This document shows, one piece after another, positions 1-56,422 of a stretch of 56,422 bases of DNA. The notes below the pieces were generated by a model that was not told the origin of the DNA, did not search any database, and saw only the letters and a program-made list of their open reading frames with translations. Each line of letters begins with the position of its first letter. Position 1 is the first letter of the stretch. The DNA lies in the NCBI GenBank assembly GCA_017883235.1, contig JADGNY010000028.1, positions 1 to 56,422 of the forward strand. The letters run 5' to 3'. Origin of the DNA: Thermoanaerobaculia bacterium. Its GTDB lineage: Bacteria > Acidobacteriota > Thermoanaerobaculia > Gp7-AA8. The position numbers and the translations under genes are program-made.

Positions 1-137
1 GGGTCCTTCGGCGTCCTTCGCCGCGACGTTTGATTTGAGCAATCACCAACACCACGGGCGCGGCTCCGGCAGCCTCAGGATGACAGTGAATTGAGAGGCA
101 CTTAACCCCGGACTTCAATCTTGACACGACCCTAGCG
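1..137. repeat. Partial intergenic repeat, window edge
   Basis: No gene is seen here; the first supported start codon is at 303. Bases 1-22 hold two CGAAGGA/TCCTTCG-type words, and GCCTCAGGATGAC occurs near 72-84. A TCATCCTGAGGCTG word recurs near 11895. Words of this kind (CATCCTGAG joined to CGAAGGA) are typical of palindromic intergenic repeats in acidobacterial genomes; that match is from memory. A TTGACA at 121-126 could be a -35 box, but no good -10 box lies at the right distance. Confidence 0.35.
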
Positions 138-302
138 GTGTTGTTCAACGTCCCGAAGCGACCGCCTCGCCCCTTCCCCCCGCCAGCCACCGCCGTTGCT
201 GGGTTTTTGGCGGATGGGCCCGCCGCAAGCCGCGACGTAAATTTTCAGAGGCAGTTGGCGGGGCTCTTGTGTACTCTTCGCACCGAAGGAGGGTTCCCGC
301 CC

Positions 303-650
303 ATGCCCGCTCCCGTCATCGTTCCACGGGACAAGTCTCTCGATCAGGTGCTCAGCACCGATCAGGTTTACATGCTCATCATCGGTTCGAGCCGGCGCGC
401 AAGCGAGCTGGCGGAACTGGCAAGCGAGGTCAGTGACCGCGTCAAGTCCGGTGAAGCCACGACCCGCTGTACCGTTCAGGTCACGCGCGACGACGCCATC
501 GGACCCGCGCTGCGGCAGGAGATCGGCGAGACACCCGATCCGACAATCGTCACCCTGAAGCGAGACGGGACCGTTGTCCGCGCCGTCGTCGACGACGGCG
601 ACATCGAACGCATCGATCTGGAAGATATGTTCGCCGAAGCGGCAGTATGA
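303..650 (+). CDS. Thioredoxin-fold protein without CxxC (115 aa)
   Basis: The ATG at 303 is preceded by a strong AAGGAGGG ribosome binding site (286-293) at good spacing, so the longer open frame upstream is not used. The product is a small soluble protein. It has a beta-alpha-beta pattern (VYMLIIGSS near residue 22) and, near residue 78, PDPTIVTLKRDGTVV, which resembles the cis-proline and following strands of thioredoxin-fold proteins (usually PTl.lf.dG). There is no CxxC motif, so redox activity is not expected. It lies 61 bp upstream of recN on the same strand. Function is unknown, and the fold assignment is inferred from pattern only. Confidence 0.6.
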   Translation: MPAPVIVPRDKSLDQVLSTDQVYMLIIGSSRRASELAELASEVSDRVKSGEATTRCTVQVTRDDAIGPALRQEIGETPDPTIVTLKRDGTVVRAVVDDGDIERIDLEDMFAEAAV

Positions 651-711
651 ACCCCGAGGCCGGCGAGCCTATCCATGACCAGCGTGGCGATAGACTTTCG
701 GCAACCACCCG

Positions 712-2418
712 ATGATCACCTATCTAAAAGTCCGCAACCTCGCCATCGTCGAGGAATTCGCCATCGAACCGGGGCCCGGGCTGAACGTTTTGACGGGCGA
801 GACGGGGGCGGGGAAATCGCTGCTCATCGACTCGCTCGAATTTCTTCGCGGGGCGCGCGGGTCGACGGAGATGATCCGCGCCGGCGCGGACAAAATGACG
901 GTCGAGGCGGTGTTCGAGCTGCCGCGGGAGACGCATGATGCACTCGAGGAGATAGGCGTCGACGCCGGCGAGTCGGAAGTCATCGTCAAGCGCGAGATCG
1001 CCGTCAGCGGGCGTGGGCGCGTTCTCATCAACGGCTCGCCGCTCTCCGTACGCGATCTCGGCGGGGTCATGGATGCATTCCTCGAGATTCACGGCCAGCA
1101 TGAGTCGCACGGGCGGGTGGCCGGGCAGGGGTATCGCGAGCTCCTCGATGACTACGGCGGTCACGCCACACTCCTGGCGGCAACAGCCGGGACCCACGCG
1201 TCCTGGCGCGAAGCCGCGGAGCAATTGCGCGAGCTGACCGGCGCGCAGCGCGACCGCACGCTGCGGCTCGACCTGCTTCGGTATCAGATCGACGAGATCT
1301 CCGCGGCCACCGTCGATCCGGCGGAAGAGGAAACGCTGCGGGCCGAGCGAAGCATGCTGGCCAACGCCCGGCAGCTCGCCGAGGCCAGCAGCGGCGCGTT
1401 CGCGCTCGTCGATGACGACGAAGACTCCGCACTGGCCCAGCTCGCGCGCGCGCTTCACCTCGTCCAGCCGCTCGCCGGCGAGATCGCGGACATTGCCACG
1501 ATCACCGCCGAGATCGAAGACGCCATCTATCGTCTCCAGGAGACGTCGCGAGGGCTGTCCCGTCTCTCGGATTCGGTGCGCCACGATCCGGCCCGGCTCG
1601 AAGAGGTCGAGGATCGCCTCGTTACGATCGAGCGGCTAAAGAAAAAATATGGCGGCTCGGTCGAGGCTGTGCTTACCCACCTCAGCACCATTCAGGACGA
1701 GTTCGAGCGGCTCAGCGACTACGAAACGAACGTCGACAAACTGCAGCGGATCGAAGAGCAGCGCTTCGCGGCCTGGCGGAGCGCCGCCCAGGCTCTTTCG
1801 GCCGCGCGGAAGAAGGCGGCGAAGAAATTCGAGAGCGCCATCCAGTCGGAGCTCAACGATCTGGCCATGGAGCGGACGACGGTCAAGGTCGTCGTCGACG
1901 CCGCCGACCCGACGCGCGAGCATGCCGCGGCACACGGCATCGACCGCATCGAGATCCTCATCGCTCCGAACCGTGGCGAGGAGCCGAAGCCGATGCAGCG
2001 GATCGCCTCGGGCGGCGAGCTTTCCCGCATCCAGCTCGCCATCGCCGCGGCGCTGTTCAAGGCCTCACAGCACGCCGCGGCGGCAACGCTGGTATTCGAC
2101 GAGATCGACGCCGGCATCGGCGGCCGCGTCGCCGAGGTCGTCGGCAGGAAGCTGCAGGAGCTTGCCGTGGGGAATCAGGTCATCTGCGTCACCCACCTTC
2201 CGCAGATCGCCAGCTTCGGAGCGACCCACTTCTTCGTCTGGAAAGAAGACGCCGCGGGCCACACGCGCGCGCGCATCCGCCGCCTCGACAGCGACGAAGA
2301 GCGTGTCAACGAGGTGGCCCGCATGCTCGGCGGCGAATCGATCCCGGCCTCCGCGGTGCTGCACGCGCGCGAACTGCTTGACGGCGCGCGCGGGCGGACG
2401 GCGAAGGCACGGCGATGA
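712..2418 (+). CDS. recN: DNA repair protein RecN
   Basis: RecN is an SMC-like ATPase that acts in recombinational repair of double-strand breaks. The 568-residue length is normal for the family. The N-terminus has the typical YLKVRNLAIVEEF strand and the Walker A motif GETGAGKS at residues 29-36. The middle (about 150-370) is alpha-helical, as expected for the coiled-coil arms. The ABC signature SGGELSRI starts at residue 433 and Walker B TLVFDEIDAG lies near 458-468. The stop overlaps the start of the next gene by 4 bases (ATGA), so the two are translationally coupled. No LexA-type operator was recognised upstream. Confidence 0.95.
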   Translation: MITYLKVRNLAIVEEFAIEPGPGLNVLTGETGAGKSLLIDSLEFLRGARGSTEMIRAGADKMTVEAVFELPRETHDALEEIGVDAGESEVIVKREIAVSGRGRVLINGSPLSVRDLGGVMDAFLEIHGQHESHGRVAGQGYRELLDDYGGHATLLAATAGTHASWREAAEQLRELTGAQRDRTLRLDLLRYQIDEISAATVDPAEEETLRAERSMLANARQLAEASSGAFALVDDDEDSALAQLARALHLVQPLAGEIADIATITAEIEDAIYRLQETSRGLSRLSDSVRHDPARLEEVEDRLVTIERLKKKYGGSVEAVLTHLSTIQDEFERLSDYETNVDKLQRIEEQRFAAWRSAAQALSAARKKAAKKFESAIQSELNDLAMERTTVKVVVDAADPTREHAAAHGIDRIEILIAPNRGEEPKPMQRIASGGELSRIQLAIAAALFKASQHAAAATLVFDEIDAGIGGRVAEVVGRKLQELAVGNQVICVTHLPQIASFGATHFFVWKEDAAGHTRARIRRLDSDEERVNEVARMLGGESIPASAVLHARELLDGARGRTAKARR

Positions 2419-3005
2419 AACGCTGGCACGTCGACGGCGATCCATCCGACGGCGTGCTCGACGCGCTGGCGGACGTGCTGCGAGCAGGTGGCGTCGCTCT
2501 GCTTCCCACCGATACGATCTACGGCCTGCACGCCATGGCCACGGATCAGCAGGCCGTCGGACGTATTCGGGCCTTGAAGGGCCGCGGCGACGACAAGCCG
2601 TTCGTCATCATCGCTTCGTCGGTCGAACAGCTTCGCGACCTCGGCGCCGTCATTCCCGAACAGTTGTCCGGTATCTGGCCCGCGCCCCTGACTGCGATTC
2701 TTGCCTCGGATGAGGCGACCATCGCCGCGCGTATTCCTGATCTCGGATGGTTGCGTGCTCTCCTCGATCGCACCGGACCACTCGTTTCGACGAGCGCAAA
2801 CCGGAGCGGCGAACCGTCCGTAGCCAACCCCGATTTGCTCTCACGCGACCTGCAAAATGGACTCGACGCGCTGCTCGATCAAGGTCCCCGCGAAGGGAAA
2901 CCGTCGACAATCGTGGACTTTACCGGCGCTGAGCCCCGGCTCATCCGGGAAGGCGATCCCGCGTTTTCACAGTTTCTGCGGAAAACCCTGCGGAAAGCCC
3001 TGTGA
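2415..3005 (+). CDS. tsaC: TsaC/Sua5/YrdC family, threonylcarbamoyl-AMP synthase
   Basis: This family makes L-threonylcarbamoyl-AMP from threonine, bicarbonate and ATP, the first step of the t6A modification of tRNAs that read ANN codons. The 196-residue protein has the family pattern: LLPTDTIYGLHA near residue 30, KGRGDDKPFVII near 55 (the KxRxxxxP basic patch) and STSANRSGEPS near 125. It is the short form without the Sua5 C-terminal domain. Its ATG overlaps the recN stop (ATGA). YciO and HypF-like relatives share the fold, so the exact subfamily is likely but not proven. Confidence 0.85.
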   Translation: MKRWHVDGDPSDGVLDALADVLRAGGVALLPTDTIYGLHAMATDQQAVGRIRALKGRGDDKPFVIIASSVEQLRDLGAVIPEQLSGIWPAPLTAILASDEATIAARIPDLGWLRALLDRTGPLVSTSANRSGEPSVANPDLLSRDLQNGLDALLDQGPREGKPSTIVDFTGAEPRLIREGDPAFSQFLRKTLRKAL

Positions 3006-3365
3006 AAAACTGCGAAAGACCGCACAAATGCGGGCATTCCGAGCGCTTTGCACAACTCCGTGGGCGTATTGAGCTAAGTGTTGCAGGAACAAGGCGTTAA
3101 CCAAAATCAGACACATCCCTTGCAGCGTTTTTTGTGCAATTGCCCAAGACGGTTTGCAGTTTCCACATGCAGCTTGACAAGTGAGCATCGTTTTCGTGCC
3201 GTTCACCGAACCGTTGCAAGTGACGGAACGCCGTGGGTTTACGGCTGCGTCAACATTCAAAATGTGTTCTCTTTTATACAGTCTTTGACTCCGGCGGCTG
3301 GTTTTCCGTAAACGGCATCACGACATGAATCCAGCGTTTAGGCGTACCATCAAAAAAGACACCTC
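3006..3365. other. 360-bp intergenic region, no gene seen
   Basis: This stretch is visibly richer in A+T than its surroundings and separates tsaC from a secreted protein gene. Short open frames on both strands have no ribosome binding site and no recognisable product. Promoter-like words are present (TATACA at 3275-3280; TTGACT at 3285-3290), but neither is part of a convincing -35/-10 pair. A small hairpin CCGT...ACGG lies near 3230-3243. The region probably contains the promoter of the 3366 gene pair. Confidence 0.4.
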
Positions 3366-5612
3366 ATGAGACGTTCCATCGTGACGGCGATCTCTCTGCT
3401 CCTCGTCGCCGCGGCATCGCTCGCTGAGGTTTCGGGCGAACGGCCGATCTCCGAGCCGGCGTATGGCACTCCCCCCGGACAGCGGTACGGCACCGCCGCC
3501 GCGTCGGACGGACGCGACTTCCTGGTGGCGTGGGTGGACGCGCAACGCAACAACGCGAACCCCAGCCGGATCTACGCGGCTCGCATGAACGCCGCCGGCG
3601 ACATTCTCGATCCCCTCGGCATCCGCCTTCCGACCATTTCCGGTGTGTCCTACCAGGTCGACGTCGTCTTCCTCGGCGACGCCTATCTCATCTATTGGAA
3701 CGAGCCCTCGACGATCTCGACTGACCGGCCCATGATCGTCGGAGTGCGCATCAGCCGCGACGGCATCCTTCTCGATTCCACGCCGCGCGTGTTTGTCGAT
3801 AGCGCGAGAGTCAACGTGCACGGCGCGGCCAGCAACGGCAACCGCACCGTCATCGTGTTCGGCGATTCGATGATCGTACTGGACCGGAACGCCAACGTCG
3901 TCGACGGCCCGAAGGCGGTGTTGCCCGGCAACACCGGAGCGATCGCTTCGATGGTGGCCTCGAACGGAAACAACTTTCTCGTGGTCTGGGAGCAGGGGAC
4001 AGCAATCCTTTCGACCCGGCTCGACGCGAACGGCGTGGGCTCGTCTTCCGCGATGGCGGTAACGACCTCTCCGTTTTCGCAGCCGGTCCTCGATCTTGCC
4101 TCCGATGGCGAAAGCTACGTGACCATCATCAGAGAGGGATTCGCAGTCGTCGCGCAACACATCGGCGCGGGCGGCGAACTTCTGGAGAAATCGCCCGTGC
4201 CATTGCAGCAGGCCATTCCCGGCTTTGCATTTACGGGAGGCTCCTATCAGCTCATGGACGGCGACCCTGTACAGCACACGATCGGCGTCCGGAGGCTGGA
4301 CCGCACCGGGCAACCGGTCGGATCGTATGCCGCCATCGCCAGCGGCCAGAGCTTCGGCGCCGGCGCGACGCTGGCCTCCAACGGATCCGATGCCGGCTTC
4401 TTCTGGACTGAATGGACCAACGCGACGCAATCGTTCTCCGGCGTCGTCGTCAACGGCCAATCGCTCATGCCCTCGAAAACAACACCGGTCACACGCAGCG
4501 CCAAGTATCAGGCCGCGCCCAACGGGGCGACGAGCGGCCGCAATCACGCGGTTGTCTGGAATGAGGACGACGGCCTCTACGCCGGCCGCATCACGCTCGA
4601 CGGACAGTTGCTCGACGGCCGCGGAATCCGTGTGGCGGGCCGGGCCGCTTCGGAGCCGCGCATCGCCTACGACGGGACGAGCTACGTCATCGCCTGGATC
4701 GACCAGATATCGACAGCCCCGCCGGTTGCCAACGTGAAGATCGCGCGCCTGTCGCCGGACAACGGCGCCTTGCTCGACCCATCCGGCATCGTCGTCTCTT
4801 CGGGCCAATGCGCCCGAGGTGTTTCGCTCGCGTCAGGATCGTCGTCGACGTTGGTGGCGTGGTCGGATTGCACGCAAATCCTTGCCGCCACGGCCGACCG
4901 CGACGGAACAATCGGGATGCCGGTCAAGGCCAGTCCCACGGAGACGACGAACACGGGCAGCGTCTCGGCGGCATGGAACGGCCTGGAGTGGCTGGTGGCG
5001 TGGGAAGACCTCATCCCCTCGACCACCATCTTCATCGATCCGGGTCAGGCCTACGACATCGTGATCAAGGCCGCGCGTCTCTCGCCGTCGCTCATGTTGC
5101 TCGACTCCAGACCAATCGCTGTTTCCGATACGCGCCAGGACAGCCGGCCGATCGTGGCATCGAACGGCGACGGCTTTCTGGTCGTCTGGTTGCGCTACCA
5201 GAACTCCCCTCCCTATTACCTCGGTCCGTCTTTCGTGGTCGCGCAGCGGATTTCGTCCGACGGCTCCCTGCTGGCGCAGGCCAGCGGCATCCGCCTGGCC
5301 AATGGAGTCGCAAAGAGCGTCGCCTGGGACGGCCTGCAGTACGACGTGGCCCTGGCGTCGCACGTGTACAGCGGGAACGCGACGCCGTACGACCTCTTCA
5401 TCACGCACGTCGCGCCGAACGGGCCGATTGAAAGCCTGACGCCGCTCGCGGTCACTTCGAACACCACCGATCCGTACGCGTCGCTGATCGTCACAGGCAT
5501 GGGCCGCGTCACGACCGTCTATACGCGCGTAGGCTCCGAAGCGCAGTATGGTGACGTCGAGCGCGCGTTCGTAAGCGTCCCGCACGCGATTCGGGGACGA
5601 GCGTCGCGTTGA
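3366..5612 (+). CDS. Secreted repeat protein, propeller-like (748 aa)
   Basis: The protein starts with a clear signal peptide (MRRS, hydrophobic residues 6-19, likely cleavage near 21). The rest is built of about 13 degenerate repeats of 45-60 residues, each carrying a motif like ASDGRDFLVAWVD, ASNGNNFLVVWEQ, AYDGTSYVIAWID, AWNGLEWLVAWED or ASNGDGFLVVW. Small-DG-aromatic-hydrophobic-W repeats of this kind suggest beta-propeller blades in an extracellular or periplasmic protein. No catalytic motif or anchor was seen. The next gene is a paralogue whose start overlaps this stop by 4 bases. Function is unknown; adhesion or surface binding is only a guess. Confidence 0.75.
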   Translation: MRRSIVTAISLLLVAAASLAEVSGERPISEPAYGTPPGQRYGTAAASDGRDFLVAWVDAQRNNANPSRIYAARMNAAGDILDPLGIRLPTISGVSYQVDVVFLGDAYLIYWNEPSTISTDRPMIVGVRISRDGILLDSTPRVFVDSARVNVHGAASNGNRTVIVFGDSMIVLDRNANVVDGPKAVLPGNTGAIASMVASNGNNFLVVWEQGTAILSTRLDANGVGSSSAMAVTTSPFSQPVLDLASDGESYVTIIREGFAVVAQHIGAGGELLEKSPVPLQQAIPGFAFTGGSYQLMDGDPVQHTIGVRRLDRTGQPVGSYAAIASGQSFGAGATLASNGSDAGFFWTEWTNATQSFSGVVVNGQSLMPSKTTPVTRSAKYQAAPNGATSGRNHAVVWNEDDGLYAGRITLDGQLLDGRGIRVAGRAASEPRIAYDGTSYVIAWIDQISTAPPVANVKIARLSPDNGALLDPSGIVVSSGQCARGVSLASGSSSTLVAWSDCTQILAATADRDGTIGMPVKASPTETTNTGSVSAAWNGLEWLVAWEDLIPSTTIFIDPGQAYDIVIKAARLSPSLMLLDSRPIAVSDTRQDSRPIVASNGDGFLVVWLRYQNSPPYYLGPSFVVAQRISSDGSLLAQASGIRLANGVAKSVAWDGLQYDVALASHVYSGNATPYDLFITHVAPNGPIESLTPLAVTSNTTDPYASLIVTGMGRVTTVYTRVGSEAQYGDVERAFVSVPHAIRGRASR

Positions 5613-7726
5613 CAGGAGGCACCACGGCCCGTATCGCATCAAGCATTGCATTCCTTCTGACGATCATCGCGTCCGCGGCCTTCGCGCAGATCGCCGGTGA
5701 GCGGCCGGTCTCGGCGCCGGTCTTCTACGCGCCCGTCTCTTCCTCGGGATCACCTGCAGTCGCCTCTGACGGCACTTCCTTTCTCGCCGTCTGGTGCGAT
5801 GGCCGCGATGGCGGCGATATCAACCGTACGCAGGGTGATCTATACGCGTCACGCATCGACAGCGACGGGACGATCCTCGATCCCCTCGGCATCTTCGTCG
5901 CCTCGGCGAACGGCCCGCTGGGCGTCGCCTGGAACGGCGACGCATACGTCATCATCTGGAGCACGTTCAGTCCGTACGCCGTCATGGCGGCACGCATCGC
6001 ACCGGACGGGCGGATCGTCGATCCACCCCACGTCGTCGTGCCGGGCGCTTTTCTGATCAGCGATAAACATACGATCGCGTCAAACGGAAATGTCACCGTG
6101 GTAAGTACGAACGGCGGCTACTCCGTCCTCGACAAGGATCTCCACGTCATCGACTCCGGCACGCGAAGCTCGAATTTCTCCCCTAACGGCTCCAGCGTCT
6201 ACTCCAACGGCTCCGGGGGATTCATCCTCCTCACGGGCAATGGCAGTCTGCGGCTCGATGGATCAGGCCATCCCACGGCCAACGGCCTTCAACCCAGCTC
6301 GATCGGAGGAGTGATTGCCTGCCACGGCAATGAGTGCCTCCAGGTCTTCGACATCGGAATCGGGTCCAACCTCAATGCCGCGTCGTACGATCCGACCACG
6401 GGGTCACACAGTCCGGCGGTCGGGCTCCCGATTCCGAGCGGATACAGTTACTACGACGTCGTCGCTACGGCGGATGGGTATCTCCTCTTCTCGGGCGCGG
6501 GCCTCGTGCAGCGCTTCGATGGTCAGCACAATCCGCTAGGACCACCTACTTCGCTGAGCTGGCCGGGAAGCGCAGGCGTTGCCGCCGCCTCCAACGGACA
6601 CAACACCGTAGTCCTTCGGTCGACGAATCCCGTCTCGATCGCCCTCGTGACACCTGCGTCGGCGGGAGACCTGCGCAATGTAGCCAGCAGCGGCAACGCG
6701 CAGCGCTACCCAGCCATCGCCACCGACGGATCGACCTATCTGGTGGCGTGGGAGGAGAACGACGGCATTTACGCCGGACGCCTGTCACTCGACGGGACCG
6801 CCCTCGACGGCCGAGGACGGCGGATCACCACAGCCACAGGCGCGCCGGCGGTGGCCTACGACGGTGCGTCGTATTTCGTATCCGTTGGAGACGGTTCGCA
6901 GACGACCATGGTCCGTATCGATCCGTCGAACGGCGCCACACTGGCGACACGGACGATCTGTGGTGACGCGATGCATATCGCCGGCAACGGCACGACACAC
7001 ATCGCGGTCTGGGATAACTGCGGCGGAACCGCCGCGGCATTCATCGACGCGAACGGTGCGCCCGCGTCGACCCCGGTCTCACCTCCTCCTGCCATCACCT
7101 GGAGGCCGCAAGTACATCCGGCGGTTGCGTGGAACGGAACAGAGTGGCTTATGACATGGGAAGAGGAAATCGACACCTGTGGCGGGATATCACCACCGAA
7201 CTGCCCGGCAGCGATGGTGACGATTCGCGGCGTGCGCCTCTCCGCGGCACTGACACTGATCGATACAATGCCGATCACAATCAGCGAGAGAAGTGTCCCC
7301 GGTTCGTCGCGTCTCGCCTCGGACGGTCATGACTTTCTCGCTGTTTGGTCTTCCGACTCTGTTCACGACAGACGCATTTCCGCATCCGGCGAAGTCTTCG
7401 ACGATCAGGCGCTTTTTGCCGGCACCGCGCAGGACGTCATCTGGGACGGTGTCCAATACGACCTCGCATTCACCACGTCCAAGCCGTTTTTCACGCCCTC
7501 GCCGGCCGATCTCGCGGTCGCACATCTCCGCCCGTCCGGCCAGGTGTTCGAAACGTTCCTCATCAGCGCCACCACGGACGACAAACGAAACCCAGCCCTC
7601 GTCTCACTCGGGAACGGCCGCGTCGTTGCCGCCTACACACGCCTCGGCCACGAGTCGCTGTACGGGGGCGTGCCGCGCGCCTTCGTCACCACGCCCCGCC
7701 CCGCGCGCGGGCGGGCGGCGCGATAA
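5609..7726 (+). CDS. Secreted repeat protein, paralogue of the upstream gene (705 aa)
   Basis: This is a second copy of the 3366-5612 family. It has a signal peptide (hydrophobic residues about 9-24, ending AFAQ) and the same ASDGTSFLAVWCD, ATDGSTYLVAWEE, AWNGTEWLMTWEE and ASDGHDFLAVWSS repeats. Both proteins have matching tails (GRV...YTR.G.E..YG...RAFV, then RGRA). The only plausible start is TTG at 5609, overlapping the upstream stop (TTGA). A good AGGAGG lies just inside the frame at 5613-5618 with no standard start at the right distance after it, so start use is uncertain. Translation is probably coupled to the upstream gene. Confidence 0.72.
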   Translation: MTGGTTARIASSIAFLLTIIASAAFAQIAGERPVSAPVFYAPVSSSGSPAVASDGTSFLAVWCDGRDGGDINRTQGDLYASRIDSDGTILDPLGIFVASANGPLGVAWNGDAYVIIWSTFSPYAVMAARIAPDGRIVDPPHVVVPGAFLISDKHTIASNGNVTVVSTNGGYSVLDKDLHVIDSGTRSSNFSPNGSSVYSNGSGGFILLTGNGSLRLDGSGHPTANGLQPSSIGGVIACHGNECLQVFDIGIGSNLNAASYDPTTGSHSPAVGLPIPSGYSYYDVVATADGYLLFSGAGLVQRFDGQHNPLGPPTSLSWPGSAGVAAASNGHNTVVLRSTNPVSIALVTPASAGDLRNVASSGNAQRYPAIATDGSTYLVAWEENDGIYAGRLSLDGTALDGRGRRITTATGAPAVAYDGASYFVSVGDGSQTTMVRIDPSNGATLATRTICGDAMHIAGNGTTHIAVWDNCGGTAAAFIDANGAPASTPVSPPPAITWRPQVHPAVAWNGTEWLMTWEEEIDTCGGISPPNCPAAMVTIRGVRLSAALTLIDTMPITISERSVPGSSRLASDGHDFLAVWSSDSVHDRRISASGEVFDDQALFAGTAQDVIWDGVQYDLAFTTSKPFFTPSPADLAVAHLRPSGQVFETFLISATTDDKRNPALVSLGNGRVVAAYTRLGHESLYGGVPRAFVTTPRPARGRAAR

Positions 7727-7776
7727 AAAGAGCGCGAAAACAGGCTAGCCGCAATGGCGGCCGGCGGCGGTTTTCC

Positions 7777-7977
7777 GGAGCGCTGGCGTCTCGCCGGCTG
7801 GCCCGGCGCGCGTCCCGCCGCCGGGGTTACCGCAAATGTCTGGAGTCTTGCCGGGCGGGCGGCGGTGGTTTCCGGAGCGCTGGTGTCTCGCCCCCCGAAC
7901 CAGCAAGACTCCCAACATTCGCGGGTAACCCGGCGGCGGGACGCACGCCGGGCCAGCCGGCGAGACGCCAGCGCTCC
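7777..7977. repeat. Long palindrome, 75-bp arms
   Basis: The left arm (7777-7851) and right arm (7903-7977) are inverted copies with only a few mismatches, both beginning or ending with GGAGCGCTGGCGTCTCGCC or its complement. The spacer contains a further direct copy of the outer motif (CGGAGCGCTGGTGTCTCGCC at 7872-7891), so three copies are nested. The right-arm motif (GCCGGGCCAGCCG...GAGACG...GCGCTCCG) is also found near 13441-13475. A transcript would fold into a very stable hairpin. No coding function is supported. Confidence 0.8.
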
Positions 7978-8010
7978 GACCGTAAACCGCTTAAGTTCAG
8001 GCCATTGGGG

Positions 8011-8267
8011 CTAGCGCGCATTTCTCACACGCTGAGTGGAGTCGCCGGCACCCTGTTACCTCGTAAGCCTTCTCCCGACGCGCGGCTGCGCCGCTGGGCA
8101 CAGACAAGAGTGTCTGTGCCACATTGGCCCTCGGTATTTGCAGGAGAGTGGAGTCTTGCGGGACCAAATGTGGCACAGACACTCTTGTCTGTGCCCGAGC
8201 CGGAGCCGCCGCTGCGGACTTGCAGCTTGCCGTCGATTCCACGCGTCGTGTGAGAAATGCGAGCTAG
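8011..8267. mobile_element. MITE-like element with nested inverted repeats (257 bp)
   Basis: The ends are 21-bp terminal inverted repeats with one mismatch (8011-8031 and 8247-8267); the core CGCATTTCTCACACG is perfect at 8017-8031 and 8247-8261. Inside lies a second inverted repeat: GGCACAGACAAGAGTGTC begins near 8098 and its complement is at 8170-8195. Each inner arm is itself palindromic (GACAAGAGTGTC-type). There is no ORF for a transposase, so the element would have to move in trans. Its right end lies 12 bp before the hemQ start codon. TGTGCCACA/TGTGGCACA repeats are, from memory, common in acidobacterial genomes. Confidence 0.65.
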
Positions 8268-8279
8268 AATCGGGTTGCC

Positions 8280-9017
8280 ATGACCACCACAGTCGAGCCC
8301 CAAACACAGCCCAAACCGAGCGAGGCCGCGGCGCCTCAACGCCAGTTCGTCAACTTCATGTTCTTCAAAGCCGACCGCGCCCTGCGGCGTGAGAGCGCCG
8401 AGGTGAAGGCGGAGGCCAAACGCGAATTCGCGGAGATCGTCCGCCGCCACACCGGACCGATGATGATCCTCCCGTACTCGACCGTCGGCATCAAGCCGAA
8501 TACCGATTTCATGCTCTGGCGCATCGGCTACGACCTCGATCCCTTCCAGCAGCTCGCCGCCGACATCAACAAGTCGATCCTCGGCCGCTACCTCGACATC
8601 CCGGTGTCGTACTTCTCGATGACCAAGCACTCGCAGTACGTCGACGAGCACGTGCACGAGGGGCAGGAAGGCCGCCGCCTGCGCATCGTCCCCGGCAAGA
8701 AGCCGTTCCTCTTCGTCTATCCGTTCGTGAAGACGCGCGACTGGTACCTGCTCGCCGGCAGCGAGCGCCAGCGGATCATGAACGAGCACATCGCCATCGG
8801 CCACAAGTACCCGCGGGTGAAGATCAATACCACCTACTCCTTCGGCCTCGACGATCAGGATTTCGTGGTCGCCTTCGAAGCCGACTCCGCCGCCGAGTTC
8901 CTCGACCTGGTGCAGGAGCTCCGCGAGACGGAGTCGTCCAAGTACACCCTGCGCGACACGCCGATGTACACCTGTAGACGGTCGACCATCGAAGAGATCG
9001 TCGATTCGCTGGCGTAG
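8280..9017 (+). CDS. hemQ: HemQ-type coproheme decarboxylase, chlorite dismutase family
   Basis: The 245-residue protein matches the HemQ/ChdC branch of the chlorite dismutase superfamily, which converts coproheme III to heme b in the coproporphyrin-dependent pathway. Family motifs are present: FVNFMFFKAD near residue 23, YPFVKTRDWYLL near 146, and MNEHIAIGHKYPRV with the expected proximal heme ligand His175, followed by TTYSFGLDDQDFVVAFE. No arginine typical of true chlorite dismutases was recognised, so chlorite detoxification is less likely. Heme supply fits the Ccm operon elsewhere in the window. The upstream DNA is a MITE-like element; the stop codon abuts a repeat array. Confidence 0.85.
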   Translation: MTTTVEPQTQPKPSEAAAPQRQFVNFMFFKADRALRRESAEVKAEAKREFAEIVRRHTGPMMILPYSTVGIKPNTDFMLWRIGYDLDPFQQLAADINKSILGRYLDIPVSYFSMTKHSQYVDEHVHEGQEGRRLRIVPGKKPFLFVYPFVKTRDWYLLAGSERQRIMNEHIAIGHKYPRVKINTTYSFGLDDQDFVVAFEADSAAEFLDLVQELRETESSKYTLRDTPMYTCRRSTIEEIVDSLA

Positions 9018-9745
9018 CTGCGTTGCGTGGCAGTCGTGGCGCACGTTCGTCACCAGCTTGCAGCGTTACGTGGCGGTCGTGACTCACGTTCGTTACCAGC
9101 TTGCTGCGTTGCGTGGCGGTCGTGACTCACGTTCGTTACCAGCTTGCTGCGTTGCGTGGAGGTCGTGACTCACGTTCGTCACCAGCTTGCAGCGTTGCCT
9201 CGCTGACGTGACGCAGTACGCCACCAGCTTGCAGCGTTGCCTCGCTGTCGTGACTCACGTCCGTCACCAGCTTGCGGCGTTGCCTCGCTGTCGTGAGTCA
9301 AGTCCGTCACCAGCTTGCAGCGTTGCGTCGCAGTCGTGAGGCAATGCCTCAAAAGCGCGCTGCGTTGCCTCGAGGATGAGACGGTTGTGCCTCAAGAGCG
9401 CGCTGCGTTGCCTCGAGGATGAGACGGGTGTGCCTCAAAAGAGCGCTGCGTTGCCTAGAGGATGAGACGGGTGTGCCTCAAAAGAGCGCTGCGTTGCCTC
9501 GAAGACGAGACGGTTGTGCCTCAAGAGCGCGCTGCGTTGCCTCGAGGATGAGACGGGTGTGCCTCAAAAGAGCGCTGCGTTGCCTCGCGGACGAGACGGG
9601 TGTGCGTCAAAAGAGCGCTGCGTTGCGTCGAGGTCGGGACGAAGGTGCGTCAAAAGCGGGCAGCGTTGCGTCGAGGTCGCGACGCACTGCGTCAAAAGCG
9701 GGCAGCGTTGCCTCGAAGTCGGGACTATGCGATGCGAATCCTCCG
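9017..9745. repeat. Tandem array of 17 degenerate ~43-bp repeats
   Basis: Units start with GCTGCGTTGC or GCAGCGTTGC at 9017, 9060, 9103, 9146, 9189, 9231, 9274, 9317, 9359, 9402, 9445, 9488, 9531, 9574, 9617, 9660 and 9702. Spacing is 43 bp with three 42-bp units. Units 1-7 (type A) end in CACCAGCTT or TACCAGCTT. Units from 9359 on (type B) carry GAGACGGGTGTGCCTCAAAA-like middles. The 9317 unit is a hybrid, type A in its first half and type B in its second. The array fills the space between the convergent 3' ends of hemQ and the amidohydrolase. Frames run through it, but the period is not a multiple of three and no start site supports translation. Confidence 0.9.
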
Positions 9746-9754
9746 CCGGTTGGC

Positions 9755-11017
9755 TCACCGCTGCCGCACGACGACCCCGCCCTTCATCACGAACACAACC
9801 CTCTCCAACGCCTTGACATCCTTCAGCGGATCGCCGTCGATGGCGATGACGTCGGCGAGCTTCCCCGATTCGAGCACGCCGGCATCGACGCCGAGGAGTG
9901 ACGCGGCGTTCGTCGTCGCCGTCTGGAGAGCCTGCAGCGGCGTGAGGCCGGCGGTGACGAGGGCCGAAAACTCGCGGGTGGTGAACTTCGGCTCGTCGTC
10001 AAGCCCGAACGCGATCTTGACGTGATGTCTCAACGCGCGCTCGAAGGCCGGCTGTTGATAGCGGAGGATGGCCTTCCCCTTCTCAAGCATGATCGGTTCC
10101 TGGCCCGACGTCAGGCCCATCTCGACGCCGCGCTGAAATGTCTCCAGAGTCGGGACGAGCCAGGTTCCGCGCTCGGCCATCAGTTGCGCCGTTTCCTCAT
10201 CGAGCACGGTCCCGTGCTCGATCGAGTCGACGCCGGCGCGGACCGCCGCGGCGATGCCGGCCGTCCCTTCCGCGTGCGCCATGACCTTGCGGCCGGCGCG
10301 ATGCGCGACCTCGACGGCCGCCTTCATCTGCTCGTCGCTCAGCTCCTGCACGTTGTAGTTACTCAACGTATCCAACACGCCGCCGGTAGCCATCAGCTTG
10401 ATCCAGTCGACGCCGTTGCGAAGGTCGTGGCGAACGGCGACGCGTACCTCGTCCGGCGTGTCGGCGATGTTGGGAAACTTGACCATGGGGACGTCCGCCG
10501 CCAGCGGGTTGAGATCGGCGTGCCCTCCGGTGACGGAGATCGGAATCCCCGCCGCGAAGACGCGTGGTCCGGCGAACTTCCCTCGGGCAAACGCATTCCG
10601 CAGAGCGATCGTGTCGTACGCGGGATCGGTCGTGCCGGCATCGCGCACGGTGGTGAAACCGCGCTGGAGGTAGGTCTGCGCGTTCTGCAATCCGTCGAGT
10701 GTCTTCTCCGCGGAGGAGCGCCTCAGGTTGCTGGTGGCCGAAAAGTCATTCCAGTCAGCCTCGAGATGAACATGGCAATCGATGAGACCCGGCAGCACCG
10801 TGGCATCGCCAAGCTCGATGACGCGCACGCCGCCGGGCGCGCTCCTGTCGATCGAAACGATCCGGTCGCCGCGCACGACGACGTATCCCTCCGTCGCCGT
10901 CCCGCCGCGGACATCGAGCACGCGGCGCGAGTGGATGGCAACGGATGCCTGTTCTTGAGCTAAGACTCCGGCCGCGATGAGCAAGGAAATGAAGATGGCG
11001 CTGGCTATGGATCGCAT
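9755..11017 (-). CDS. Exported metal-dependent amidohydrolase
   Basis: The 420-residue protein has a signal peptide (hydrophobic residues about 5-19, cleavage near Ala20-Gln21) and the full amidohydrolase fold. Metal ligands His82 and His84 lie in LPGLIDCHVHLE; WIKLMATGGV carries the likely carboxylated lysine; HAEGTAG and SIEHG give the next two histidines; FGLDDE supplies the acidic residue usually seen as GTD. The closest pattern is the imidazolonepropionase-like/prolidase-like group of periplasmic amidohydrolases, many acting on dipeptides or cyclic amides. The substrate cannot be told. GGGAGG lies just upstream of the start. It is divergent from the 11035 gene. Confidence 0.85.
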   Translation of the reverse strand: MRSIASAIFISLLIAAGVLAQEQASVAIHSRRVLDVRGGTATEGYVVVRGDRIVSIDRSAPGGVRVIELGDATVLPGLIDCHVHLEADWNDFSATSNLRRSSAEKTLDGLQNAQTYLQRGFTTVRDAGTTDPAYDTIALRNAFARGKFAGPRVFAAGIPISVTGGHADLNPLAADVPMVKFPNIADTPDEVRVAVRHDLRNGVDWIKLMATGGVLDTLSNYNVQELSDEQMKAAVEVAHRAGRKVMAHAEGTAGIAAAVRAGVDSIEHGTVLDEETAQLMAERGTWLVPTLETFQRGVEMGLTSGQEPIMLEKGKAILRYQQPAFERALRHHVKIAFGLDDEPKFTTREFSALVTAGLTPLQALQTATTNAASLLGVDAGVLESGKLADVIAIDGDPLKDVKALERVVFVMKGGVVVRQR

Positions 11018-11034
11018 CGGTCCTCCCGTTTACC

Positions 11035-11811
11035 ATGTTGAGTCGAATGACAAAGATAGCTCGCTTCCTGCCGCGGATTGCGTTCATCGTTTTTCTCTCC
11101 GCCAGCGCTCTCCAGGCGCAGCAGCCGTTCCAGCGCGGGACCGAGGTCAAGCCCGAGCAGCCGCTCGCCGGCGAGACGCAGGCGCTCTGGAACATCTACG
11201 AACGCGCCGTAATCGACTCCGCCGTCTACCAGCGCTGGAACGTCCGCCCCCTCCGCCCGATCACCCCGGACGAGCACGGTCAGGTGCTCGTGGCGATGGT
11301 CACGTCGAAGGACGGCAAAGTAGGAGACTCGCTCACCGCCGGCACGTACGGGATGTGGGTGACCGGCGTCCCCGAGGTGCAGACCCTCTGCCGCGCCTTC
11401 CACGGCGACGTGGCGATGCAGTTGCGCGAATTGCTCGGCCTCCCGCCGGACGCCGACGTGCCGCGGGTGCTCGTGCTCAAGGTGGCAGTCTCCGACCTGT
11501 TCCGCCCCGCGCCCGACGACAACACGAACACACCGCTCCCGTGCAAGCCTCAACCCGATGCCTCAACCCCCACCGACTGCGGCAACGCCTTCCCCTCGAC
11601 GACGACCCCCTCCCACTATCAATGGATGGCCGTCGAGACCCTCTACCTCCACGCCATCCCCAACGGCTACCCCTGGACGCACCTCGGCTACACGTACAAC
11701 TGGACTCCGGGCGCGGATCGGTATGGGGCCTCGGAGTACGTGATTCGGGCGAACGCGAAAGGGGTGATTGTGGAGAACGTGCCGACGGTGAAGTACTGCG
11801 GGCAGCCGTAG
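11035..11811 (+). CDS. Secreted protein of unknown function (258 aa)
   Basis: The product has a signal peptide (MLSRMTKIARFLPR, then hydrophobic IAFIVFLSASALQA, cleavage near residue 28). A second in-frame ATG at 11047 would give a 254-residue form with an equally good signal. The mature part has no recognised domain. It contains a proline-, aspartate- and threonine-rich segment around residues 160-190 with two cysteines, and a Trp/Tyr-rich C-terminal third (HYQWMAVETLYLHAIPNGYP, then WTPGADRYGASEYVI). It is transcribed away from the amidohydrolase with 17 bp between start codons, so the two probably share a promoter region. Confidence 0.6.
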   Translation: MLSRMTKIARFLPRIAFIVFLSASALQAQQPFQRGTEVKPEQPLAGETQALWNIYERAVIDSAVYQRWNVRPLRPITPDEHGQVLVAMVTSKDGKVGDSLTAGTYGMWVTGVPEVQTLCRAFHGDVAMQLRELLGLPPDADVPRVLVLKVAVSDLFRPAPDDNTNTPLPCKPQPDASTPTDCGNAFPSTTTPSHYQWMAVETLYLHAIPNGYPWTHLGYTYNWTPGADRYGASEYVIRANAKGVIVENVPTVKYCGQP

Positions 11812-11952
11812 ACGACTACAAACGCCTGACGCTCGGTGAGCAAGAGTACACGGAAATACGTTTGCACTCGCTGCCAGCTAGACAGTACTCACGTCATCCT
11901 GAGGCTGATCCCGCGCAGACTTGCAGGCCAAAAACTGTTAGATTCCATTAGG

Positions 11953-12309
11953 CTAGATGTCTTCCCGTATCGAAGCAAAGCGATCCTTCAGCTCATCGGC
12001 TTCGGTAAGAATCCCAAGAGGGTCGTAGATAACCGGAACTGGCGTCCCTGTCGTATCTGTGGGCGGAATTGGCTTGGTCGGATCAACAATAGGCGAACCG
12101 CTGCGAGGTAAGCCGCTGCTATTTTGCGACGCTGCCCAGTTCAACAAAGCTACGCTGATACCTGTGGCAACGGCTCCTGCTATGACTGCGCCTTTTGTGT
12201 CTGTGATGTGATTCGCTAAGCAAGCGCTACCTACTCCCGCGAGGCCGGCGACAACCGCTCGCGTCACGCTAGGAAGCCACCGCTTCATGAGCTCGTAAAT
12301 TCGATTCAT
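11953..12309 (-). CDS. Small membrane protein of unknown function (118 aa)
   Basis: The ATG overlaps the stop of the upstream 75-residue ORF (ATGA, 12306-12309), which argues that both are genuine and coupled. The protein has a basic N-terminus (MNRIYELMKRWLP) and two glycine/alanine-rich hydrophobic helices: AVVAGLAGVGSACLA at about 19-33 and AVIAGAVATGISVALLNWAA at about 41-60. A proline/threonine-rich linker (80-95) and an acidic soluble tail follow. No family was recognised. The surrounding DNA is less G+C-rich than its neighbours, which may mean transfer. An overlapping plus-strand frame at 11836-12111 is considered a shadow. Confidence 0.5.
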   Translation of the reverse strand: MNRIYELMKRWLPSVTRAVVAGLAGVGSACLANHITDTKGAVIAGAVATGISVALLNWAASQNSSGLPRSGSPIVDPTKPIPPTDTTGTPVPVIYDPLGILTEADELKDRFASIREDI

Positions 12310-12533
12310 CCCGTATGTGATATCCCCGAGATCACGATCACGACCAAAAACCCTTCGATGGCACCGCCGAGCACGCCCTCGACGCAGCGATGCAGCATTT
12401 CCTTAACGATAGCTTCGTCTTGGCGTCTTGCAACCCAATCTATGAGTGCGGCAAGTGCTAGACCGATGAGTGGTGCTATCGCTGCCGCTACGGCCGCATG
12501 CTTGAAGGCATCTGATAACGGATATTGATGCAT
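12306..12533 (-). CDS. Small membrane protein of unknown function (75 aa)
   Basis: This short protein has two likely membrane helices: AVAAAIAPLIGLALAALIDW at about 14-33 and VLGGAIEGFLVVIVISGIS at about 54-72. They are separated by a charged loop (VARRQDEAIVKEMLHRC). It is followed by the 118-residue membrane protein with a 4-base overlap. Small G/A-rich hydrophobic proteins in pairs are seen in phage holins, toxin modules and membrane stress proteins, but nothing here decides between them. The start has only a weak AGGA just upstream. Confidence 0.5.
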   Translation of the reverse strand: MHQYPLSDAFKHAAVAAAIAPLIGLALAALIDWVARRQDEAIVKEMLHRCVEGVLGGAIEGFLVVIVISGISHTG

Positions 12534-12644
12534 TCCTGTCTCTGTTGAGGAGTGTCCGGCGATGAAAAATCCCTACCCCTAATCATGGAAGTTCGCCGCG
12601 GAAAGAGTCGGAGCCAAACCTCCAGCCGTGGTTTCGCTGTAGCC

Positions 12645-13409
12645 TCACTCTGGAGTAATGTACGCCCCCGTGATCCCCCCATCGACGACGAACGACGTCC
12701 CCGTGATGAACGACGACTCATCGCTGGCCAGGAACAGCGCCGCGTTGGCCATCTCCTCAGGACGTCCGAAGCGGCCCATGGGGATGTGGACGAGCCGGCG
12801 GTTGCGGCGGGCGGGGTCGGCGAGGAGCTCGGCGAGGAGCGGGGTCTCGACGGGGCCGGGGCAGAGGGAGTTGGCGCGGATGTTTTTGCGCGCGAACTCA
12901 ACCGCGATCTCGCGCGTCATCGCCAGCACGCCCCCTTTGCTGGCGGTGTAGGCGATCTGGGGGACGGCGGCGCCCATGATGGCGACGAAGGAGGCGGTGT
13001 TGATGATCGAGCCGCCGCCGGCGCGGAGGAGGGCGGGGATGGCGTACTGGCATCCAAGGAAGACCCCTTTGAGATTGACGTCGATCACCATGTCCCAGAT
13101 GGCTTCGGTGGTGGTGGTGACCGATTCGTCGTCCGGATGAAAGATGCCGGCGTTGTTGAAGATAACATCCAGCCGGCCGAAGCTTTCCTCGGCGAACTTA
13201 ACCATCCCCTCGGCGCCGGAGGCTTTCGACACGTCGGCGGCAAAGGCGCGGGCGTTCGGGCCGATCTCGTGGGCCGTCGCCTCGGCGGTCTCTTTCTTCA
13301 AGTCGACGACGACGACCTTGGCCCCTTCTTTCGCGAAGAGGAGACAGGAGGCTTTGCCGATGCCGGAGCCGCCGCCGGTGATGAGGGCTACTTTGTTCTT
13401 CAGTCGCAA
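12645..13409 (-). CDS. Short-chain dehydrogenase/reductase (254 aa)
   Basis: This is a classical NAD(P)-dependent SDR. It has TGGGSGIG for cofactor binding near residue 11, FNNAG near 86, a serine in NTASF near 137, and the catalytic Tyr/Lys pair in YTASK near 153. The C-terminal GTSFVVDGG is also typical. The start is a TTG at 13407-13409 (MRLKNKVALITGG), chosen because AGGAG lies eight bases upstream; an open frame extending far upstream is antisense-like Ser/Pro/Arg sequence. An aspartate follows the second beta strand (VVVVD), which suggests NAD preference. It is third in an operon with aldehyde dehydrogenase and glutamine-synthetase-like genes. Confidence 0.85.
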   Translation of the reverse strand: MRLKNKVALITGGGSGIGKASCLLFAKEGAKVVVVDLKKETAEATAHEIGPNARAFAADVSKASGAEGMVKFAEESFGRLDVIFNNAGIFHPDDESVTTTTEAIWDMVIDVNLKGVFLGCQYAIPALLRAGGGSIINTASFVAIMGAAVPQIAYTASKGGVLAMTREIAVEFARKNIRANSLCPGPVETPLLAELLADPARRNRRLVHIPMGRFGRPEEMANAALFLASDESSFITGTSFVVDGGITGAYITPE

Positions 13410-13427
13410 GTTGTCTATCTCCTGTGA

Positions 13428-13477
13428 CCGGCGGCGAGACGCCGCCGGGCCAGCCGCCGAGACGGCGGCGCTCCGTT
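13428..13477. repeat. Double hairpin related to the 7777 palindrome
   Basis: Two stable hairpins lie between the glutamine-synthetase-like gene and the SDR gene. The first has perfect 9-bp arms (13428-13436 with 13440-13448, loop AGA). The second pairs GCCGCC (13453-13458) with GGCGGC (13464-13469). The unit GCCGGGCCAGCCG...GAGACG...GCGCTCCG is shared with the right arm of the palindrome at 7903-7977, so both belong to one repeat family. Its position between two operon genes could cause partial termination or protect the upstream message; this is inference. Confidence 0.6.
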
Positions 13478-13479
13478 GT

Positions 13480-14859
13480 TCAGGCCATCTCAAAGTACCG
13501 CCGCCGCTCCCAGTCGGTGACGACGGCGTCGAATTTCCGTTGTTCGGTGCGGAAGAAGTGGAGGTAGTGATCGACGACGTTTTCGCCGAAGACTTCGCGT
13601 GCGAAGGCACTCTCGGCCAGCGCGGCGATCGATTCGTTGAGCGAGTGGGGCATGTGCGGCAGGTCGGACGCTGCTTTGTAGACGTCGCCCTCGAACGCGG
13701 GAGGCGGCTCGATGTGACGGGCGACGCCGTCCAGTCCGGCGGCGATGGCGGCGGCGAAGGCGAGGTAGACGTTCGCGTCGGCGCCGGGTGCGCGGCACTC
13801 GATGCGCAGTGACGGGCCGCTGCCGACGATTCGGAAGCCGGCGGTACGGTTGTCGAAGCTCCAGGCGATGCCGGTCGGCGCGAACGAGCCGGCCACGTAG
13901 CGCTTGTACGAGGAGGGATACGGCGCGAAGAAGGCAAACAGCTCGCGGATGTGCTTCATCCATCCGCCGAGAAACCAGCGGAACGTCGGCGAGCAGTGGA
14001 TCGTGCCGAGGGCGTCGTCGCCGGCAAACCTGGGGGCCTTCCCCGTTTCGTCCCACAACGACATGTGGATGTGACACGACGAACCGGCGTAACGCTCGTC
14101 CCACTTGGCCATGAAGGTGATGGCGTGTCCCTGCTGCCAGGCGATCTCCTTGGCGGCGTGCTTGTAGATCGAGTGGCGGTCGGCCATTTCCAGCGCATCG
14201 GCGTAACGGAGCCCGATCTCCTGCTGCCCCGGCCCCCACTCCCCCTTCGACGACTCGACAGGCACGCCGGAGCGCTCCATGTGCGAACGAATGGCACCGA
14301 TGAGATGCTCTTCCTTCGTCCCTTGCAGGATGTGGTAATCCTCGATGACGCGTCCGATCGGCGTCGGATTGATGAAGCCCTTCTCCGCTACCGCCTCATA
14401 AGAATCCTTGAAGACGTAAAGCTCCAGTTCCGAGGCCGCCATCGTGGTGAAGCCCATGGCCGCGGCGCGGGCAATCTGGCGGCGCAGCATGCTGCGCGGT
14501 GCCACCGGCACCATCTCGTGCTCGTGCTCCTGGTAGACGTCGCACAGCACGAGCGCCGTCTTCGGCAGCCACGAAGCCACGCGCAGCGTCTCGAAATCGG
14601 GGATCGGCCGGAAGTCGCCGTAGCCCTTCGCCCACGAGGTGAAAGCGTAGCCGGGCACGGGATCCATCTCCATGTCACAGGCCAGCAGGTAATCGCAGGC
14701 GTGCATCCCGTGCGGGATCACCTCATCGACGAAGAACCGGCCGACGAGCCGTTTGCCGACCAGCCGTCCATACATGTCGGGAAACGCCGTGATGACGGTA
14801 TCGATCTCGTCGTCGGCGACGAGGCGTTTGAGGGTGTCGATGTCGATGCGTCCGTGCAT
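13480..14859 (-). CDS. Glutamine-synthetase-family ligase, PuuA/GlnT-like (459 aa)
   Basis: The protein has the glutamine synthetase fold in the order beta-grasp N-domain (about 1-105) and catalytic domain. Motifs include ASELELYVF near residue 135 (metal-binding glutamates), SKGEWGPGQQEI near 203, GSSCHIHMSL near 258 (the His of the E/H/R set) and a GSGPSLRIECR segment near 350 carrying nucleotide/metal residues. There is no sign of the adenylylation loop of GS-I. Together with the aldehyde dehydrogenase this resembles gamma-glutamyl-polyamine or other gamma-glutamylation catabolism rather than housekeeping GS. The ATG at 14859 (MHGRIDIDTL) is chosen because the upstream extension is encoded by a palindromic repeat. 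Confidence 0.82.
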   Translation of the reverse strand: MHGRIDIDTLKRLVADDEIDTVITAFPDMYGRLVGKRLVGRFFVDEVIPHGMHACDYLLACDMEMDPVPGYAFTSWAKGYGDFRPIPDFETLRVASWLPKTALVLCDVYQEHEHEMVPVAPRSMLRRQIARAAAMGFTTMAASELELYVFKDSYEAVAEKGFINPTPIGRVIEDYHILQGTKEEHLIGAIRSHMERSGVPVESSKGEWGPGQQEIGLRYADALEMADRHSIYKHAAKEIAWQQGHAITFMAKWDERYAGSSCHIHMSLWDETGKAPRFAGDDALGTIHCSPTFRWFLGGWMKHIRELFAFFAPYPSSYKRYVAGSFAPTGIAWSFDNRTAGFRIVGSGPSLRIECRAPGADANVYLAFAAAIAAGLDGVARHIEPPPAFEGDVYKAASDLPHMPHSLNESIAALAESAFAREVFGENVVDHYLHFFRTEQRKFDAVVTDWERRRYFEMA

Positions 14860-14882
14860 GTTTGTTCTCGCGGGGGTCGGTT

Positions 14883-14942
14883 GTCGGGAGTCGGGGGTCG
14901 GAGCGAATGCCAGCGGCTTTTCTCCGACCCCCGACTCCCGAC
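14883..14942. repeat. Perfect 21-bp inverted repeat in the leader of the GS-like gene
   Basis: Arms 14883-14903 and 14922-14942 are exact inverted copies made of GTCGGGAGTCGGGGGTCGG-type sequence, with an 18-base loop. Further copies of CGGGGGTCGG (14871-14880) extend it. It lies between the aldehyde dehydrogenase stop (14949) and the GS-like start (14859). Simple GGGGTCGGGAGTC blocks of this type occur as dispersed repeats in high-G+C genomes. The hairpin could influence translation or stability downstream in the operon. Confidence 0.75.
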
Positions 14943-14948
14943 CCCCGA

Positions 14949-16343
14949 TCAGCTTACGTCCACATACACCGTCTTCCACTCCGTATACGCATCGAGCGCG
15001 GCGAGACCGAGCTCGCGTCCGATGCCGCTTTGTTTTACGCCGCCGAAGGGCGCTTCGAGATGCACGCTGCTGCCGGAGTTGATGGAGATGTTGCCGGTCT
15101 CGAAGGCGCGGGCGACGCGTAATGCGCGGCCGATGTCGCGCGTCCAGATCGAGCCGGAGAGGCCATACAGCGAATCGTTGGCCATCTGCACGGCATCGTC
15201 CTCGGAATCGAAGGGCATCACCGCCACCACCGGGCCGAAAATCTCCTCGCGTGCGATGGTCATCTCCGGGGTCACGTCGACGAAGATCGTCGGATCGAGA
15301 TAGGTGCCGGCTCCTTCGCGCGAATGGCCACCGGCCGCGAGCGTCGCCCCTTCCGATATTCCGGTGTCGATGTACGACTGGACGCGCGTCCGATGCGCCG
15401 CCGTCACCAGCGGCCCCATCTCCGTCTCAGCCGCGAGTGGATCGCCGACGTTCACCTTTTCGAATGCCTCGACAAGCGCCTTCGCGAATCGGTCGTAGAT
15501 CGATCGCTGCACGAGTACGCGGCTGCGCGCACAGCAATCCTGGCCGGCGTTGCCGAGCGACGAGGAGACCGCGGAGGCAACCGCGTTATCGAAATCACAA
15601 TCGTCGAAGATGAGATTGGCCGATTTGCCGCCGAGCTCGAGGCTCACGCGCTTGATGTCGCGCGATCCCATCTCCATGACCTTCCTGCCGACCTCCGTCG
15701 ATCCGGTGAAGGCCAGCTTGCGGACCAGCGGGTGCGTGAGGATGGCCTCGCCGGCGACGGATCCCGGGCCGGTGACGACGGTGAAGACCCCCTCGGGCAA
15801 GCCCGCTTCGAGCGCCAGCTCGCCGAGCCGGATGGCGGTGAGCGGCGTCTGTTCTGCTGGTTTAAGAACCACCGTGTTCCCCATCGCCAGCGCCGGGGCC
15901 GACTTCCACGCCGTGATGGCGATCGGGAAGTTCCACGGCACGATGATCCCGCAGACGCCGACCGGCTCGCGAAAGGTCAGCAGCACGCCCGGCGCCGCGC
16001 CGGGGATGGTCTGCCCGCCGATCTTGTTCGTCGTGCCGGCGTAATACTCGAAACAGTTCGCCGCCAGCTCCACTTCGTCGCGCGAATCGCGGATCGGTTT
16101 CCCGACGTTGCGCGATTCCAGCGTCGCCAATTCGTCCGCGTTGTCGTGAATGAGCTGCGAGAGCCGCATCAGCATCCGCCCGCGGCTTCTCGTGTTGACC
16201 GCTCGCCATACCGGAAACGCCCCCGCCGCGCGCCGCACCGCGCGATCGACATCCTCGGCGGTGGCTCGCGAAACGGAGCCGAGCGTCTCTCCTGTCGCCG
16301 GCTCGATCAGCTCGAAATCGGACACGTGAGAAGGGTAGTGCAA
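14949..16343 (-). CDS. NAD(P)-dependent aldehyde dehydrogenase (464 aa)
   Basis: The full ALDH pattern is visible: VPWNFP near residue 135, the cofactor segment FTGSTEVGR near 212, the general base Glu236 in SLELGGKSANL, the nucleophile Cys270 in GQDC, and EEIFGPV near 370 followed by FGGVKQSGIGRELG. Length is slightly short of the usual 480-500 because the N-terminus is brief. It heads the operon ALDH, GS-like ligase, SDR. With a PuuA-like ligase it may oxidise a gamma-glutamyl-aminoaldehyde, but betaine-aldehyde-like or other aldehydes are equally possible. The promoter would lie in the 213-bp divergent region with the 16557 kinase gene. Confidence 0.9.
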   Translation of the reverse strand: MHYPSHVSDFELIEPATGETLGSVSRATAEDVDRAVRRAAGAFPVWRAVNTRSRGRMLMRLSQLIHDNADELATLESRNVGKPIRDSRDEVELAANCFEYYAGTTNKIGGQTIPGAAPGVLLTFREPVGVCGIIVPWNFPIAITAWKSAPALAMGNTVVLKPAEQTPLTAIRLGELALEAGLPEGVFTVVTGPGSVAGEAILTHPLVRKLAFTGSTEVGRKVMEMGSRDIKRVSLELGGKSANLIFDDCDFDNAVASAVSSSLGNAGQDCCARSRVLVQRSIYDRFAKALVEAFEKVNVGDPLAAETEMGPLVTAAHRTRVQSYIDTGISEGATLAAGGHSREGAGTYLDPTIFVDVTPEMTIAREEIFGPVVAVMPFDSEDDAVQMANDSLYGLSGSIWTRDIGRALRVARAFETGNISINSGSSVHLEAPFGGVKQSGIGRELGLAALDAYTEWKTVYVDVS

Positions 16344-16361
16344 GAAGCAGGCTCAGGGGGC

Positions 16362-16452
16362 GGGGTTGCGGGGTTTCGAGGTCTCGCGGTGCTGGCTTGC
16401 GAAGTCTGAGGCGTTGTTCGACGGCAGCGAGACCCCGAGACCGCAATTCCCC
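16362..16452. repeat. Imperfect palindrome in a divergent promoter region
   Basis: Arms at about 16362-16392 and 16423-16452 are imperfect inverted copies, with GAGGTCTCGC matching GCGAGACCCC. They lie between the aldehyde dehydrogenase start (16343) and the histidine kinase start (16557). A TATATT at 16475-16480 could be a -10 box for the kinase operon, without a clear -35. The palindrome may be a dispersed repeat rather than an operator. Confidence 0.4.
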
Positions 16453-16556
16453 ATCCTACGGCCCGGTTACTGCATATATTCCAGCAGTACTCTCTCCCAC
16501 ATCGACTGCTCGCGCCTTGCGATCGCGTCCGGTTGGAACAAACCAGGAGGCGATGC

Positions 16557-18974
16557 ATGCCTGAAACACTTTCTGGCCGGTCGCTTCACGAGGCCAGGAT
16601 CACGAAGGTCCCGCTCGTAGCGGACATTCAGAATTTCGCGCAGGACGTATTCGACACCGTTCGTGAGCCATTGATCGTTCTCGATGCCGCGTTGCGCGTG
16701 CGCTCGGCGAACAGCGCGTTCTATCAGACCTTTCGCGTCTCGCCGGCGGAGACCGAGAGTCGTCCCATCTACGAGCTCGGCAATGGGCAGTGGGACATTC
16801 CGGCTCTGCGCACACTGCTCGAAGACATCGTGCCGGAGAGCACCGTCTTCAACGACTTCGTCCTCGAACACGACTTCCCTCACATCGGCCGCCGGGTCAT
16901 GCTGCTCAACGCCCGCAAGCTGCACGACGAGCTCGTGCTGCTGGCGATGGAAGACGTCACGGAGAAACGGCGCGCGCAGCACCTGCTGGAACAGATCGAG
17001 GCCTACGCGCAGGACGTCGTCGACACCGTGCGCGAGCCGCTCCTGATTCTCGACAGCAGCCTGCGCGTTCATTCGGCGAACGGCGCGTTCTACCAGACCT
17101 TCCACGTCTCGGCGGAAGAGACCGAGAACCAGCTCATCTACGAGCTCGGCAACGGGCAGTGGGACATTCCCGACCTCCGCACGCTGCTCGAAGACATCGT
17201 CCCCACGAGCTCGGTCTTCAACGACTTCGAGCTCGAGCACGACTTCCCCGTCATCGGCCGGCGCGTCATGTTGCTGAACGCCCGGAAACTGCGTCAGGGC
17301 AGCCACGCCGAACTGCTGGTGCTGGCGATGGAAGACGTCACCGAGCGCCGGCGCGCCGAGGCGGAAGTGGCCACGGCCAAGGAGGCGGCGGAAACCGCCA
17401 ACCGGACCAAGAGTCTTTTCCTCGCCAACATGAGTCACGAGTTGCGCACGCCGCTCAATGCCATCCTCGGATTTTCGGAGATGCTGCAGGAGGAAGCCGT
17501 CGACCGAGGCCTGCAGGACTTCAGCGCCGACCTCCAGAAGATCTCCACGGCCGGCAAGCATCTGCTGGGGCTGATCAACGACATTCTCGATCTCTCCAAG
17601 ATCGAGGCCGGCAAGATGGAGTTGCATCTTGAGCCGTTCGATGTGTGCGAACTGATCGACGAGGTCGCCTCAACGATCGAGATGCAGGTCTCGAAAAACG
17701 GCAATTCACTCGAGGTCGCCTGCCCGCGCGACATCGGCTTCATGAGGGCCGACCTGAGCAAAGTCCGCCAGGGATTGTTCAATCTCGCCTCGAACGCGGC
17801 AAAGTTCACGCACGACGGACAGATCAAAGTCTTCGCCGAGCGGCAGCTCATGGACGGCAGTGACTGGATCATCTTCCGGGTCTCCGACACCGGCATCGGC
17901 TTGAGCTCGGAGCAGATCGTCCGGCTCTTTCAGTCCTTCACGCAGGCCGACGCGTCAACGACGCGAAAGTTCGGCGGAACCGGCCTCGGCCTCGCCCTCA
18001 CACGCCGTTTCTGCCAGATGATGGGCGGCGACGTCACCGTCCACAGCGTCCCTGGCGAAGGGAGCGTTTTCACGATCAAGCTGCCGGCCTCGGTCGCGGA
18101 ACCGATCGCCGAAGCGGTTGCTCCGATCGAGGACCGCCGTGAGGCGTCGCAGGCTCCTGCCGATGCTTCGAATGACGCGGAACCACTTCCTGCCGTCCGA
18201 ACCTGTGTGCTCGTCATCGATGACGATTCGCTGCAGCGCGACCTGATGCAGCGCTATCTGCGCAAGGAAGGCTTCACGGTGTGTACGGCCAGCGGAGGCG
18301 TGCAGGGTTTGCGTCTGGCGCGGCAACTGTTGCCGGCGGCCATCGCGCTCGATGTGATGATGCCGGACATGGACGGCTGGAGCGTGCTGGCGGCGCTCAA
18401 GGGCGACGCGACGCTGTGCGAAATCCCGGTCATCATGCTGACCATGGTGGATGACGCGGAGCGTGGCTTCACACTCGGCGCATCGGAGTACGCCACCAAG
18501 CCGGTCAATCGCCGGCGCCTCTCCCAGATCCTGAAAAAGTACACCTGCCTCAAGCCGCCATGCCCTGTCCTGGTGATCGACGATGATCCCGTGAGCCGAT
18601 CGCTGACCCGGGCGATGCTGGAGAGAGAGGGATGGGTCGCTTCCGAGGCCGGGAACGGAATCGAGGCGCTGCGGAGCATGGAGCGCAACCGTCCTCGGCT
18701 GATCTTCCTCGACTTGATGATGCCTGAAATGGACGGTTTCGAATTCGCCGCCGAGGTGCGGCGCCATCCCGAATGGCGATCGATCCCGATCGTCGTGATC
18801 ACCGCGCAGGACCTGACCAAGGAAGATCGCCGGCGGCTCAACGATCACGTCGAAAAAATCCTGCGCAAGGACGGCGATTCGCGCGAGTCGCTCCTGGAGC
18901 AGGTTCGCGATCTGCTCGCCGGCAGCAGCGCCATTCGCGCTCCTCGCGAACGTGCGGAGGCGCTCACATCATGA
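16557..18974 (+). CDS. Hybrid histidine kinase: PAS-PAS-HisKA-HATPase-REC-REC (805 aa)
   Basis: The ATG at 16557 has AGGAGG six bases upstream. Two PAS-like domains (about 15-130 and 145-265) are close duplicates; each contains DTVREPL, SANxAFYQTF, [21 protein letters not shown] and [11 protein letters not shown]. The HisKA domain has His294 in [11 protein letters not shown], and the ATPase domain has [13 protein letters not shown] and GTGLGLAL. Two receiver domains follow with phospho-acceptors Asp599 and Asp719. There is no membrane segment, so sensing is cytoplasmic. The stop overlaps the next gene's ATG (ATGA). The REC domains suggest a multistep phosphorelay with the two genes downstream. 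Confidence 0.92.
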
Positions 18975-19357
18975 CCACAATTCTCATCGTCGAAGACAAC
19001 GAGATGAACCGCGACATGTTGTCGCGAAGGCTGGAGCGCAAGGGCTATCAGATCCTGATCGCCGTCGACGGAGCCATGGGCATCGAAGTGGCCCGGGCGA
19101 AAATGCCTGATTTGATCCTGATGGACATGAGCCTTCCGGTCGTCGACGGTTGGGAAGCGACGAGGCGAATCAAGCGGGACAAGAGCCTCAAGCACATTCC
19201 CATCATCGCGCTGACGGCGCACGCAATGGCCAATGACCGTGAGAAGGCGCTGGACGCGGGTTGCGACGAATACGACACGAAGCCGATCGAGCTGCCGCGG
19301 CTTCTCGGCAAGATCGAGGCGCTGCTGATCCCGCCGGTTCTGGAGCGCGCATCGTGA
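18971..19357 (+). CDS. Single-domain response regulator (128 aa)
   Basis: A stand-alone receiver domain. [17 protein letters not shown] supplies the acidic pair, Asp52 in LILMDMSLP is the phospho-acceptor, ALTAHA carries the conserved Thr, and DTKPIEL holds the conserved Lys. It has no output domain. The sequence resembles DivK-type regulators, which act by protein contact. It overlaps both neighbours (ATGA upstream, GTGA downstream), so it is made together with the two kinases and probably shuttles phosphate between them. The true start is the ATG at 18971; a longer frame upstream overlaps the kinase gene. Confidence 0.88.
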
Positions 19358-20775
19358 GCGTCCAGCTGCGACCGGAATCCGATGCCGCGACCTCGGACGC
19401 GATGACGGGACTTCCGGCACAGCTTCTTCATGACCTGCGGAGCCCACTCAATCAGATCATCGGCTACTCGGAGATGTTGTCCGAGGACGTGGAAGGGCAG
19501 CAGCGCGAAGACTTGATGAAGATCCGAGCCGCGGGGCGTCGGATGCTTGCCGTCATCGAGGAAAACTTCACATCCATCCATGAGAACAGCACCACGATCG
19601 AGGGCAACGATCGCGAAGAGATGGCCCAGGAGTCAACCGCCGTCACGCGGCATCTCACCGTCGCGCCGGGACTGGTGCTGGTTGTCGATGACGATGCCGG
19701 CAACCGGGATGTGCTCTCGCGCAGGTTGAGGTGGCAGGGACATGACGTCGCCACGGCCAGCAATGGAAGCGACGCCCTGAAACGGATGCGCGAGACCGCC
19801 TTCGACCTCGTATTGCTGGACATCATGATGCCGGACATGGACGGCTATGAGGTTCTTGGGCACATCAAGGCCGACCAGCGGTTGCAGCACATTCCCGTGA
19901 TCATGATCTCGGCACTCAACGAGGCGCAGTCGGTCGTTCGTTGCATCGAAGCGGGAGCGGAAGATTACCTGTCGAAACCGTTCAATCCAATCCTACTCAA
20001 AGCACGCATCGACTCCTGCCTGGAGAAGAAGCGCTTCCGTGATCGCGAGACCGCCCTCTTCGAGCAGTTGCAGGCGAATTACGAGCGGCTGCAGGAAGTC
20101 GAGAAGCTGCGCGACGACATGCGCAACATGATCGTTCACGACCTGCGCACGCCGCTCACGGCGATGCTCGTCGGCGTGGAGATGCTGGAACGCGACGCCG
20201 CTCTGAATGCGATACAGCACGAGATCGTGGCCATCGCTGCCGGCGGCGGAAAGACGCTGCTCGGGATGATCAACGATCTTCTGGACGTGGAGAAGATGGA
20301 AGCCGGATCGGCCCGGCTTCAATACGACGAGCTGTTCGCCGATGTGCTCGTGGCCAGCGCGCTCGACCAGGTGGCATCGCTCGCCCTGGCGGGAGAGAAC
20401 ACGTTGATCACCGAGATTGCCCCCGGACTTCCGGCGTTTGCCGGCGATAAGAACAGGGTGAGCCGCACGCTGGTGAACCTCATCGGAAACGCCATCAAGT
20501 TCACGCAAGGCGGTACCGTGACCATCACCGTGACCCGGGAGGACAACGAATCGATCCGGTTCGCCGTCCGGGATACGGGCGAAGGTATCCCCTCAGAGGC
20601 TTTCGCGCGGATCTTCGAGAAATTCGGCCAGCTCGATTCGCGCAGAGTCGGCACCGGCCTCGGGCTTGCTTTCTGCAAGCTGGCCGTCGAGGCGCATGGC
20701 GGGCACATCGAGGTCGAGAGCACGTTGGGGATTGGCAGCACCTTCTCGTTCTCGATTCCGCTGGCCGCACCTTGA
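19354..20775 (+). CDS. Histidine kinase with N-terminal receiver and an extra H-box (473 aa)
   Basis: The start is GTG at 19354 inside the upstream stop (GTGA). An H-box-like segment, LLHDLRSPLNQIIGYSEML with His26, opens the protein but no ATPase domain follows it. A receiver domain comes next (LVVDDD, Asp156 in LLDIMMPDMDG, Lys in LSKPFNP). A coiled segment leads to a second H-box (His262 in IVHDLRTPL), then the ATPase domain with NAIKFTQ, DTGEGIP and GTGLGLAF. REC-HisKA-HATPase proteins receive a phosphoryl group and alter kinase output. The first H-box may be a dimerisation helix or a vestigial kinase. Confidence 0.88.
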   Translation: MSVQLRPESDAATSDAMTGLPAQLLHDLRSPLNQIIGYSEMLSEDVEGQQREDLMKIRAAGRRMLAVIEENFTSIHENSTTIEGNDREEMAQESTAVTRHLTVAPGLVLVVDDDAGNRDVLSRRLRWQGHDVATASNGSDALKRMRETAFDLVLLDIMMPDMDGYEVLGHIKADQRLQHIPVIMISALNEAQSVVRCIEAGAEDYLSKPFNPILLKARIDSCLEKKRFRDRETALFEQLQANYERLQEVEKLRDDMRNMIVHDLRTPLTAMLVGVEMLERDAALNAIQHEIVAIAAGGGKTLLGMINDLLDVEKMEAGSARLQYDELFADVLVASALDQVASLALAGENTLITEIAPGLPAFAGDKNRVSRTLVNLIGNAIKFTQGGTVTITVTREDNESIRFAVRDTGEGIPSEAFARIFEKFGQLDSRRVGTGLGLAFCKLAVEAHGGHIEVESTLGIGSTFSFSIPLAAP

Positions 20776-20838
20776 AACGTGGGGCCGGTCACGTGCACTA
20801 CTGATCGAGTATGGAATCATGCGAACGGAGGAACTCTC

Positions 20839-22080
20839 ATGTTCAAACGCGTCGTCCGGTTTTCGTTCCCTCTCCTTCTGATGGCAGCACCGCTCTTTCC
20901 GCAGGCCCTGACCATCGGCCCCGGCTTCGGCGGCAGTCCGAACTCGAGCGATTCAGCCGTTGCGTCCGTGCGGACCGATATCGACCTTTCGCAGCCGGCC
21001 AGCGCCACCGGATCAGTGACCTCGGTGCACGTCGGCTGGTCGAGCACCGGCTGCACGAACGCGCTGAAGATCAAGTTCTTCCGGCGAAGCGGGAACACCC
21101 TCACGATGACGGCCGAACGTGGACCGTTCTCGTCATCGACCGGCGACATCACCCTGGCAATGTCGCCGGCGGTACCTGTCCTGCAGGGAGATCTGATCGG
21201 CATCGCGCGTGTCGCGAATTGCGGGAATCCGGAGGCTTTCGTCGGTATCGTGACCGGCGGCTATGTCGTATACGGCTCTGACGTGACAGGCAGTGTCGAT
21301 CTTGCCGCAGGGTTCGCCGCCGGCGGGTCACTCGCCATCGGCGGCACCGGTACGGCCTCGGAGCAAATTCGGGGGTTCATTCCGGTGGTCGGCTCAACGG
21401 CCGGCGGCCTCGGCTCGAACTTCAAGACGTCGCTGCAGCTCCTTTTCGGCGCGCCTGGATCGAGCGGCTCGATCACCGGCAAGCTCGTTTTCCATCCGGC
21501 CGGCACCAGCGGCAGCTCGACAGATCCGACGGTTACATACAACGTTGGCGCGGGACAGGTGGTTACCTATGCCGACATCGTGGCGACGTTCGGGCTCTCC
21601 GGACTGGGCAGCATCGATCTCATCACGGCGTCCGGCGCCACGAAGCCGGTGATCATCACTCGGGTCTACAACGACGCCGGAACCCTGGGAACGTCGGGAT
21701 TGACGGAGGATGTCATCGATCCTTCGGATGCGCGCGTCATCCCGGGAGGCTTCACGGCCTTTCTGGTCACGCCGGTCGATCCGACGAAGACGCGCTTCAA
21801 CATCGGCGTTAGAACCGGTGCCTCCGGCGCGACCCTGACGGCGGTGCTGCGCGATACGAACGGTACGGCGCTCAAGACCGTCACGAAGAGCTATCTGCCG
21901 AACTGGTTCGAACAGGTGGACTCGACGGCGTTCTTTACTGGAACAGTGGTCGGCGCCAACCAGTCGATCTCGATCACCGTCTCGATCGGCGGCAGCGCCA
22001 TCGTGTACGGATCGACGACCGACGACACGACGAACGATCCGAACATCCAGTTCGCCGTAGCGTTGTTCGGGATCGCCTGA
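20839..22080 (+). CDS. Secreted protein of unknown function (413 aa)
   Basis: The ATG at 20839 follows GGAGGAA at good spacing. A signal peptide is clear (MFKRVVRFSFPLLLMAAPLFPQA). The mature protein is rich in Gly, Ser, Thr and Ala with alternating hydrophobic residues, as in an all-beta extracellular protein. The C-terminal half reads like one or two Ig-like or jelly-roll domains (for example ITRVYNDAGTLGTSGLTED and FNIGVRTGASGATLTAVLRD). Only the N-terminal part contains cysteines (SSTGCTNA, VANCGNP), which may form a disulfide. It follows the phosphorelay operon by 63 bp and may be a target or simply a neighbour. Confidence 0.65.
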   Translation: MFKRVVRFSFPLLLMAAPLFPQALTIGPGFGGSPNSSDSAVASVRTDIDLSQPASATGSVTSVHVGWSSTGCTNALKIKFFRRSGNTLTMTAERGPFSSSTGDITLAMSPAVPVLQGDLIGIARVANCGNPEAFVGIVTGGYVVYGSDVTGSVDLAAGFAAGGSLAIGGTGTASEQIRGFIPVVGSTAGGLGSNFKTSLQLLFGAPGSSGSITGKLVFHPAGTSGSSTDPTVTYNVGAGQVVTYADIVATFGLSGLGSIDLITASGATKPVIITRVYNDAGTLGTSGLTEDVIDPSDARVIPGGFTAFLVTPVDPTKTRFNIGVRTGASGATLTAVLRDTNGTALKTVTKSYLPNWFEQVDSTAFFTGTVVGANQSISITVSIGGSAIVYGSTTDDTTNDPNIQFAVALFGIA

Positions 22081-22092
22081 CCCCGGACGCGA

Positions 22093-22953
22093 TCAATCGG
22101 GAGCCGGCATGTCCAGTGCCGGCTCTCCCGACATCGTGTGCCAGGCGATGGCCGCCAACACCACCAGCGCTCCGGCGATCGCGTATACGGACGGCTTCTC
22201 GCCGAGGAAGAGAAAGACCCAGATCGGATTCGATACCGGCTCCAGCATGCCGGTGAGCGACGCCTGCGTCGCCGTGACATACGCCAATCCGCGGACGAAG
22301 AGGAAGTAGGCGATGGCGATCTGGAACACGCCCAGAAACGCCAGCACCGCGAACGAGCGCGGCGTGAGGGCGAGGTCGTTCGCGACGAACGGGAGGACGG
22401 CCAGCGCGCAGACGACGTTCCCCCACGTGACCGCAGCCTGCGCGGCGCGCTGCTCCCGTCGCAGGACGAGAATCAGCAACGCGAAAAACACCGACGAGAC
22501 CAGGGCCATGGCGTTTCCGGCCATGCCGCGGGCTTCGAATCGGCCGACGAAGAAGAGGGCCATCCCGCTCATGGCCACGACGATAGCGGTGACGTCGCGC
22601 GCCCGCATCGGTTCGCGCACGACCATCGGCGAGAGAAGCAGCACCCAGACCACCCCCGCGTACTGAAGAAAGATCGCGTTCGCGGCGGTCGTCCACTTCG
22701 TGGCCACGACGAACGTGGTCAGGCACGCGCCGTAACTGACGATGGCGATCGCGAACGCCGCCGTCGATTTCCACTGCCGCCGTCCCCAGACGCCACGGCC
22801 GAGAAAGAGCATCAGAGCGATGGCGGCGAAGAGCGAGCGATAGAAGGTGACCTTCAGCGCGGAGTCAGCCACGGCCTTGATGCCGATGCCCCCCGTCCCC
22901 CAGAGCAGCGCCGCGCCGATGATCAGAAGGATTCCCTTTCGGCGTTGGTCCAT
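22093..22953 (-). CDS. EamA/DMT-superfamily transporter (286 aa)
   Basis: Ten hydrophobic helices can be traced in two EamA halves. The first half opens with ILLIIGAALLWGTGGIGIKA and TFYRSLFAAIALMLFL; the second with AMALVSSVFFALLILVLRRE. The conserved end of each half (LTGMLEPVSNPIWVFLFLGE) is the usual EamA signature. These inner-membrane proteins export or import amino acids, nucleotide precursors or other metabolites; the substrate is unknown. It is last in a minus-strand group after the hydroxyacid dehydrogenase and isochorismatase-like genes, 9 bp from the latter. A GC hairpin at 22099-22131 overlaps its last codons. Confidence 0.85.
   Translation of the reverse strand: MDQRRKGILLIIGAALLWGTGGIGIKAVADSALKVTFYRSLFAAIALMLFLGRGVWGRRQWKSTAAFAIAIVSYGACLTTFVVATKWTTAANAIFLQYAGVVWVLLLSPMVVREPMRARDVTAIVVAMSGMALFFVGRFEARGMAGNAMALVSSVFFALLILVLRREQRAAQAAVTWGNVVCALAVLPFVANDLALTPRSFAVLAFLGVFQIAIAYFLFVRGLAYVTATQASLTGMLEPVSNPIWVFLFLGEKPSVYAIAGALVVLAAIAWHTMSGEPALDMPAPD
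22099..22131. terminator. Possible bidirectional hairpin between convergent genes
   Basis: CGGGAGCCGGCA and TGCCGGCTCTCCCG form a strong stem with a short loop and one two-base bulge, just after the 22080 stop and inside the last codons of the transporter gene. There is no U-rich tract on either strand, so classical intrinsic termination is not supported. It may slow or end convergent transcription. Confidence 0.3.
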
Positions 22954-22962
22954 GAAGGGTTG

Positions 22963-23523
22963 CTACTTCACCAGCCGCGAAATCTCGCGGAACTCATCCG
23001 TCCCCGAGCTCACGGTCAGCTCAAAGAGAACCATTTCCGTCGAGCTGAGCCGGGCGCCGTCAGAGATCATGCGGCGGATGGCGATCTCTTTGTTGGCCAG
23101 GGTGCGGGAGGAGATGGCGTCGGCGATGATGGTGACGTCGTAGCCGTTGGTGAGGAGATCACCGACGGTCTGGTAGACGCAGACATGCGCTTCGATTCCG
23201 GCGACGATGGCCTGCTTACGGTGGAGGTTGCGCGTGGCCATGACGAACTCGGCACAGCCATAGCCGGAAAAACATGCCTTCTCGATCGGCTCGTAGGCGG
23301 ACGTCTCTTCGAACGCGCGGCGGATGATGGGCACCGTCGGGCCGAGTCCCTGGACATATTGCTCAGTCAGGATGGCGGGAATGTCTACCACCTTGCCGCC
23401 GCGTATGAGCCTGTCGATGTTGCGCTCGATCGTTTCGCGGTCGTCGATCACCGGCATCAGTTTCTGCTGCACGTCGATGACGACTAGAAAGGCGTCGGCC
23501 CGAAGGAGTCTCGACATCGGCAA
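22963..23523 (-). CDS. Isochorismatase-family cysteine hydrolase (186 aa)
   Basis: The family triad is visible: Asp17 in FLVVIDVQQKL, the lysine in EPIEKACFSGYG, and the nucleophilic cysteine in IEAHVCVYQTV. Members hydrolyse isochorismate, nicotinamide, N-carbamoyl compounds or ureidoacrylate. This one has the short form typical of YcaC/hydrolase-like members, so the substrate is open. The upstream dehydrogenase gene ends 4 bp away, so both are co-transcribed. Two starts are possible (MPMSRLL): M1 or M3. Confidence 0.85.
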   Translation of the reverse strand: MPMSRLLRADAFLVVIDVQQKLMPVIDDRETIERNIDRLIRGGKVVDIPAILTEQYVQGLGPTVPIIRRAFEETSAYEPIEKACFSGYGCAEFVMATRNLHRKQAIVAGIEAHVCVYQTVGDLLTNGYDVTIIADAISSRTLANKEIAIRRMISDGARLSSTEMVLFELTVSSGTDEFREISRLVK

Positions 23524-23527
23524 AAGA

Positions 23528-24445
23528 CTACACGATCACGTGCGATGGCCGCTGACCGCGCAGGAACATCGCCACATCCGTTGCCGCGATCCTGGCCATG
23601 GCCGACCTCGTCTCTTCGGTGGCCGATCCGATGTGCGGCGCCAGGACGACATTCGGCATTGCCAGCAGACGCGAATTCACGTCCGGCTCGTCTTCGTAGA
23701 CGTCGAGCCCGGCGCCGCCGATCTGCCCTTCGTCGAGTGCGGCGCATAGCGCCACCTCGTCGACGAGCGCGCCCCGCGCGGTGTTGATCAGGAATGCACC
23801 GCGTTTCATCGCCCAGAGCGTCTCCGGATTCATGAGGTGCCGCGTCTCGCTCGTCAACGGCGCATGGATGGAGACCACGTCGCTCGTCGCCAGCAACTCG
23901 TAGATCGGCTCCCCGCGGTGCGTGCCGGTCACCTTCATACCAAACGCGCGCGCCCGTTGCGCGACAGCGCTGCCGATGCGGCCCATGCCGATGATGCCGA
24001 GCCGCTTGCCGGTCAGGCTGGTGCCGAGGAGGTGAAGAGGTTCCCAGAGGCACTGGCCGGTCGTACGCACCTCGCGGTCGCCTTCGGCGATACGCCGCAT
24101 CACGGCCAGGATCAGTCCCATCGTCAGATCGGCCGTGGCCTCCGTGAGCACTCCGGGAGTGTTCGTGACCGTAACTCCAAGCTCACGGGCGGCATCGACG
24201 TCGACGTTGTTGTAGCCGACGGCGTAGTTGGCAATCATCCGAAGATCACGATTCGCCGACAGAACATTGCGCGTCAGAGGATCGCTGAGCAGCGTAATCG
24301 CGGCATCGGCCTCGCTCAGGATCGTGATCATCTCTTCCTCGGAACGCCCTTGTTCCGAGGGATGCTCGACGAGCTCGCAAAGACCGGAGAGGATCTCGCG
24401 AACGATCTTCGGGTACTTCGCTGTAAGGACGACGAGCGGTTTCAT
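23528..24445 (-). CDS. D-2-hydroxyacid dehydrogenase, NAD(P)-dependent (305 aa)
   Basis: The protein has the two-domain 2-hydroxyacid dehydrogenase fold. The nucleotide-binding motif is GIIGMGRIG near residue 150. Catalytic residues are Arg in NTARGALVDE, Glu in LDVYEDEP and His in APHIGSAT. Length and motifs fit glyoxylate/hydroxypyruvate reductase-like enzymes, without the ACT domain of SerA. It reduces a 2-ketoacid or oxidises a D-2-hydroxyacid; the substrate is unclear. It is the first gene of the minus-strand trio and divergent from the 24483 ORF, with only 37 bp between the starts. Confidence 0.9.
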   Translation of the reverse strand: MKPLVVLTAKYPKIVREILSGLCELVEHPSEQGRSEEEMITILSEADAAITLLSDPLTRNVLSANRDLRMIANYAVGYNNVDVDAARELGVTVTNTPGVLTEATADLTMGLILAVMRRIAEGDREVRTTGQCLWEPLHLLGTSLTGKRLGIIGMGRIGSAVAQRARAFGMKVTGTHRGEPIYELLATSDVVSIHAPLTSETRHLMNPETLWAMKRGAFLINTARGALVDEVALCAALDEGQIGGAGLDVYEDEPDVNSRLLAMPNVVLAPHIGSATEETRSAMARIAATDVAMFLRGQRPSHVIV

Positions 24446-24482
24446 GGAGCGGAACTCTAGCAGCCGTTGTTACACTGCGCCG

Positions 24483-24653
24483 ATGTCCGCGCTCCTCGGT
24501 CGCCTCTTCCAACTGATCGGGATGATCATCCTCCCGATCGGCCTGCTCACCGGCCTGTTGAAAGACAACGTATCGATGGAGGTGCGCCTGCTCTTCATCG
24601 GCGGCGCGTTCTTTCTCATCGGCTGGCTGATGGCGAAGAAGACGGCGACGTAG
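24483..24653 (+). CDS. Small membrane protein (56 aa)
   Basis: The ATG at 24483 opens a 57-codon frame with two hydrophobic helices: LFQLIGMIILPIGLLTGLL at about 8-26 and LLFIGGAFFLIGWLMA at about 36-51, ending KKTAT. No family is recognised. Its 3' end overlaps that of the convergent HEAT/cyclophilin gene by 38 bp, so either one C-terminus is shared on opposite strands or one gene is not real. The hydrophobic pattern and a start separate from other frames favour a real gene. Confidence 0.5.
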   Translation: MSALLGRLFQLIGMIILPIGLLTGLLKDNVSMEVRLLFIGGAFFLIGWLMAKKTAT

Positions 24654-26691
24654 CTTCATCAATCGCGATCGTCTCAACCTTGTCCCCCCGCTCCGTCTGA
24701 TCGACCACCGCCGTCATACCGGAGGTGACGCGGCCGAAGATCGTGTAGCCGCCGTCGAGGTGTGGTTGCGGGGAGTGGGTGATGAAGAACTGCGAGCCGC
24801 CGGTGTCGGGACCCGAGAGCGCCATGCCGACGGCGGCGCGGGTGTACTTCTGAAGATTGATCTCGTCGCGGATGGCGTAGCCGGGACTGCCTTCCATGTC
24901 GTTGCGCGGGTCGCCGCCCTGGATGACGAAGTTCGGGACGACGCGCATGAATGAGCTGTTGTCGAAGTACTTGACGCGGGCGAGCTGGGCGAAGTTCCAG
25001 GTCGTGACCGGCGCGTCGTTCGTGAGAAGCGCAATCTGAATGTTGCCGCGGGTCATATGAATGGTGGCGGTGTGCGGATGCCGGGACCACTCGACGATCC
25101 CGGCGTAGTCAGTCCGCGTCATCGGCAGCGGCGTGTACTGCGGCCGCGGCTTCTTGAGAAGTTGCTCGATGGCATCGGCGGCGCTCCGGCGCACGACCGG
25201 ATCGCGATCCGCCAGAAGAGCGCGAAGAACGCTCTCCCGCTCCGGGTAGTCGATCGCGGCGATGGAACCGATCGAAGCGAGGCGCGCATCGTTCTGCTTG
25301 TCGCTCCGCGCGCGCTGCTCCGCCGCTTGAAGGGTTGCCAGTCTGCTGGTGTCATTCGACTTCGAATAGCGGCCGATGGCATAGCCGCGCACGATGACGT
25401 CGGCATCATCGAGTCCGGCGCGGATCAACGGGAGATTGGCGTCGACGTGGTCGTCGGCGATCGTCGCCAGCGCTTGCGCGCGGACGAGCGGATCGGGATC
25501 ATGCGCATACCGCTCGCGAACCGCGTCGGAGATCGCTGTTGCCGCCTCGAGCACGCGCACCTTCGCCCATCCGCTCAGATCGGCCGGCAGCAACTTCTCG
25601 TCGCCGAGGTTCCTGGCGATCGCGCCGGCAGCCAGCTCGCGCTCCCAGCGTGAGCCGTTCGCGGCGATCTCGAGAAGGCGGCGGCGTGCCGGCTCGCTGT
25701 GCAGGGAGTAGTAGCCGATTGCATCGATCGATGACGCGCGCGTGCCGGGATCGGGATCGTCGAGCAGCTCCAGCAAGCGCATGGCGTCCTTATCCATCTC
25801 CGGACGTTCGATGACTTTTCGATCCTTGGCAGCGAGACGGGAAATGGCCACGACCGCGTTCGTGCGAACCCAGGGATGCGGATCCCGCAATGCCTCGATC
25901 AGCAGCGTTACTGTTTCCGCTGAGCCGATCCTGCCGAGCGCGGTCATGACGTTGGCGCGCGTCTGCGGATTCGGGTCATTGACCAGCAGCTCCAGCCGGG
26001 GACGTGCCGGGGCGTATGCGCGGCGGGCCAGATCGTAAGTCGCTTCCTCGCGGATGCGCGGCGATGGCGAGGCCAGCGCGTCCGCCGCGATCGCCGACGC
26101 ATCGTCGCTTTTGAATCGGAACAGGAATCGGATCGCCCGCGCGCGAATGCCTTCCGGTGTCTGCGCCGATGCGAACGCGGTGTAGCGCGCCAGCGGCACC
26201 TTTGCGGCCAGCTTCGAAAGCGCTTCGACCGCCTCGCCGGCGACGTCGCCGTCGGCATCGCCCGCGAACTGCAGCAGCGCATCGATCGACGTCGCATCGC
26301 CAATCTGCCCCAGCGCGAATGCCGCCGTTGCACGAACATTGGCGTCCGGATCGCTCACCAGCGTCACGAGTTGAGCTACACCCGCTTGCCGCTCGCCCTC
26401 ATCACGTACACCGTTGCCATTGGCATCGACGAACGTATGCGGCCCGATGCGCCCGAGGGCCAGCGCCATGCGCGCGCGGTGCAATGCATTCGGATGATGA
26501 ATGCCCCAATCGACGAGCGCCGCGTCGTACTCACGCCGGTCTTCCACCTGCAGGATGCGCACTTCCTCTTCCGCCTTGAATCCGTACGACACGCGCGGCG
26601 CCGGAGCCGGCGGTGGAGGGGGAGGAGGAGGCGGCACGACGGTCGTGCAGGCGACCGCGACGAACAGCAACGCGAAGACTGTGTAGCGCAT
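24616..26691 (-). CDS. HEAT-repeat lipoprotein with C-terminal cyclophilin domain (691 aa)
   Basis: The chosen start (MRYTVFALLFVAVAC) gives a signal peptide with a cysteine that fits a lipobox, so the protein is probably a lipoprotein. A run of prolines follows. From about 60 to 520 the sequence consists of HEAT/PBS-lyase-type helical repeats (DPDANVRATAAFALGQIG, DPNPQTRANVMTALGRIG, DPHPWVRTNAVVAISRLA and others). The last about 150 residues are a cyclophilin-type peptidyl-prolyl isomerase (MTRGNIQIALL, SSFMRVVPNFVIQGGDPRND, GGSQFFITHSPQPHLDGGYT, FGRV). The arginine of FMRVVPNFVIQGGD and the QFFIT segment suggest an active enzyme. A role in envelope protein folding is likely. Confidence 0.85.
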   Translation of the reverse strand: MRYTVFALLFVAVACTTVVPPPPPPPPPAPAPRVSYGFKAEEEVRILQVEDRREYDAALVDWGIHHPNALHRARMALALGRIGPHTFVDANGNGVRDEGERQAGVAQLVTLVSDPDANVRATAAFALGQIGDATSIDALLQFAGDADGDVAGEAVEALSKLAAKVPLARYTAFASAQTPEGIRARAIRFLFRFKSDDASAIAADALASPSPRIREEATYDLARRAYAPARPRLELLVNDPNPQTRANVMTALGRIGSAETVTLLIEALRDPHPWVRTNAVVAISRLAAKDRKVIERPEMDKDAMRLLELLDDPDPGTRASSIDAIGYYSLHSEPARRRLLEIAANGSRWERELAAGAIARNLGDEKLLPADLSGWAKVRVLEAATAISDAVRERYAHDPDPLVRAQALATIADDHVDANLPLIRAGLDDADVIVRGYAIGRYSKSNDTSRLATLQAAEQRARSDKQNDARLASIGSIAAIDYPERESVLRALLADRDPVVRRSAADAIEQLLKKPRPQYTPLPMTRTDYAGIVEWSRHPHTATIHMTRGNIQIALLTNDAPVTTWNFAQLARVKYFDNSSFMRVVPNFVIQGGDPRNDMEGSPGYAIRDEINLQKYTRAAVGMALSGPDTGGSQFFITHSPQPHLDGGYTIFGRVTSGMTAVVDQTERGDKVETIAIDEATSPSSSPSASR

Positions 26692-26717
26692 CGGGAGTGG
26701 ATGATAGCGCCCGGCGC

Positions 26718-26731
26718 TGTGACACATCACA
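26718..26731. promoter_or_regulatory. Candidate CRP/FNR-family operator
   Basis: TGTGA-CACA-TCACA is a perfect inverted repeat in the 102-bp divergent region between the HEAT/cyclophilin gene and ccmA. CRP-family half-sites are TGTGA/TCACA; the four-base spacing is that of FNR-like sites rather than the six of E. coli CRP. Control of cytochrome c maturation by an FNR/CRP-type regulator would be sensible. No regulator gene is present in the window, and a single 14-base match can occur by chance. Confidence 0.3.
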
Positions 26732-26793
26732 CACATCACGGCAGCAACGGCCCTCTTGCTACATACCCTCACCTGAACGACACTGCCCGCTGC

Positions 26794-27465
26794 ATGGCCA
26801 CCTCAGCCGACGTCGACGCAAAGAATCTGGCCCGCCGCTACGGAAGGCGGTGGGCGCTGGCGGATGTGTCGTTCACGCTGGCGGGAGGCGCGGTACTGAT
26901 GGTGGCCGGGCCGAACGGCTCGGGGAAATCGACCCTGCTGCGGACGCTATCGACCGCGGTCCGGCCCGACGGCGGCTCGGCGCGCATCGGAGGCTTCGAC
27001 GTCGTGCGCGAGCGCGAAGACGTCCGGAAGCTCGTGGCCCTGCTCAGCCATGCCTCGTATCTCTACGATTCCCTCACCGCAAAGCAGAATCTCGCCGTCG
27101 TCGCCGATCACCTCGGCCGTTCCCGCGCCAACATCGATGCGCTGCTCGACCGCGTCGCCCTCGGGCGCCGCGCTGACGATACGGTGGCAACCTTCTCGGC
27201 CGGTATGCGCAAACGCCTTTCGTTCGCCCGCGTGCTACTGCAGGAGCCGCGCGTGGCGATGCTCGACGAACCGTACGGCCAGCTCGACCCCGAGGGCTTC
27301 GTTCTCGTCGAAGACGTCGTACGGGAACTGAAAGCAGGCGGCACGACCGTGATCATCGCCACGCACCAGCTCGCCCGAGCCTCCGCGATCGCCGATGAGG
27401 CGATGCTGCTGGAAGCAGGGCGGGTGGCGTGGCGGGGGAAGGCGTCCGAGGTGCCGCAGCGATGA
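26794..27465 (+). CDS. ccmA: Heme ABC transporter ATP-binding subunit CcmA
   Basis: This is the ATPase of the CcmABCD complex, which powers release of holo-CcmE in System I cytochrome c maturation. Walker A GPNGSGKS lies near residue 40, the signature FSAGMRKRLSFAR (a CcmA-like variant of LSGGQ) near 130, and Walker B RVAMLDEPY near 150, followed by THQL. The ATG at 26794 begins MATSADVDAKNLAR; the frame is open far upstream but overlaps the divergent promoter region. It is the first gene of the ccm operon and is followed closely by ccmB. Confidence 0.9.
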   Translation: MATSADVDAKNLARRYGRRWALADVSFTLAGGAVLMVAGPNGSGKSTLLRTLSTAVRPDGGSARIGGFDVVREREDVRKLVALLSHASYLYDSLTAKQNLAVVADHLGRSRANIDALLDRVALGRRADDTVATFSAGMRKRLSFARVLLQEPRVAMLDEPYGQLDPEGFVLVEDVVRELKAGGTTVIIATHQLARASAIADEAMLLEAGRVAWRGKASEVPQR

Positions 27466-27475
27466 AAAGGTGTTT

Positions 27476-28135
27476 ATGCTGATCGCCGCCCTCCGCAAGG
27501 AGCTGCTCCTCCAATGGCGAAGCCGCGCGCAGTTCATGGCGGTGTTCGTCTTCGGTGCGGCAGCGTTGCTGCTCTTCAGCTTCGCCGTCGGGCCGGTAGC
27601 GGAAATGCTCCGGCAGTTCTCGGCCGGGTTCCTATGGCTGGGACTGCTCCTCTCCTCGACCCTGACCCTCGCCGAAAGTTTTCATGCGGAGATGGAGAAC
27701 CGGGCGCTGGAGGGACTGCTGCTCCTGCCGGCGAATCCGCGCGCGCTCTACTACGGAAAGGCCATCGCCAACTGGCTGCAGCTCACCCTGCTCGGCATCG
27801 CCCTCGTGCCGGTGATGGTCATCCTCTATGACGCCGGAACGACGCGTGTCGGGTCGCTCATCGTCGTCATCGCCCTCGGGACAGCCGGACTCTCGGCGCC
27901 CGGGACCCTCTACGCAGCGATGACGGCGCAGGTACGGTCGAAGCAGACGCTGCTGCCACTGCTGCTCTTTCCGCTGATCGTGCCCGCTTTACTTGCGTCC
28001 GTAAAAGCAACATCCTTGATCATCCTCGGCGATCCGATGAATCAGTCCAGCGCGTGGATCATTCTGCTGGTCGCCTTTGATGCAATTTATTGGTCCCTCT
28101 GCGGACTTCTTTTCGGTCGAGTCGTCGAAGAGTGA
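27476..28135 (+). CDS. ccmB: Heme exporter membrane subunit CcmB
   Basis: CcmB is the integral membrane partner of CcmA. The 219-residue protein has six hydrophobic helices (FMAVFVFGAAALLLFSFAV, LWLGLLLSSTLTLAES, LTLLGIALVPVMVILY, LIVVIALGTAGLSAPGTLYA, LLPLLLFPLIVPALLASV, WIILLVAFDAIYWSLCGLLF) and the N-terminal ALRKELLLQWRSR typical of CcmB. ATG 27476 is used here; GTG at 27470, just after AAAAGG, is an alternative. It starts 10 bp after ccmA. Confidence 0.9.
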   Translation: MLIAALRKELLLQWRSRAQFMAVFVFGAAALLLFSFAVGPVAEMLRQFSAGFLWLGLLLSSTLTLAESFHAEMENRALEGLLLLPANPRALYYGKAIANWLQLTLLGIALVPVMVILYDAGTTRVGSLIVVIALGTAGLSAPGTLYAAMTAQVRSKQTLLPLLLFPLIVPALLASVKATSLIILGDPMNQSSAWIILLVAFDAIYWSLCGLLFGRVVEE

Positions 28136-28148
28136 GGTCTCTCCATCT

Positions 28149-29033
28149 ATGAAACGGAACCTGTTCTGGTTGGCGATTGCCCTGCTCGCGGCCGCGGTCT
28201 ACTTCGGCCTCCTGGTAACGATCGGCGACCAGTATCTCCATGCGGATCTGTCGCTCGGGCTGCCGGTCGTGGCGCGAACGCTCGTGGCCTTTCTCGGCGG
28301 TCTGGCGGCGATCGTGATCCTCCTCATCGCCGACGATTTCAGCAACCTCTCGCGCCCGAAAGCCCTCGGGATCGCCGGCGTCGTCTTTCTCCTGATCGGC
28401 TCCTACTTCGGCCTCTTCGTCGCTCCGCCCGAGCAGTTCATGGGTGAGACGCAACGGATCATGTACGTCCACGTGCCGACGGCCTGGTTCGCGCTCGTGG
28501 CCATGACGCTCGCCTTCGCCGCCGCGGTGGTCTTTCTCTTCGGCGGCGACCACGATTGGGACGCGCGGATGGAAGCGTCGATCGAGGTCGGCGTCGTCCT
28601 GGCCTTTCTCCTCTGCTGCCAGGGGGCGATCTGGGCCAAACCGACCTGGGGCGTGTGGTGGGATTGGGACCCGCGGCTGACGACCACGGCCGTGCTGCTC
28701 TTCGCCTTTCTCGGCATCCTGGCGCTGCGGAAGTTCGTCGACGACCCTCACCGGCGTGCCATGTGGTCGGCGGTGGCAACGATCATCGCCTACGTCGACG
28801 TCCCCATCGTCTACTTCTCGGTGAAATGGTGGAACTCGCTGCACCAACAACAGTCGAATCCGAACACGGTCTCCAAGCCGTTCTGGATTCCGTTGCGCGC
28901 GAATGCGTTCGGCATTCTCCTGCTGATGACGGCGTTCATCATGCTGCGCGCGCGGATCTCGGCGCTTCGGCTCAAACATGAGCTCGCACCGCCTCCGCCG
29001 CTTGACGATGCGGAGTTGGGGGAGGCTATATGA
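28149..29033 (+). CDS. ccmC: Heme-handling protein CcmC, N-terminally extended (294 aa)
   Basis: CcmC loads heme onto CcmE. The WWD domain reads WGVWWDWDPRLT near residue 174, and the two expected histidine ligands lie in IMYVHVPTAW (near 104) and WWNSLHQQ (near 236). The region that normally begins CcmC (YFGLFVAPPEQFMGETQRI) is preceded by about 80 extra residues with two or three membrane helices, so the protein is longer than the usual 230-250 residues. A proline-rich tail ends it. The stop overlaps the CcmD start. Confidence 0.92.
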   Translation: MKRNLFWLAIALLAAAVYFGLLVTIGDQYLHADLSLGLPVVARTLVAFLGGLAAIVILLIADDFSNLSRPKALGIAGVVFLLIGSYFGLFVAPPEQFMGETQRIMYVHVPTAWFALVAMTLAFAAAVVFLFGGDHDWDARMEASIEVGVVLAFLLCCQGAIWAKPTWGVWWDWDPRLTTTAVLLFAFLGILALRKFVDDPHRRAMWSAVATIIAYVDVPIVYFSVKWWNSLHQQQSNPNTVSKPFWIPLRANAFGILLLMTAFIMLRARISALRLKHELAPPPPLDDAELGEAI

Positions 29034-29167
29034 ATGGAGTGGTCTCGGGCGGCTGGAACTTCGTTGTCGCCGCCTACTCGGTGACGGGGCTGGTGCTGCT
29101 GATCTACGGTGTGACGATAATCACGCGATTGCGTGATGAAATCTCCCGCGCCGCGAAAGAGCAATAA
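29030..29167 (+). CDS. ccmD: CcmD-like small membrane protein (45 aa)
   Basis: A 46-codon frame starts at the ATG overlapping the ccmC stop (ATGA), with GGGGGAGG just upstream. It encodes one membrane helix (FVVAAYSVTGLVLLIYGVTI) followed by a basic RLRDE segment, the usual CcmD layout. CcmD joins CcmABC and helps release heme-loaded CcmE. Its position between ccmC and ccmE supports the call; the sequence alone would not. Confidence 0.75.
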   Translation: MNGVVSGGWNFVVAAYSVTGLVLLIYGVTIITRLRDEISRAAKEQ

Positions 29168-29169
29168 GG

Positions 29170-29673
29170 ATGATGAACGCCATGGACACGAAACCGACAG
29201 CCAGCGCCCAATCGCGGCGCAAAACGCGCCTCTTCATGATCGGGGCATTCCTCGTCGCCGCGACGGCCTTCGTCGTCATCTCCGCGGGCGGCATCAACAA
29301 GAATCTCGTCTACTACTGGACGCCGACCGATCTGCACGCGGCCGGCGACAAGGCTTACGGAGCAACGATCCGACTCGGCGGAATGGTTGCGCCGAAGTCG
29401 GTCCGAGGCCGCACCGGCACCTCGGGGCTCGAGTTCGACGTGAAGGACGCCACCGGCATCGTCCACGTCAAATCGTCCGGCGTACCGCCGCAGATGTTCC
29501 GCGAGAATATCGGCGTCGTCGTCGAAGGGACGATGACCCGCTCCGGCTACTTCCAGTGCAACCGTCTGATGGTCTCGCACAACAACGAGTACCGGGCCCC
29601 GAAGAGCGGCCACAAGATGAGCAAAGACGAGTTGCAGAAGCTGATGCGCACGACCGAAGGCTTGAAAGACTAG
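29170..29673 (+). CDS. ccmE: Periplasmic heme chaperone CcmE
   Basis: CcmE carries heme covalently before its transfer to apocytochromes. The N-terminus has a membrane anchor (LFMIGAFLVAATAFVVIS), followed by an OB-fold with the family features LVYYWTPTDL, RLGGMV and EFDVKDATG. The heme-binding segment is MVSHNNEYRAP, matching the conserved HxxxY with His as the covalent site. Two start codons occur in a row (ATGATG), with AAGG directly upstream; the second or a third (29182) may be used. ccmF follows after a 106-bp gap. Confidence 0.92.
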   Translation: MMNAMDTKPTASAQSRRKTRLFMIGAFLVAATAFVVISAGGINKNLVYYWTPTDLHAAGDKAYGATIRLGGMVAPKSVRGRTGTSGLEFDVKDATGIVHVKSSGVPPQMFRENIGVVVEGTMTRSGYFQCNRLMVSHNNEYRAPKSGHKMSKDELQKLMRTTEGLKD

Positions 29674-29779
29674 TGGCGGTAGGTCAGCGGACTAGTAGAT
29701 CAGTGGATTCGTGGACCAGTAAGGTTCCTGTTTCTAATCTACTAATCACTCGACTCATCCACACCACCAAGGATCGACA
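29674..29779. other. Intergenic gap inside the ccm operon
   Basis: This 106-bp A/T-richer stretch contains repeated AGTAGAT and GTGGA words on both strands (for example 29694-29716 and 29733-29761). Sequence of this style occurs as short dispersed repeats in some genomes. It is the only sizeable gap in an otherwise overlapping gene string. No promoter was recognised; the ccmF ribosome binding site AAGGA is at 29768-29772. Confidence 0.35.
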
Positions 29780-31774
29780 ATGACCCCCATACTCGGACGC
29801 TTCATCATCCTCGCCTCGGTTCTGGTCGCGACGACCGGCGCCTTCATCGCCTATGCCGCCGGTGCCAAGCGCTCCCCCGAGGGGCTGCGCTGGTCGCAAC
29901 GGTTTGCCTATGCCTTCGCGGCGCTGATGATCGCCGCCACCGGTGTCATGGAGTACGCGCTCATCACCCACGACTTCAGCGTGCAGTATGTCGCGCACGT
30001 CGGTTCGACGCAGGTTCCGTTGTGGGTGACGATCGTCAGCCTCTGGTCGTCGCTGGAAGGGTCGATCCTCTTCTGGGGATTCATCCTCGGCATCTACATC
30101 GCGGTGACGACGTGGATCAATCGCAATGACCATCAGGAGTACATGCCGTACGCCATCGGCACCTGGCTGTCGTGCGGCGCGTTCTTCAGTTTTCTCATCG
30201 CAGGGCCGGCCAATCCGTTCCTGACCGTCGCCAACCCGCCGCTCGACGGACCGGGTCCGAATCCGCTGCTGCAGAACCACCTGTTGATGATCATCCACCC
30301 GCCGATGCTCTACCTCGGCTACGTCGGCATGACCATCCCCTTCGGCTTCGCCATCGCGGCGTTGCTGCGCGGCCGGCTCGGGCAATCGTTCCTTCGACCT
30401 CTCCGTGCTTCGCTGCTACTGCCTTGGGTCTTCCTGACCATCGCCATCATGCTCGGCGGCTGGTGGGCATATGAAGTTCTCGGCTGGGGCGGCTACTGGG
30501 CGTGGGATCCGGTCGAAAACGCCTCGCTGCTGCCATGGCTCACTGCCACCGCGGCGCTGCACTCGGCCATCGTCATGGAACGCCGCGGCGTCCTCAAGGG
30601 GTGGACGGTCACGCTCATCCAGGCCAGCTTCCTCCTGACGATCCTCGGCACGTTCATGACGCGCTCCGGCGTCTTCAATTCGGTCCACTCCTTCACGCAG
30701 AGCTCTATCGGACCGACGATCCTGATCTTCCTGGCCGCGGTGCTGCTCTTCTCGGTGGCGCTGCTCTCCTTCCGCATCGACTCGCTCGAAGCCGAGGGAC
30801 AGTTGGATAGCGCCGTCAGCCGCGAGGGTATGTTCCTCGTCAACAACCTCTTCTTCGTCGTTCTCACCTTCACGGTGCTCATCGGCACCTGCTTCCCGCT
30901 TGTCGTCGAAGCGGTCAAAGGGAAGCAGATGAGCGTCGGCCGGCCGTACTTCGACGCCATGGTCGTACCGATCGGTACGGCGTTGCTGTTCCTCCTCGGC
31001 GTCGGCCCCGCGCTCCCGTGGGGAAGGGCTTCGCGAAAGGAGATGCAACGCGCGCTTCTGCCGCCATTCATCACTGGCGCGGTCGTCCTCGTCATCGGCT
31101 ACGTCCTTGGCGTACGCAACCCCTGGACCCTCATCACGCTCCTCTTCGGCGGCTATGCGGCCCACGTAACGCTCGCGCAGATGTGGCTGCCGCTCCGGCA
31201 GCGGATGAAACGCGGTGACTCGTTCGGCCCGGCGCTCATCGATACACAGCTTCGCCGCGGACGGCGCCGTTTCGGCGGATACGTCGTTCACGCCGGCGCG
31301 GTCATCGTCTTCGTCGCCATCGCCGTCAGCAGCACGATGCGCACGCAGCAGGAAGTAACGCTGACGCGAGGCCAGAGCACGACCTTCGCCGGATACACCG
31401 TCACCTTCACCGGCACCGAGGAGCGCGCCGAGCCGAACCGGCAATCGACGATTGCCCACTTCAACATCTCCAAGGACGGCAAACCCGTCACGACGATGGA
31501 GCCGCGCATGAACCAGTACGCCACCATGCGCGAACCGATCGGAACGCCGGCGGTTCATTCGACGATCACTCGCGACTACTACATCTCCATCATGAATCTG
31601 CAAGGGGACCAGGCCGGCGTGCTGATCATCAACATGCCGATGGTCGGCTGGATCTGGTTCGCGGTCCTGATGATGGGAGTGGGCGGATTGATCGCCCTGA
31701 TTCCGATGCGGCGCCGCACGTACGTCGTCGTCCCCGAGAGAGCTCCGGAAATCGACTCTGAGGTCGTGGCGTGA
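29780..31774 (+). CDS. ccmF: Cytochrome c heme lyase subunit CcmF (664 aa)
   Basis: CcmF, with CcmH and CcmI, attaches heme to apocytochrome c. The 664-residue protein is a multi-helix membrane protein of normal length. The WWD domain reads GWGGYWAWDPVENASLLPWL near residue 235. Histidines in YALITHDFSVQYV, IIHPPMLYLG, THSAIV-like and VHAGAVIVF segments match the positions of heme ligands in the family. The C-terminal periplasmic domain (QEVTLTRGQSTTFAGYTVTF) precedes the last helix. It overlaps the next gene by 4 bases (GTGA). Confidence 0.93.
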   Translation: MTPILGRFIILASVLVATTGAFIAYAAGAKRSPEGLRWSQRFAYAFAALMIAATGVMEYALITHDFSVQYVAHVGSTQVPLWVTIVSLWSSLEGSILFWGFILGIYIAVTTWINRNDHQEYMPYAIGTWLSCGAFFSFLIAGPANPFLTVANPPLDGPGPNPLLQNHLLMIIHPPMLYLGYVGMTIPFGFAIAALLRGRLGQSFLRPLRASLLLPWVFLTIAIMLGGWWAYEVLGWGGYWAWDPVENASLLPWLTATAALHSAIVMERRGVLKGWTVTLIQASFLLTILGTFMTRSGVFNSVHSFTQSSIGPTILIFLAAVLLFSVALLSFRIDSLEAEGQLDSAVSREGMFLVNNLFFVVLTFTVLIGTCFPLVVEAVKGKQMSVGRPYFDAMVVPIGTALLFLLGVGPALPWGRASRKEMQRALLPPFITGAVVLVIGYVLGVRNPWTLITLLFGGYAAHVTLAQMWLPLRQRMKRGDSFGPALIDTQLRRGRRRFGGYVVHAGAVIVFVAIAVSSTMRTQQEVTLTRGQSTTFAGYTVTFTGTEERAEPNRQSTIAHFNISKDGKPVTTMEPRMNQYATMREPIGTPAVHSTITRDYYISIMNLQGDQAGVLIINMPMVGWIWFAVLMMGVGGLIALIPMRRRTYVVVPERAPEIDSEVVA

Positions 31775-32286
31775 ACAAAACAGTCCTGATCATCGGCGTC
31801 GTCATCGTTGCGGTGATCGTCTTCGTCCTTTTCGGCGGACTCGGCAAGGATCCGCAGCACATCGACTCGCCGCTCATCGGAAAGCCGGCTCCGCCGTTCG
31901 CGCTGAAGGCAGTCGGCACCGGTCAGACCATCGATCTGGAATCGCTGCGCGGTAAACCGGTCATCGTCAACTTCTGGGCAACATGGTGCGTGCCGTGTTA
32001 CGAAGAGCATCCGACGCTCGTCGCCAACGCCCGCAATCTGCCGAACGTGCAGTTCGTCGGCGTGGTCTTCAATGATACGGAAGACAAGATCCTGCGCTTC
32101 CTGGCCGAGCGTGGGGCGGCGTATCCGACCCTGATCGATGCCAACGGAAAGACTGCCATCGCCTACGGAGTCGGCGGTGTACCGGAGACCTACTTCATCA
32201 ATCCGGCCGGGAAGATCGTGGCCAAGTTCGAGGGACCGTTGTCGACCGAGCTGCTGGAAGAGAATCTGGCAAAGGCAATGAAATGA
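31771..32286 (+). CDS. ccmG: Thiol-disulfide reductase CcmG/DsbE
   Basis: This periplasmic, membrane-anchored thioredoxin-like protein keeps apocytochrome cysteines reduced. The start is GTG overlapping the ccmF stop. An N-terminal anchor (VLIIGVVIVAVIVFVLFGG) is followed by the thioredoxin fold with active site WCVPC in NFWATWCVPCYEEHP, and the cis-proline in VPETYFINPAGKI. GVVFND corresponds to the acidic CcmG-specific insert region. It overlaps ccmH by 4 bases. Confidence 0.92.
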   Translation: MNKTVLIIGVVIVAVIVFVLFGGLGKDPQHIDSPLIGKPAPPFALKAVGTGQTIDLESLRGKPVIVNFWATWCVPCYEEHPTLVANARNLPNVQFVGVVFNDTEDKILRFLAERGAAYPTLIDANGKTAIAYGVGGVPETYFINPAGKIVAKFEGPLSTELLEENLAKAMK

Positions 32287-32777
32287 TCGCAACACTCTTC
32301 CTGCTGGCCTTCATGCAGATCAAGGTTCCAGACGCGGCGCAGTTCGTCGGCGCTCCGCAGGGGACTCCGCTCACCGGCCCGCAACTGGAGCGCCGCACGA
32401 TGGAGATCTCCTCCGAGCTGCGTTGCCCGGTCTGTCAGGGTCTGGCCATCGGCGACTCGCCTTCGATCATGGCCGCAAACATGAAGGCTCAGGTTCGCGA
32501 GCTCCTCGAACGCGGCTATACCGAGGCGCAGATCCTCAGCTACTTCGAAAAGTCCTACGGCCAGTTCGTCCTCCTCAAGCCGAAGTTTCAGGGAGTGAAC
32601 GCGCTGGTCTGGATCCTGCCGATCCTCGCCCTCGCCGGCGGCTTCCTACTCGTCGTCACGAAAGCGAAGAAGCTGGAGACCGCGCCGGTGAAATCCGCGG
32701 CCCCCAACGAACCTGTTGACGAACCTACCGACGACCTATACCTCGCCCGGGTTCGTGAGATGGTGGACAAACAATGA
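32283..32777 (+). CDS. ccmH: Apocytochrome thiol reductase CcmH/CcmL
   Basis: The 164-residue protein has the defining LRCPVCQ motif (LRCxxC) near residue 47 and the three-helix bundle that follows (SIMAANMKAQVRELLERGYTE, then IL.YFEKSYGQFVLLKP). A membrane helix (ALVWILPILALAGGFLLVV) lies near residue 107. CcmH reduces the CxxCH disulfide of apocytochrome and works with CcmG and CcmF. ATGA overlaps link it to both neighbours. The N-terminal hydrophobic stretch is short (MIATLFLLAFMQ) and may be a signal peptide. Confidence 0.9.
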   Translation: MIATLFLLAFMQIKVPDAAQFVGAPQGTPLTGPQLERRTMEISSELRCPVCQGLAIGDSPSIMAANMKAQVRELLERGYTEAQILSYFEKSYGQFVLLKPKFQGVNALVWILPILALAGGFLLVVTKAKKLETAPVKSAAPNEPVDEPTDDLYLARVREMVDKQ

Positions 32778-34108
32778 CCGATTGGCTCAGCGCCACAGCA
32801 ATGATCCTCTCCGGCGGCATCGTCGGATTCATGTTCTGGTACGGGATGAAGAAACGCGCGGCCAAGCCCGACATGGAACGCCTCGATCTCGAAGCGAAGC
32901 GCGACGTGCTGCTGCAGCAGTTGCGCGAGCTGAAAGAGACAAGCGGCAGCGTCGACGAACAACGCCGGCTCGAACGCGCAACGGCGGACGTGCTGCGCAA
33001 GCTGGACCAGCACAAGCCGGCAAAATCGACAGGCGGCAAACGCGGACCGGCCACTCCTGTCGTTGACAGTCAGCCTTCCCCCGTAGTCAACGTCGCCGCC
33101 CACGCGCGTGCCGCGTCGATTCGCGGCTTCCTCTGGGGCGTGGCCTCGGTCGCCGTCATCGGCGGCATCGCCTGGTTTGTCACGAAGAACGCCACGCCGA
33201 AGACCGAGGGAACGACCGGCGGTGCGCCGATGACATCGGCGCCGCAGTCATCACCCCAGCAGGCCGACGCTGTCCTCCAGCAGATCCAGGCAGCCGTTGC
33301 CAAGTCGCCCGATGACCTGAGGCTGCGCAATCAACTGGCCAAGGCCTACCTCGAGCGCGAGAACCTGATGGGCGTCTTCGAGCAGACGCAGTACATCCTC
33401 AAGCGCAATCCCGATGATGCCCAGGCCCTGACCTACCAGGCGCTGGTGCGCATGTCGATGGGACAACGCGACAGCGCGGAAGAGATGCTGCGGCGCGCCA
33501 TCAAGTCCGACCCGCAGCTCACCGACGCCTACCTCGCCCTGGCCTGGGACGACGTGCTGCGCGGCAAGATCACCGAAGCCGAGGGATTGATTGCCGATGC
33601 CTCCCGCCGCCATCCTGACCAGCAGCCACGTCTCGAAGAAGTGCTGGCCAAGATGAAGGAACAGGCGAAGAATCCTCCGCCCGCGGTAGTCCCCCCGAAT
33701 CATCCGGCACTCCCCAATCCTGGCTCTGAACCCGCCGCTTCCGCCGCATTTTCCGCCGCATCTCCCGCCGCCGCCGCACCGGTCAGCGGCCCGGCCGTCC
33801 ACCTGACGCTAACGCTCGCCGGCGCCAAGCCGTCGCCGAACGCGGTGCTTTTCATCATCGCCCGCGCCTCCGGCGAAACCGCCGGCCCGCCGGCGGCCGT
33901 CAAACGCATCGGCAACCCAACCTTCCCACTCGAGCTCGACCTCAGCGCCGCCGATTCGATGATGGGCCAGCCACTCCCCCCCTCGATCACCATCGAAGCC
34001 CGCCTCGACTCGGACGGCGACGCGATGACGAAGAACGCGTCCGACCCGCATGCATCGCAGTCCGGGGTGGCGACGAATGGGGCGAAGGTGGCGTTGGTGT
34101 TGAAGTAG
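32774..34108 (+). CDS. ccmI: CcmI-like TPR apocytochrome chaperone (444 aa)
   Basis: CcmI holds apocytochromes for the CcmFH ligase. The N-terminus has a membrane helix (ATAMILSGGIVGFMFWYGM) and a coiled segment, then a second helix (GFLWGVASVAVIGGIAWFV) near 115-133. TPR units follow (LRLRNQLAKAYLERENL, AQALTYQALVRMSMGQRD, TDAYLALAWDDVLRGK). After a Pro/Ala-rich linker, the last about 105 residues form the CcmH/CcmI C-terminal domain (VLFIIARASGETAGPPAAVKRI). It is the last ccm gene and starts within the ccmH stop. Confidence 0.85.
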   Translation: MTDWLSATAMILSGGIVGFMFWYGMKKRAAKPDMERLDLEAKRDVLLQQLRELKETSGSVDEQRRLERATADVLRKLDQHKPAKSTGGKRGPATPVVDSQPSPVVNVAAHARAASIRGFLWGVASVAVIGGIAWFVTKNATPKTEGTTGGAPMTSAPQSSPQQADAVLQQIQAAVAKSPDDLRLRNQLAKAYLERENLMGVFEQTQYILKRNPDDAQALTYQALVRMSMGQRDSAEEMLRRAIKSDPQLTDAYLALAWDDVLRGKITEAEGLIADASRRHPDQQPRLEEVLAKMKEQAKNPPPAVVPPNHPALPNPGSEPAASAAFSAASPAAAAPVSGPAVHLTLTLAGAKPSPNAVLFIIARASGETAGPPAAVKRIGNPTFPLELDLSAADSMMGQPLPPSITIEARLDSDGDAMTKNASDPHASQSGVATNGAKVALVLK

Positions 34109-34121
34109 GGGACAAACGGCA

Positions 34122-34277
34122 ATGACCAAGGTTGAATCGATCGAACGCGAGGTCATTGAGCGGGATTGGCAGGCGTGGGATCGGGAGCTCGAACCGGACG
34201 TGTCCGCGGGGCGTCTCGACAGGTTTGCGGATGAAACTCTCGCTGAAGTCGAGCGCGACGAAACCACGGAACTTTGA
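34122..34277 (+). CDS. Short antitoxin-like protein, probably shortened (51 aa)
   Basis: The ATG at 34122 lies 13 bp after ccmI and opens a 52-codon frame. The start (KVESIEREV) and the end (DWQAWDRELEPDVSAGRLDRFADETLAEV...TEL) closely resemble a family of small antitoxin-like proteins, recalled as IExAVxxLPPEELAKFRxWF followed by WDrqIEaDvaaGKLdaLAdeAL. The central helix expected between these parts is missing, which would be an in-frame loss of roughly 15-20 residues. No RelE/ParE-like toxin gene follows; a palindrome starts 12 bp downstream. It is probably an orphan or decayed antitoxin. Confidence 0.5.
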   Translation: MTKVESIEREVIERDWQAWDRELEPDVSAGRLDRFADETLAEVERDETTEL

Positions 34278-34288
34278 GTGACCCACGT

Positions 34289-34464
34289 AGAGCGGGCGTC
34301 TCGCCTGCTCCCGACGGGCGTCTCGCCCGGCGGTGGTTTCCGTGACTACCTCACGATCTGGTAACTGCACCCTCAACCTGGCGAGTTCTCTGCACACCTG
34401 CTCATTTCACAGAAACCACCGCCGGGCGTGACGCCCGTCGGGAGCAGGCACGGATGCCCGCTCT
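34289..34464. repeat. Long imperfect palindrome, ~57-bp arms
   Basis: Arms 34289-34345 and 34407-34464 are inverted copies with a few differences, built on AGAGCGGGC, CCTGCTCCCGACGGGCGTC and CGCCCGGCGGTGGTTTC. The 61-bp centre is unrelated sequence. It lies between the antitoxin-like ORF and the TPP riboswitch. The style (GGGCGTCTCGCC blocks) is like the 7777 palindrome, although the sequences differ. It may end ccm transcription, but there is no U tract. Confidence 0.8.
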
Positions 34465-34524
34465 CCGAAAACCGTCGCGATCGTCCGCTCCAGATCCAGC
34501 AACCCACCACCCAACGTAGTACGA

Positions 34525-34622
34525 TCCCCCCATCGCCTAGGGGTGGCCGCGAAAAACGGCCTGAGATCACACCCTGGAACCTGAACCGGTTAGGACCGGC
34601 GTAGGCAAAGGCGGATGGGGCG
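34525..34622 (+). promoter_or_regulatory. TPP riboswitch (THI element)
   Basis: The conserved TPP-sensing core is clear: GGGGTGGCC near 34540, GGCCTGAGATCACACCC at about 34558-34573, GGAACCTGAACCGG at about 34576-34589, and ACCGGCGTAGGCAAAGG at about 34595-34611. P1 is formed by CCCCATCGCC (about 34527-34536) with GGCGGATGGGG (34610-34620). The 3' strand of P1 contains the GGGG that would serve as ribosome binding site for the ATG at 34627, so TPP binding should hide it and repress translation. It controls the receptor/transporter/kinase genes downstream. Confidence 0.93.
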
Positions 34623-34626
34623 ATCG

Positions 34627-36870
34627 ATGAGAGCTGTCCGTATTCTTTCCTTTCTTCTTTTTCTTCCTGTTCTTGTCTCGGCCGCGACGCTTCGCGGCGT
34701 CGTGCACGCGGTCGATGGAGCGCCGGTCAACGGTGCATTGGTCGAAGCGGCCGGGCAACGTGCGGTCACGGATACCGAGGGCCGCTTCGCCATCGACGTT
34801 CCGTCCGGCAGCTACACCGTCGTCGTGACGCGAAACGGGTTTCAGGCCGTCGCGCAACAGGCGGCGGCGGATACCGACATCGTCGTCACCTTGCGGCCGG
34901 GGCTCGCCGAGAATATCGTCGTCAGCGGGATTCGGGCCGAGGAGAAGACGCCGGTGACGAAGAGCGACGTCGATCGGTCGACGATCGAGCGCGACTACTA
35001 CGGGCAGGACATCCCGCTCCTGCTTCGCGACACACCGTCGATCGATACGTACGCCGAGGCGGGGGTGGGAGGGTCGGGATACTCGTACATCACCTTGCGG
35101 GGGATCAGCCCGACGCGGTTGAACTTCACCCTGGACGGTGTTCCGCTCGCGGACTCCGAGGACATGGGGACGTACTTCGCCGACTTCCCGGACCTTGCCC
35201 GATCGCTGCAATCGATCCAGGTGCAGCGCGGTGTCGGAACATCGACGGTCGGTTCGCCGTCGTTCGGAGGATCGATCAACCTCGAATCGATTGCGCTGTC
35301 ACCGACGGAGTCGACCAGCGCCGAAATCGGGTTCGGGTCGTTCGGCAGCAAGAACGCCACTGTCGGCTACCAGTCGGGCGCCTTGCCGGGCGGATACTCG
35401 TTCTACACGCGCCTTTCCGGCGATCAATCGAACGGATTCCGCGAATCGTCCGGCTATCGCGCGCGCAACCTCTTCGTCAGCGCCGCCAAGCAGAACGAAG
35501 ACTCGCAACTGCGCCTGACCGGCTTCACGGCCCACGAGTGGACGCAGCAGTCGTTCCTCGCCGAAGATACCGACACGCTCGCGCACGACCTGCGCGCGAA
35601 TCCGTTCGGGCCGCAGGATCGCGACAGCTTCGGCTACGACCTGGCGCAACTGCAATACCTGCGCGCGCTTTCCCCGCGGACGAACATGACCGCTTCGGTG
35701 TTCTACCAGCGCGGATACGGCTGGTATCGACTCTCCGGCGATCAGTACGGACTCGACGGACTTCTGATCGGCAGCATGGTCACGCTGAGCACGACGCACG
35801 GCCCGTGGACGGCCAACTACGGCCTGCACGTGAACGAGTTCCGGCGCGAGCACACGCTCGACGATGCCGCCGGCACGCGCCAGTACTACAACTACGGCAC
35901 GAAGGGGGAAGCGAACGCCTTCGCCAAACTGAGCTACGACGAGGCGCGCTGGCATCTCTACTCGGATCTGCAGTTGCGGACGACCAACTTTCACTACCAC
36001 GGCGACGTTGCCATCGCCCCAATCCGCTGGACGTTCTTCAATCCCAAGCTTGGCGCGCGCTACGACCTTTCGGCTGCCAGCAGCGTCTACGCCTCCGCGG
36101 GAATGTCGACGCGCGAGCCGACGCGCAACGATCTGTTTCAGGGTGAAGACAATGCCACCTTCGCGCACGACCTGCACTCCGTTCACCCCGAGCGGCTCGT
36201 CGATCTCGAAGCCGGCTGGAACGCGCGCGGACGCACGGCGACATTCGGCGCGAACGTCTACGCGATGAACTTCCACAACGAGATCGCCTCCACCGGCGAG
36301 CTCTCTCCGATCGGGCTGCTGCTGCGCCGGAACGTCGACCGCAGCTACCGCCGCGGGCTCGAGCTGGAGTACACGTGGCAGGCGATACCACGGCTGAAAC
36401 TGCGCGGCAACGCCACTCTGAGCCGCAACCGCATCCATACCTGGACGCAGTTCTACGACGTCTACGATGCCGCCGGGAACATCGTCGGCAGCCAGCCGAT
36501 CACGTTTCACGACGTGAATCCCATCCTCACTCCGTCGATGATCGTGAATCAGTCCATCGAGTACGCAACATCGTCCTCGATGACATTCGGCCTGACGGGC
36601 CGGCACGTGGGACGCTCGTATCTCGACAACACGAACAACGGCGCGTTCATCGCACCGGCGTTTACGACCCTCGAAGCGAATGCCGCCATCGCTGTTTCAC
36701 ACGGCGTCCGTTTTCGCGTGCAGGTCAACAACCTCACGAACAACAAGCGCATCTTCCCGAGCGGCTACAGCTATCTCTTTCTCACGCCGGCCAGGACCAT
36801 CGATGGGATCTCGTACTACTACCCGCAGGCCACGCGAAATGCTGCGATCATGATCAACTTCAAACGGTGA
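34627..36870 (+). CDS. TonB-dependent receptor, probable thiamine uptake (747 aa)
   Basis: The ATG at 34627 follows GGGG of the riboswitch P1 strand at good spacing; an in-frame ATG at 34615 lies inside the P1 stem. The order is signal peptide (residues 1-19), a carboxypeptidase-regulatory-like beta domain (about 20-95: LRGVVHAVDGAPVNGALVEA), plug domain (PLLLRDTPSIDTY, YITLRGISPTRLNFTLDGVPL, VQRGVGTSTVGSPSFGGSINL) and a 22-strand-type barrel to AAIMINFKR. These outer-membrane proteins import scarce ligands with TonB energy. The TPP riboswitch and the PnuC-type gene point to thiamine or a derivative. Confidence 0.9.
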   Translation: MRAVRILSFLLFLPVLVSAATLRGVVHAVDGAPVNGALVEAAGQRAVTDTEGRFAIDVPSGSYTVVVTRNGFQAVAQQAAADTDIVVTLRPGLAENIVVSGIRAEEKTPVTKSDVDRSTIERDYYGQDIPLLLRDTPSIDTYAEAGVGGSGYSYITLRGISPTRLNFTLDGVPLADSEDMGTYFADFPDLARSLQSIQVQRGVGTSTVGSPSFGGSINLESIALSPTESTSAEIGFGSFGSKNATVGYQSGALPGGYSFYTRLSGDQSNGFRESSGYRARNLFVSAAKQNEDSQLRLTGFTAHEWTQQSFLAEDTDTLAHDLRANPFGPQDRDSFGYDLAQLQYLRALSPRTNMTASVFYQRGYGWYRLSGDQYGLDGLLIGSMVTLSTTHGPWTANYGLHVNEFRREHTLDDAAGTRQYYNYGTKGEANAFAKLSYDEARWHLYSDLQLRTTNFHYHGDVAIAPIRWTFFNPKLGARYDLSAASSVYASAGMSTREPTRNDLFQGEDNATFAHDLHSVHPERLVDLEAGWNARGRTATFGANVYAMNFHNEIASTGELSPIGLLLRRNVDRSYRRGLELEYTWQAIPRLKLRGNATLSRNRIHTWTQFYDVYDAAGNIVGSQPITFHDVNPILTPSMIVNQSIEYATSSSMTFGLTGRHVGRSYLDNTNNGAFIAPAFTTLEANAAIAVSHGVRFRVQVNNLTNNKRIFPSGYSYLFLTPARTIDGISYYYPQATRNAAIMINFKR

Positions 36871-37442
36871 CGATACCAACCCCACTCGAAATCGCCGCGG
36901 CTCTCTTCATCCTCGTCAACGTCTGGCTGGCGACGAAGGAGAACATCTGGACGTGGCCGACCGGCATCGTCGGTGTGGTGCTTTACGCCGTCGTCAACTA
37001 CAAAGCGGGGCTGTACGCCAATGCCGGTCTTCAGGTCGTCTACTTCGTTCTCTCGATCATGGGATGGTACGAGTGGCTGCACGGGGGCGTGAACAAGACC
37101 GAGTTGCACGTACGTCGCACGACTCCACATCAGTGGCTCGGCTGCTCTATCGCATCAATCGTGCTGTGGGTAGCGTTGCTGGCGCTCCTTCGCTGGACGC
37201 ACAACGCCCAGCAGCCCATTCTCGATGCCGGCACCACGGCGCTCAGCCTTGTCGGGCAGTGGATGATGAACGAGAAGCTGATCGAGAACTGGTGGTTCTG
37301 GCTCGTCGTCGACATCGCCTACGTCCCGATCTATCTCAAATCGGGCAACTGGCTGACGGCGGTTCTCTACGCGGCCTTCTGCGCCCTCTGCATCAAAGGT
37401 CTCATCGAATGGAAGCGATCGATGCAACTCACGTCTGCTTGA
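36867..37442 (+). CDS. pnuT: PnuC-family inner-membrane transporter, probable PnuT (191 aa)
   Basis: The start is GTG at 36867 overlapping the receptor stop (GTGA). PnuC-family features are visible: NVWLATKENIWTWPTGIVGVVLYAV near residue 16, the YEWLHGG region near 70, and the TM-rich NWWFWLVVDIAYVPIYLK and NWLTAVLYAAFCALCIKGLIEW at the C-terminus (WxxW-type substrate pocket). PnuC carries nicotinamide riboside and PnuT carries thiamine by facilitated diffusion, with trapping by phosphorylation. The TPP riboswitch at the head of the operon makes thiamine the likely substrate. The next gene would provide the trapping kinase. Confidence 0.85.
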   Translation: MTIPTPLEIAAALFILVNVWLATKENIWTWPTGIVGVVLYAVVNYKAGLYANAGLQVVYFVLSIMGWYEWLHGGVNKTELHVRRTTPHQWLGCSIASIVLWVALLALLRWTHNAQQPILDAGTTALSLVGQWMMNEKLIENWWFWLVVDIAYVPIYLKSGNWLTAVLYAAFCALCIKGLIEWKRSMQLTSA

Positions 37443-37954
37443 TCGGTCCGGAGTGCACCGGCAAGACCACGCTGGCCGAACGGCTCGCCGACCACTTCGG
37501 CGTCGCGTGGGTCGCGGAGTTCGCGCGCGAGTACGCGCTGCGTGTTGGCCGCTTGTTGACGGTCGATGACGTCGAACCGATCGCCCGCGGACAGATGGCC
37601 CTCGAGGATGCCGCGCCACAACCGACAACCCCTTCTCTAACCATCCTCGACACAGACCTCACCAGCACCGTCGTCTACGCCACGCATTACTACGGCACCT
37701 GTCCGGAATGGATCGAAACCGCGGCCAGAGCGCGCAAGGCCGATCTCTATCTCCTGACCGATGTCGACGTGCCATGGACGATTGACGACGTCCGCGACTC
37801 CGCGGCTCCGCGCGAGACCCTGCACCGCGTGTTTGCCACGACGCTGGCAACCTACGGCGCAGACTTCGTCGCCATCCGCGGTGATCGGGAAACGCGATTC
37901 GCCGCGGCCCTTGCGGCGATCGCCGCCCGATTCCACGTTCAACGGGGCTATTGA
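37409..37954 (+). CDS. NadR-like P-loop kinase, candidate thiamine kinase (181 aa)
   Basis: The ATG at 37409 lies inside the end of pnuT (34-base overlap). Residues 13-20 (GPECTGKT) form a Walker A loop with the GPESTGKT-like form seen in NadR ribosylnicotinamide kinase domains. EFAREYALRVGR near 43 and LTILDTDLTSTVVYATHYYG near 75 match the NadR kinase pattern; LYLLTDVDVPW near 110 and a DVRDS lid region follow. There is no nucleotidyltransferase or HTH domain of full NadR. Position after a TPP-riboswitch-controlled thiamine-type transporter suggests thiamine, not nicotinamide riboside, as substrate. This is inference from context. Confidence 0.78.
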   Translation: MEAIDATHVCLIGPECTGKTTLAERLADHFGVAWVAEFAREYALRVGRLLTVDDVEPIARGQMALEDAAPQPTTPSLTILDTDLTSTVVYATHYYGTCPEWIETAARARKADLYLLTDVDVPWTIDDVRDSAAPRETLHRVFATTLATYGADFVAIRGDRETRFAAALAAIAARFHVQRGY

Positions 37955-37990
37955 TGTTTAGATTGAACCGTTCGGATTTCGAACAGGCAG

Positions 37991-38210
37991 TCCTGATTCC
38001 GGACAAAAGATCAGGATTTCGGATAAAAGATCAGGATTCCGTACGAAAATTCAAGATTCCGTACGAAAGATCACGATTTCGGATGAAAGATCAGGATTCC
38101 GTACGAAAGATCACGATTCCGGACAAAAGATCACGATTCCGGACAAAAGATCACGATTCCGGACAAAAGATCAGGATTCCACGTTTGAGGTCGCGGATTC
38201 GGATCGGATG
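37991..38210. repeat. Tandem array of 20-bp repeats (about ten copies)
   Basis: Units of exactly 20 bp recur at 37991, 38011, 38031, 38051, 38071, 38091, 38111, 38131, 38151 and 38171, with a decayed unit near 38191. The consensus is TCA[C/G]GATTCCGGACAAAAGA, and variants have GTACGA or GGATGA in place of GGACAA. The array starts 36 bp after the kinase stop. An ATG at 37954 overlaps that stop (TGATG), and its frame stays open through all units to 38220, giving a basic 88-residue peptide. The period is not a multiple of three, so each unit is read in a different frame in turn. Coding is possible but unsupported. Confidence 0.88.
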
Positions 38211-38237
38211 TCGCGAATGAGCCATCCTCGAGGGGTC

Positions 38238-38333
38238 TGAGGAGGGGCCAAGCCTTCGATTTTGCATGAGGAGGGGCCAAGCCTTCGATTTTGGGAATGA
38301 CGTCGCATGGCGAGGGGTCGGACCTTCGTTTTT
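38238..38333. repeat. REP-like repeats left of the RAYT gene
   Basis: Two near-perfect direct copies of a 26-bp word containing GGGGCCAAGCCTTCGATTTT lie at 38238-38263 and 38267-38292. A degenerate third copy (GAGGGGTCGGACCTTCG) lies at about 38305-38333. The inverse complement, AAAATCGAAGGCTTGG, occurs on the other side of the transposase gene at 39681-39740. No gene was recognised between 38211 and 38541. Confidence 0.75.
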
Positions 38334-38541
38334 CGTGTTGATGTGCTCCATTTCGAGTCAGCAAGGGCGAACAACGCGACGAAGGGCGATGGTCTAGACC
38401 CGTATCGGTAGCAAAACTTCGGATGAACGCTCGCTCGTGAACGGGAAGGTTGTAGCGACACCAGTCTCGAATAACAGCTCCGCTGGTTGACGTGCCTTTC
38501 CGCGCGCCGGTGGGGCTTTCAACCTCGATAGGGGATGAAGA

Positions 38542-39501
38542 TCAGGCTCGCAACACTGCCAGTGACCCGTCGAGCCAGGCCAGCAAGATCTTGTTCTTTC
38601 CGAACTCACGGTCGCATCGTTTGATGAGATTCGAAATGTGGCCTTCGCTTCGAAGCCGGAGGGACGCTGCGATCGAACGGAGTGTGATCAAACCCTCATG
38701 CCATCCGAGCCATGCGGTCAGGCGGCGCAGGATCCCGCCGCGCGTCGCTCGGATCGAGTCTGCGGTTTCTCCCGCGGCTTTCGCGACGGCGTCGAGGATC
38801 GTATGCATCTTCGGCCGTCCCACCGCCCGCTGCGCCCGGGGATGATCCGTCGAACGCGGCGTCGATTCGACGAGCTTCCGTGCCGCCTTGATCCATTCCT
38901 CGGTTCCGAGATAGAGCTGATTCTCCAGCTTGTCCCACAGCCGATCCTCACAGCCGATTTTCGCCAGAACGAACTCTCGATACGCTGCCTGCGCCGGCTG
39001 CTTTTCACCACCGAACAGAGGACGGACCGAATCGAGGTCGAGCCACTCAGGCGCGCTCTCCAGTCCAGCCGTCGCGCGGTAACTCGACCACCGGTAATCC
39101 TCGGGCCTCTCGACCATCTTCGCGCGGACCGGGTTGAGAACGACGTATCGCAGAACCTCGGCGAAGTACGCCTCGCGATCGATGAGGAAGGCTTTGAATC
39201 GCCCCTCAAACAGATGGCCGCGTCGTTTGTGGACCCGGTTGAACCAGCCGGCATAGACGCTGTTGAGCCAGTGCATCCCGCGAGAGAGATTCGGCTTGTG
39301 CGTCTGAACGACGAGATGGTAATGATTCGTCATGAGGACCCAGGCGGTGACGGACCATCCAAATCGCCGCGCAGCAGCGCCGAGGAAGGTGAGGAAGGCC
39401 TTGCGATCCCGATCGGAGCGGAAGATGTTCCTTCGCTCGTTGCCGCGCGATGTCAGGTGGTAGAGAGCGTCTTCGAATTCGATTCGTAACGGTCGTGCCA
39501 T
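38542..39501 (-). CDS. REP-associated tyrosine transposase, RAYT (319 aa)
   Basis: This is a Y1-type HUH single-strand DNA transposase. MARPLRIEFEDALYHLTSRGNERRNIF is the usual start of the family. The metal-binding HxH is His60-Tyr61-His62 in LMTNHYHLVV, and the catalytic tyrosine is Tyr119 in LRYVVLNPVRA. The C-terminal part (about 200-319) includes a helical region with GHISNLIKRCDREFG, resembling a DnaA-like DNA-binding helix set. RAYTs act on REP palindromes. REP-like repeats lie on both sides in opposite orientations, and related motifs are found in cheR. A longer frame upstream of 39501 is not used. Confidence 0.85.
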   Translation of the reverse strand: MARPLRIEFEDALYHLTSRGNERRNIFRSDRDRKAFLTFLGAAARRFGWSVTAWVLMTNHYHLVVQTHKPNLSRGMHWLNSVYAGWFNRVHKRRGHLFEGRFKAFLIDREAYFAEVLRYVVLNPVRAKMVERPEDYRWSSYRATAGLESAPEWLDLDSVRPLFGGEKQPAQAAYREFVLAKIGCEDRLWDKLENQLYLGTEEWIKAARKLVESTPRSTDHPRAQRAVGRPKMHTILDAVAKAAGETADSIRATRGGILRRLTAWLGWHEGLITLRSIAASLRLRSEGHISNLIKRCDREFGKNKILLAWLDGSLAVLRA

Positions 39502-39632
39502 AACGCAACCGAGGATCCCTCGGGTTACAGCAATCGCCGAGGAATCCGCAACGAGTAGAGAAAAACGGCTGGAAAACTCCTCGGAATGGAAAATCGCTCT
39601 ACCGGGTGTAGAACGTCTTCCCACAAACAACG

Positions 39633-39740
39633 AGAATCGAAGGCCTGTCGCGTGGGGGTGGAGCGGCGCCGCCCCAGTTGAAAATCGAAGGCCTGGCACC
39701 TCGGAGGTCCAAAATCGAAGGCTTGGCACCTCGGAGGTCC
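39633..39740. repeat. REP-like repeats right of the RAYT gene
   Basis: Two direct 30-bp copies lie at 39681-39710 and 39711-39740, each AAAATCGAAGGC[C/T]TGG followed by CACCTCGGAGGTCC. A shorter copy (GAATCGAAGGCCTG) begins at about 39634. They are the inverse complement of the repeats at 38238-38292, so the transposase gene is bracketed by inverted REP-like clusters. CCTCGGAGG within each unit is itself a small palindrome. Confidence 0.78.
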
Positions 39741-39770
39741 GGAGCTCCAGGCTGAACCCTTGTCCTACGA

Positions 39771-39953
39771 TCAAAGCTGATTCGCGACCCACAGCAATGC
39801 CATGCCAGCAAAAAGAAAGCTGGTTCCGATCAGCCACAGACGCCGCTCGGAGGCTGTATCCCCGTAAGCTAACGTGAAGCCGGATTGAGATGATCTTGGA
39901 AACCGGCTCGCAATAGGCGGATGCTGGACTCGATCAGAATTCGCCGATCCCAA
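39771..39953 (-). CDS. Possible small membrane protein after cheB (60 aa)
   Basis: A TTG at 39953 is preceded by GGGGAGG (inside the last cheB codons) at good spacing, three bases after the cheB stop. The frame codes for a 60-residue protein with one C-terminal membrane helix (LWLIGTSFLFAGMALLWVA). No family was recognised. The nearby REP-like repeats and the lack of a known product keep confidence low. Confidence 0.3.
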   Translation of the reverse strand: MGSANSDRVQHPPIASRFPRSSQSGFTLAYGDTASERRLWLIGTSFLFAGMALLWVANQL

Positions 39954-39956
39954 CCC

Positions 39957-41033
39957 CTACCTCCCCCTCATTTGCTCATTCGCCGCCAGAATCGCGGGTC
40001 CCATGGCGGATAGCGAATGAATCGACTGCACCGCCCCCCGCCCGATCGCCTCGCGTGGCATTCCAAAGACGGCGGACGAGGCTTCGTCCTGCGCGAACGT
40101 GACCGCGCCGGCGGTGCGCATTTCGAGCAGGCCGGTGGCGCCGTCGTTGCCCATGCCGGTCAGAATGACGCCGATAGCGTTGGCGCCGGCGGACTGGGCG
40201 ACGGAGCGGAAGAGGACGTCGACGCTGGGTTTGTGGCGGGCGACAAGGGGACCGTCGTTGAGGTGGATGCGATATTCGGCTCCGTCGCGGCGGACCAGCA
40301 TATGGCGGTTGCCGGGGGCGATCAACGCGCGGCCGTCAAGGATGCGGTCACCTTCGGCGGCCTCTTTGACCGCGATGCGGCAGGTCTGGTTCAGGCGCTG
40401 CGCGAACGCGGCGGTGAAGACCTCGGGCATGTGCTGCACGATCACCATGCCCGGCGCGTCAGCCGGCATCCCTTCCAGGATCTCGCGCAGCGCCTCGGTG
40501 CCGCCGGTCGAGGCGCCGATAGCGACGAGCTTTCGCGTCGTGCGGGTCAGCGTTGCGCGTGCCGCCGGGAGGATCACATCCGGCGAATGGCGTTTCTCGA
40601 TCGTCATCGGCACGCGGCGCCGGCGCGTTCGGGCGCTCGCGGCAGCGCGGATCACGTCGATGAACATCTCGGTCGAGTCGGTGAGGAAATCGTGCAGAGC
40701 GATGCGCGGCTTGGCCACGATCTCGACGGCCCCCTCTTCGAGCGCTTTGAGGGCCGTCTCCGTTCCGCGCCCGGCCAGAGCCGAACAGATGACGACCGGC
40801 AGCGGGTCCTCGGACATGATCTTGCGGAGAAATGTCAGACCGTCCATGCGCGGCATCTCGATGTCGAGCAGGATCACATCCGGCCGCGAAGCGCGCATCT
40901 TCGATTGCGCGATCAGCGGGTCGGCGGCCACGCTCACTTCGATGTCGGGCGCGCGGCGGCAGATGGTGATCATGGCCTGGCGCATGACCGCGGAGTCGTC
41001 GACGACCAGGAGGCGTAGCGGTCGTTTTTCCAT
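39957..41033 (-). CDS. cheB: Chemotaxis methylesterase/deamidase CheB (358 aa)
   Basis: CheB removes methyl groups from chemoreceptors and is activated by CheA phosphorylation. The receiver domain (1-120) has VVDDSAVMR and phospho-acceptor Asp57 in ILLDIEMPRMDG. After a linker, the esterase domain has the triad Ser in IGASTGGTEAL, His in IVQHMP and Asp in GMGNDGATG, with AQDEASSAVFGMP near the C-terminus. The ATG at 41033 (MEKRPLRLLV) is chosen; the frame is open upstream into cheR sequence in another frame. It is last of the recognised che genes. Confidence 0.95.
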   Translation of the reverse strand: MEKRPLRLLVVDDSAVMRQAMITICRRAPDIEVSVAADPLIAQSKMRASRPDVILLDIEMPRMDGLTFLRKIMSEDPLPVVICSALAGRGTETALKALEEGAVEIVAKPRIALHDFLTDSTEMFIDVIRAAASARTRRRRVPMTIEKRHSPDVILPAARATLTRTTRKLVAIGASTGGTEALREILEGMPADAPGMVIVQHMPEVFTAAFAQRLNQTCRIAVKEAAEGDRILDGRALIAPGNRHMLVRRDGAEYRIHLNDGPLVARHKPSVDVLFRSVAQSAGANAIGVILTGMGNDGATGLLEMRTAGAVTFAQDEASSAVFGMPREAIGRGAVQSIHSLSAMGPAILAANEQMRGR

Positions 41034-41063
41034 GGTTATTTGGCGGCTGGCGCAAAGCGCTGA

Positions 41064-41148
41064 CCGGCGTGCTCTGTGCCGTAGGAACTGGGGGTCAGGC
41101 CTTCGGAATATCCGAGAAAACGAAGGCCTGGCCCCAAGGGGTACCGCA
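41064..41148 (-). pseudogene. Tandem duplicate of the cheR 3' end
   Basis: This 85-bp segment matches 41211-41295 inside cheR at a constant offset of 147 bp without gaps. Read in the cheR frame it still encodes a CheR-like end (RYPLGPG, RFLGYSEGLTPSSYG) and runs on to a TAA at 41037-41039. Because 147 is a multiple of three, it lies in frame with cheR behind the TAG at 41171-41173. It is probably the old or duplicated 3' end of the gene, cut off by that stop. It also carries a palindrome GGGGTCAGGCCTTCG...CGAAGGCCTGGCCCC. Confidence 0.85.
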
Positions 41149-41170
41149 TGATCGGATGTCTCTCCATGAC

Positions 41171-42031
41171 CTATTGGCCCGCCTGCGCAACGCGCCGGTA
41201 GATGGTCGGGCCGGCGTGCTCCATGCCGTAGGAACTGGGGGTCAGGCTTTCGGCGTGTCCGAGGAAAAAAAGGCCTGACCCCGAGAGGTACCGCAGGAGC
41301 CGCTGGATCACGGCCTCTTTCGATTCGCGGTTGAAGTAGATGAGGACGTTGCGGCAGAAGATCAGATCGAAGGTGCCGCCGATGCCATAGTCGCGATCGT
41401 TGAGGTTGATGCGGCGAAATTCGATCATCGATTTCAGCGAGGGATGGGCGCGCATGCGCCCTTCTTCGGCGCGGATGCCGCGGAGCATGTAGGCCTTGCG
41501 CAGCCCCTCGGGGATGTCGTGGCTTCGTTCGATCGGCCAGACACCTTCGCGAGCGGCGTCGAGGACGCGCGTCGAAAGATCGGAGGCCAGGATCTCGACG
41601 GACCATCCCTCGGGGGCGGGGAAGTGCGCGGCCAGCAGCATCGCCAGCGTGTAGGGCTCTTCGCCGGTGGAGCAGGCGGCGCTCCAGGCGCGAATTCGCT
41701 TCGGAATCTGGCCGGCCTCGCCGACCGCACGCCAGTGTGGCAGTACCGTCCCATCGAGAAACTCGAACTGTTTCGGTTCGCGAAAGAAACGGGTCTCGTT
41801 CGTGGAGATGCAATCGAGCATCGACGTCCGCTCGTTCTGATTCGACTCGACGTGCTGGTAGTAGGCGGTGAAATCGCGGCAGCCGAGGGCGCGCACGCGG
41901 CGCGTCAGACGTCCGCTGACCAGCGCCTTCTTCGCATCGGAGAGATGAATCCCCGCCTCGCGGTAGATGAGCTGCTGCAGCATCCGGAACTCGCGGTCGG
42001 ACAACGGGCGGATGGCGTCGGGTTCGTGCAT
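41171..42031 (-). CDS. cheR: Chemoreceptor methyltransferase CheR (286 aa)
   Basis: CheR methylates receptor glutamates with S-adenosylmethionine. The N-terminal helical domain (LSDREFRMLQQLIYREAGIHL) is followed by the methyltransferase domain: ETRFFREP near residue 92, AWSAACSTGEEPYTLAML near 130, RRINLNDRDYG, and FDLIFCRNVLIYFNRESKE near 218. Near the C-terminus LFFLGHAESLTP matches the usual GGxLFLGHSESL, but the DNA here forms a REP-like palindrome (41235-41282). The length equals that of standard CheR. cheW ends 2 bp upstream. Confidence 0.93.
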   Translation of the reverse strand: MHEPDAIRPLSDREFRMLQQLIYREAGIHLSDAKKALVSGRLTRRVRALGCRDFTAYYQHVESNQNERTSMLDCISTNETRFFREPKQFEFLDGTVLPHWRAVGEAGQIPKRIRAWSAACSTGEEPYTLAMLLAAHFPAPEGWSVEILASDLSTRVLDAAREGVWPIERSHDIPEGLRKAYMLRGIRAEEGRMRAHPSLKSMIEFRRINLNDRDYGIGGTFDLIFCRNVLIYFNRESKEAVIQRLLRYLSGSGLFFLGHAESLTPSSYGMEHAGPTIYRRVAQAGQ

Positions 42032-42033
42032 GG

Positions 42034-42537
42034 CTAATGGATGCTTGCCTCGGCGGCAACGTCGGCGACAGCGGTTGCGCTGGCGGCCAGGATTTCGTCG
42101 GAAGAGAAAATGCGGTCGATGTCGAGCAACAGGACGAAGCGGGCGTCGCTGGTGCTGGCCATGCCGAGGAGAAAACTGGCCCGGACGCGGGGTCCGAACG
42201 ACGGCGCGGGCTGAATCTGCTCGGCGGCGAAGTCGACGACCTGGTGCACCGAATCGGCCATCACCCCCATGATCACCGCTTCATCGTCGACGCGCAGCTC
42301 GACGATGACCACGCAGGTGCGGCGTGTGATCCCGGTGGCCGGCAGGCCGAACTTGATGGCCAGGTCGATCACCGGCACCACCGTTCCGCGCAGGTTGTGC
42401 ACCCCGCGAATCCACGGCGGCGTTCCCGGAACACGGGTAACGACGCCGCACTCGATGATGTCGGTGACCTGGAGGATGGTGATCGCGTACTCCTCGCCGG
42501 CCAGGAAAAAGGTCAGGTACTGATCATTTGCTTGCAT
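42034..42537 (-). CDS. cheW: Chemotaxis coupling protein CheW (167 aa)
   Basis: CheW links receptors to CheA. The SH3-like double-barrel pattern is clear: YLTFFLAGEEYAITILQVTDIIE near residue 7, VTRVPGTPPWIRGVHNLRGTVVPVIDLAIKFG near 33, VVIVELRVDDEAVIMGVMADSVHQVVD near 76 and FVLLLDIDRIFS near 133. An alanine-rich tail follows. The gene lies 9 bp after the MCP gene and 2 bp before cheR. Confidence 0.93.
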   Translation of the reverse strand: MQANDQYLTFFLAGEEYAITILQVTDIIECGVVTRVPGTPPWIRGVHNLRGTVVPVIDLAIKFGLPATGITRRTCVVIVELRVDDEAVIMGVMADSVHQVVDFAAEQIQPAPSFGPRVRASFLLGMASTSDARFVLLLDIDRIFSSDEILAASATAVADVAAEASIH

Positions 42538-42546
42538 GGCCGCCTC

Positions 42547-44304
42547 CTAGAAATGCGTGTAGTCGACGAAGGCGGCGGGAGCGGCGCTTCGTGCGGCGTC
42601 GGCCGGAATGAGGCGCGGGGCACGGAACGGAGCGACAGGCGCCGGGGTCTCGCGCCGCGGAGCCACGACGTCATGCCCGCCCGTGGTCTTGAAGTAGGCG
42701 ATCGTCTGTTGAAGCGCCTCGGCCTGCGAGGACATCTCCTCCGCGGTCGAGGCCAGCTCTTCGGACGCCGAGGCGTTGCGCTGCGTGACCTGATCGACGA
42801 GGGTCATGGCGCGATTGATCTGCGCGACGCCGCCGGACTGCTCGATCGATGCGGCGGTGACTTCGCGCACGAGATCGGCGGTCTTGCGGATGGTGGGAAC
42901 GAGGTCGGTGAGGAGGCGTCCCGAGCGTTGCGCGACATCGACGCTGGAGGATGCCAGCTCACCGATGTCTTTCGCGGCGGTCTGGCTGCGCTCGGCGAGT
43001 TTGCGCACCTCGGTGGCGACGACAGCGAAGCCACGGCCATGCTCGCCGGCGCGCGCCGCTTCGATGGCGGCGTTCAGAGCAAGAAGGTTGGTCTGATAGG
43101 CGATCTCTTCGATGATGGAGATCTTCTGGGCGATCTTCGTCATCGCCTCGACCGATTGCTTCACGGCCTGGGCGCTTTCCTCGACGTCGTTCGTTCCCTT
43201 GACGGCCATCGTTTCCATCTGGCCGCTGTTCTCGGCGTTCTGTGTGATGGAGGCGCTCATCTCCTGCAGGCTCGACGTCGTTTCTTCAACCGATGAGGCC
43301 TGCTCGCTGGTGCCCTGCGAGAGCGACTGCGCGCTGGCCGAGATCTGCGAGGAAGCGACGGTGAGCGAGGCGGCGCCGCCGCGGACTTCGCCGATGATCT
43401 CGGTCAGGCGCTCGATCATGTTCGCGAGAGCCGACCCGAGGGTGTCGCGCTGCGAGCGCGGCGTAACGCGGACGCGCAGGTCGCCCGAGGCGATTCCGGT
43501 CGCGGCGGCGACCATCTCGTTGTTCGAGTCGATCATCTTCTTCATGGCGGTCATGAGCAGCCCGGTCTCGTCCTTGCCGCGTGCTTCAATCTCAAAGTCC
43601 GACTGCCCCTCGGCGAGCTTCTCGGCGATGTCGACCACCTTCAGGATCGGCCGAGCGATGCTCCGGGTTACCGCAACGGTCATCACCGAAACGAGGATGA
43701 TTCCGGCGATCACGACGATCCACATCGTGCCACGTGTGCGGGTCTCGGAATCGAGAACAACCTTCTCCTTGGAGTTCATGCGCTCGACGTTCTTATTGGC
43801 GTACTCCTCGAGAGCAGTGTCCATCCGGCGGATGTCGTCCTTGAACGGCACCATCGCCGCATTCGCGGCCGCGGGAGACTTGATGGCCTTATCGGAAATC
43901 TGCTGCTTCACCGACTGGAAGCCGATGGTGTAGGTGGACAGGTCGGCGTGAAGAACGCGCAGAATCTCCTTGTCCTCCGGAAGGGTGACTGTCTGGTCGA
44001 GCGTGTTGAGGTTCTCGATCAGGTCGGCGTGCCCCTTGTTCCATTTGTCCGAATAGTCCGACTCTTTTTGATCATCACCGATGTTGAGGAAGGTGTCCTT
44101 CTCATAGCGCCTGAGCTCGAGACCGTTAGCCTGTGCCTGCGATGCCTGCTCCATCAGCCTGGCATCGTGGTGCAGGATCGCGTACGTCGTTTGTACCGTC
44201 TGTGAAAGTCCCCAGAAGCCGGCCATGGCGACCACCGCCATCAGAAGGATGCTGATTCCGAACGCAACCGCCAGCCGTTTTCCGATTTTCCAGTTGTTGA
44301 ACAT
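42547..44304 (-). CDS. Methyl-accepting chemotaxis protein (585 aa)
   Basis: The ATG at 44304 ([11 protein letters not shown]) has AGGAG upstream. The layout is membrane helix (about 10-32), a periplasmic four-helix-type sensor (about 33-190), second membrane helix ([19 protein letters not shown]), one or two HAMP units, and the signalling domain with the hairpin tip [34 protein letters not shown]. The last five residues are DYTHF, which fit the aromatic-x-x-aromatic form of CheR/CheB docking pentapeptides. It is the only receptor in this operon. Confidence 0.92.
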
Positions 44305-44342
44305 GATTTCTCCTATTCGTGCTCGCAATGAGCGGTTGTTGA

Positions 44343-45038
44343 TTAAAGTTTGTAATGGACGGTGAGGGCGAAGGCCATGGAGATCGGTGCGCCGTTGCTC
44401 TCGGCGGGAGAGAATTGCCAATGTCTCAGCGCCTCGAGTGCAACAAACGACAACGTCGGCGCCGGAAGCGGCCGGACAATGTGCGGCAGCGTTGGCTGGC
44501 CATTCTTGTCGATGATGATCTGCACCACGAGGTCGCCGGCGATTCCAAATCGTGACGCACCGGCCGGGAACTTCGGCAGAACCTGCTTGACGACGCGCGC
44601 GGGAATGACCTTTCCGCGAGTCGTTGGCTCCGCAATGGAAAACGGGTGCCGCTTGAGAAACTCACCGGGGGCCCCGAAAGAGGAAAGATCGCTCTTTGCC
44701 GCGGCCGGGTAGATTTCCTGAGCGATATACCAATACCAGAGAGCGTCGTCGACCTTTCCAAGCCCGGCGTTTGCCAGCGCCTTGTACGTCAGCACGGTGG
44801 CGAGCATTTCATCGTCAGCCCCGCCGGAACCGAGTTGTTCCACCATATCGGAGAGGACGTGGTCGATGATCTTCAGCGAGTTGGCGTAATTGCCCGCGCG
44901 AAGAGTGGCCGCGCTCTGGTTGACGTCACCTCGCCATTTGTCGGCAGACAATGCCGCGGCAGAAGCCGTGCCGATGTATCCGAAAAAGAGCACCGACACT
45001 GCAAATACACGTAGTACGAGTTTCGAGTTACTGAACAT
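44343..45038 (-). CDS. Exported protein with TonB C-terminal-like domain (231 aa)
   Basis: The ATG at 45038 ([12 protein letters not shown]) has AGGAG at good distance. A signal peptide (hydrophobic 8-27, ending TASAA) precedes a helical, TPR-like region (about 30-120: [37 protein letters not shown]). The last about 90 residues match the TonB C-terminal fold ([40 protein letters not shown]...[13 protein letters not shown]). It has no N-terminal anchor like TonB itself. Its place in a chemosensory operon is unusual and suggests an envelope-linked target or sensor. Confidence 0.8.
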
Positions 45039-45073
45039 GTGCGTCTCCTGTTGTATTGGATGGACTAGAGAGG

Positions 45074-45175
45074 TCACAGCAGGTAATTCACTGTGATCCG
45101 TTTTCGTTTGCGGGCGCGGCGGGGCATGACCATGGCTAGAAGCCGCTTGAGGAATGTCTTCAATGAGAAGCTCAC
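45074..45175 (-). CDS. Possible 33-residue basic peptide after cheA
   Basis: A GTG at 45175-45173 overlaps the cheA stop in GTGA form, the same coupling used by other gene pairs in this window. The frame runs for 33 codons. It begins with an amphipathic segment (SFSLKTFLKRLLAMVM) and continues with a strongly basic PRRARKRKRITVNYLL. It fills most of the 133-bp gap before the TonB-like gene. There is no independent ribosome binding site. Either it is a coupled micro-protein or chance. Confidence 0.3.
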   Translation of the reverse strand: MSFSLKTFLKRLLAMVMPRRARKRKRITVNYLL

Positions 45176-46806
45176 GGTTGACTCCCTGTGTGAGCATCGG
45201 CGGCGCGGCGGATGATTTCCTGGACGTCGAGGATCAGGGCCACGCGGCCGTTTCCGAGGATGGACGAGCCGGCCACGCCGGGAACCTGGCGCAGGAAGCG
45301 GCCCATCGGTTTCATGACCACCTGGCTGCTGCCGAAGAGTTTGTCGACGACGATTCCGGCGCGGCCGTGCTCGTGCTCGACGACCACGACGTTCTCGCGC
45401 TCCCCGGCCACGGCATCGAGGCCGAAGATGCTCTGGATGCGGAGAAAAGGAAGAGGCGTGCCGCGCAGGTCGATCACGCCGGTAGAAGGACGGCTCCCGC
45501 TCTGCGGCATCTCCGTGCATTCGATGATTGTGTCGATGGGGATGACGTAGGTTTCATCGCCGACGCCGACCGCGAAGCCGTCGATGACGGCGACGGTCAG
45601 CGGCAGACGGATGTCGATGGTCGTCCCGGCGCCCGGCTGCGAGTCGATGGTCAACGTGCCGCGCAGCGATTCGACGTTTCGCCGCACGACGTCCATCCCG
45701 ACGCCGCGGCCGGAGAGGTCGGTGACTTCGGCCGCGGTGGAGAAACCGGGACGAAGGGTCATGTTCCAGAGTTCCTGGCGCGTGAGCCGCTCGGGATCGA
45801 ATCCGAGGGCGCGGGCGCGCTCGGCGATGCTGGTCTCGTTCAGCCCGGCGCCGTCGTCGGAGAGGCGGAAGGTGATGCCGCCCGCCTGATGCAGGGCGGT
45901 GATACGGATGGTGCCGGCCACGTTCTTGCCGCGGGCGCTGCGCATCCGCGGCTCTTCGAGGCCGTGGTCGATGGCGTTGCGGATCATGTGCGTGATCGGA
46001 TCTTTCAAGTGCTCGATCACCGTGGTATCGACTTCGACGTCCTCCCCTTCCAGCACGAGCATGGCGCGCTTCCCCTGTGAAGCGGCGAGATCGCGCACGA
46101 CGCGGTGAAAGTGGCGAAGGGATGGGCCGACCGGCACGAGCCGCACATTCATGATGGCCTCCTGCAGGTCGAAGCTGAGACGGTCGAGCTCGCGGACGGC
46201 GTCGAGGGTTTTCTCGTCGCGGCTGGTTTCTTCAACGAGCTGGCGGACGTTCCCGCGCACGGTGGCGATCTCGCCGGCAAGGTCGAGCATGCGGTCGAGC
46301 TTGTCGATGCCGACGCGGAGCGAGCGTGCCGGGCGGGCAACGGACGGCCGCTGATGCGTGCCCGCGTCTCTGCCGGCGCCCTGCTGATTGCTGGTAACGG
46401 CGCTTCCGGCCCAGGCTGCGAGGAGGAGCAGCAATTCCTGCTGCGGCTGCGTCAGCGCTCCGTTGCCGTTGACCGAACGGATGGCGATGTCGCGAAGTGC
46501 GTCGATCGCTTCGAGAAGCTGGCTCACACCCGCCGCATTGGTATCGATGCGCCCCTCGCGCATCCCATCCAATAGCTCCTCCATGACGTGAACGAACTGG
46601 GTGAGGTCGTCGAACTGCAGGCAGCCGGCGTTCCCTTTCAGAGTATGGATGCCGCGAAAAATCTCCTGTAGCAGCTCCTCGTCGTCGGGAGTCTGTTCGA
46701 GACGAAGAAGCAGTTGCTCGACCTCGTTGAGGACGTCGTCGGTTTCGGCGACGAATGCGTCGATGAGCTGCTGGCGATCGTTGTCGTCTAGGCTTAAGGT
46801 GCTCAT
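45172..46806 (-). CDS. cheA: Chemotaxis histidine kinase CheA, short form (544 aa)
   Basis: The phosphotransfer (Hpt) domain holds His54 in IFRGIHTLKGNAG. After a Gln/Ala/Gly-rich linker (about 125-160), the dimerisation domain (LRVGIDKLDRMLDLAGEI) and the ATPase domain follow (HMIRNAIDHGLE, DDGAGLN, GRGVGMDVV), then the CheW-like domain (TVAVIDGFAVGVGDETYVIPIDTI). The P2 domain that usually binds CheY/CheB between Hpt and dimerisation seems absent. AAGGAG precedes the ATG at 46806. cheD ends 2 bp upstream. Confidence 0.95.
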   Translation of the reverse strand: MSTLSLDDNDRQQLIDAFVAETDDVLNEVEQLLLRLEQTPDDEELLQEIFRGIHTLKGNAGCLQFDDLTQFVHVMEELLDGMREGRIDTNAAGVSQLLEAIDALRDIAIRSVNGNGALTQPQQELLLLLAAWAGSAVTSNQQGAGRDAGTHQRPSVARPARSLRVGIDKLDRMLDLAGEIATVRGNVRQLVEETSRDEKTLDAVRELDRLSFDLQEAIMNVRLVPVGPSLRHFHRVVRDLAASQGKRAMLVLEGEDVEVDTTVIEHLKDPITHMIRNAIDHGLEEPRMRSARGKNVAGTIRITALHQAGGITFRLSDDGAGLNETSIAERARALGFDPERLTRQELWNMTLRPGFSTAAEVTDLSGRGVGMDVVRRNVESLRGTLTIDSQPGAGTTIDIRLPLTVAVIDGFAVGVGDETYVIPIDTIIECTEMPQSGSRPSTGVIDLRGTPLPFLRIQSIFGLDAVAGERENVVVVEHEHGRAGIVVDKLFGSSQVVMKPMGRFLRQVPGVAGSSILGNGRVALILDVQEIIRRAADAHTGSQP

Positions 46807-46808
46807 CG

Positions 46809-47312
46809 TCAGATCTCCTTGCTGTAGGCGCAGCCGTTGCCGGTATGGAAGAGGAGCTTCCGTCCGCGCTGGCCGCCGGTTTGCTCGGCGTTGATGGGGA
46901 TGGCGTGCTTTTCCAGGGCCACGCGGGCCACGGCCACGTTCTGATCGCCGATCGACAGGCGGGTCGTGCCGGCGCTGCCGAGGATCGATGCCCCTCCGAC
47001 GAGCTTCGCCACGAGCCTCGCCTTCTTGGCACCGGCCGAGACCATTTCGTCGATCAGCCGCTCGATGGCGATGTTGCCGTAGCGAAGGTCCGCGTGGCCG
47101 CGCACCGGATCGCTCGGCAGCAGGTAGTGATTGATGCCGGCCAGCGATGCATCCGCATCCCAGAGACAGACAGCCACGCACGAGCCGAGGATCGTGGAGA
47201 CCATGACCGGCTGGCTGGCGGTGAAGAGCTGGCCGGGATAGATGTAGACGGTGCGCAGTTTCTCGGATGCGTCCATCGCCGGTACCTTCTCGATTGGATT
47301 GAGCGCTGTCAT
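46809..47312 (-). CDS. cheD: Receptor glutamine deamidase CheD (167 aa)
   Basis: CheD deamidates glutamines of chemoreceptors and can modulate receptor-kinase activity. The nucleophile is Cys45 in ILGSCVAVCLWD, the histidine is His62 in AGINHYLLP, and AKLVGGASIL and HTGNGCAY complete the family pattern. CheC and CheX, frequent CheD partners, are absent here. Its ATG overlaps the stop of the upstream GAF gene by one base. Confidence 0.92.
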   Translation of the reverse strand: MTALNPIEKVPAMDASEKLRTVYIYPGQLFTASQPVMVSTILGSCVAVCLWDADASLAGINHYLLPSDPVRGHADLRYGNIAIERLIDEMVSAGAKKARLVAKLVGGASILGSAGTTRLSIGDQNVAVARVALEKHAIPINAEQTGGQRGRKLLFHTGNGCAYSKEI

Positions 47313-48160
47313 CAGTGCACCGCGAGCGCCGTCGCTTCGTGAAGGTTGGCGCAGTAGAGGGCGGTGGAGGCATGGATGCCCAGCAGCTCGAACAGCTCGT
47401 GATCGACCGGCTGCAAACTCTGTTTGTGCTCGAGAAGGCGGAACACGAGGATGGCGCCCGTGACGCGGTCGCCGATCCGGAGCGGCACGCAGGCGGTGAG
47501 CTTGTCTTCGCCGCCGGCGACGTGATCGTTGACGAAGACTTCGCCGCTGAGCAGCCTGCTGCCGATCGGACCGCTGCCGGCTTTGAAGTTCTTCAGACGC
47601 GATTTCTCGACCCCGAACGATGACGCCAGCCGGAACTCACCCGCCTCCTCGTGAAACTCAAAGATCGCCACCTCCTCGGAGCCGATGAGGTTGACCACAA
47701 TCTCCTGGATGGTGCTCAGCACCGCATCCCGCTCAACGCTGGCGTGCAGTTGGTAGGAGGCGACGTAGAGATTGGAGAGGTTGCTGCTGTGGAGCTCGAT
47801 CTGGTGGTACTGCGCGGCGTACTTCTCGTTTTCCTGTTCGACGTCGTCGAAGCGCGCCCGAAGCCGCTCCAGCTCCATCGTGGCCACGCCGCAGTCGTGA
47901 CGCGCCTTCTCCAGTTGCATCAGCGTTTCCATACGCGCGGCTTCGAAAGTCTCCGCGGCCCGGCGCAGCTCTTCTTTCTGCTGCAGGACCACGCGCGCTT
48001 CGATGATCTCCAGCTCCAGCCGGCGTTTGTCGCTCTCGAGCGTGGTGGCCATGGCCCGGAGCTTCTCGTTCTCGCGAAGCAGGCCCTGCGTGTACTGCTG
48101 CAGCTCTTCGCGCACGACGGTGATGTACGCGCGGTTCTTCTCCTCGGTGCTCACTGGCAC
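47312..48160 (-). CDS. Coiled-coil plus GAF domain protein (282 aa)
   Basis: The first about 130 residues form a long heptad-rich coiled coil (ELQQYTQGLLRENEKLRAMATTLESDKRRLELEI). From about 135 to 275 comes a GAF domain (SVERDAVLSTIQEIVVNLIGSEEVAIFEF, FGVEKSR, VPLRIGDRVTGAILVFRLLEHK, LFELLGIHASTALYCANLH). No enzymatic output domain is present. It may sense a small ligand or redox state and act on CheA or CheY by contact. Genes on both sides overlap it (10 bases with the CheY gene, one with cheD), so it is an integral part of the operon. Confidence 0.8.
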   Translation of the reverse strand: MPVSTEEKNRAYITVVREELQQYTQGLLRENEKLRAMATTLESDKRRLELEIIEARVVLQQKEELRRAAETFEAARMETLMQLEKARHDCGVATMELERLRARFDDVEQENEKYAAQYHQIELHSSNLSNLYVASYQLHASVERDAVLSTIQEIVVNLIGSEEVAIFEFHEEAGEFRLASSFGVEKSRLKNFKAGSGPIGSRLLSGEVFVNDHVAGGEDKLTACVPLRIGDRVTGAILVFRLLEHKQSLQPVDHELFELLGIHASTALYCANLHEATALAVH

Positions 48161-48534
48161 GCTCCGTCGTCGAGGAAATTGCGGACTTTGGCCAGCAGCT
48201 CGATGGAGTTGATCGGCTTGGTGACGTAGTCGGTACAGCCGTTCGCCCAGCCGGCTTCCACGTTGGCCGCTTCGCCGCGGGTGGTGACCATGATGATGGG
48301 GATCGATTTGGTCTCTTCGGCGTTACGGATCAGGCGGCAGGCTTCGAAGCCGCCCATTTTCGGCATGATCACGTCGAGAAGGATCAGATCGGGGAGATGC
48401 TCCGCTGCCTTCCGTACGCCTTCCTCGCCATTCATTGCCGTGACGAGCTCGTAAGGACCGTTTCTGAGAATGAACTTCTCCATCATGAGAATCGTGGACG
48501 AGTCATCGACGAGAAGAATCTTTTTTCGGCTCAT
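48151..48534 (-). CDS. cheY: CheY-like response regulator (127 aa)
   Basis: A stand-alone receiver with LLVDDSST (acidic pair at 10-11), phospho-acceptor Asp54 in ILLDVIMPKMGG, the Thr in IIMVTTRG, and Lys in YVTKPINS. In a che operon it is the natural target of CheA. Instead of the MDG of most CheY proteins it has MGG. Its stop overlaps the start of the GAF gene and its start overlaps the EAL gene stop by 4 bases. Confidence 0.88.
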   Translation of the reverse strand: MSRKKILLVDDSSTILMMEKFILRNGPYELVTAMNGEEGVRKAAEHLPDLILLDVIMPKMGGFEACRLIRNAEETKSIPIIMVTTRGEAANVEAGWANGCTDYVTKPINSIELLAKVRNFLDDGACQ

Positions 48535-49334
48535 ACGCCTGGCTCCTGTCTAACTGTTGTGTAGGGTTCGCGGTGGATGATTGGAGCGCTCGTTGTCGTG
48601 TCGATGCTCAGCGGCGCGGAAGGTCGGGCGAAGTAGTAGCCCTGCACGAGATCGATGCCCAGCGACGTGACGGTCTCGAAATCGGAGAGCGTCTCGATGC
48701 CTTCGGCGATGACGCGCCCGCCGAGGCGTGAGGCCAGCAGGACGATCGATTCGATAGCGGCCCGGGAAGAGGCTTTCCCGCTGCAGTCGGTGATGAAGTA
48801 GCGGTCGATCTTGAAGAGCTCGGGCCGGACCTCGACCAGCATGCGGTGGCTGGAGTAGCCGATGCCGATGTCGTCGAGGGCAATGCGCACTCCAATGGCC
48901 CGCAGCTCGTAGAGCGCATCAAAGAAAGCCCGCTCGTCCCAGAACTTCTGCTGCTCTACGATCTCGAGGATCACCCGCGAGACCGGCATGTCGTGCGTGG
49001 TGCAGGTTTCGACGAGGAAGTCGGTGAATTGCGGATCGCGCTCGAGTGTCGAGGCGTGGACGTTCACCGAGATGGCCGGCGATCCCGGAACGGTTGATCC
49101 GGATGCAATCGCACGGGCGATGCAGGCCCGGTCGACCTCGACCTCTTTCCCTTTGCGCCGCACGTACTCGAAGAGGACGTTGGCCGATTCGACGTTCGAG
49201 TCTTTCGGTCCGCGTGCGAGCGCCTCGAGAGCGAAGAGAATCGTCTCGTTCCCGGCGATCTCGTAGATCGGCTGGAAGAGGATCGAGAGGCCACCCGGCC
49301 CGAGGATGTCGTGAAGCAGCGTGCGGCGCTTCAT
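48531..49334 (-). CDS. EAL-domain protein, likely c-di-GMP phosphodiesterase (267 aa)
   Basis: The protein is a free-standing EAL domain with no fused sensor. Catalytic positions appear intact: LEALARG (the EAL glutamate), VNVHAST (Asn), ILEIVE (Glu), LDDIGIGYSS (the two Asp, usually DDFGTGYSS), FKIDR (Lys) and AEGIET (Glu), followed by QGYYFARP. It should hydrolyse c-di-GMP to pGpG. Its ATG overlaps the stop of the upstream receiver protein, which may regulate it. It connects c-di-GMP turnover to the chemosensory operon. Confidence 0.88.
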   Translation of the reverse strand: MKRRTLLHDILGPGGLSILFQPIYEIAGNETILFALEALARGPKDSNVESANVLFEYVRRKGKEVEVDRACIARAIASGSTVPGSPAISVNVHASTLERDPQFTDFLVETCTTHDMPVSRVILEIVEQQKFWDERAFFDALYELRAIGVRIALDDIGIGYSSHRMLVEVRPELFKIDRYFITDCSGKASSRAAIESIVLLASRLGGRVIAEGIETLSDFETVTSLGIDLVQGYYFARPSAPLSIDTTTSAPIIHREPYTTVRQEPGV

Positions 49335-49735
49335 CACGCGTCTCCCATCAGCCGGTGAACGGCCTTGGCAATGTCCGGCAGCGGCGTCGGTTTCGGCAGA
49401 AAGGTTTCGGCACCGAGCGCGCGGGCGCTGCGCTGAATCTCCGGCGCGGTGTGCGCGGTCAGGATGATCACGCGCGTGCCGCGGGAGTGATGCCGCACGA
49501 AGCGGAGGATCTCCAGACCTTCGACGGCGTAGCTCCAAGAGAGGCGGAGATCAGCGATGACGATGGCGTAGTGCGAGGTGGCGATCAGCGCTTCCGCTTC
49601 TTCCAGCTCGCGGGCGCAATCGACATGAAACCCTTCGCGGGTGAAGAACTTCTTGAGGGCGGAGAGAACCACCCGCTCGTCTTCGACGAGCAGCATCCGG
49701 GATCTTTGGGTTGTTCCGTGTGTCATGACCGCCAT
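49334..49735 (-). CDS. Receiver-domain protein (133 aa)
   Basis: MLLVEDERVVLSALKKFF gives the acidic pocket, Asp62 in IVIADLRLS is the phospho-acceptor, ILTAHT has the Thr, and FLPKPTPL the Lys. There is no output domain. The four residues after the aspartate (LRLS) with a WSYAVEG insertion are more like NtrC-type receivers than CheY. It is the first gene of the chemosensory operon and overlaps the EAL gene (TGATG). Confidence 0.85.
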   Translation of the reverse strand: MAVMTHGTTQRSRMLLVEDERVVLSALKKFFTREGFHVDCARELEEAEALIATSHYAIVIADLRLSWSYAVEGLEILRFVRHHSRGTRVIILTAHTAPEIQRSARALGAETFLPKPTPLPDIAKAVHRLMGDA

Positions 49736-49880
49736 CTATCGCAACGGCGGGACCATGCTCAGTGCCCGTTTCAGAACGGGAGCAAGAGGCGTGATGTGAA
49801 TGGGTTAGGCAGGAGTGGCGGAAATTGGAACCGGATCGTATTTCGAAGTTTCAAACACGTATTTCGAATCTTTGGGCAGT

Positions 49881-49967
49881 CAAAAGCAATCCGCAGATGG
49901 CGCGGATGAGCGTAGATAGGACCGTCTTGAATCCGCGTTAATCTGCGTCATCTGCGGATGGCTTTTG
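49881..49967. repeat. Palindromic repeat reaching into the NtrC-type gene
   Basis: Arms 49881-49917 and 49930-49967 are inverted copies starting CAAAAGC[A/C]ATCCGCAGATG. The right arm overlaps the last eight codons and stop of the sigma-54 activator gene (KPSADDAD then TAA). Words such as ATCTGCGTCATCTGCGGAT are, from memory, widespread dispersed repeats in several phyla. The rest of the 202-bp gap (49736-49937) shows no gene; it should hold the promoter of the chemosensory operon. Confidence 0.75.
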
Positions 49968-51326
49968 AGGTTCCTTGCGCAGCGTGATCCGGTGCTTGCG
50001 CACCTTGTAGTACAGCGTATTACGCGTGATGCCGAGGCGCTTCGCGGCGCGGTCGACGACCCCTTCCTCTTCCTTGAGCACGCGTGCGATATGGCGTGCC
50101 TCCACCTCGGTCAACGTCAGTCTGGTGTCGTCTGAAGAGCCGTCGCCGGATGGGGACTCGAAACGGAGATCGGTGCGGCGGATCTCGCTCTGGTCGCTCA
50201 GCAACAGCGACCGCTCCAGCACGTTCTTCAGCTCGCGGATGTTGCCGGGCCACGGATACTCCTGCATGGCACGGACGGCGCTGTCGGCGAGCGTCACTCC
50301 CGATCGTCCCAGCTCATGGGCCACGCGCGCGAGGATGTCGCCGGCCAGCCCGGCGATGTCCTCGGGGCGCTCGCGGAGCGACGGCAGACGCAGGACGATG
50401 GTGCTGATCCGGAAGTAGAGATCTTCGCGGAAACGGCGGCTGCGGACCAGGACATTCATGTCGTGATGTGTGGCCGCGATCAGGCGCACATCGGCGAAAC
50501 GGTCCTTCACGTCGCCGAGGCGGCGGAATCGTTTCTCCTCGAGGACTTTCAGCAGTTTCGGCTGGACCTGCACGTCGACGTCTCCGATCTCATCGAGAAA
50601 CAGCGTGCCGCGGTGGGCCAGATCGAAGAGCCCCTGTTTTGCCTGCACGGCGCCGGTGAATGCGCCACGCTCGTGCCCGAACAGCTCGGACTCGAGAAAG
50701 TCCTTCGACAGACCGGCGCAATTCAGATCGACGAACGGCTCCTGCCGCCGGCGGCCGTTGCGGTGCAGCCAGTTGGCGAGAATCCCTTTCCCCGTCCCGG
50801 TCTCGCCCTGGATCAGGATGGGGCGGTCGGTCGAAACGATCTTGTTCACGTCGCTCTCGAGCTGGCGAATGGCGGCGCTCGTACCATTGAAGGGATCGAG
50901 AACGTCGCGCGATTCTTTCTTGCGGTCGGCCTGATCGGCCTGTCGGCTGCGCTGCGTATCGAGCGCGCGATTGAGAACGACCAGCAGCGTCGGAAGCTCG
51001 ACCGGTTTGGTCAGGAACTGTTCGGCCCCCTCCTTGATAGCGCTGACCGCGAGCTCGACGCTGGCGTGCGCGGTCAGGACGATCACGGCCACCGAGGCGT
51101 CGATCGCCTTGAACTGCGGCAGCAGATCGAGCGCTGTGCAATCGCGCAGCTTGTAGTCGAGAATGATGGCGTCGGGCCGCTCCTTGCGCGCCTGCGTCAG
51201 CGCCGAGACGCGGTTGTCGGCATCCGAGACCTCGAAGCCCGCCGCCGTGAGGAAGCGGCGGATGGCCATCCGGATGGCCGGCTCGTCGTCGACGATCAGC
51301 ACGCGGTTGCGGGTCATCTCGGTCAT
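49938..51326 (-). CDS. NtrC-type sigma-54 activator: REC-AAA+-HTH (462 aa)
   Basis: The receiver has IVDDEP and Asp57 in IILDYKLRD. The AAA+ domain has Walker A GETGTGKG near residue 174, the sigma-54 contact loop GAFTGA in GHERGAFTGAVQ, Walker B GTLFLDEIGDV, and the arginine-rich FREDLYFR and LRERPEDI. WPGNIRELKN and the Fis-type helix-turn-helix (GVVDRAAKRLGITRNTLYYKVRKH) end the protein. It should activate sigma-54 promoters when phosphorylated by the kinase encoded just upstream (ATGA overlap). The final KPSADDAD comes from a palindromic repeat. Confidence 0.95.
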   Translation of the reverse strand: MTEMTRNRVLIVDDEPAIRMAIRRFLTAAGFEVSDADNRVSALTQARKERPDAIILDYKLRDCTALDLLPQFKAIDASVAVIVLTAHASVELAVSAIKEGAEQFLTKPVELPTLLVVLNRALDTQRSRQADQADRKKESRDVLDPFNGTSAAIRQLESDVNKIVSTDRPILIQGETGTGKGILANWLHRNGRRRQEPFVDLNCAGLSKDFLESELFGHERGAFTGAVQAKQGLFDLAHRGTLFLDEIGDVDVQVQPKLLKVLEEKRFRRLGDVKDRFADVRLIAATHHDMNVLVRSRRFREDLYFRISTIVLRLPSLRERPEDIAGLAGDILARVAHELGRSGVTLADSAVRAMQEYPWPGNIRELKNVLERSLLLSDQSEIRRTDLRFESPSGDGSSDDTRLTLTEVEARHIARVLKEEEGVVDRAAKRLGITRNTLYYKVRKHRITLRKEPQKPSADDAD

Positions 51327-53470
51327 GTCGGGGTGCTCTTCGCCGGCGACGTTCCGTTGCCGGCTACGGGAAAGAGTACCCGGATCCGGCCGCCGCCTTC
51401 GGGCCGGTTCGAGGCAGACACCTTGCCGGAGTGCTCCTCCACGATGCGCTGCACGATGGAGAGGCCGAGCCCCGTCCCTCCCTCACGCTGCGTGAAGAAT
51501 GGCTCGAAGACGCGGTCGAAATCCTGCGGCGCGAATCCCGGCCCCCCGTCGTCGACGGTACATTCGACCCAGTGCCGGCCGGCGTGGTCGGCGAGCGCGC
51601 CCCCGATGCGGACGACCCCGCCGGGATCGGAATGCTGAATGGCGTTGTCGATCAGGTTCTCGAATACCTGCCGCAGGCGCGAGCGGTCCATCAGCAGCGT
51701 CGGCATCGCTTCGGTCAGCCCATTCCGGATCTCGACCTGCGCGGCGAGCGCCGCGGGGAGACGGCTCGCCACAGCCTGACCTACGACATCCCGGATATCG
51801 CCGCGCTCGATCGTGAGCGCCGGCGGTTTCCCGTACTCGAGCAGCTCCTGCATCAGATGGATGAGCCGGTTCACTTCCAGCCGGAGCGTGGCGGCGCATT
51901 CGGCATAGCCGGGCCGGCTCATCTCCTCCTGAAAGGCATCGAGCGTCGCCGAAATGCCGAAAAGTGGGTTGCGTACCTCGTGAGCGACGCCGGCCACGAG
52001 CGTCCCCATGGCTGACATGGTTTCACTCCGCCGCAGCGATTCCTGCAACTCGACGAAGCCGGTGATCTCCCACAACACGAGGATGAATCGCTCGGAGCCG
52101 TTCGGAGCGGAGAAGCGGGAGACGATGATGTCCCAGGTTCTGCCGTTGGCGTCTTTCGTCTCCGCGGTCGTGCCCAGCCGCTCGCCGGCGATGTAGGTGA
52201 TGAGCTGCGCTGCCGTCTGCCACGGCTCGCCGGCACTGATCGCTTCGATGTGCCGCCCCGCAATCTGTTCCTCGGAGAGCGCGCTCAATTCGAGCGCCGC
52301 GTGGTTCACGCGGACGACGGCCCCGCTCCGCTCGGTGATCAGAATCGGCGTGGTGACCGTATCGAAGGTCTCTTTCCATTCTGCCGCCGAGCGCTCGACC
52401 GCGTCCTGCAGCCGTCGTTGTTCCGCCTCGGCGTGACGTCTTTCGGTGATGTCGACGCCGGTGGCTACAAGGAACGGCTGGCCGCCGACGTCCATACGTC
52501 GGGCGCTGAACGTGTAGTTTTTCACCTCCGTGCCGAAAACCAGGCGCGTTTCGACCTCCGCCTGACCGGCATCGAACACCTCGGCGATCCTCCGGTTTAC
52601 GCCCTCGCGGTCGTCGGGATGAACGAGGGTACGGTCCGGGCGCTCGATCAGAATTTGCTCCCCACCGGCCAAGCGCTCCATCGTGTCATTCCATCGAATG
52701 AACCGCCCCTCGCGGTCCTGAACGAAGAAGAGGCCGCCGATGGTGTTGATGGCGGTGTTCGTAAACGCTTCCTGCTCCAGCAACGCCGCGTAGCGATGAT
52801 CGAGCTGGCGGACCATGGCCTCGATGCAGGAGCGAAGGCTCTCCAGCTCAGCGGGGAAGCCTGATGCCGGCTGCGGTGCGCCGGCGTCTCCCGTGCTGAC
52901 GGCGACGGCGTACTTTTCGATCGCCGTCAGCGGCCTCACCACGGCCCGCCAGAGAAGAAGATAGGTGGAGAGGATGAGTAGGACATCCACCGCAACGATC
53001 GTTGAAACGATGCGAAGGAGCGTGTCGCGGAGCTCGTCCTGCAGGAACTTCGGTGTCACCAGCAGGCGGACCGTTCCGATTTCGTTGCCGGAAAACAGGA
53101 TCGGCCGCTCTTCGACGAGCATGTCTCCGGGAGCGGACATCCCATTCCAGGGGACCAGTCTCCGCCGCGAATCACGCACACGGCCATAGGTCTCACCGGC
53201 GGCAACGACGCTGATTCCGTAGACCGATTTCGGCCGGGACATCGCGTCAATCACCCTGTTGATCTGCGCACGATCGATGTTCCAGACAGGAAGCGCGAGC
53301 GCCACGGAGAGCTCGTCAGCCTGAACCACCCCGAGACCTCGGAGGGCCTCCCACTGTCGCTTCGCGTCGGACCGGTAACTGATGATCGAGTACGTCCCGA
53401 GCAACGCCGTCGTCACCACGACCAGCGTGGCAGCAACCACTGTAGCGAGTGACAATCTGCGTGTCGCCAT
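51323..53470 (-). CDS. Membrane sensor histidine kinase with two PAS domains (715 aa)
   Basis: A membrane helix (about 8-30), a periplasmic region (31-160) and a second helix (RIVSTIVAVDVLLILSTYLLLW) with a HAMP-like linker come first. Two PAS domains follow (about 245-365 and 375-490), the first ending with VDITERRHAEAE. The HisKA box is GVAHEVRNPLFGI near 513, of the NtrB/AtoS type, and the ATPase domain has NLIDNAIQHS, DDGGPGF and GTGLGLSIV. This class pairs with NtrC-type regulators, as here. It starts directly after the solute-binding protein gene (no gap). Confidence 0.93.
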   Translation of the reverse strand: MATRRLSLATVVAATLVVVTTALLGTYSIISYRSDAKRQWEALRGLGVVQADELSVALALPVWNIDRAQINRVIDAMSRPKSVYGISVVAAGETYGRVRDSRRRLVPWNGMSAPGDMLVEERPILFSGNEIGTVRLLVTPKFLQDELRDTLLRIVSTIVAVDVLLILSTYLLLWRAVVRPLTAIEKYAVAVSTGDAGAPQPASGFPAELESLRSCIEAMVRQLDHRYAALLEQEAFTNTAINTIGGLFFVQDREGRFIRWNDTMERLAGGEQILIERPDRTLVHPDDREGVNRRIAEVFDAGQAEVETRLVFGTEVKNYTFSARRMDVGGQPFLVATGVDITERRHAEAEQRRLQDAVERSAAEWKETFDTVTTPILITERSGAVVRVNHAALELSALSEEQIAGRHIEAISAGEPWQTAAQLITYIAGERLGTTAETKDANGRTWDIIVSRFSAPNGSERFILVLWEITGFVELQESLRRSETMSAMGTLVAGVAHEVRNPLFGISATLDAFQEEMSRPGYAECAATLRLEVNRLIHLMQELLEYGKPPALTIERGDIRDVVGQAVASRLPAALAAQVEIRNGLTEAMPTLLMDRSRLRQVFENLIDNAIQHSDPGGVVRIGGALADHAGRHWVECTVDDGGPGFAPQDFDRVFEPFFTQREGGTGLGLSIVQRIVEEHSGKVSASNRPEGGGRIRVLFPVAGNGTSPAKSTPT

Positions 53471-54364
53471 CTACTTGTACGTTTTCGGATCGAACCAGAG
53501 CCGCTTGTCGTTGAACGGGGTCTCCGGTCCGAGAAACGGATTGTTGATCCTGAAAACCCTCCGCTCTTTCAAATGCAGTTGCTCGATTTTGTGTCTCTGA
53601 TACTTGTCGAAGATGCGGTCGTACGTTCCGTCCGCGATCATCATCCGCATTCCCTCCTCGGCGCGCGCGGCCAGGCGCCGCCCTTCGTTCGTCTTCGGGA
53701 ACCAGAAGTACATCGGGAGGGGGTAGTAGAAAATGATGTTGCCTTCGATATGGAGGGCCGGGAGCGCTTTTTTTCGCTGCCCGTATTCGTCGAGCACCTC
53801 GGTGGCCGCGCGCAGGAAGATGTCGAAGCGCCTATTGACCAGCATCTCGAAGAGTCCGTCGTAGCTCGAGCCCGTGACGACCTTGAACCCGTTCGTTTTC
53901 AGGATGTCGACGTCGATCCATCCCAGTCCGAGGCCATAAGAGAAGCGGCGAAGGTCATCGATCGATCGGACGGAAGCAAATCGCCGCTGGTCATCCGCGC
54001 GAATGAGGAACACACAGTACCCGCCGAGGTTCTTGTCGACGGGAATCCGGATCGGGATCAGGCTCTTCTCGAAATCGGGAGTGGTGCTGAGGTACATCAC
54101 CGTCAGCTTTCCGGTGGCGCTCTTCAACTCGAACGCCTGCCGCCGCTCGGTCATGAATCCCGAGGGCACCATCCGATAGGCTCCCCACTTCGGCGTCGTC
54201 CTCTCCAGGGCCGTCCGGAGGATTTCCCAGTGATACAGATATCGCACATCGAGCGACGACTCCGGCGCATCGTAGATGTACGTCATCACCCCGCGCGCGT
54301 ACGACTCTGCAGCGGAGGCAATCAACAACAGAATGGCGAGAACCGCCGACCGACGCGTTCCCAT
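53471..54364 (-). CDS. Periplasmic solute-binding-like protein (297 aa)
   Basis: A signal peptide (residues 1-23, ending SYARG) precedes a type II periplasmic binding fold: YIYDAPESSLDVRYLYHWEILRTAL at the start, then a two-lobe alternation of strands and helices with GYCVFLIRADDQRRFASVRSIDDLRRFSYGLG in the hinge region and DGLFEMLVNRRFDIFLRA. It resembles SBP_bac_3-type proteins, but no transporter genes are nearby. Placed directly ahead of a sensor kinase, it probably detects a ligand for that kinase. The exact ligand is unknown. Confidence 0.75.
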   Translation of the reverse strand: MGTRRSAVLAILLLIASAAESYARGVMTYIYDAPESSLDVRYLYHWEILRTALERTTPKWGAYRMVPSGFMTERRQAFELKSATGKLTVMYLSTTPDFEKSLIPIRIPVDKNLGGYCVFLIRADDQRRFASVRSIDDLRRFSYGLGLGWIDVDILKTNGFKVVTGSSYDGLFEMLVNRRFDIFLRAATEVLDEYGQRKKALPALHIEGNIIFYYPLPMYFWFPKTNEGRRLAARAEEGMRMMIADGTYDRIFDKYQRHKIEQLHLKERRVFRINNPFLGPETPFNDKRLWFDPKTYK

Positions 54365-54516
54365 GGCGGATATTGGAACATTAATTCATGAAGTATCAAG
54401 CTCTTGTCATTCATACGTCAGCGGGCCGTATGGGAAGGCTCTGATAAGTGACATTATTATCAAAACCGCCTGTCCATCTGCATTCGCCGGGCTGATTTCC
54501 CCGTATATAGCCTCAG
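54365..54516. promoter_or_regulatory. Divergent promoter region with small palindrome
   Basis: The 152-bp A/T-richer region separates the solute-binding protein gene (minus) from the ECF sigma gene (plus). It contains the inverted repeat TGATAA-N9-TTATCA at 54442-54462, a possible operator. TATATA at 54504-54509 lies eight bases before the sigma ATG, which has no ribosome binding site, so a leaderless transcript is possible. These are weak predictions. Confidence 0.3.
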
Positions 54517-55062
54517 ATGAGCGCGACCGCACAACTCCTGTTCGCCACTCCGGATGCGACGCTGCAACGCGCCGCGGCCGGCGATCACGAGTCGTTCGGG
54601 GCGCTGATCAGCGAGCATCAGGACATGGTCTTCAGCATCGCCTGGAACTTCCTGCACGACCGCGGCCGGGCCGAGGAGATCGCGCAGGAGGTCTTCCTGC
54701 AGCTGTACCTGACGCTCGGCGAGATCGAAACGCCGGCCCATCTCACCTTCTGGCTGCGCCGCGTCACCGCCAACCGATGCATCGACGAATCGCGCCACGG
54801 ACGCTGGCGCATCGTCACGCTCGATGAAGCGGGCGACCTTGCCGGAGACACTGATGAGAGCGACCCATTCCTGGCAAGAAAGATCGCGCAGATGCTGCAG
54901 CGTCTGCCGGCGCAGCAACGCCTGGCCATCACCATGCGATACCAGGAGGGGCTCGAGCCCTCCGAGATCGGAGCGGTGCTCGACATGCCGCTCAACACCG
55001 TCAAGAGCCATCTCCGCCGCGGCCTGGCCGCGCTCCGGGAATGGCTGGGAGTCACATCATGA
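54517..55062 (+). CDS. ECF-type RNA polymerase sigma factor (181 aa)
   Basis: Region 2 is seen in FGALISEHQDMVFSIAWNFLHDRGRAEEIAQEVFLQLYL, with TFWLRRVTANRCID following, and region 4 in LPAQQRLAITMRYQEGLEPSEIGAVLDMPLNTVKSHLRRGLAALRE. Length is normal for ECF sigma factors. The overlapping downstream gene (ATGA) encodes a small single-helix membrane protein that may be its anti-sigma factor. The target promoters cannot be read from this window. Confidence 0.92.
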   Translation: MSATAQLLFATPDATLQRAAAGDHESFGALISEHQDMVFSIAWNFLHDRGRAEEIAQEVFLQLYLTLGEIETPAHLTFWLRRVTANRCIDESRHGRWRIVTLDEAGDLAGDTDESDPFLARKIAQMLQRLPAQQRLAITMRYQEGLEPSEIGAVLDMPLNTVKSHLRRGLAALREWLGVTS

Positions 55063-55364
55063 ATCTCGAAACGGAACTGAATGGAGCACTGGCCCGGACC
55101 TCTGCCCCGGACGGCTTCGCCGATCGCGTCCTGGCGCGCCTCGGCCAGACACAAGCGCCGCACCGTCACCGTCTCACGGCATCGACCCTGCGGCGCATCG
55201 CCGCCGCCGTAGTTCTTACCGCGGCGCTCGGAGGTCTGACCGCGCATCAGATCGTCGAGCAACGCCGCACCGAAGGAGAGCGCGCCCGCCGCGAGCTCAT
55301 GACCGCGCTGCATATCGCCAGCGCCAAGATGCGCGTCGCCCAACGCGCCGTCGCACACGACTGA
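55059..55364 (+). CDS. Small membrane protein, candidate anti-sigma factor (101 aa)
   Basis: It starts at the ATG overlapping the sigma factor stop. The N-terminal about 45 residues are soluble (LETELNGALARTSAPDGFADRVLARL), followed by one membrane helix (IAAAVVLTAALGGLTAHQIV) and a basic, charged tail (QRRTEGERARRELMTAL). The layout and genetic position fit an anti-sigma factor, but no zinc-binding HxxxCxxC motif is present. Function is inferred from position only. Confidence 0.65.
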   Translation: MNLETELNGALARTSAPDGFADRVLARLGQTQAPHRHRLTASTLRRIAAAVVLTAALGGLTAHQIVEQRRTEGERARRELMTALHIASAKMRVAQRAVAHD

Positions 55365-55384
55365 CAGCCATGAAAGGACTGACC

Positions 55385-55951
55385 ATGACCCGCTTTTTCG
55401 TCAACCTGATGCTCACCCTCATCGCCAGCATCGCCATCCCCTTCACCGCATCGGCGCAGGGCACCCGGCTCAACCTCGATCTTCCCGACATGGCCGCGAA
55501 GGCCAGCGAGACCGTCGACGTCACCCTCGACGGCGCCATGCTCCGCCTGGCCGGCAAGTTCCTCTCCAGCACGGACGCCGACGAGCGCGCGGCGAAGGAG
55601 ATGATCAACGGTCTCTCCGGCATCTACGTCCGCAGCTACGAGTTCGAGCACGAGGGCGAATACGACAAGACGCAGGCCGAGCGCATCCGCACCCAGCTCG
55701 GACCGTCGTGGAAGAAGATCGTCAAGGTCTCCAGCCGCACCAAGGAAGACGTCGATATCTACGTCGACACCCGCGGCGATGCCGTCGCCGGCCTTCTGAT
55801 CATCTCGGCAGAACCAAAGGAGTTCACCGTCGTAAACATCGTCGGCCCTGTCGACATCGAGAAGCTGGCCGGCCTGGAAGGGCAGTTCGGCATCCCGCAC
55901 ATCAGCCGCGATCTCAAGGCCAAGCACGGGAAGGAATCGCATCATGAGTAA
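55385..55951 (+). CDS. Exported DUF4252-like protein (188 aa)
   Basis: ATG 55385 follows AAAGGA; an ATG at 55370 is also in frame. A signal peptide (LMLTLIASIAIPFTASAQ) is followed by a mature domain with KEMINGLSGIYVRSYEFEHEGEYDKTQAERI, WKKIVKVSSRTKEDVDIYVDTRGDAVAGLLIISAEPKEFTVVNIVGP and a short tail. The pattern of a YxRSYEF strand and TVVNI.G.iD resembles DUF4252 proteins, which are often found with ECF sigma factors. Its biochemical role is unknown. It overlaps the next gene by 8 bases. Confidence 0.7.
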   Translation: MTRFFVNLMLTLIASIAIPFTASAQGTRLNLDLPDMAAKASETVDVTLDGAMLRLAGKFLSSTDADERAAKEMINGLSGIYVRSYEFEHEGEYDKTQAERIRTQLGPSWKKIVKVSSRTKEDVDIYVDTRGDAVAGLLIISAEPKEFTVVNIVGPVDIEKLAGLEGQFGIPHISRDLKAKHGKESHHE

Positions 55952-56422
55952 CCGCCGCCGTCTGGTTCTGCTCGTCGCGCTGGTGAGCGTCTTCGCCATC
56001 GGCGCGACGCCGGCACGTGCGAATTTCGATGACATCGTCCGCGCCGTCGAATCGCGATACAACGTTCACCGCACATGGATCCCGATGTTCGGCCTGGTCC
56101 GCTTCGCACTCTGGGTGACGCGGCCGGGCGGCGTCTCGGATGTTCAGTTGGCGACCTTCGAACATGCCCATTTCGACGATATGCCGGGGCTGGCGGAAAT
56201 CGTCCGCCGCAACGCCGGCGAGCCGATGCAGCCGCTCGTGCAGACGCGCTCGAACCGCAACGGCGAGACGACGCTGATCTACGCCCGCCCCCTCGGCGGA
56301 GACCGCGTGGCCCTTCTCGTCTTCGCCCACGATCAAAGCGATACGACGATCGTCCGCGTGGTGGTGTCGATGGACAAGTTCGCCCAGACGATCAACCACC
56401 CGGATCACGTGATGGCGCATCT
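55944..56422 (+). CDS. Exported protein, cut by window end (at least 159 aa)
   Basis: The ATG at 55944 lies inside the end of the upstream gene. A signal peptide (SNRRRLVLLVALVSVFAIGATPARA) is followed by NFDDIVRAVESRYNVHRTWIPMFGLVRFALWVTRPGGVSDVQ and a pattern similar in style to the preceding protein (LLVFAHDQSDTTIVRVVVSMDKFA). No stop is reached by 56422. It is probably the last product, or one of several, of the sigma-factor operon, acting in the envelope. Confidence 0.65.
   Translation, partial: MSNRRRLVLLVALVSVFAIGATPARANFDDIVRAVESRYNVHRTWIPMFGLVRFALWVTRPGGVSDVQLATFEHAHFDDMPGLAEIVRRNAGEPMQPLVQTRSNRNGETTLIYARPLGGDRVALLVFAHDQSDTTIVRVVVSMDKFAQTINHPDHVMAH

Follow-up and report, generated by a model that had tools for sequence, protein, structure and literature searches.

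A TPP riboswitch-controlled operon predicted to salvage thiamine with a NadR-type kinase in Acidobacteriota

A TPP riboswitch was found ahead of three overlapping genes, coding for a TonB-dependent receptor, a PnuC-family facilitator and a small NadR-type kinase, in a Thermoanaerobaculia bacterium. The operon very probably serves thiamine salvage in this acidobacterium, which appears to be a thiamine auxotroph, and with the same high confidence thiamine is predicted to be the physiological substrate of the kinase. From genomic context and comparison we infer thiamine also as the substrate of the receptor and the transporter, and likewise the direction and mode of riboswitch control. If this reading is true, soil bacteria unable to make vitamin B1 have recruited a small kinase of NAD metabolism to trap it. 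The following features were identified in the window, that is, the whole stretch of 56,422 nucleotides analysed:

34522..34626, forward strand: aptamer with extended P1 helix, from RNA folding (-50.3 kcal/mol, z -2.85) and sequence
34529..34625, forward strand: TPP riboswitch aptamer (RF00059; cmscan 56.6 bits, gathering score 54.3)
34627..36870, forward strand: TonB-dependent receptor with a carboxypeptidase-regulatory-like N domain (PF13620, PF07715, PF00593)
36867..37442, forward strand: PnuC-family inner-membrane facilitator (PF04973, 181 bits, E 2.2e-53; TIGR01528, 90 bits, cut-off 42.5)
37409..37954, forward strand: 181-aa single-domain NadR-type P-loop kinase (PF13521, 119.5 bits), overlapping pnuC by 34 nt

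The preliminary description of this DNA had placed a TPP riboswitch before three overlapping genes, and both elements were confirmed. The RF00059 covariance search, proposed as a check on 34525-34622, gave a match at 34529-34625 with a score above gathering by a small margin (56.6 vs 54.3 bits) and an E-value of 1.7e-8 at window scale or 5e-10 at genome scale; domains were matched in the receptor, PnuC and kinase alike. The GTG start of pnuC overlaps the stop of the receptor gene. A whole-genome search with RF00059 detected this TPP riboswitch and no other in the host. Homologous leaders at the same position in related genomes scored 55.6-72.6 bits or were caught by a model made from them. By RNA folding, the P1 helix was found to reach upstream to about 34522, with pairing of 34522-34526 to 34622-34626 and of 34528-34534 to 34614-34620. 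The SD-like sequence GGGGCGATC at 34617-34625 is located within the 3' arm of P1, immediately 5' of the ATG at 34627. This arrangement suggests that P1 stabilised by TPP would hide the ribosome site, leading to translational control by direct masking. As 34615 sits within the P1 helix, the ATG at 34627 is a more likely start of the receptor gene than 34615. At many other loci (L066-L145) the receptor start is located 35-90 nt 3' of the aptamer, and the spacer carries an ACTCC(T)GG-like stretch that resembles an anti-SD sequence; the mode of control at these loci may differ from the direct masking proposed for the host operon.

The surroundings of the operon include repeated sequences. The interval from the upstream genes to the riboswitch contains a near-perfect 43-nt inverted repeat (34303-34345 and 34407-34449; 95%, 61-nt spacer), perhaps a REP-like element. 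Immediately 3' of the kinase gene, at 37995-38180, a 20-bp unit (GATTCCGGACAAAAGATCAC) is repeated in tandem about nine times, and further downstream an open reading frame on the reverse strand (38542-39837) reads, by eye, like a REP-associated tyrosine transposase (MARPLRIEFEDALYHLTSRGNERRNIF).

Annotation by homology was expected to direct both transporter and kinase to nicotinamide riboside, and this was indeed the case: the transporter scored 90 bits against the TIGR01528 cut-off of 42.5, and the kinase matched the ribosylnicotinamide-kinase half of TIGR01526. These matches speak for a rival reading, a nicotinamide-riboside salvage pair, in which PnuC and a ribosylnicotinamide kinase making NMN stand behind a TPP riboswitch by chance. 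The transporter resembles the PnuC structure 4qtn, and its conserved residues agree with the same view, as no conserved column in the alignment splits NadR-linked from riboswitch-linked PnuC and the residues are alike in both sets. The specificity of the transporter is thus read from genomic context, by which we consider it a putative PnuT for thiamine, and the receptor a putative outer-membrane thiamine receptor of OMthi/OMR1 type. For facilitators of the PnuC/PnuT family, the substrate is trapped through phosphorylation.

The kinase had been described as a stand-alone enzyme of NadR type, neither a thiamine pyrophosphokinase (TPK) nor ThiK, and profile searches agree with this assignment. 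The NadR model TIGR01526 was matched only in its kinase half (positions 164-322; 88.7 bits vs a cut-off of 341), and the NMN adenylyltransferase (NMNAT) domain is absent by this profile coverage. No match of the host kinase to the ThiK model TIGR02721 was obtained at E 0.001. The AlphaFold2 model (pLDDT 92.7) is closest among solved folds to NadR kinase domains (Z 19.9-21.9, the best being 8x7f at 21.9), as would be expected also for a nicotinamide-riboside kinase, followed by thymidylate kinases (Z about 17) and deoxycytidine kinase (Z about 16). Comparison of the substrate pocket with NadR, as proposed in the preliminary description, identified the P-loop, E37, R40, D81, T87, R129 and R135 as common to the kinase clade and NadR, and S86, Y90, L84, H93, P99 and W101 as the aligned positions that separate them. 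The separating positions are mostly located on, or adjacent to, the helix that follows the D81-T-D83 motif, and from the fold these residues would line the substrate pocket. S86 was present in all 58 riboswitch-linked kinases and in none of 11 NMNAT-fused or four solved NadRs.

The thiamine pathway of the host, whose genome is rated 100% complete, was then compared with these features. ThiL is present (240 bits; G000:C6, away from the operon). Genome searches detected neither ThiC nor ThiE, TIGR01378 for TPK gave no match in the genome, and the best match to TIGR02721 for ThiK was a fragment scoring 20 bits (cut-off 299); this cut-off was reached in none of 29 genomes. With ThiL retained and ThiC, ThiE, TPK and ThiK all missing, thiamine monophosphate must come from phosphorylation of imported thiamine. 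TPP riboswitches of other bacteria are known to govern salvage of thiamine precursors as well, and a kinase for HMP or hydroxyethylthiazole would fit such control. The enzyme that joins these two precursors, ThiE, is missing in the host and in 16 of the 20 kinase genomes in a sample of 297 Acidobacteriota genomes, so salvage of HMP or thiazole could not supply ThiL, and this candidate substrate was rejected as extremely unlikely. Direct synthesis of TPP by a TPK-like pyrophosphokinase was likewise rejected, as hardly credible: the kinase does stand in for TPK in auxotrophs, but ThiL is kept in 46 of 50 kinase-bearing genomes and the fold is that of a P-loop kinase for gamma-phosphoryl transfer.

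Other kinase-bearing genomes showed the same pattern. TPK was found in none of the 50 kinase-bearing genomes, and ThiC was absent in 26 of 32, a few genomes being counted under two handles; gene absences here rest partly on draft genomes. Both ThiC and ThiE are missing in 37 of the 297 Acidobacteriota genomes. Among these 37, 16 (seven families) carry the S86/Y90 kinase, 15 (six other families) carry TPK, none carries both and six carry neither, a pattern covering 13 families without family overlap. Only four of the 237 genomes with ThiC and ThiE carry the kinase. Fisher tests, in which relatedness was ignored, gave p 4e-13 for kinase against ThiC/ThiE loss and 6e-6 for the exclusion between kinase and TPK. 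That the kinase follows thiamine auxotrophy and excludes TPK argues against the nicotinamide-riboside pair. Six auxotroph-looking genomes (G017, G043, G092, G109, G230 and G232) lack both TPK and the kinase clade; one of them, G230, has a distant single-domain kinase beside PnuC (L051, DTDPLQTAVY), perhaps one more variant.

A search for NadR-like kinases next to PnuC and downstream of RF00059 matches, as had been suggested, recovered the arrangement repeatedly. By plain protein search, the kinase family was detected in 32 of the 297 Acidobacteriota genomes. When wide flanks were examined, 12 of 33 loci besides the host were found to have a TPP riboswitch, always ahead of receptor, PnuC and kinase, several contigs being too short to tell; flanks of 1.5 kb gave no Rfam riboswitch match, because the riboswitch is located upstream of the 2.2-kb receptor gene. 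The remaining loci were mainly two-domain NadRs adjoining PnuC, with neither receptor nor riboswitch. When 84,980 genomes were scanned with the alignment of the kinases, by a pattern that contains the S86/Y90 signature, 80 loci were obtained, mostly from Acidobacteriota and Gemmatimonadota. PnuC adjoins the kinase in all 80, the NMNAT domain is missing in 79, and a local TPP riboswitch is present in 46. For PnuC-kinase pairs lacking a local riboswitch, the TPP riboswitch was located in 20 genomes, and in 18 it stands directly ahead of a receptor gene from the same family. Retention of the riboswitch over many genomes, even on an unlinked receptor, and lack of the adenylyltransferase domain at nearly every locus both speak against chance association with nicotinamide-riboside salvage, as does genome G054, in which a two-domain NadR (L059) exists separately from the riboswitch-linked kinase (L034). 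We thus judge a nicotinamide-riboside pair to be very improbable. In G054, a c-di-AMP riboswitch (RF00379, 75.5 bits) was also detected near the two-domain NadR gene (L059, 1756-2913).

These observations altogether support the earlier proposal that the riboswitch marks the transporter as PnuT and the kinase as a thiamine kinase: operon and clade are conserved in two phyla, ThiC and ThiE are lost with ThiL kept, TPK and ThiK are absent, and the kinase and TPK are mutually exclusive among auxotrophs.

For the origin of the kinase, the set of 33 loci was used, this being the only set unbiased for the S86/Y90 signature. The 20 S86/Y90 kinases of this set form a single clade (support 95/95), nested among two-domain NadRs and separate from nearly all NMNAT-fused ones. 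A riboswitch was present for 12 of 19 S86/Y90 kinases and none of 14 others (p 1.6e-4), and an NMNAT domain in one of 19 vs 11 of 14 (p 2e-5). The nested position is also compatible with a recent NadR offshoot of relaxed specificity, a bifunctional or promiscuous kinase for both thiamine and nicotinamide riboside. L046/L127, one member of the clade, points the same way, as it combines the thiamine-type signature with an NMNAT domain in which the GKFxPPHxGH and SGTxIR motifs look intact, so that signature and substrate may not correspond one to one. The near fixation of S86, Y90, L84, H93, P99 and W101 suggests instead selection for a distinct pocket, and we regard such dual specificity as unlikely. 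The genome of L046/L127 has ThiC and ThiE. At L127, the fused gene (5798-6772, forward strand) is convergent to a riboswitch-controlled receptor-PnuC pair (PnuC at 6799-7362 and TPP riboswitch at 9749-9842, both on the reverse strand). The NMNAT domain kept by L127 would also suit a nicotinamide-riboside kinase; the fusion is possibly an evolutionary intermediate, or possibly an indication that kinases with this signature can still accept nicotinamide riboside.

On the preferred reading of thiamine salvage, a low level of TPP would open the riboswitch and free the ribosome site of the receptor gene. Thiamine would be carried over the outer membrane by the TonB receptor and equilibrated across the inner membrane by the PnuC-family facilitator. 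Phosphorylation to thiamine monophosphate by the NadR-type kinase would then trap it, and ThiL, whose gene lies elsewhere in the genome, would convert the monophosphate to TPP. The kinase probably arose from the ribosylnicotinamide-kinase domain of NadR by loss of the adenylyltransferase domain and change of substrate, and it would occupy the place of TPK or ThiK. NadR-derived thiamine kinases then probably represent a third, non-homologous enzyme family catalysing the initial step in the salvage of thiamine, replacing TPK and ThiK in auxotrophic Acidobacteriota and Gemmatimonadota through NMNAT loss and pocket change, with L127 as an extant NMNAT-fused intermediate. If true, this closes a gap in the salvage of vitamin B1 in two phyla of soil bacteria, corrects a family-wide misannotation as nicotinamide-riboside transporter and kinase, and allows auxotrophy predictions to score these genomes as thiamine users. 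The clade would also show cleanly how a small kinase can change its substrate, and it would offer residues that are candidates for determining specificity.

The OMthi-PnuT-tnr3 operon is already known, as is PnuT as a thiamine transporter encoded beside TPP riboswitches (PMC5613172; PMC7749635). The preliminary description had pointed to such receptor/PnuT pairs under riboswitch control in Bacteroidetes. The thiamine enzymes of auxotrophs have been listed as ThiL/ThiN and ThiK (PMC6593275). In the open literature, we found no NadR-type thiamine kinase displacing TPK or ThiK; an earlier prediction in subscription papers, RegPrecise or SEED is possible. For an established step of thiamine salvage, the kinase would represent a new and non-orthologous solution. 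As in the OMthi-PnuT-tnr3 operon (PMC5613172), the TPP riboswitch of the host is followed by a TonB receptor, a PnuC-family facilitator predicted to carry thiamine and an enzyme predicted to phosphorylate it. The enzyme in Bacteroidetes is Tnr3 ("thiamine pyrophosphorylase", PMC5613172), whereas the host has a NadR-type kinase and would need ThiL for the second step. With the RNK domain of NadR (8x7f, 6gyf, 1lw7), the host kinase has in common the fold (Z 20-22), the P-loop, E37, R40, D81, T87, R129 and the PnuC neighbour; it differs in lacking the NMNAT and HTH domains, in S86/Y90/H93/P99/W101, in the TPP riboswitch and in tracking thiamine auxotrophy. ThiK (YcfN) catalyses the step predicted for the host kinase, from thiamine to thiamine monophosphate upstream of ThiL, but belongs to another family, the host enzyme being an AAA_28/NadR P-loop kinase. 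TPK/ThiN, of a fold unrelated to that of the NadR-type kinase and never found together with it in the 297-genome sample, shares with the host kinase its physiological place in thiamine auxotrophs.
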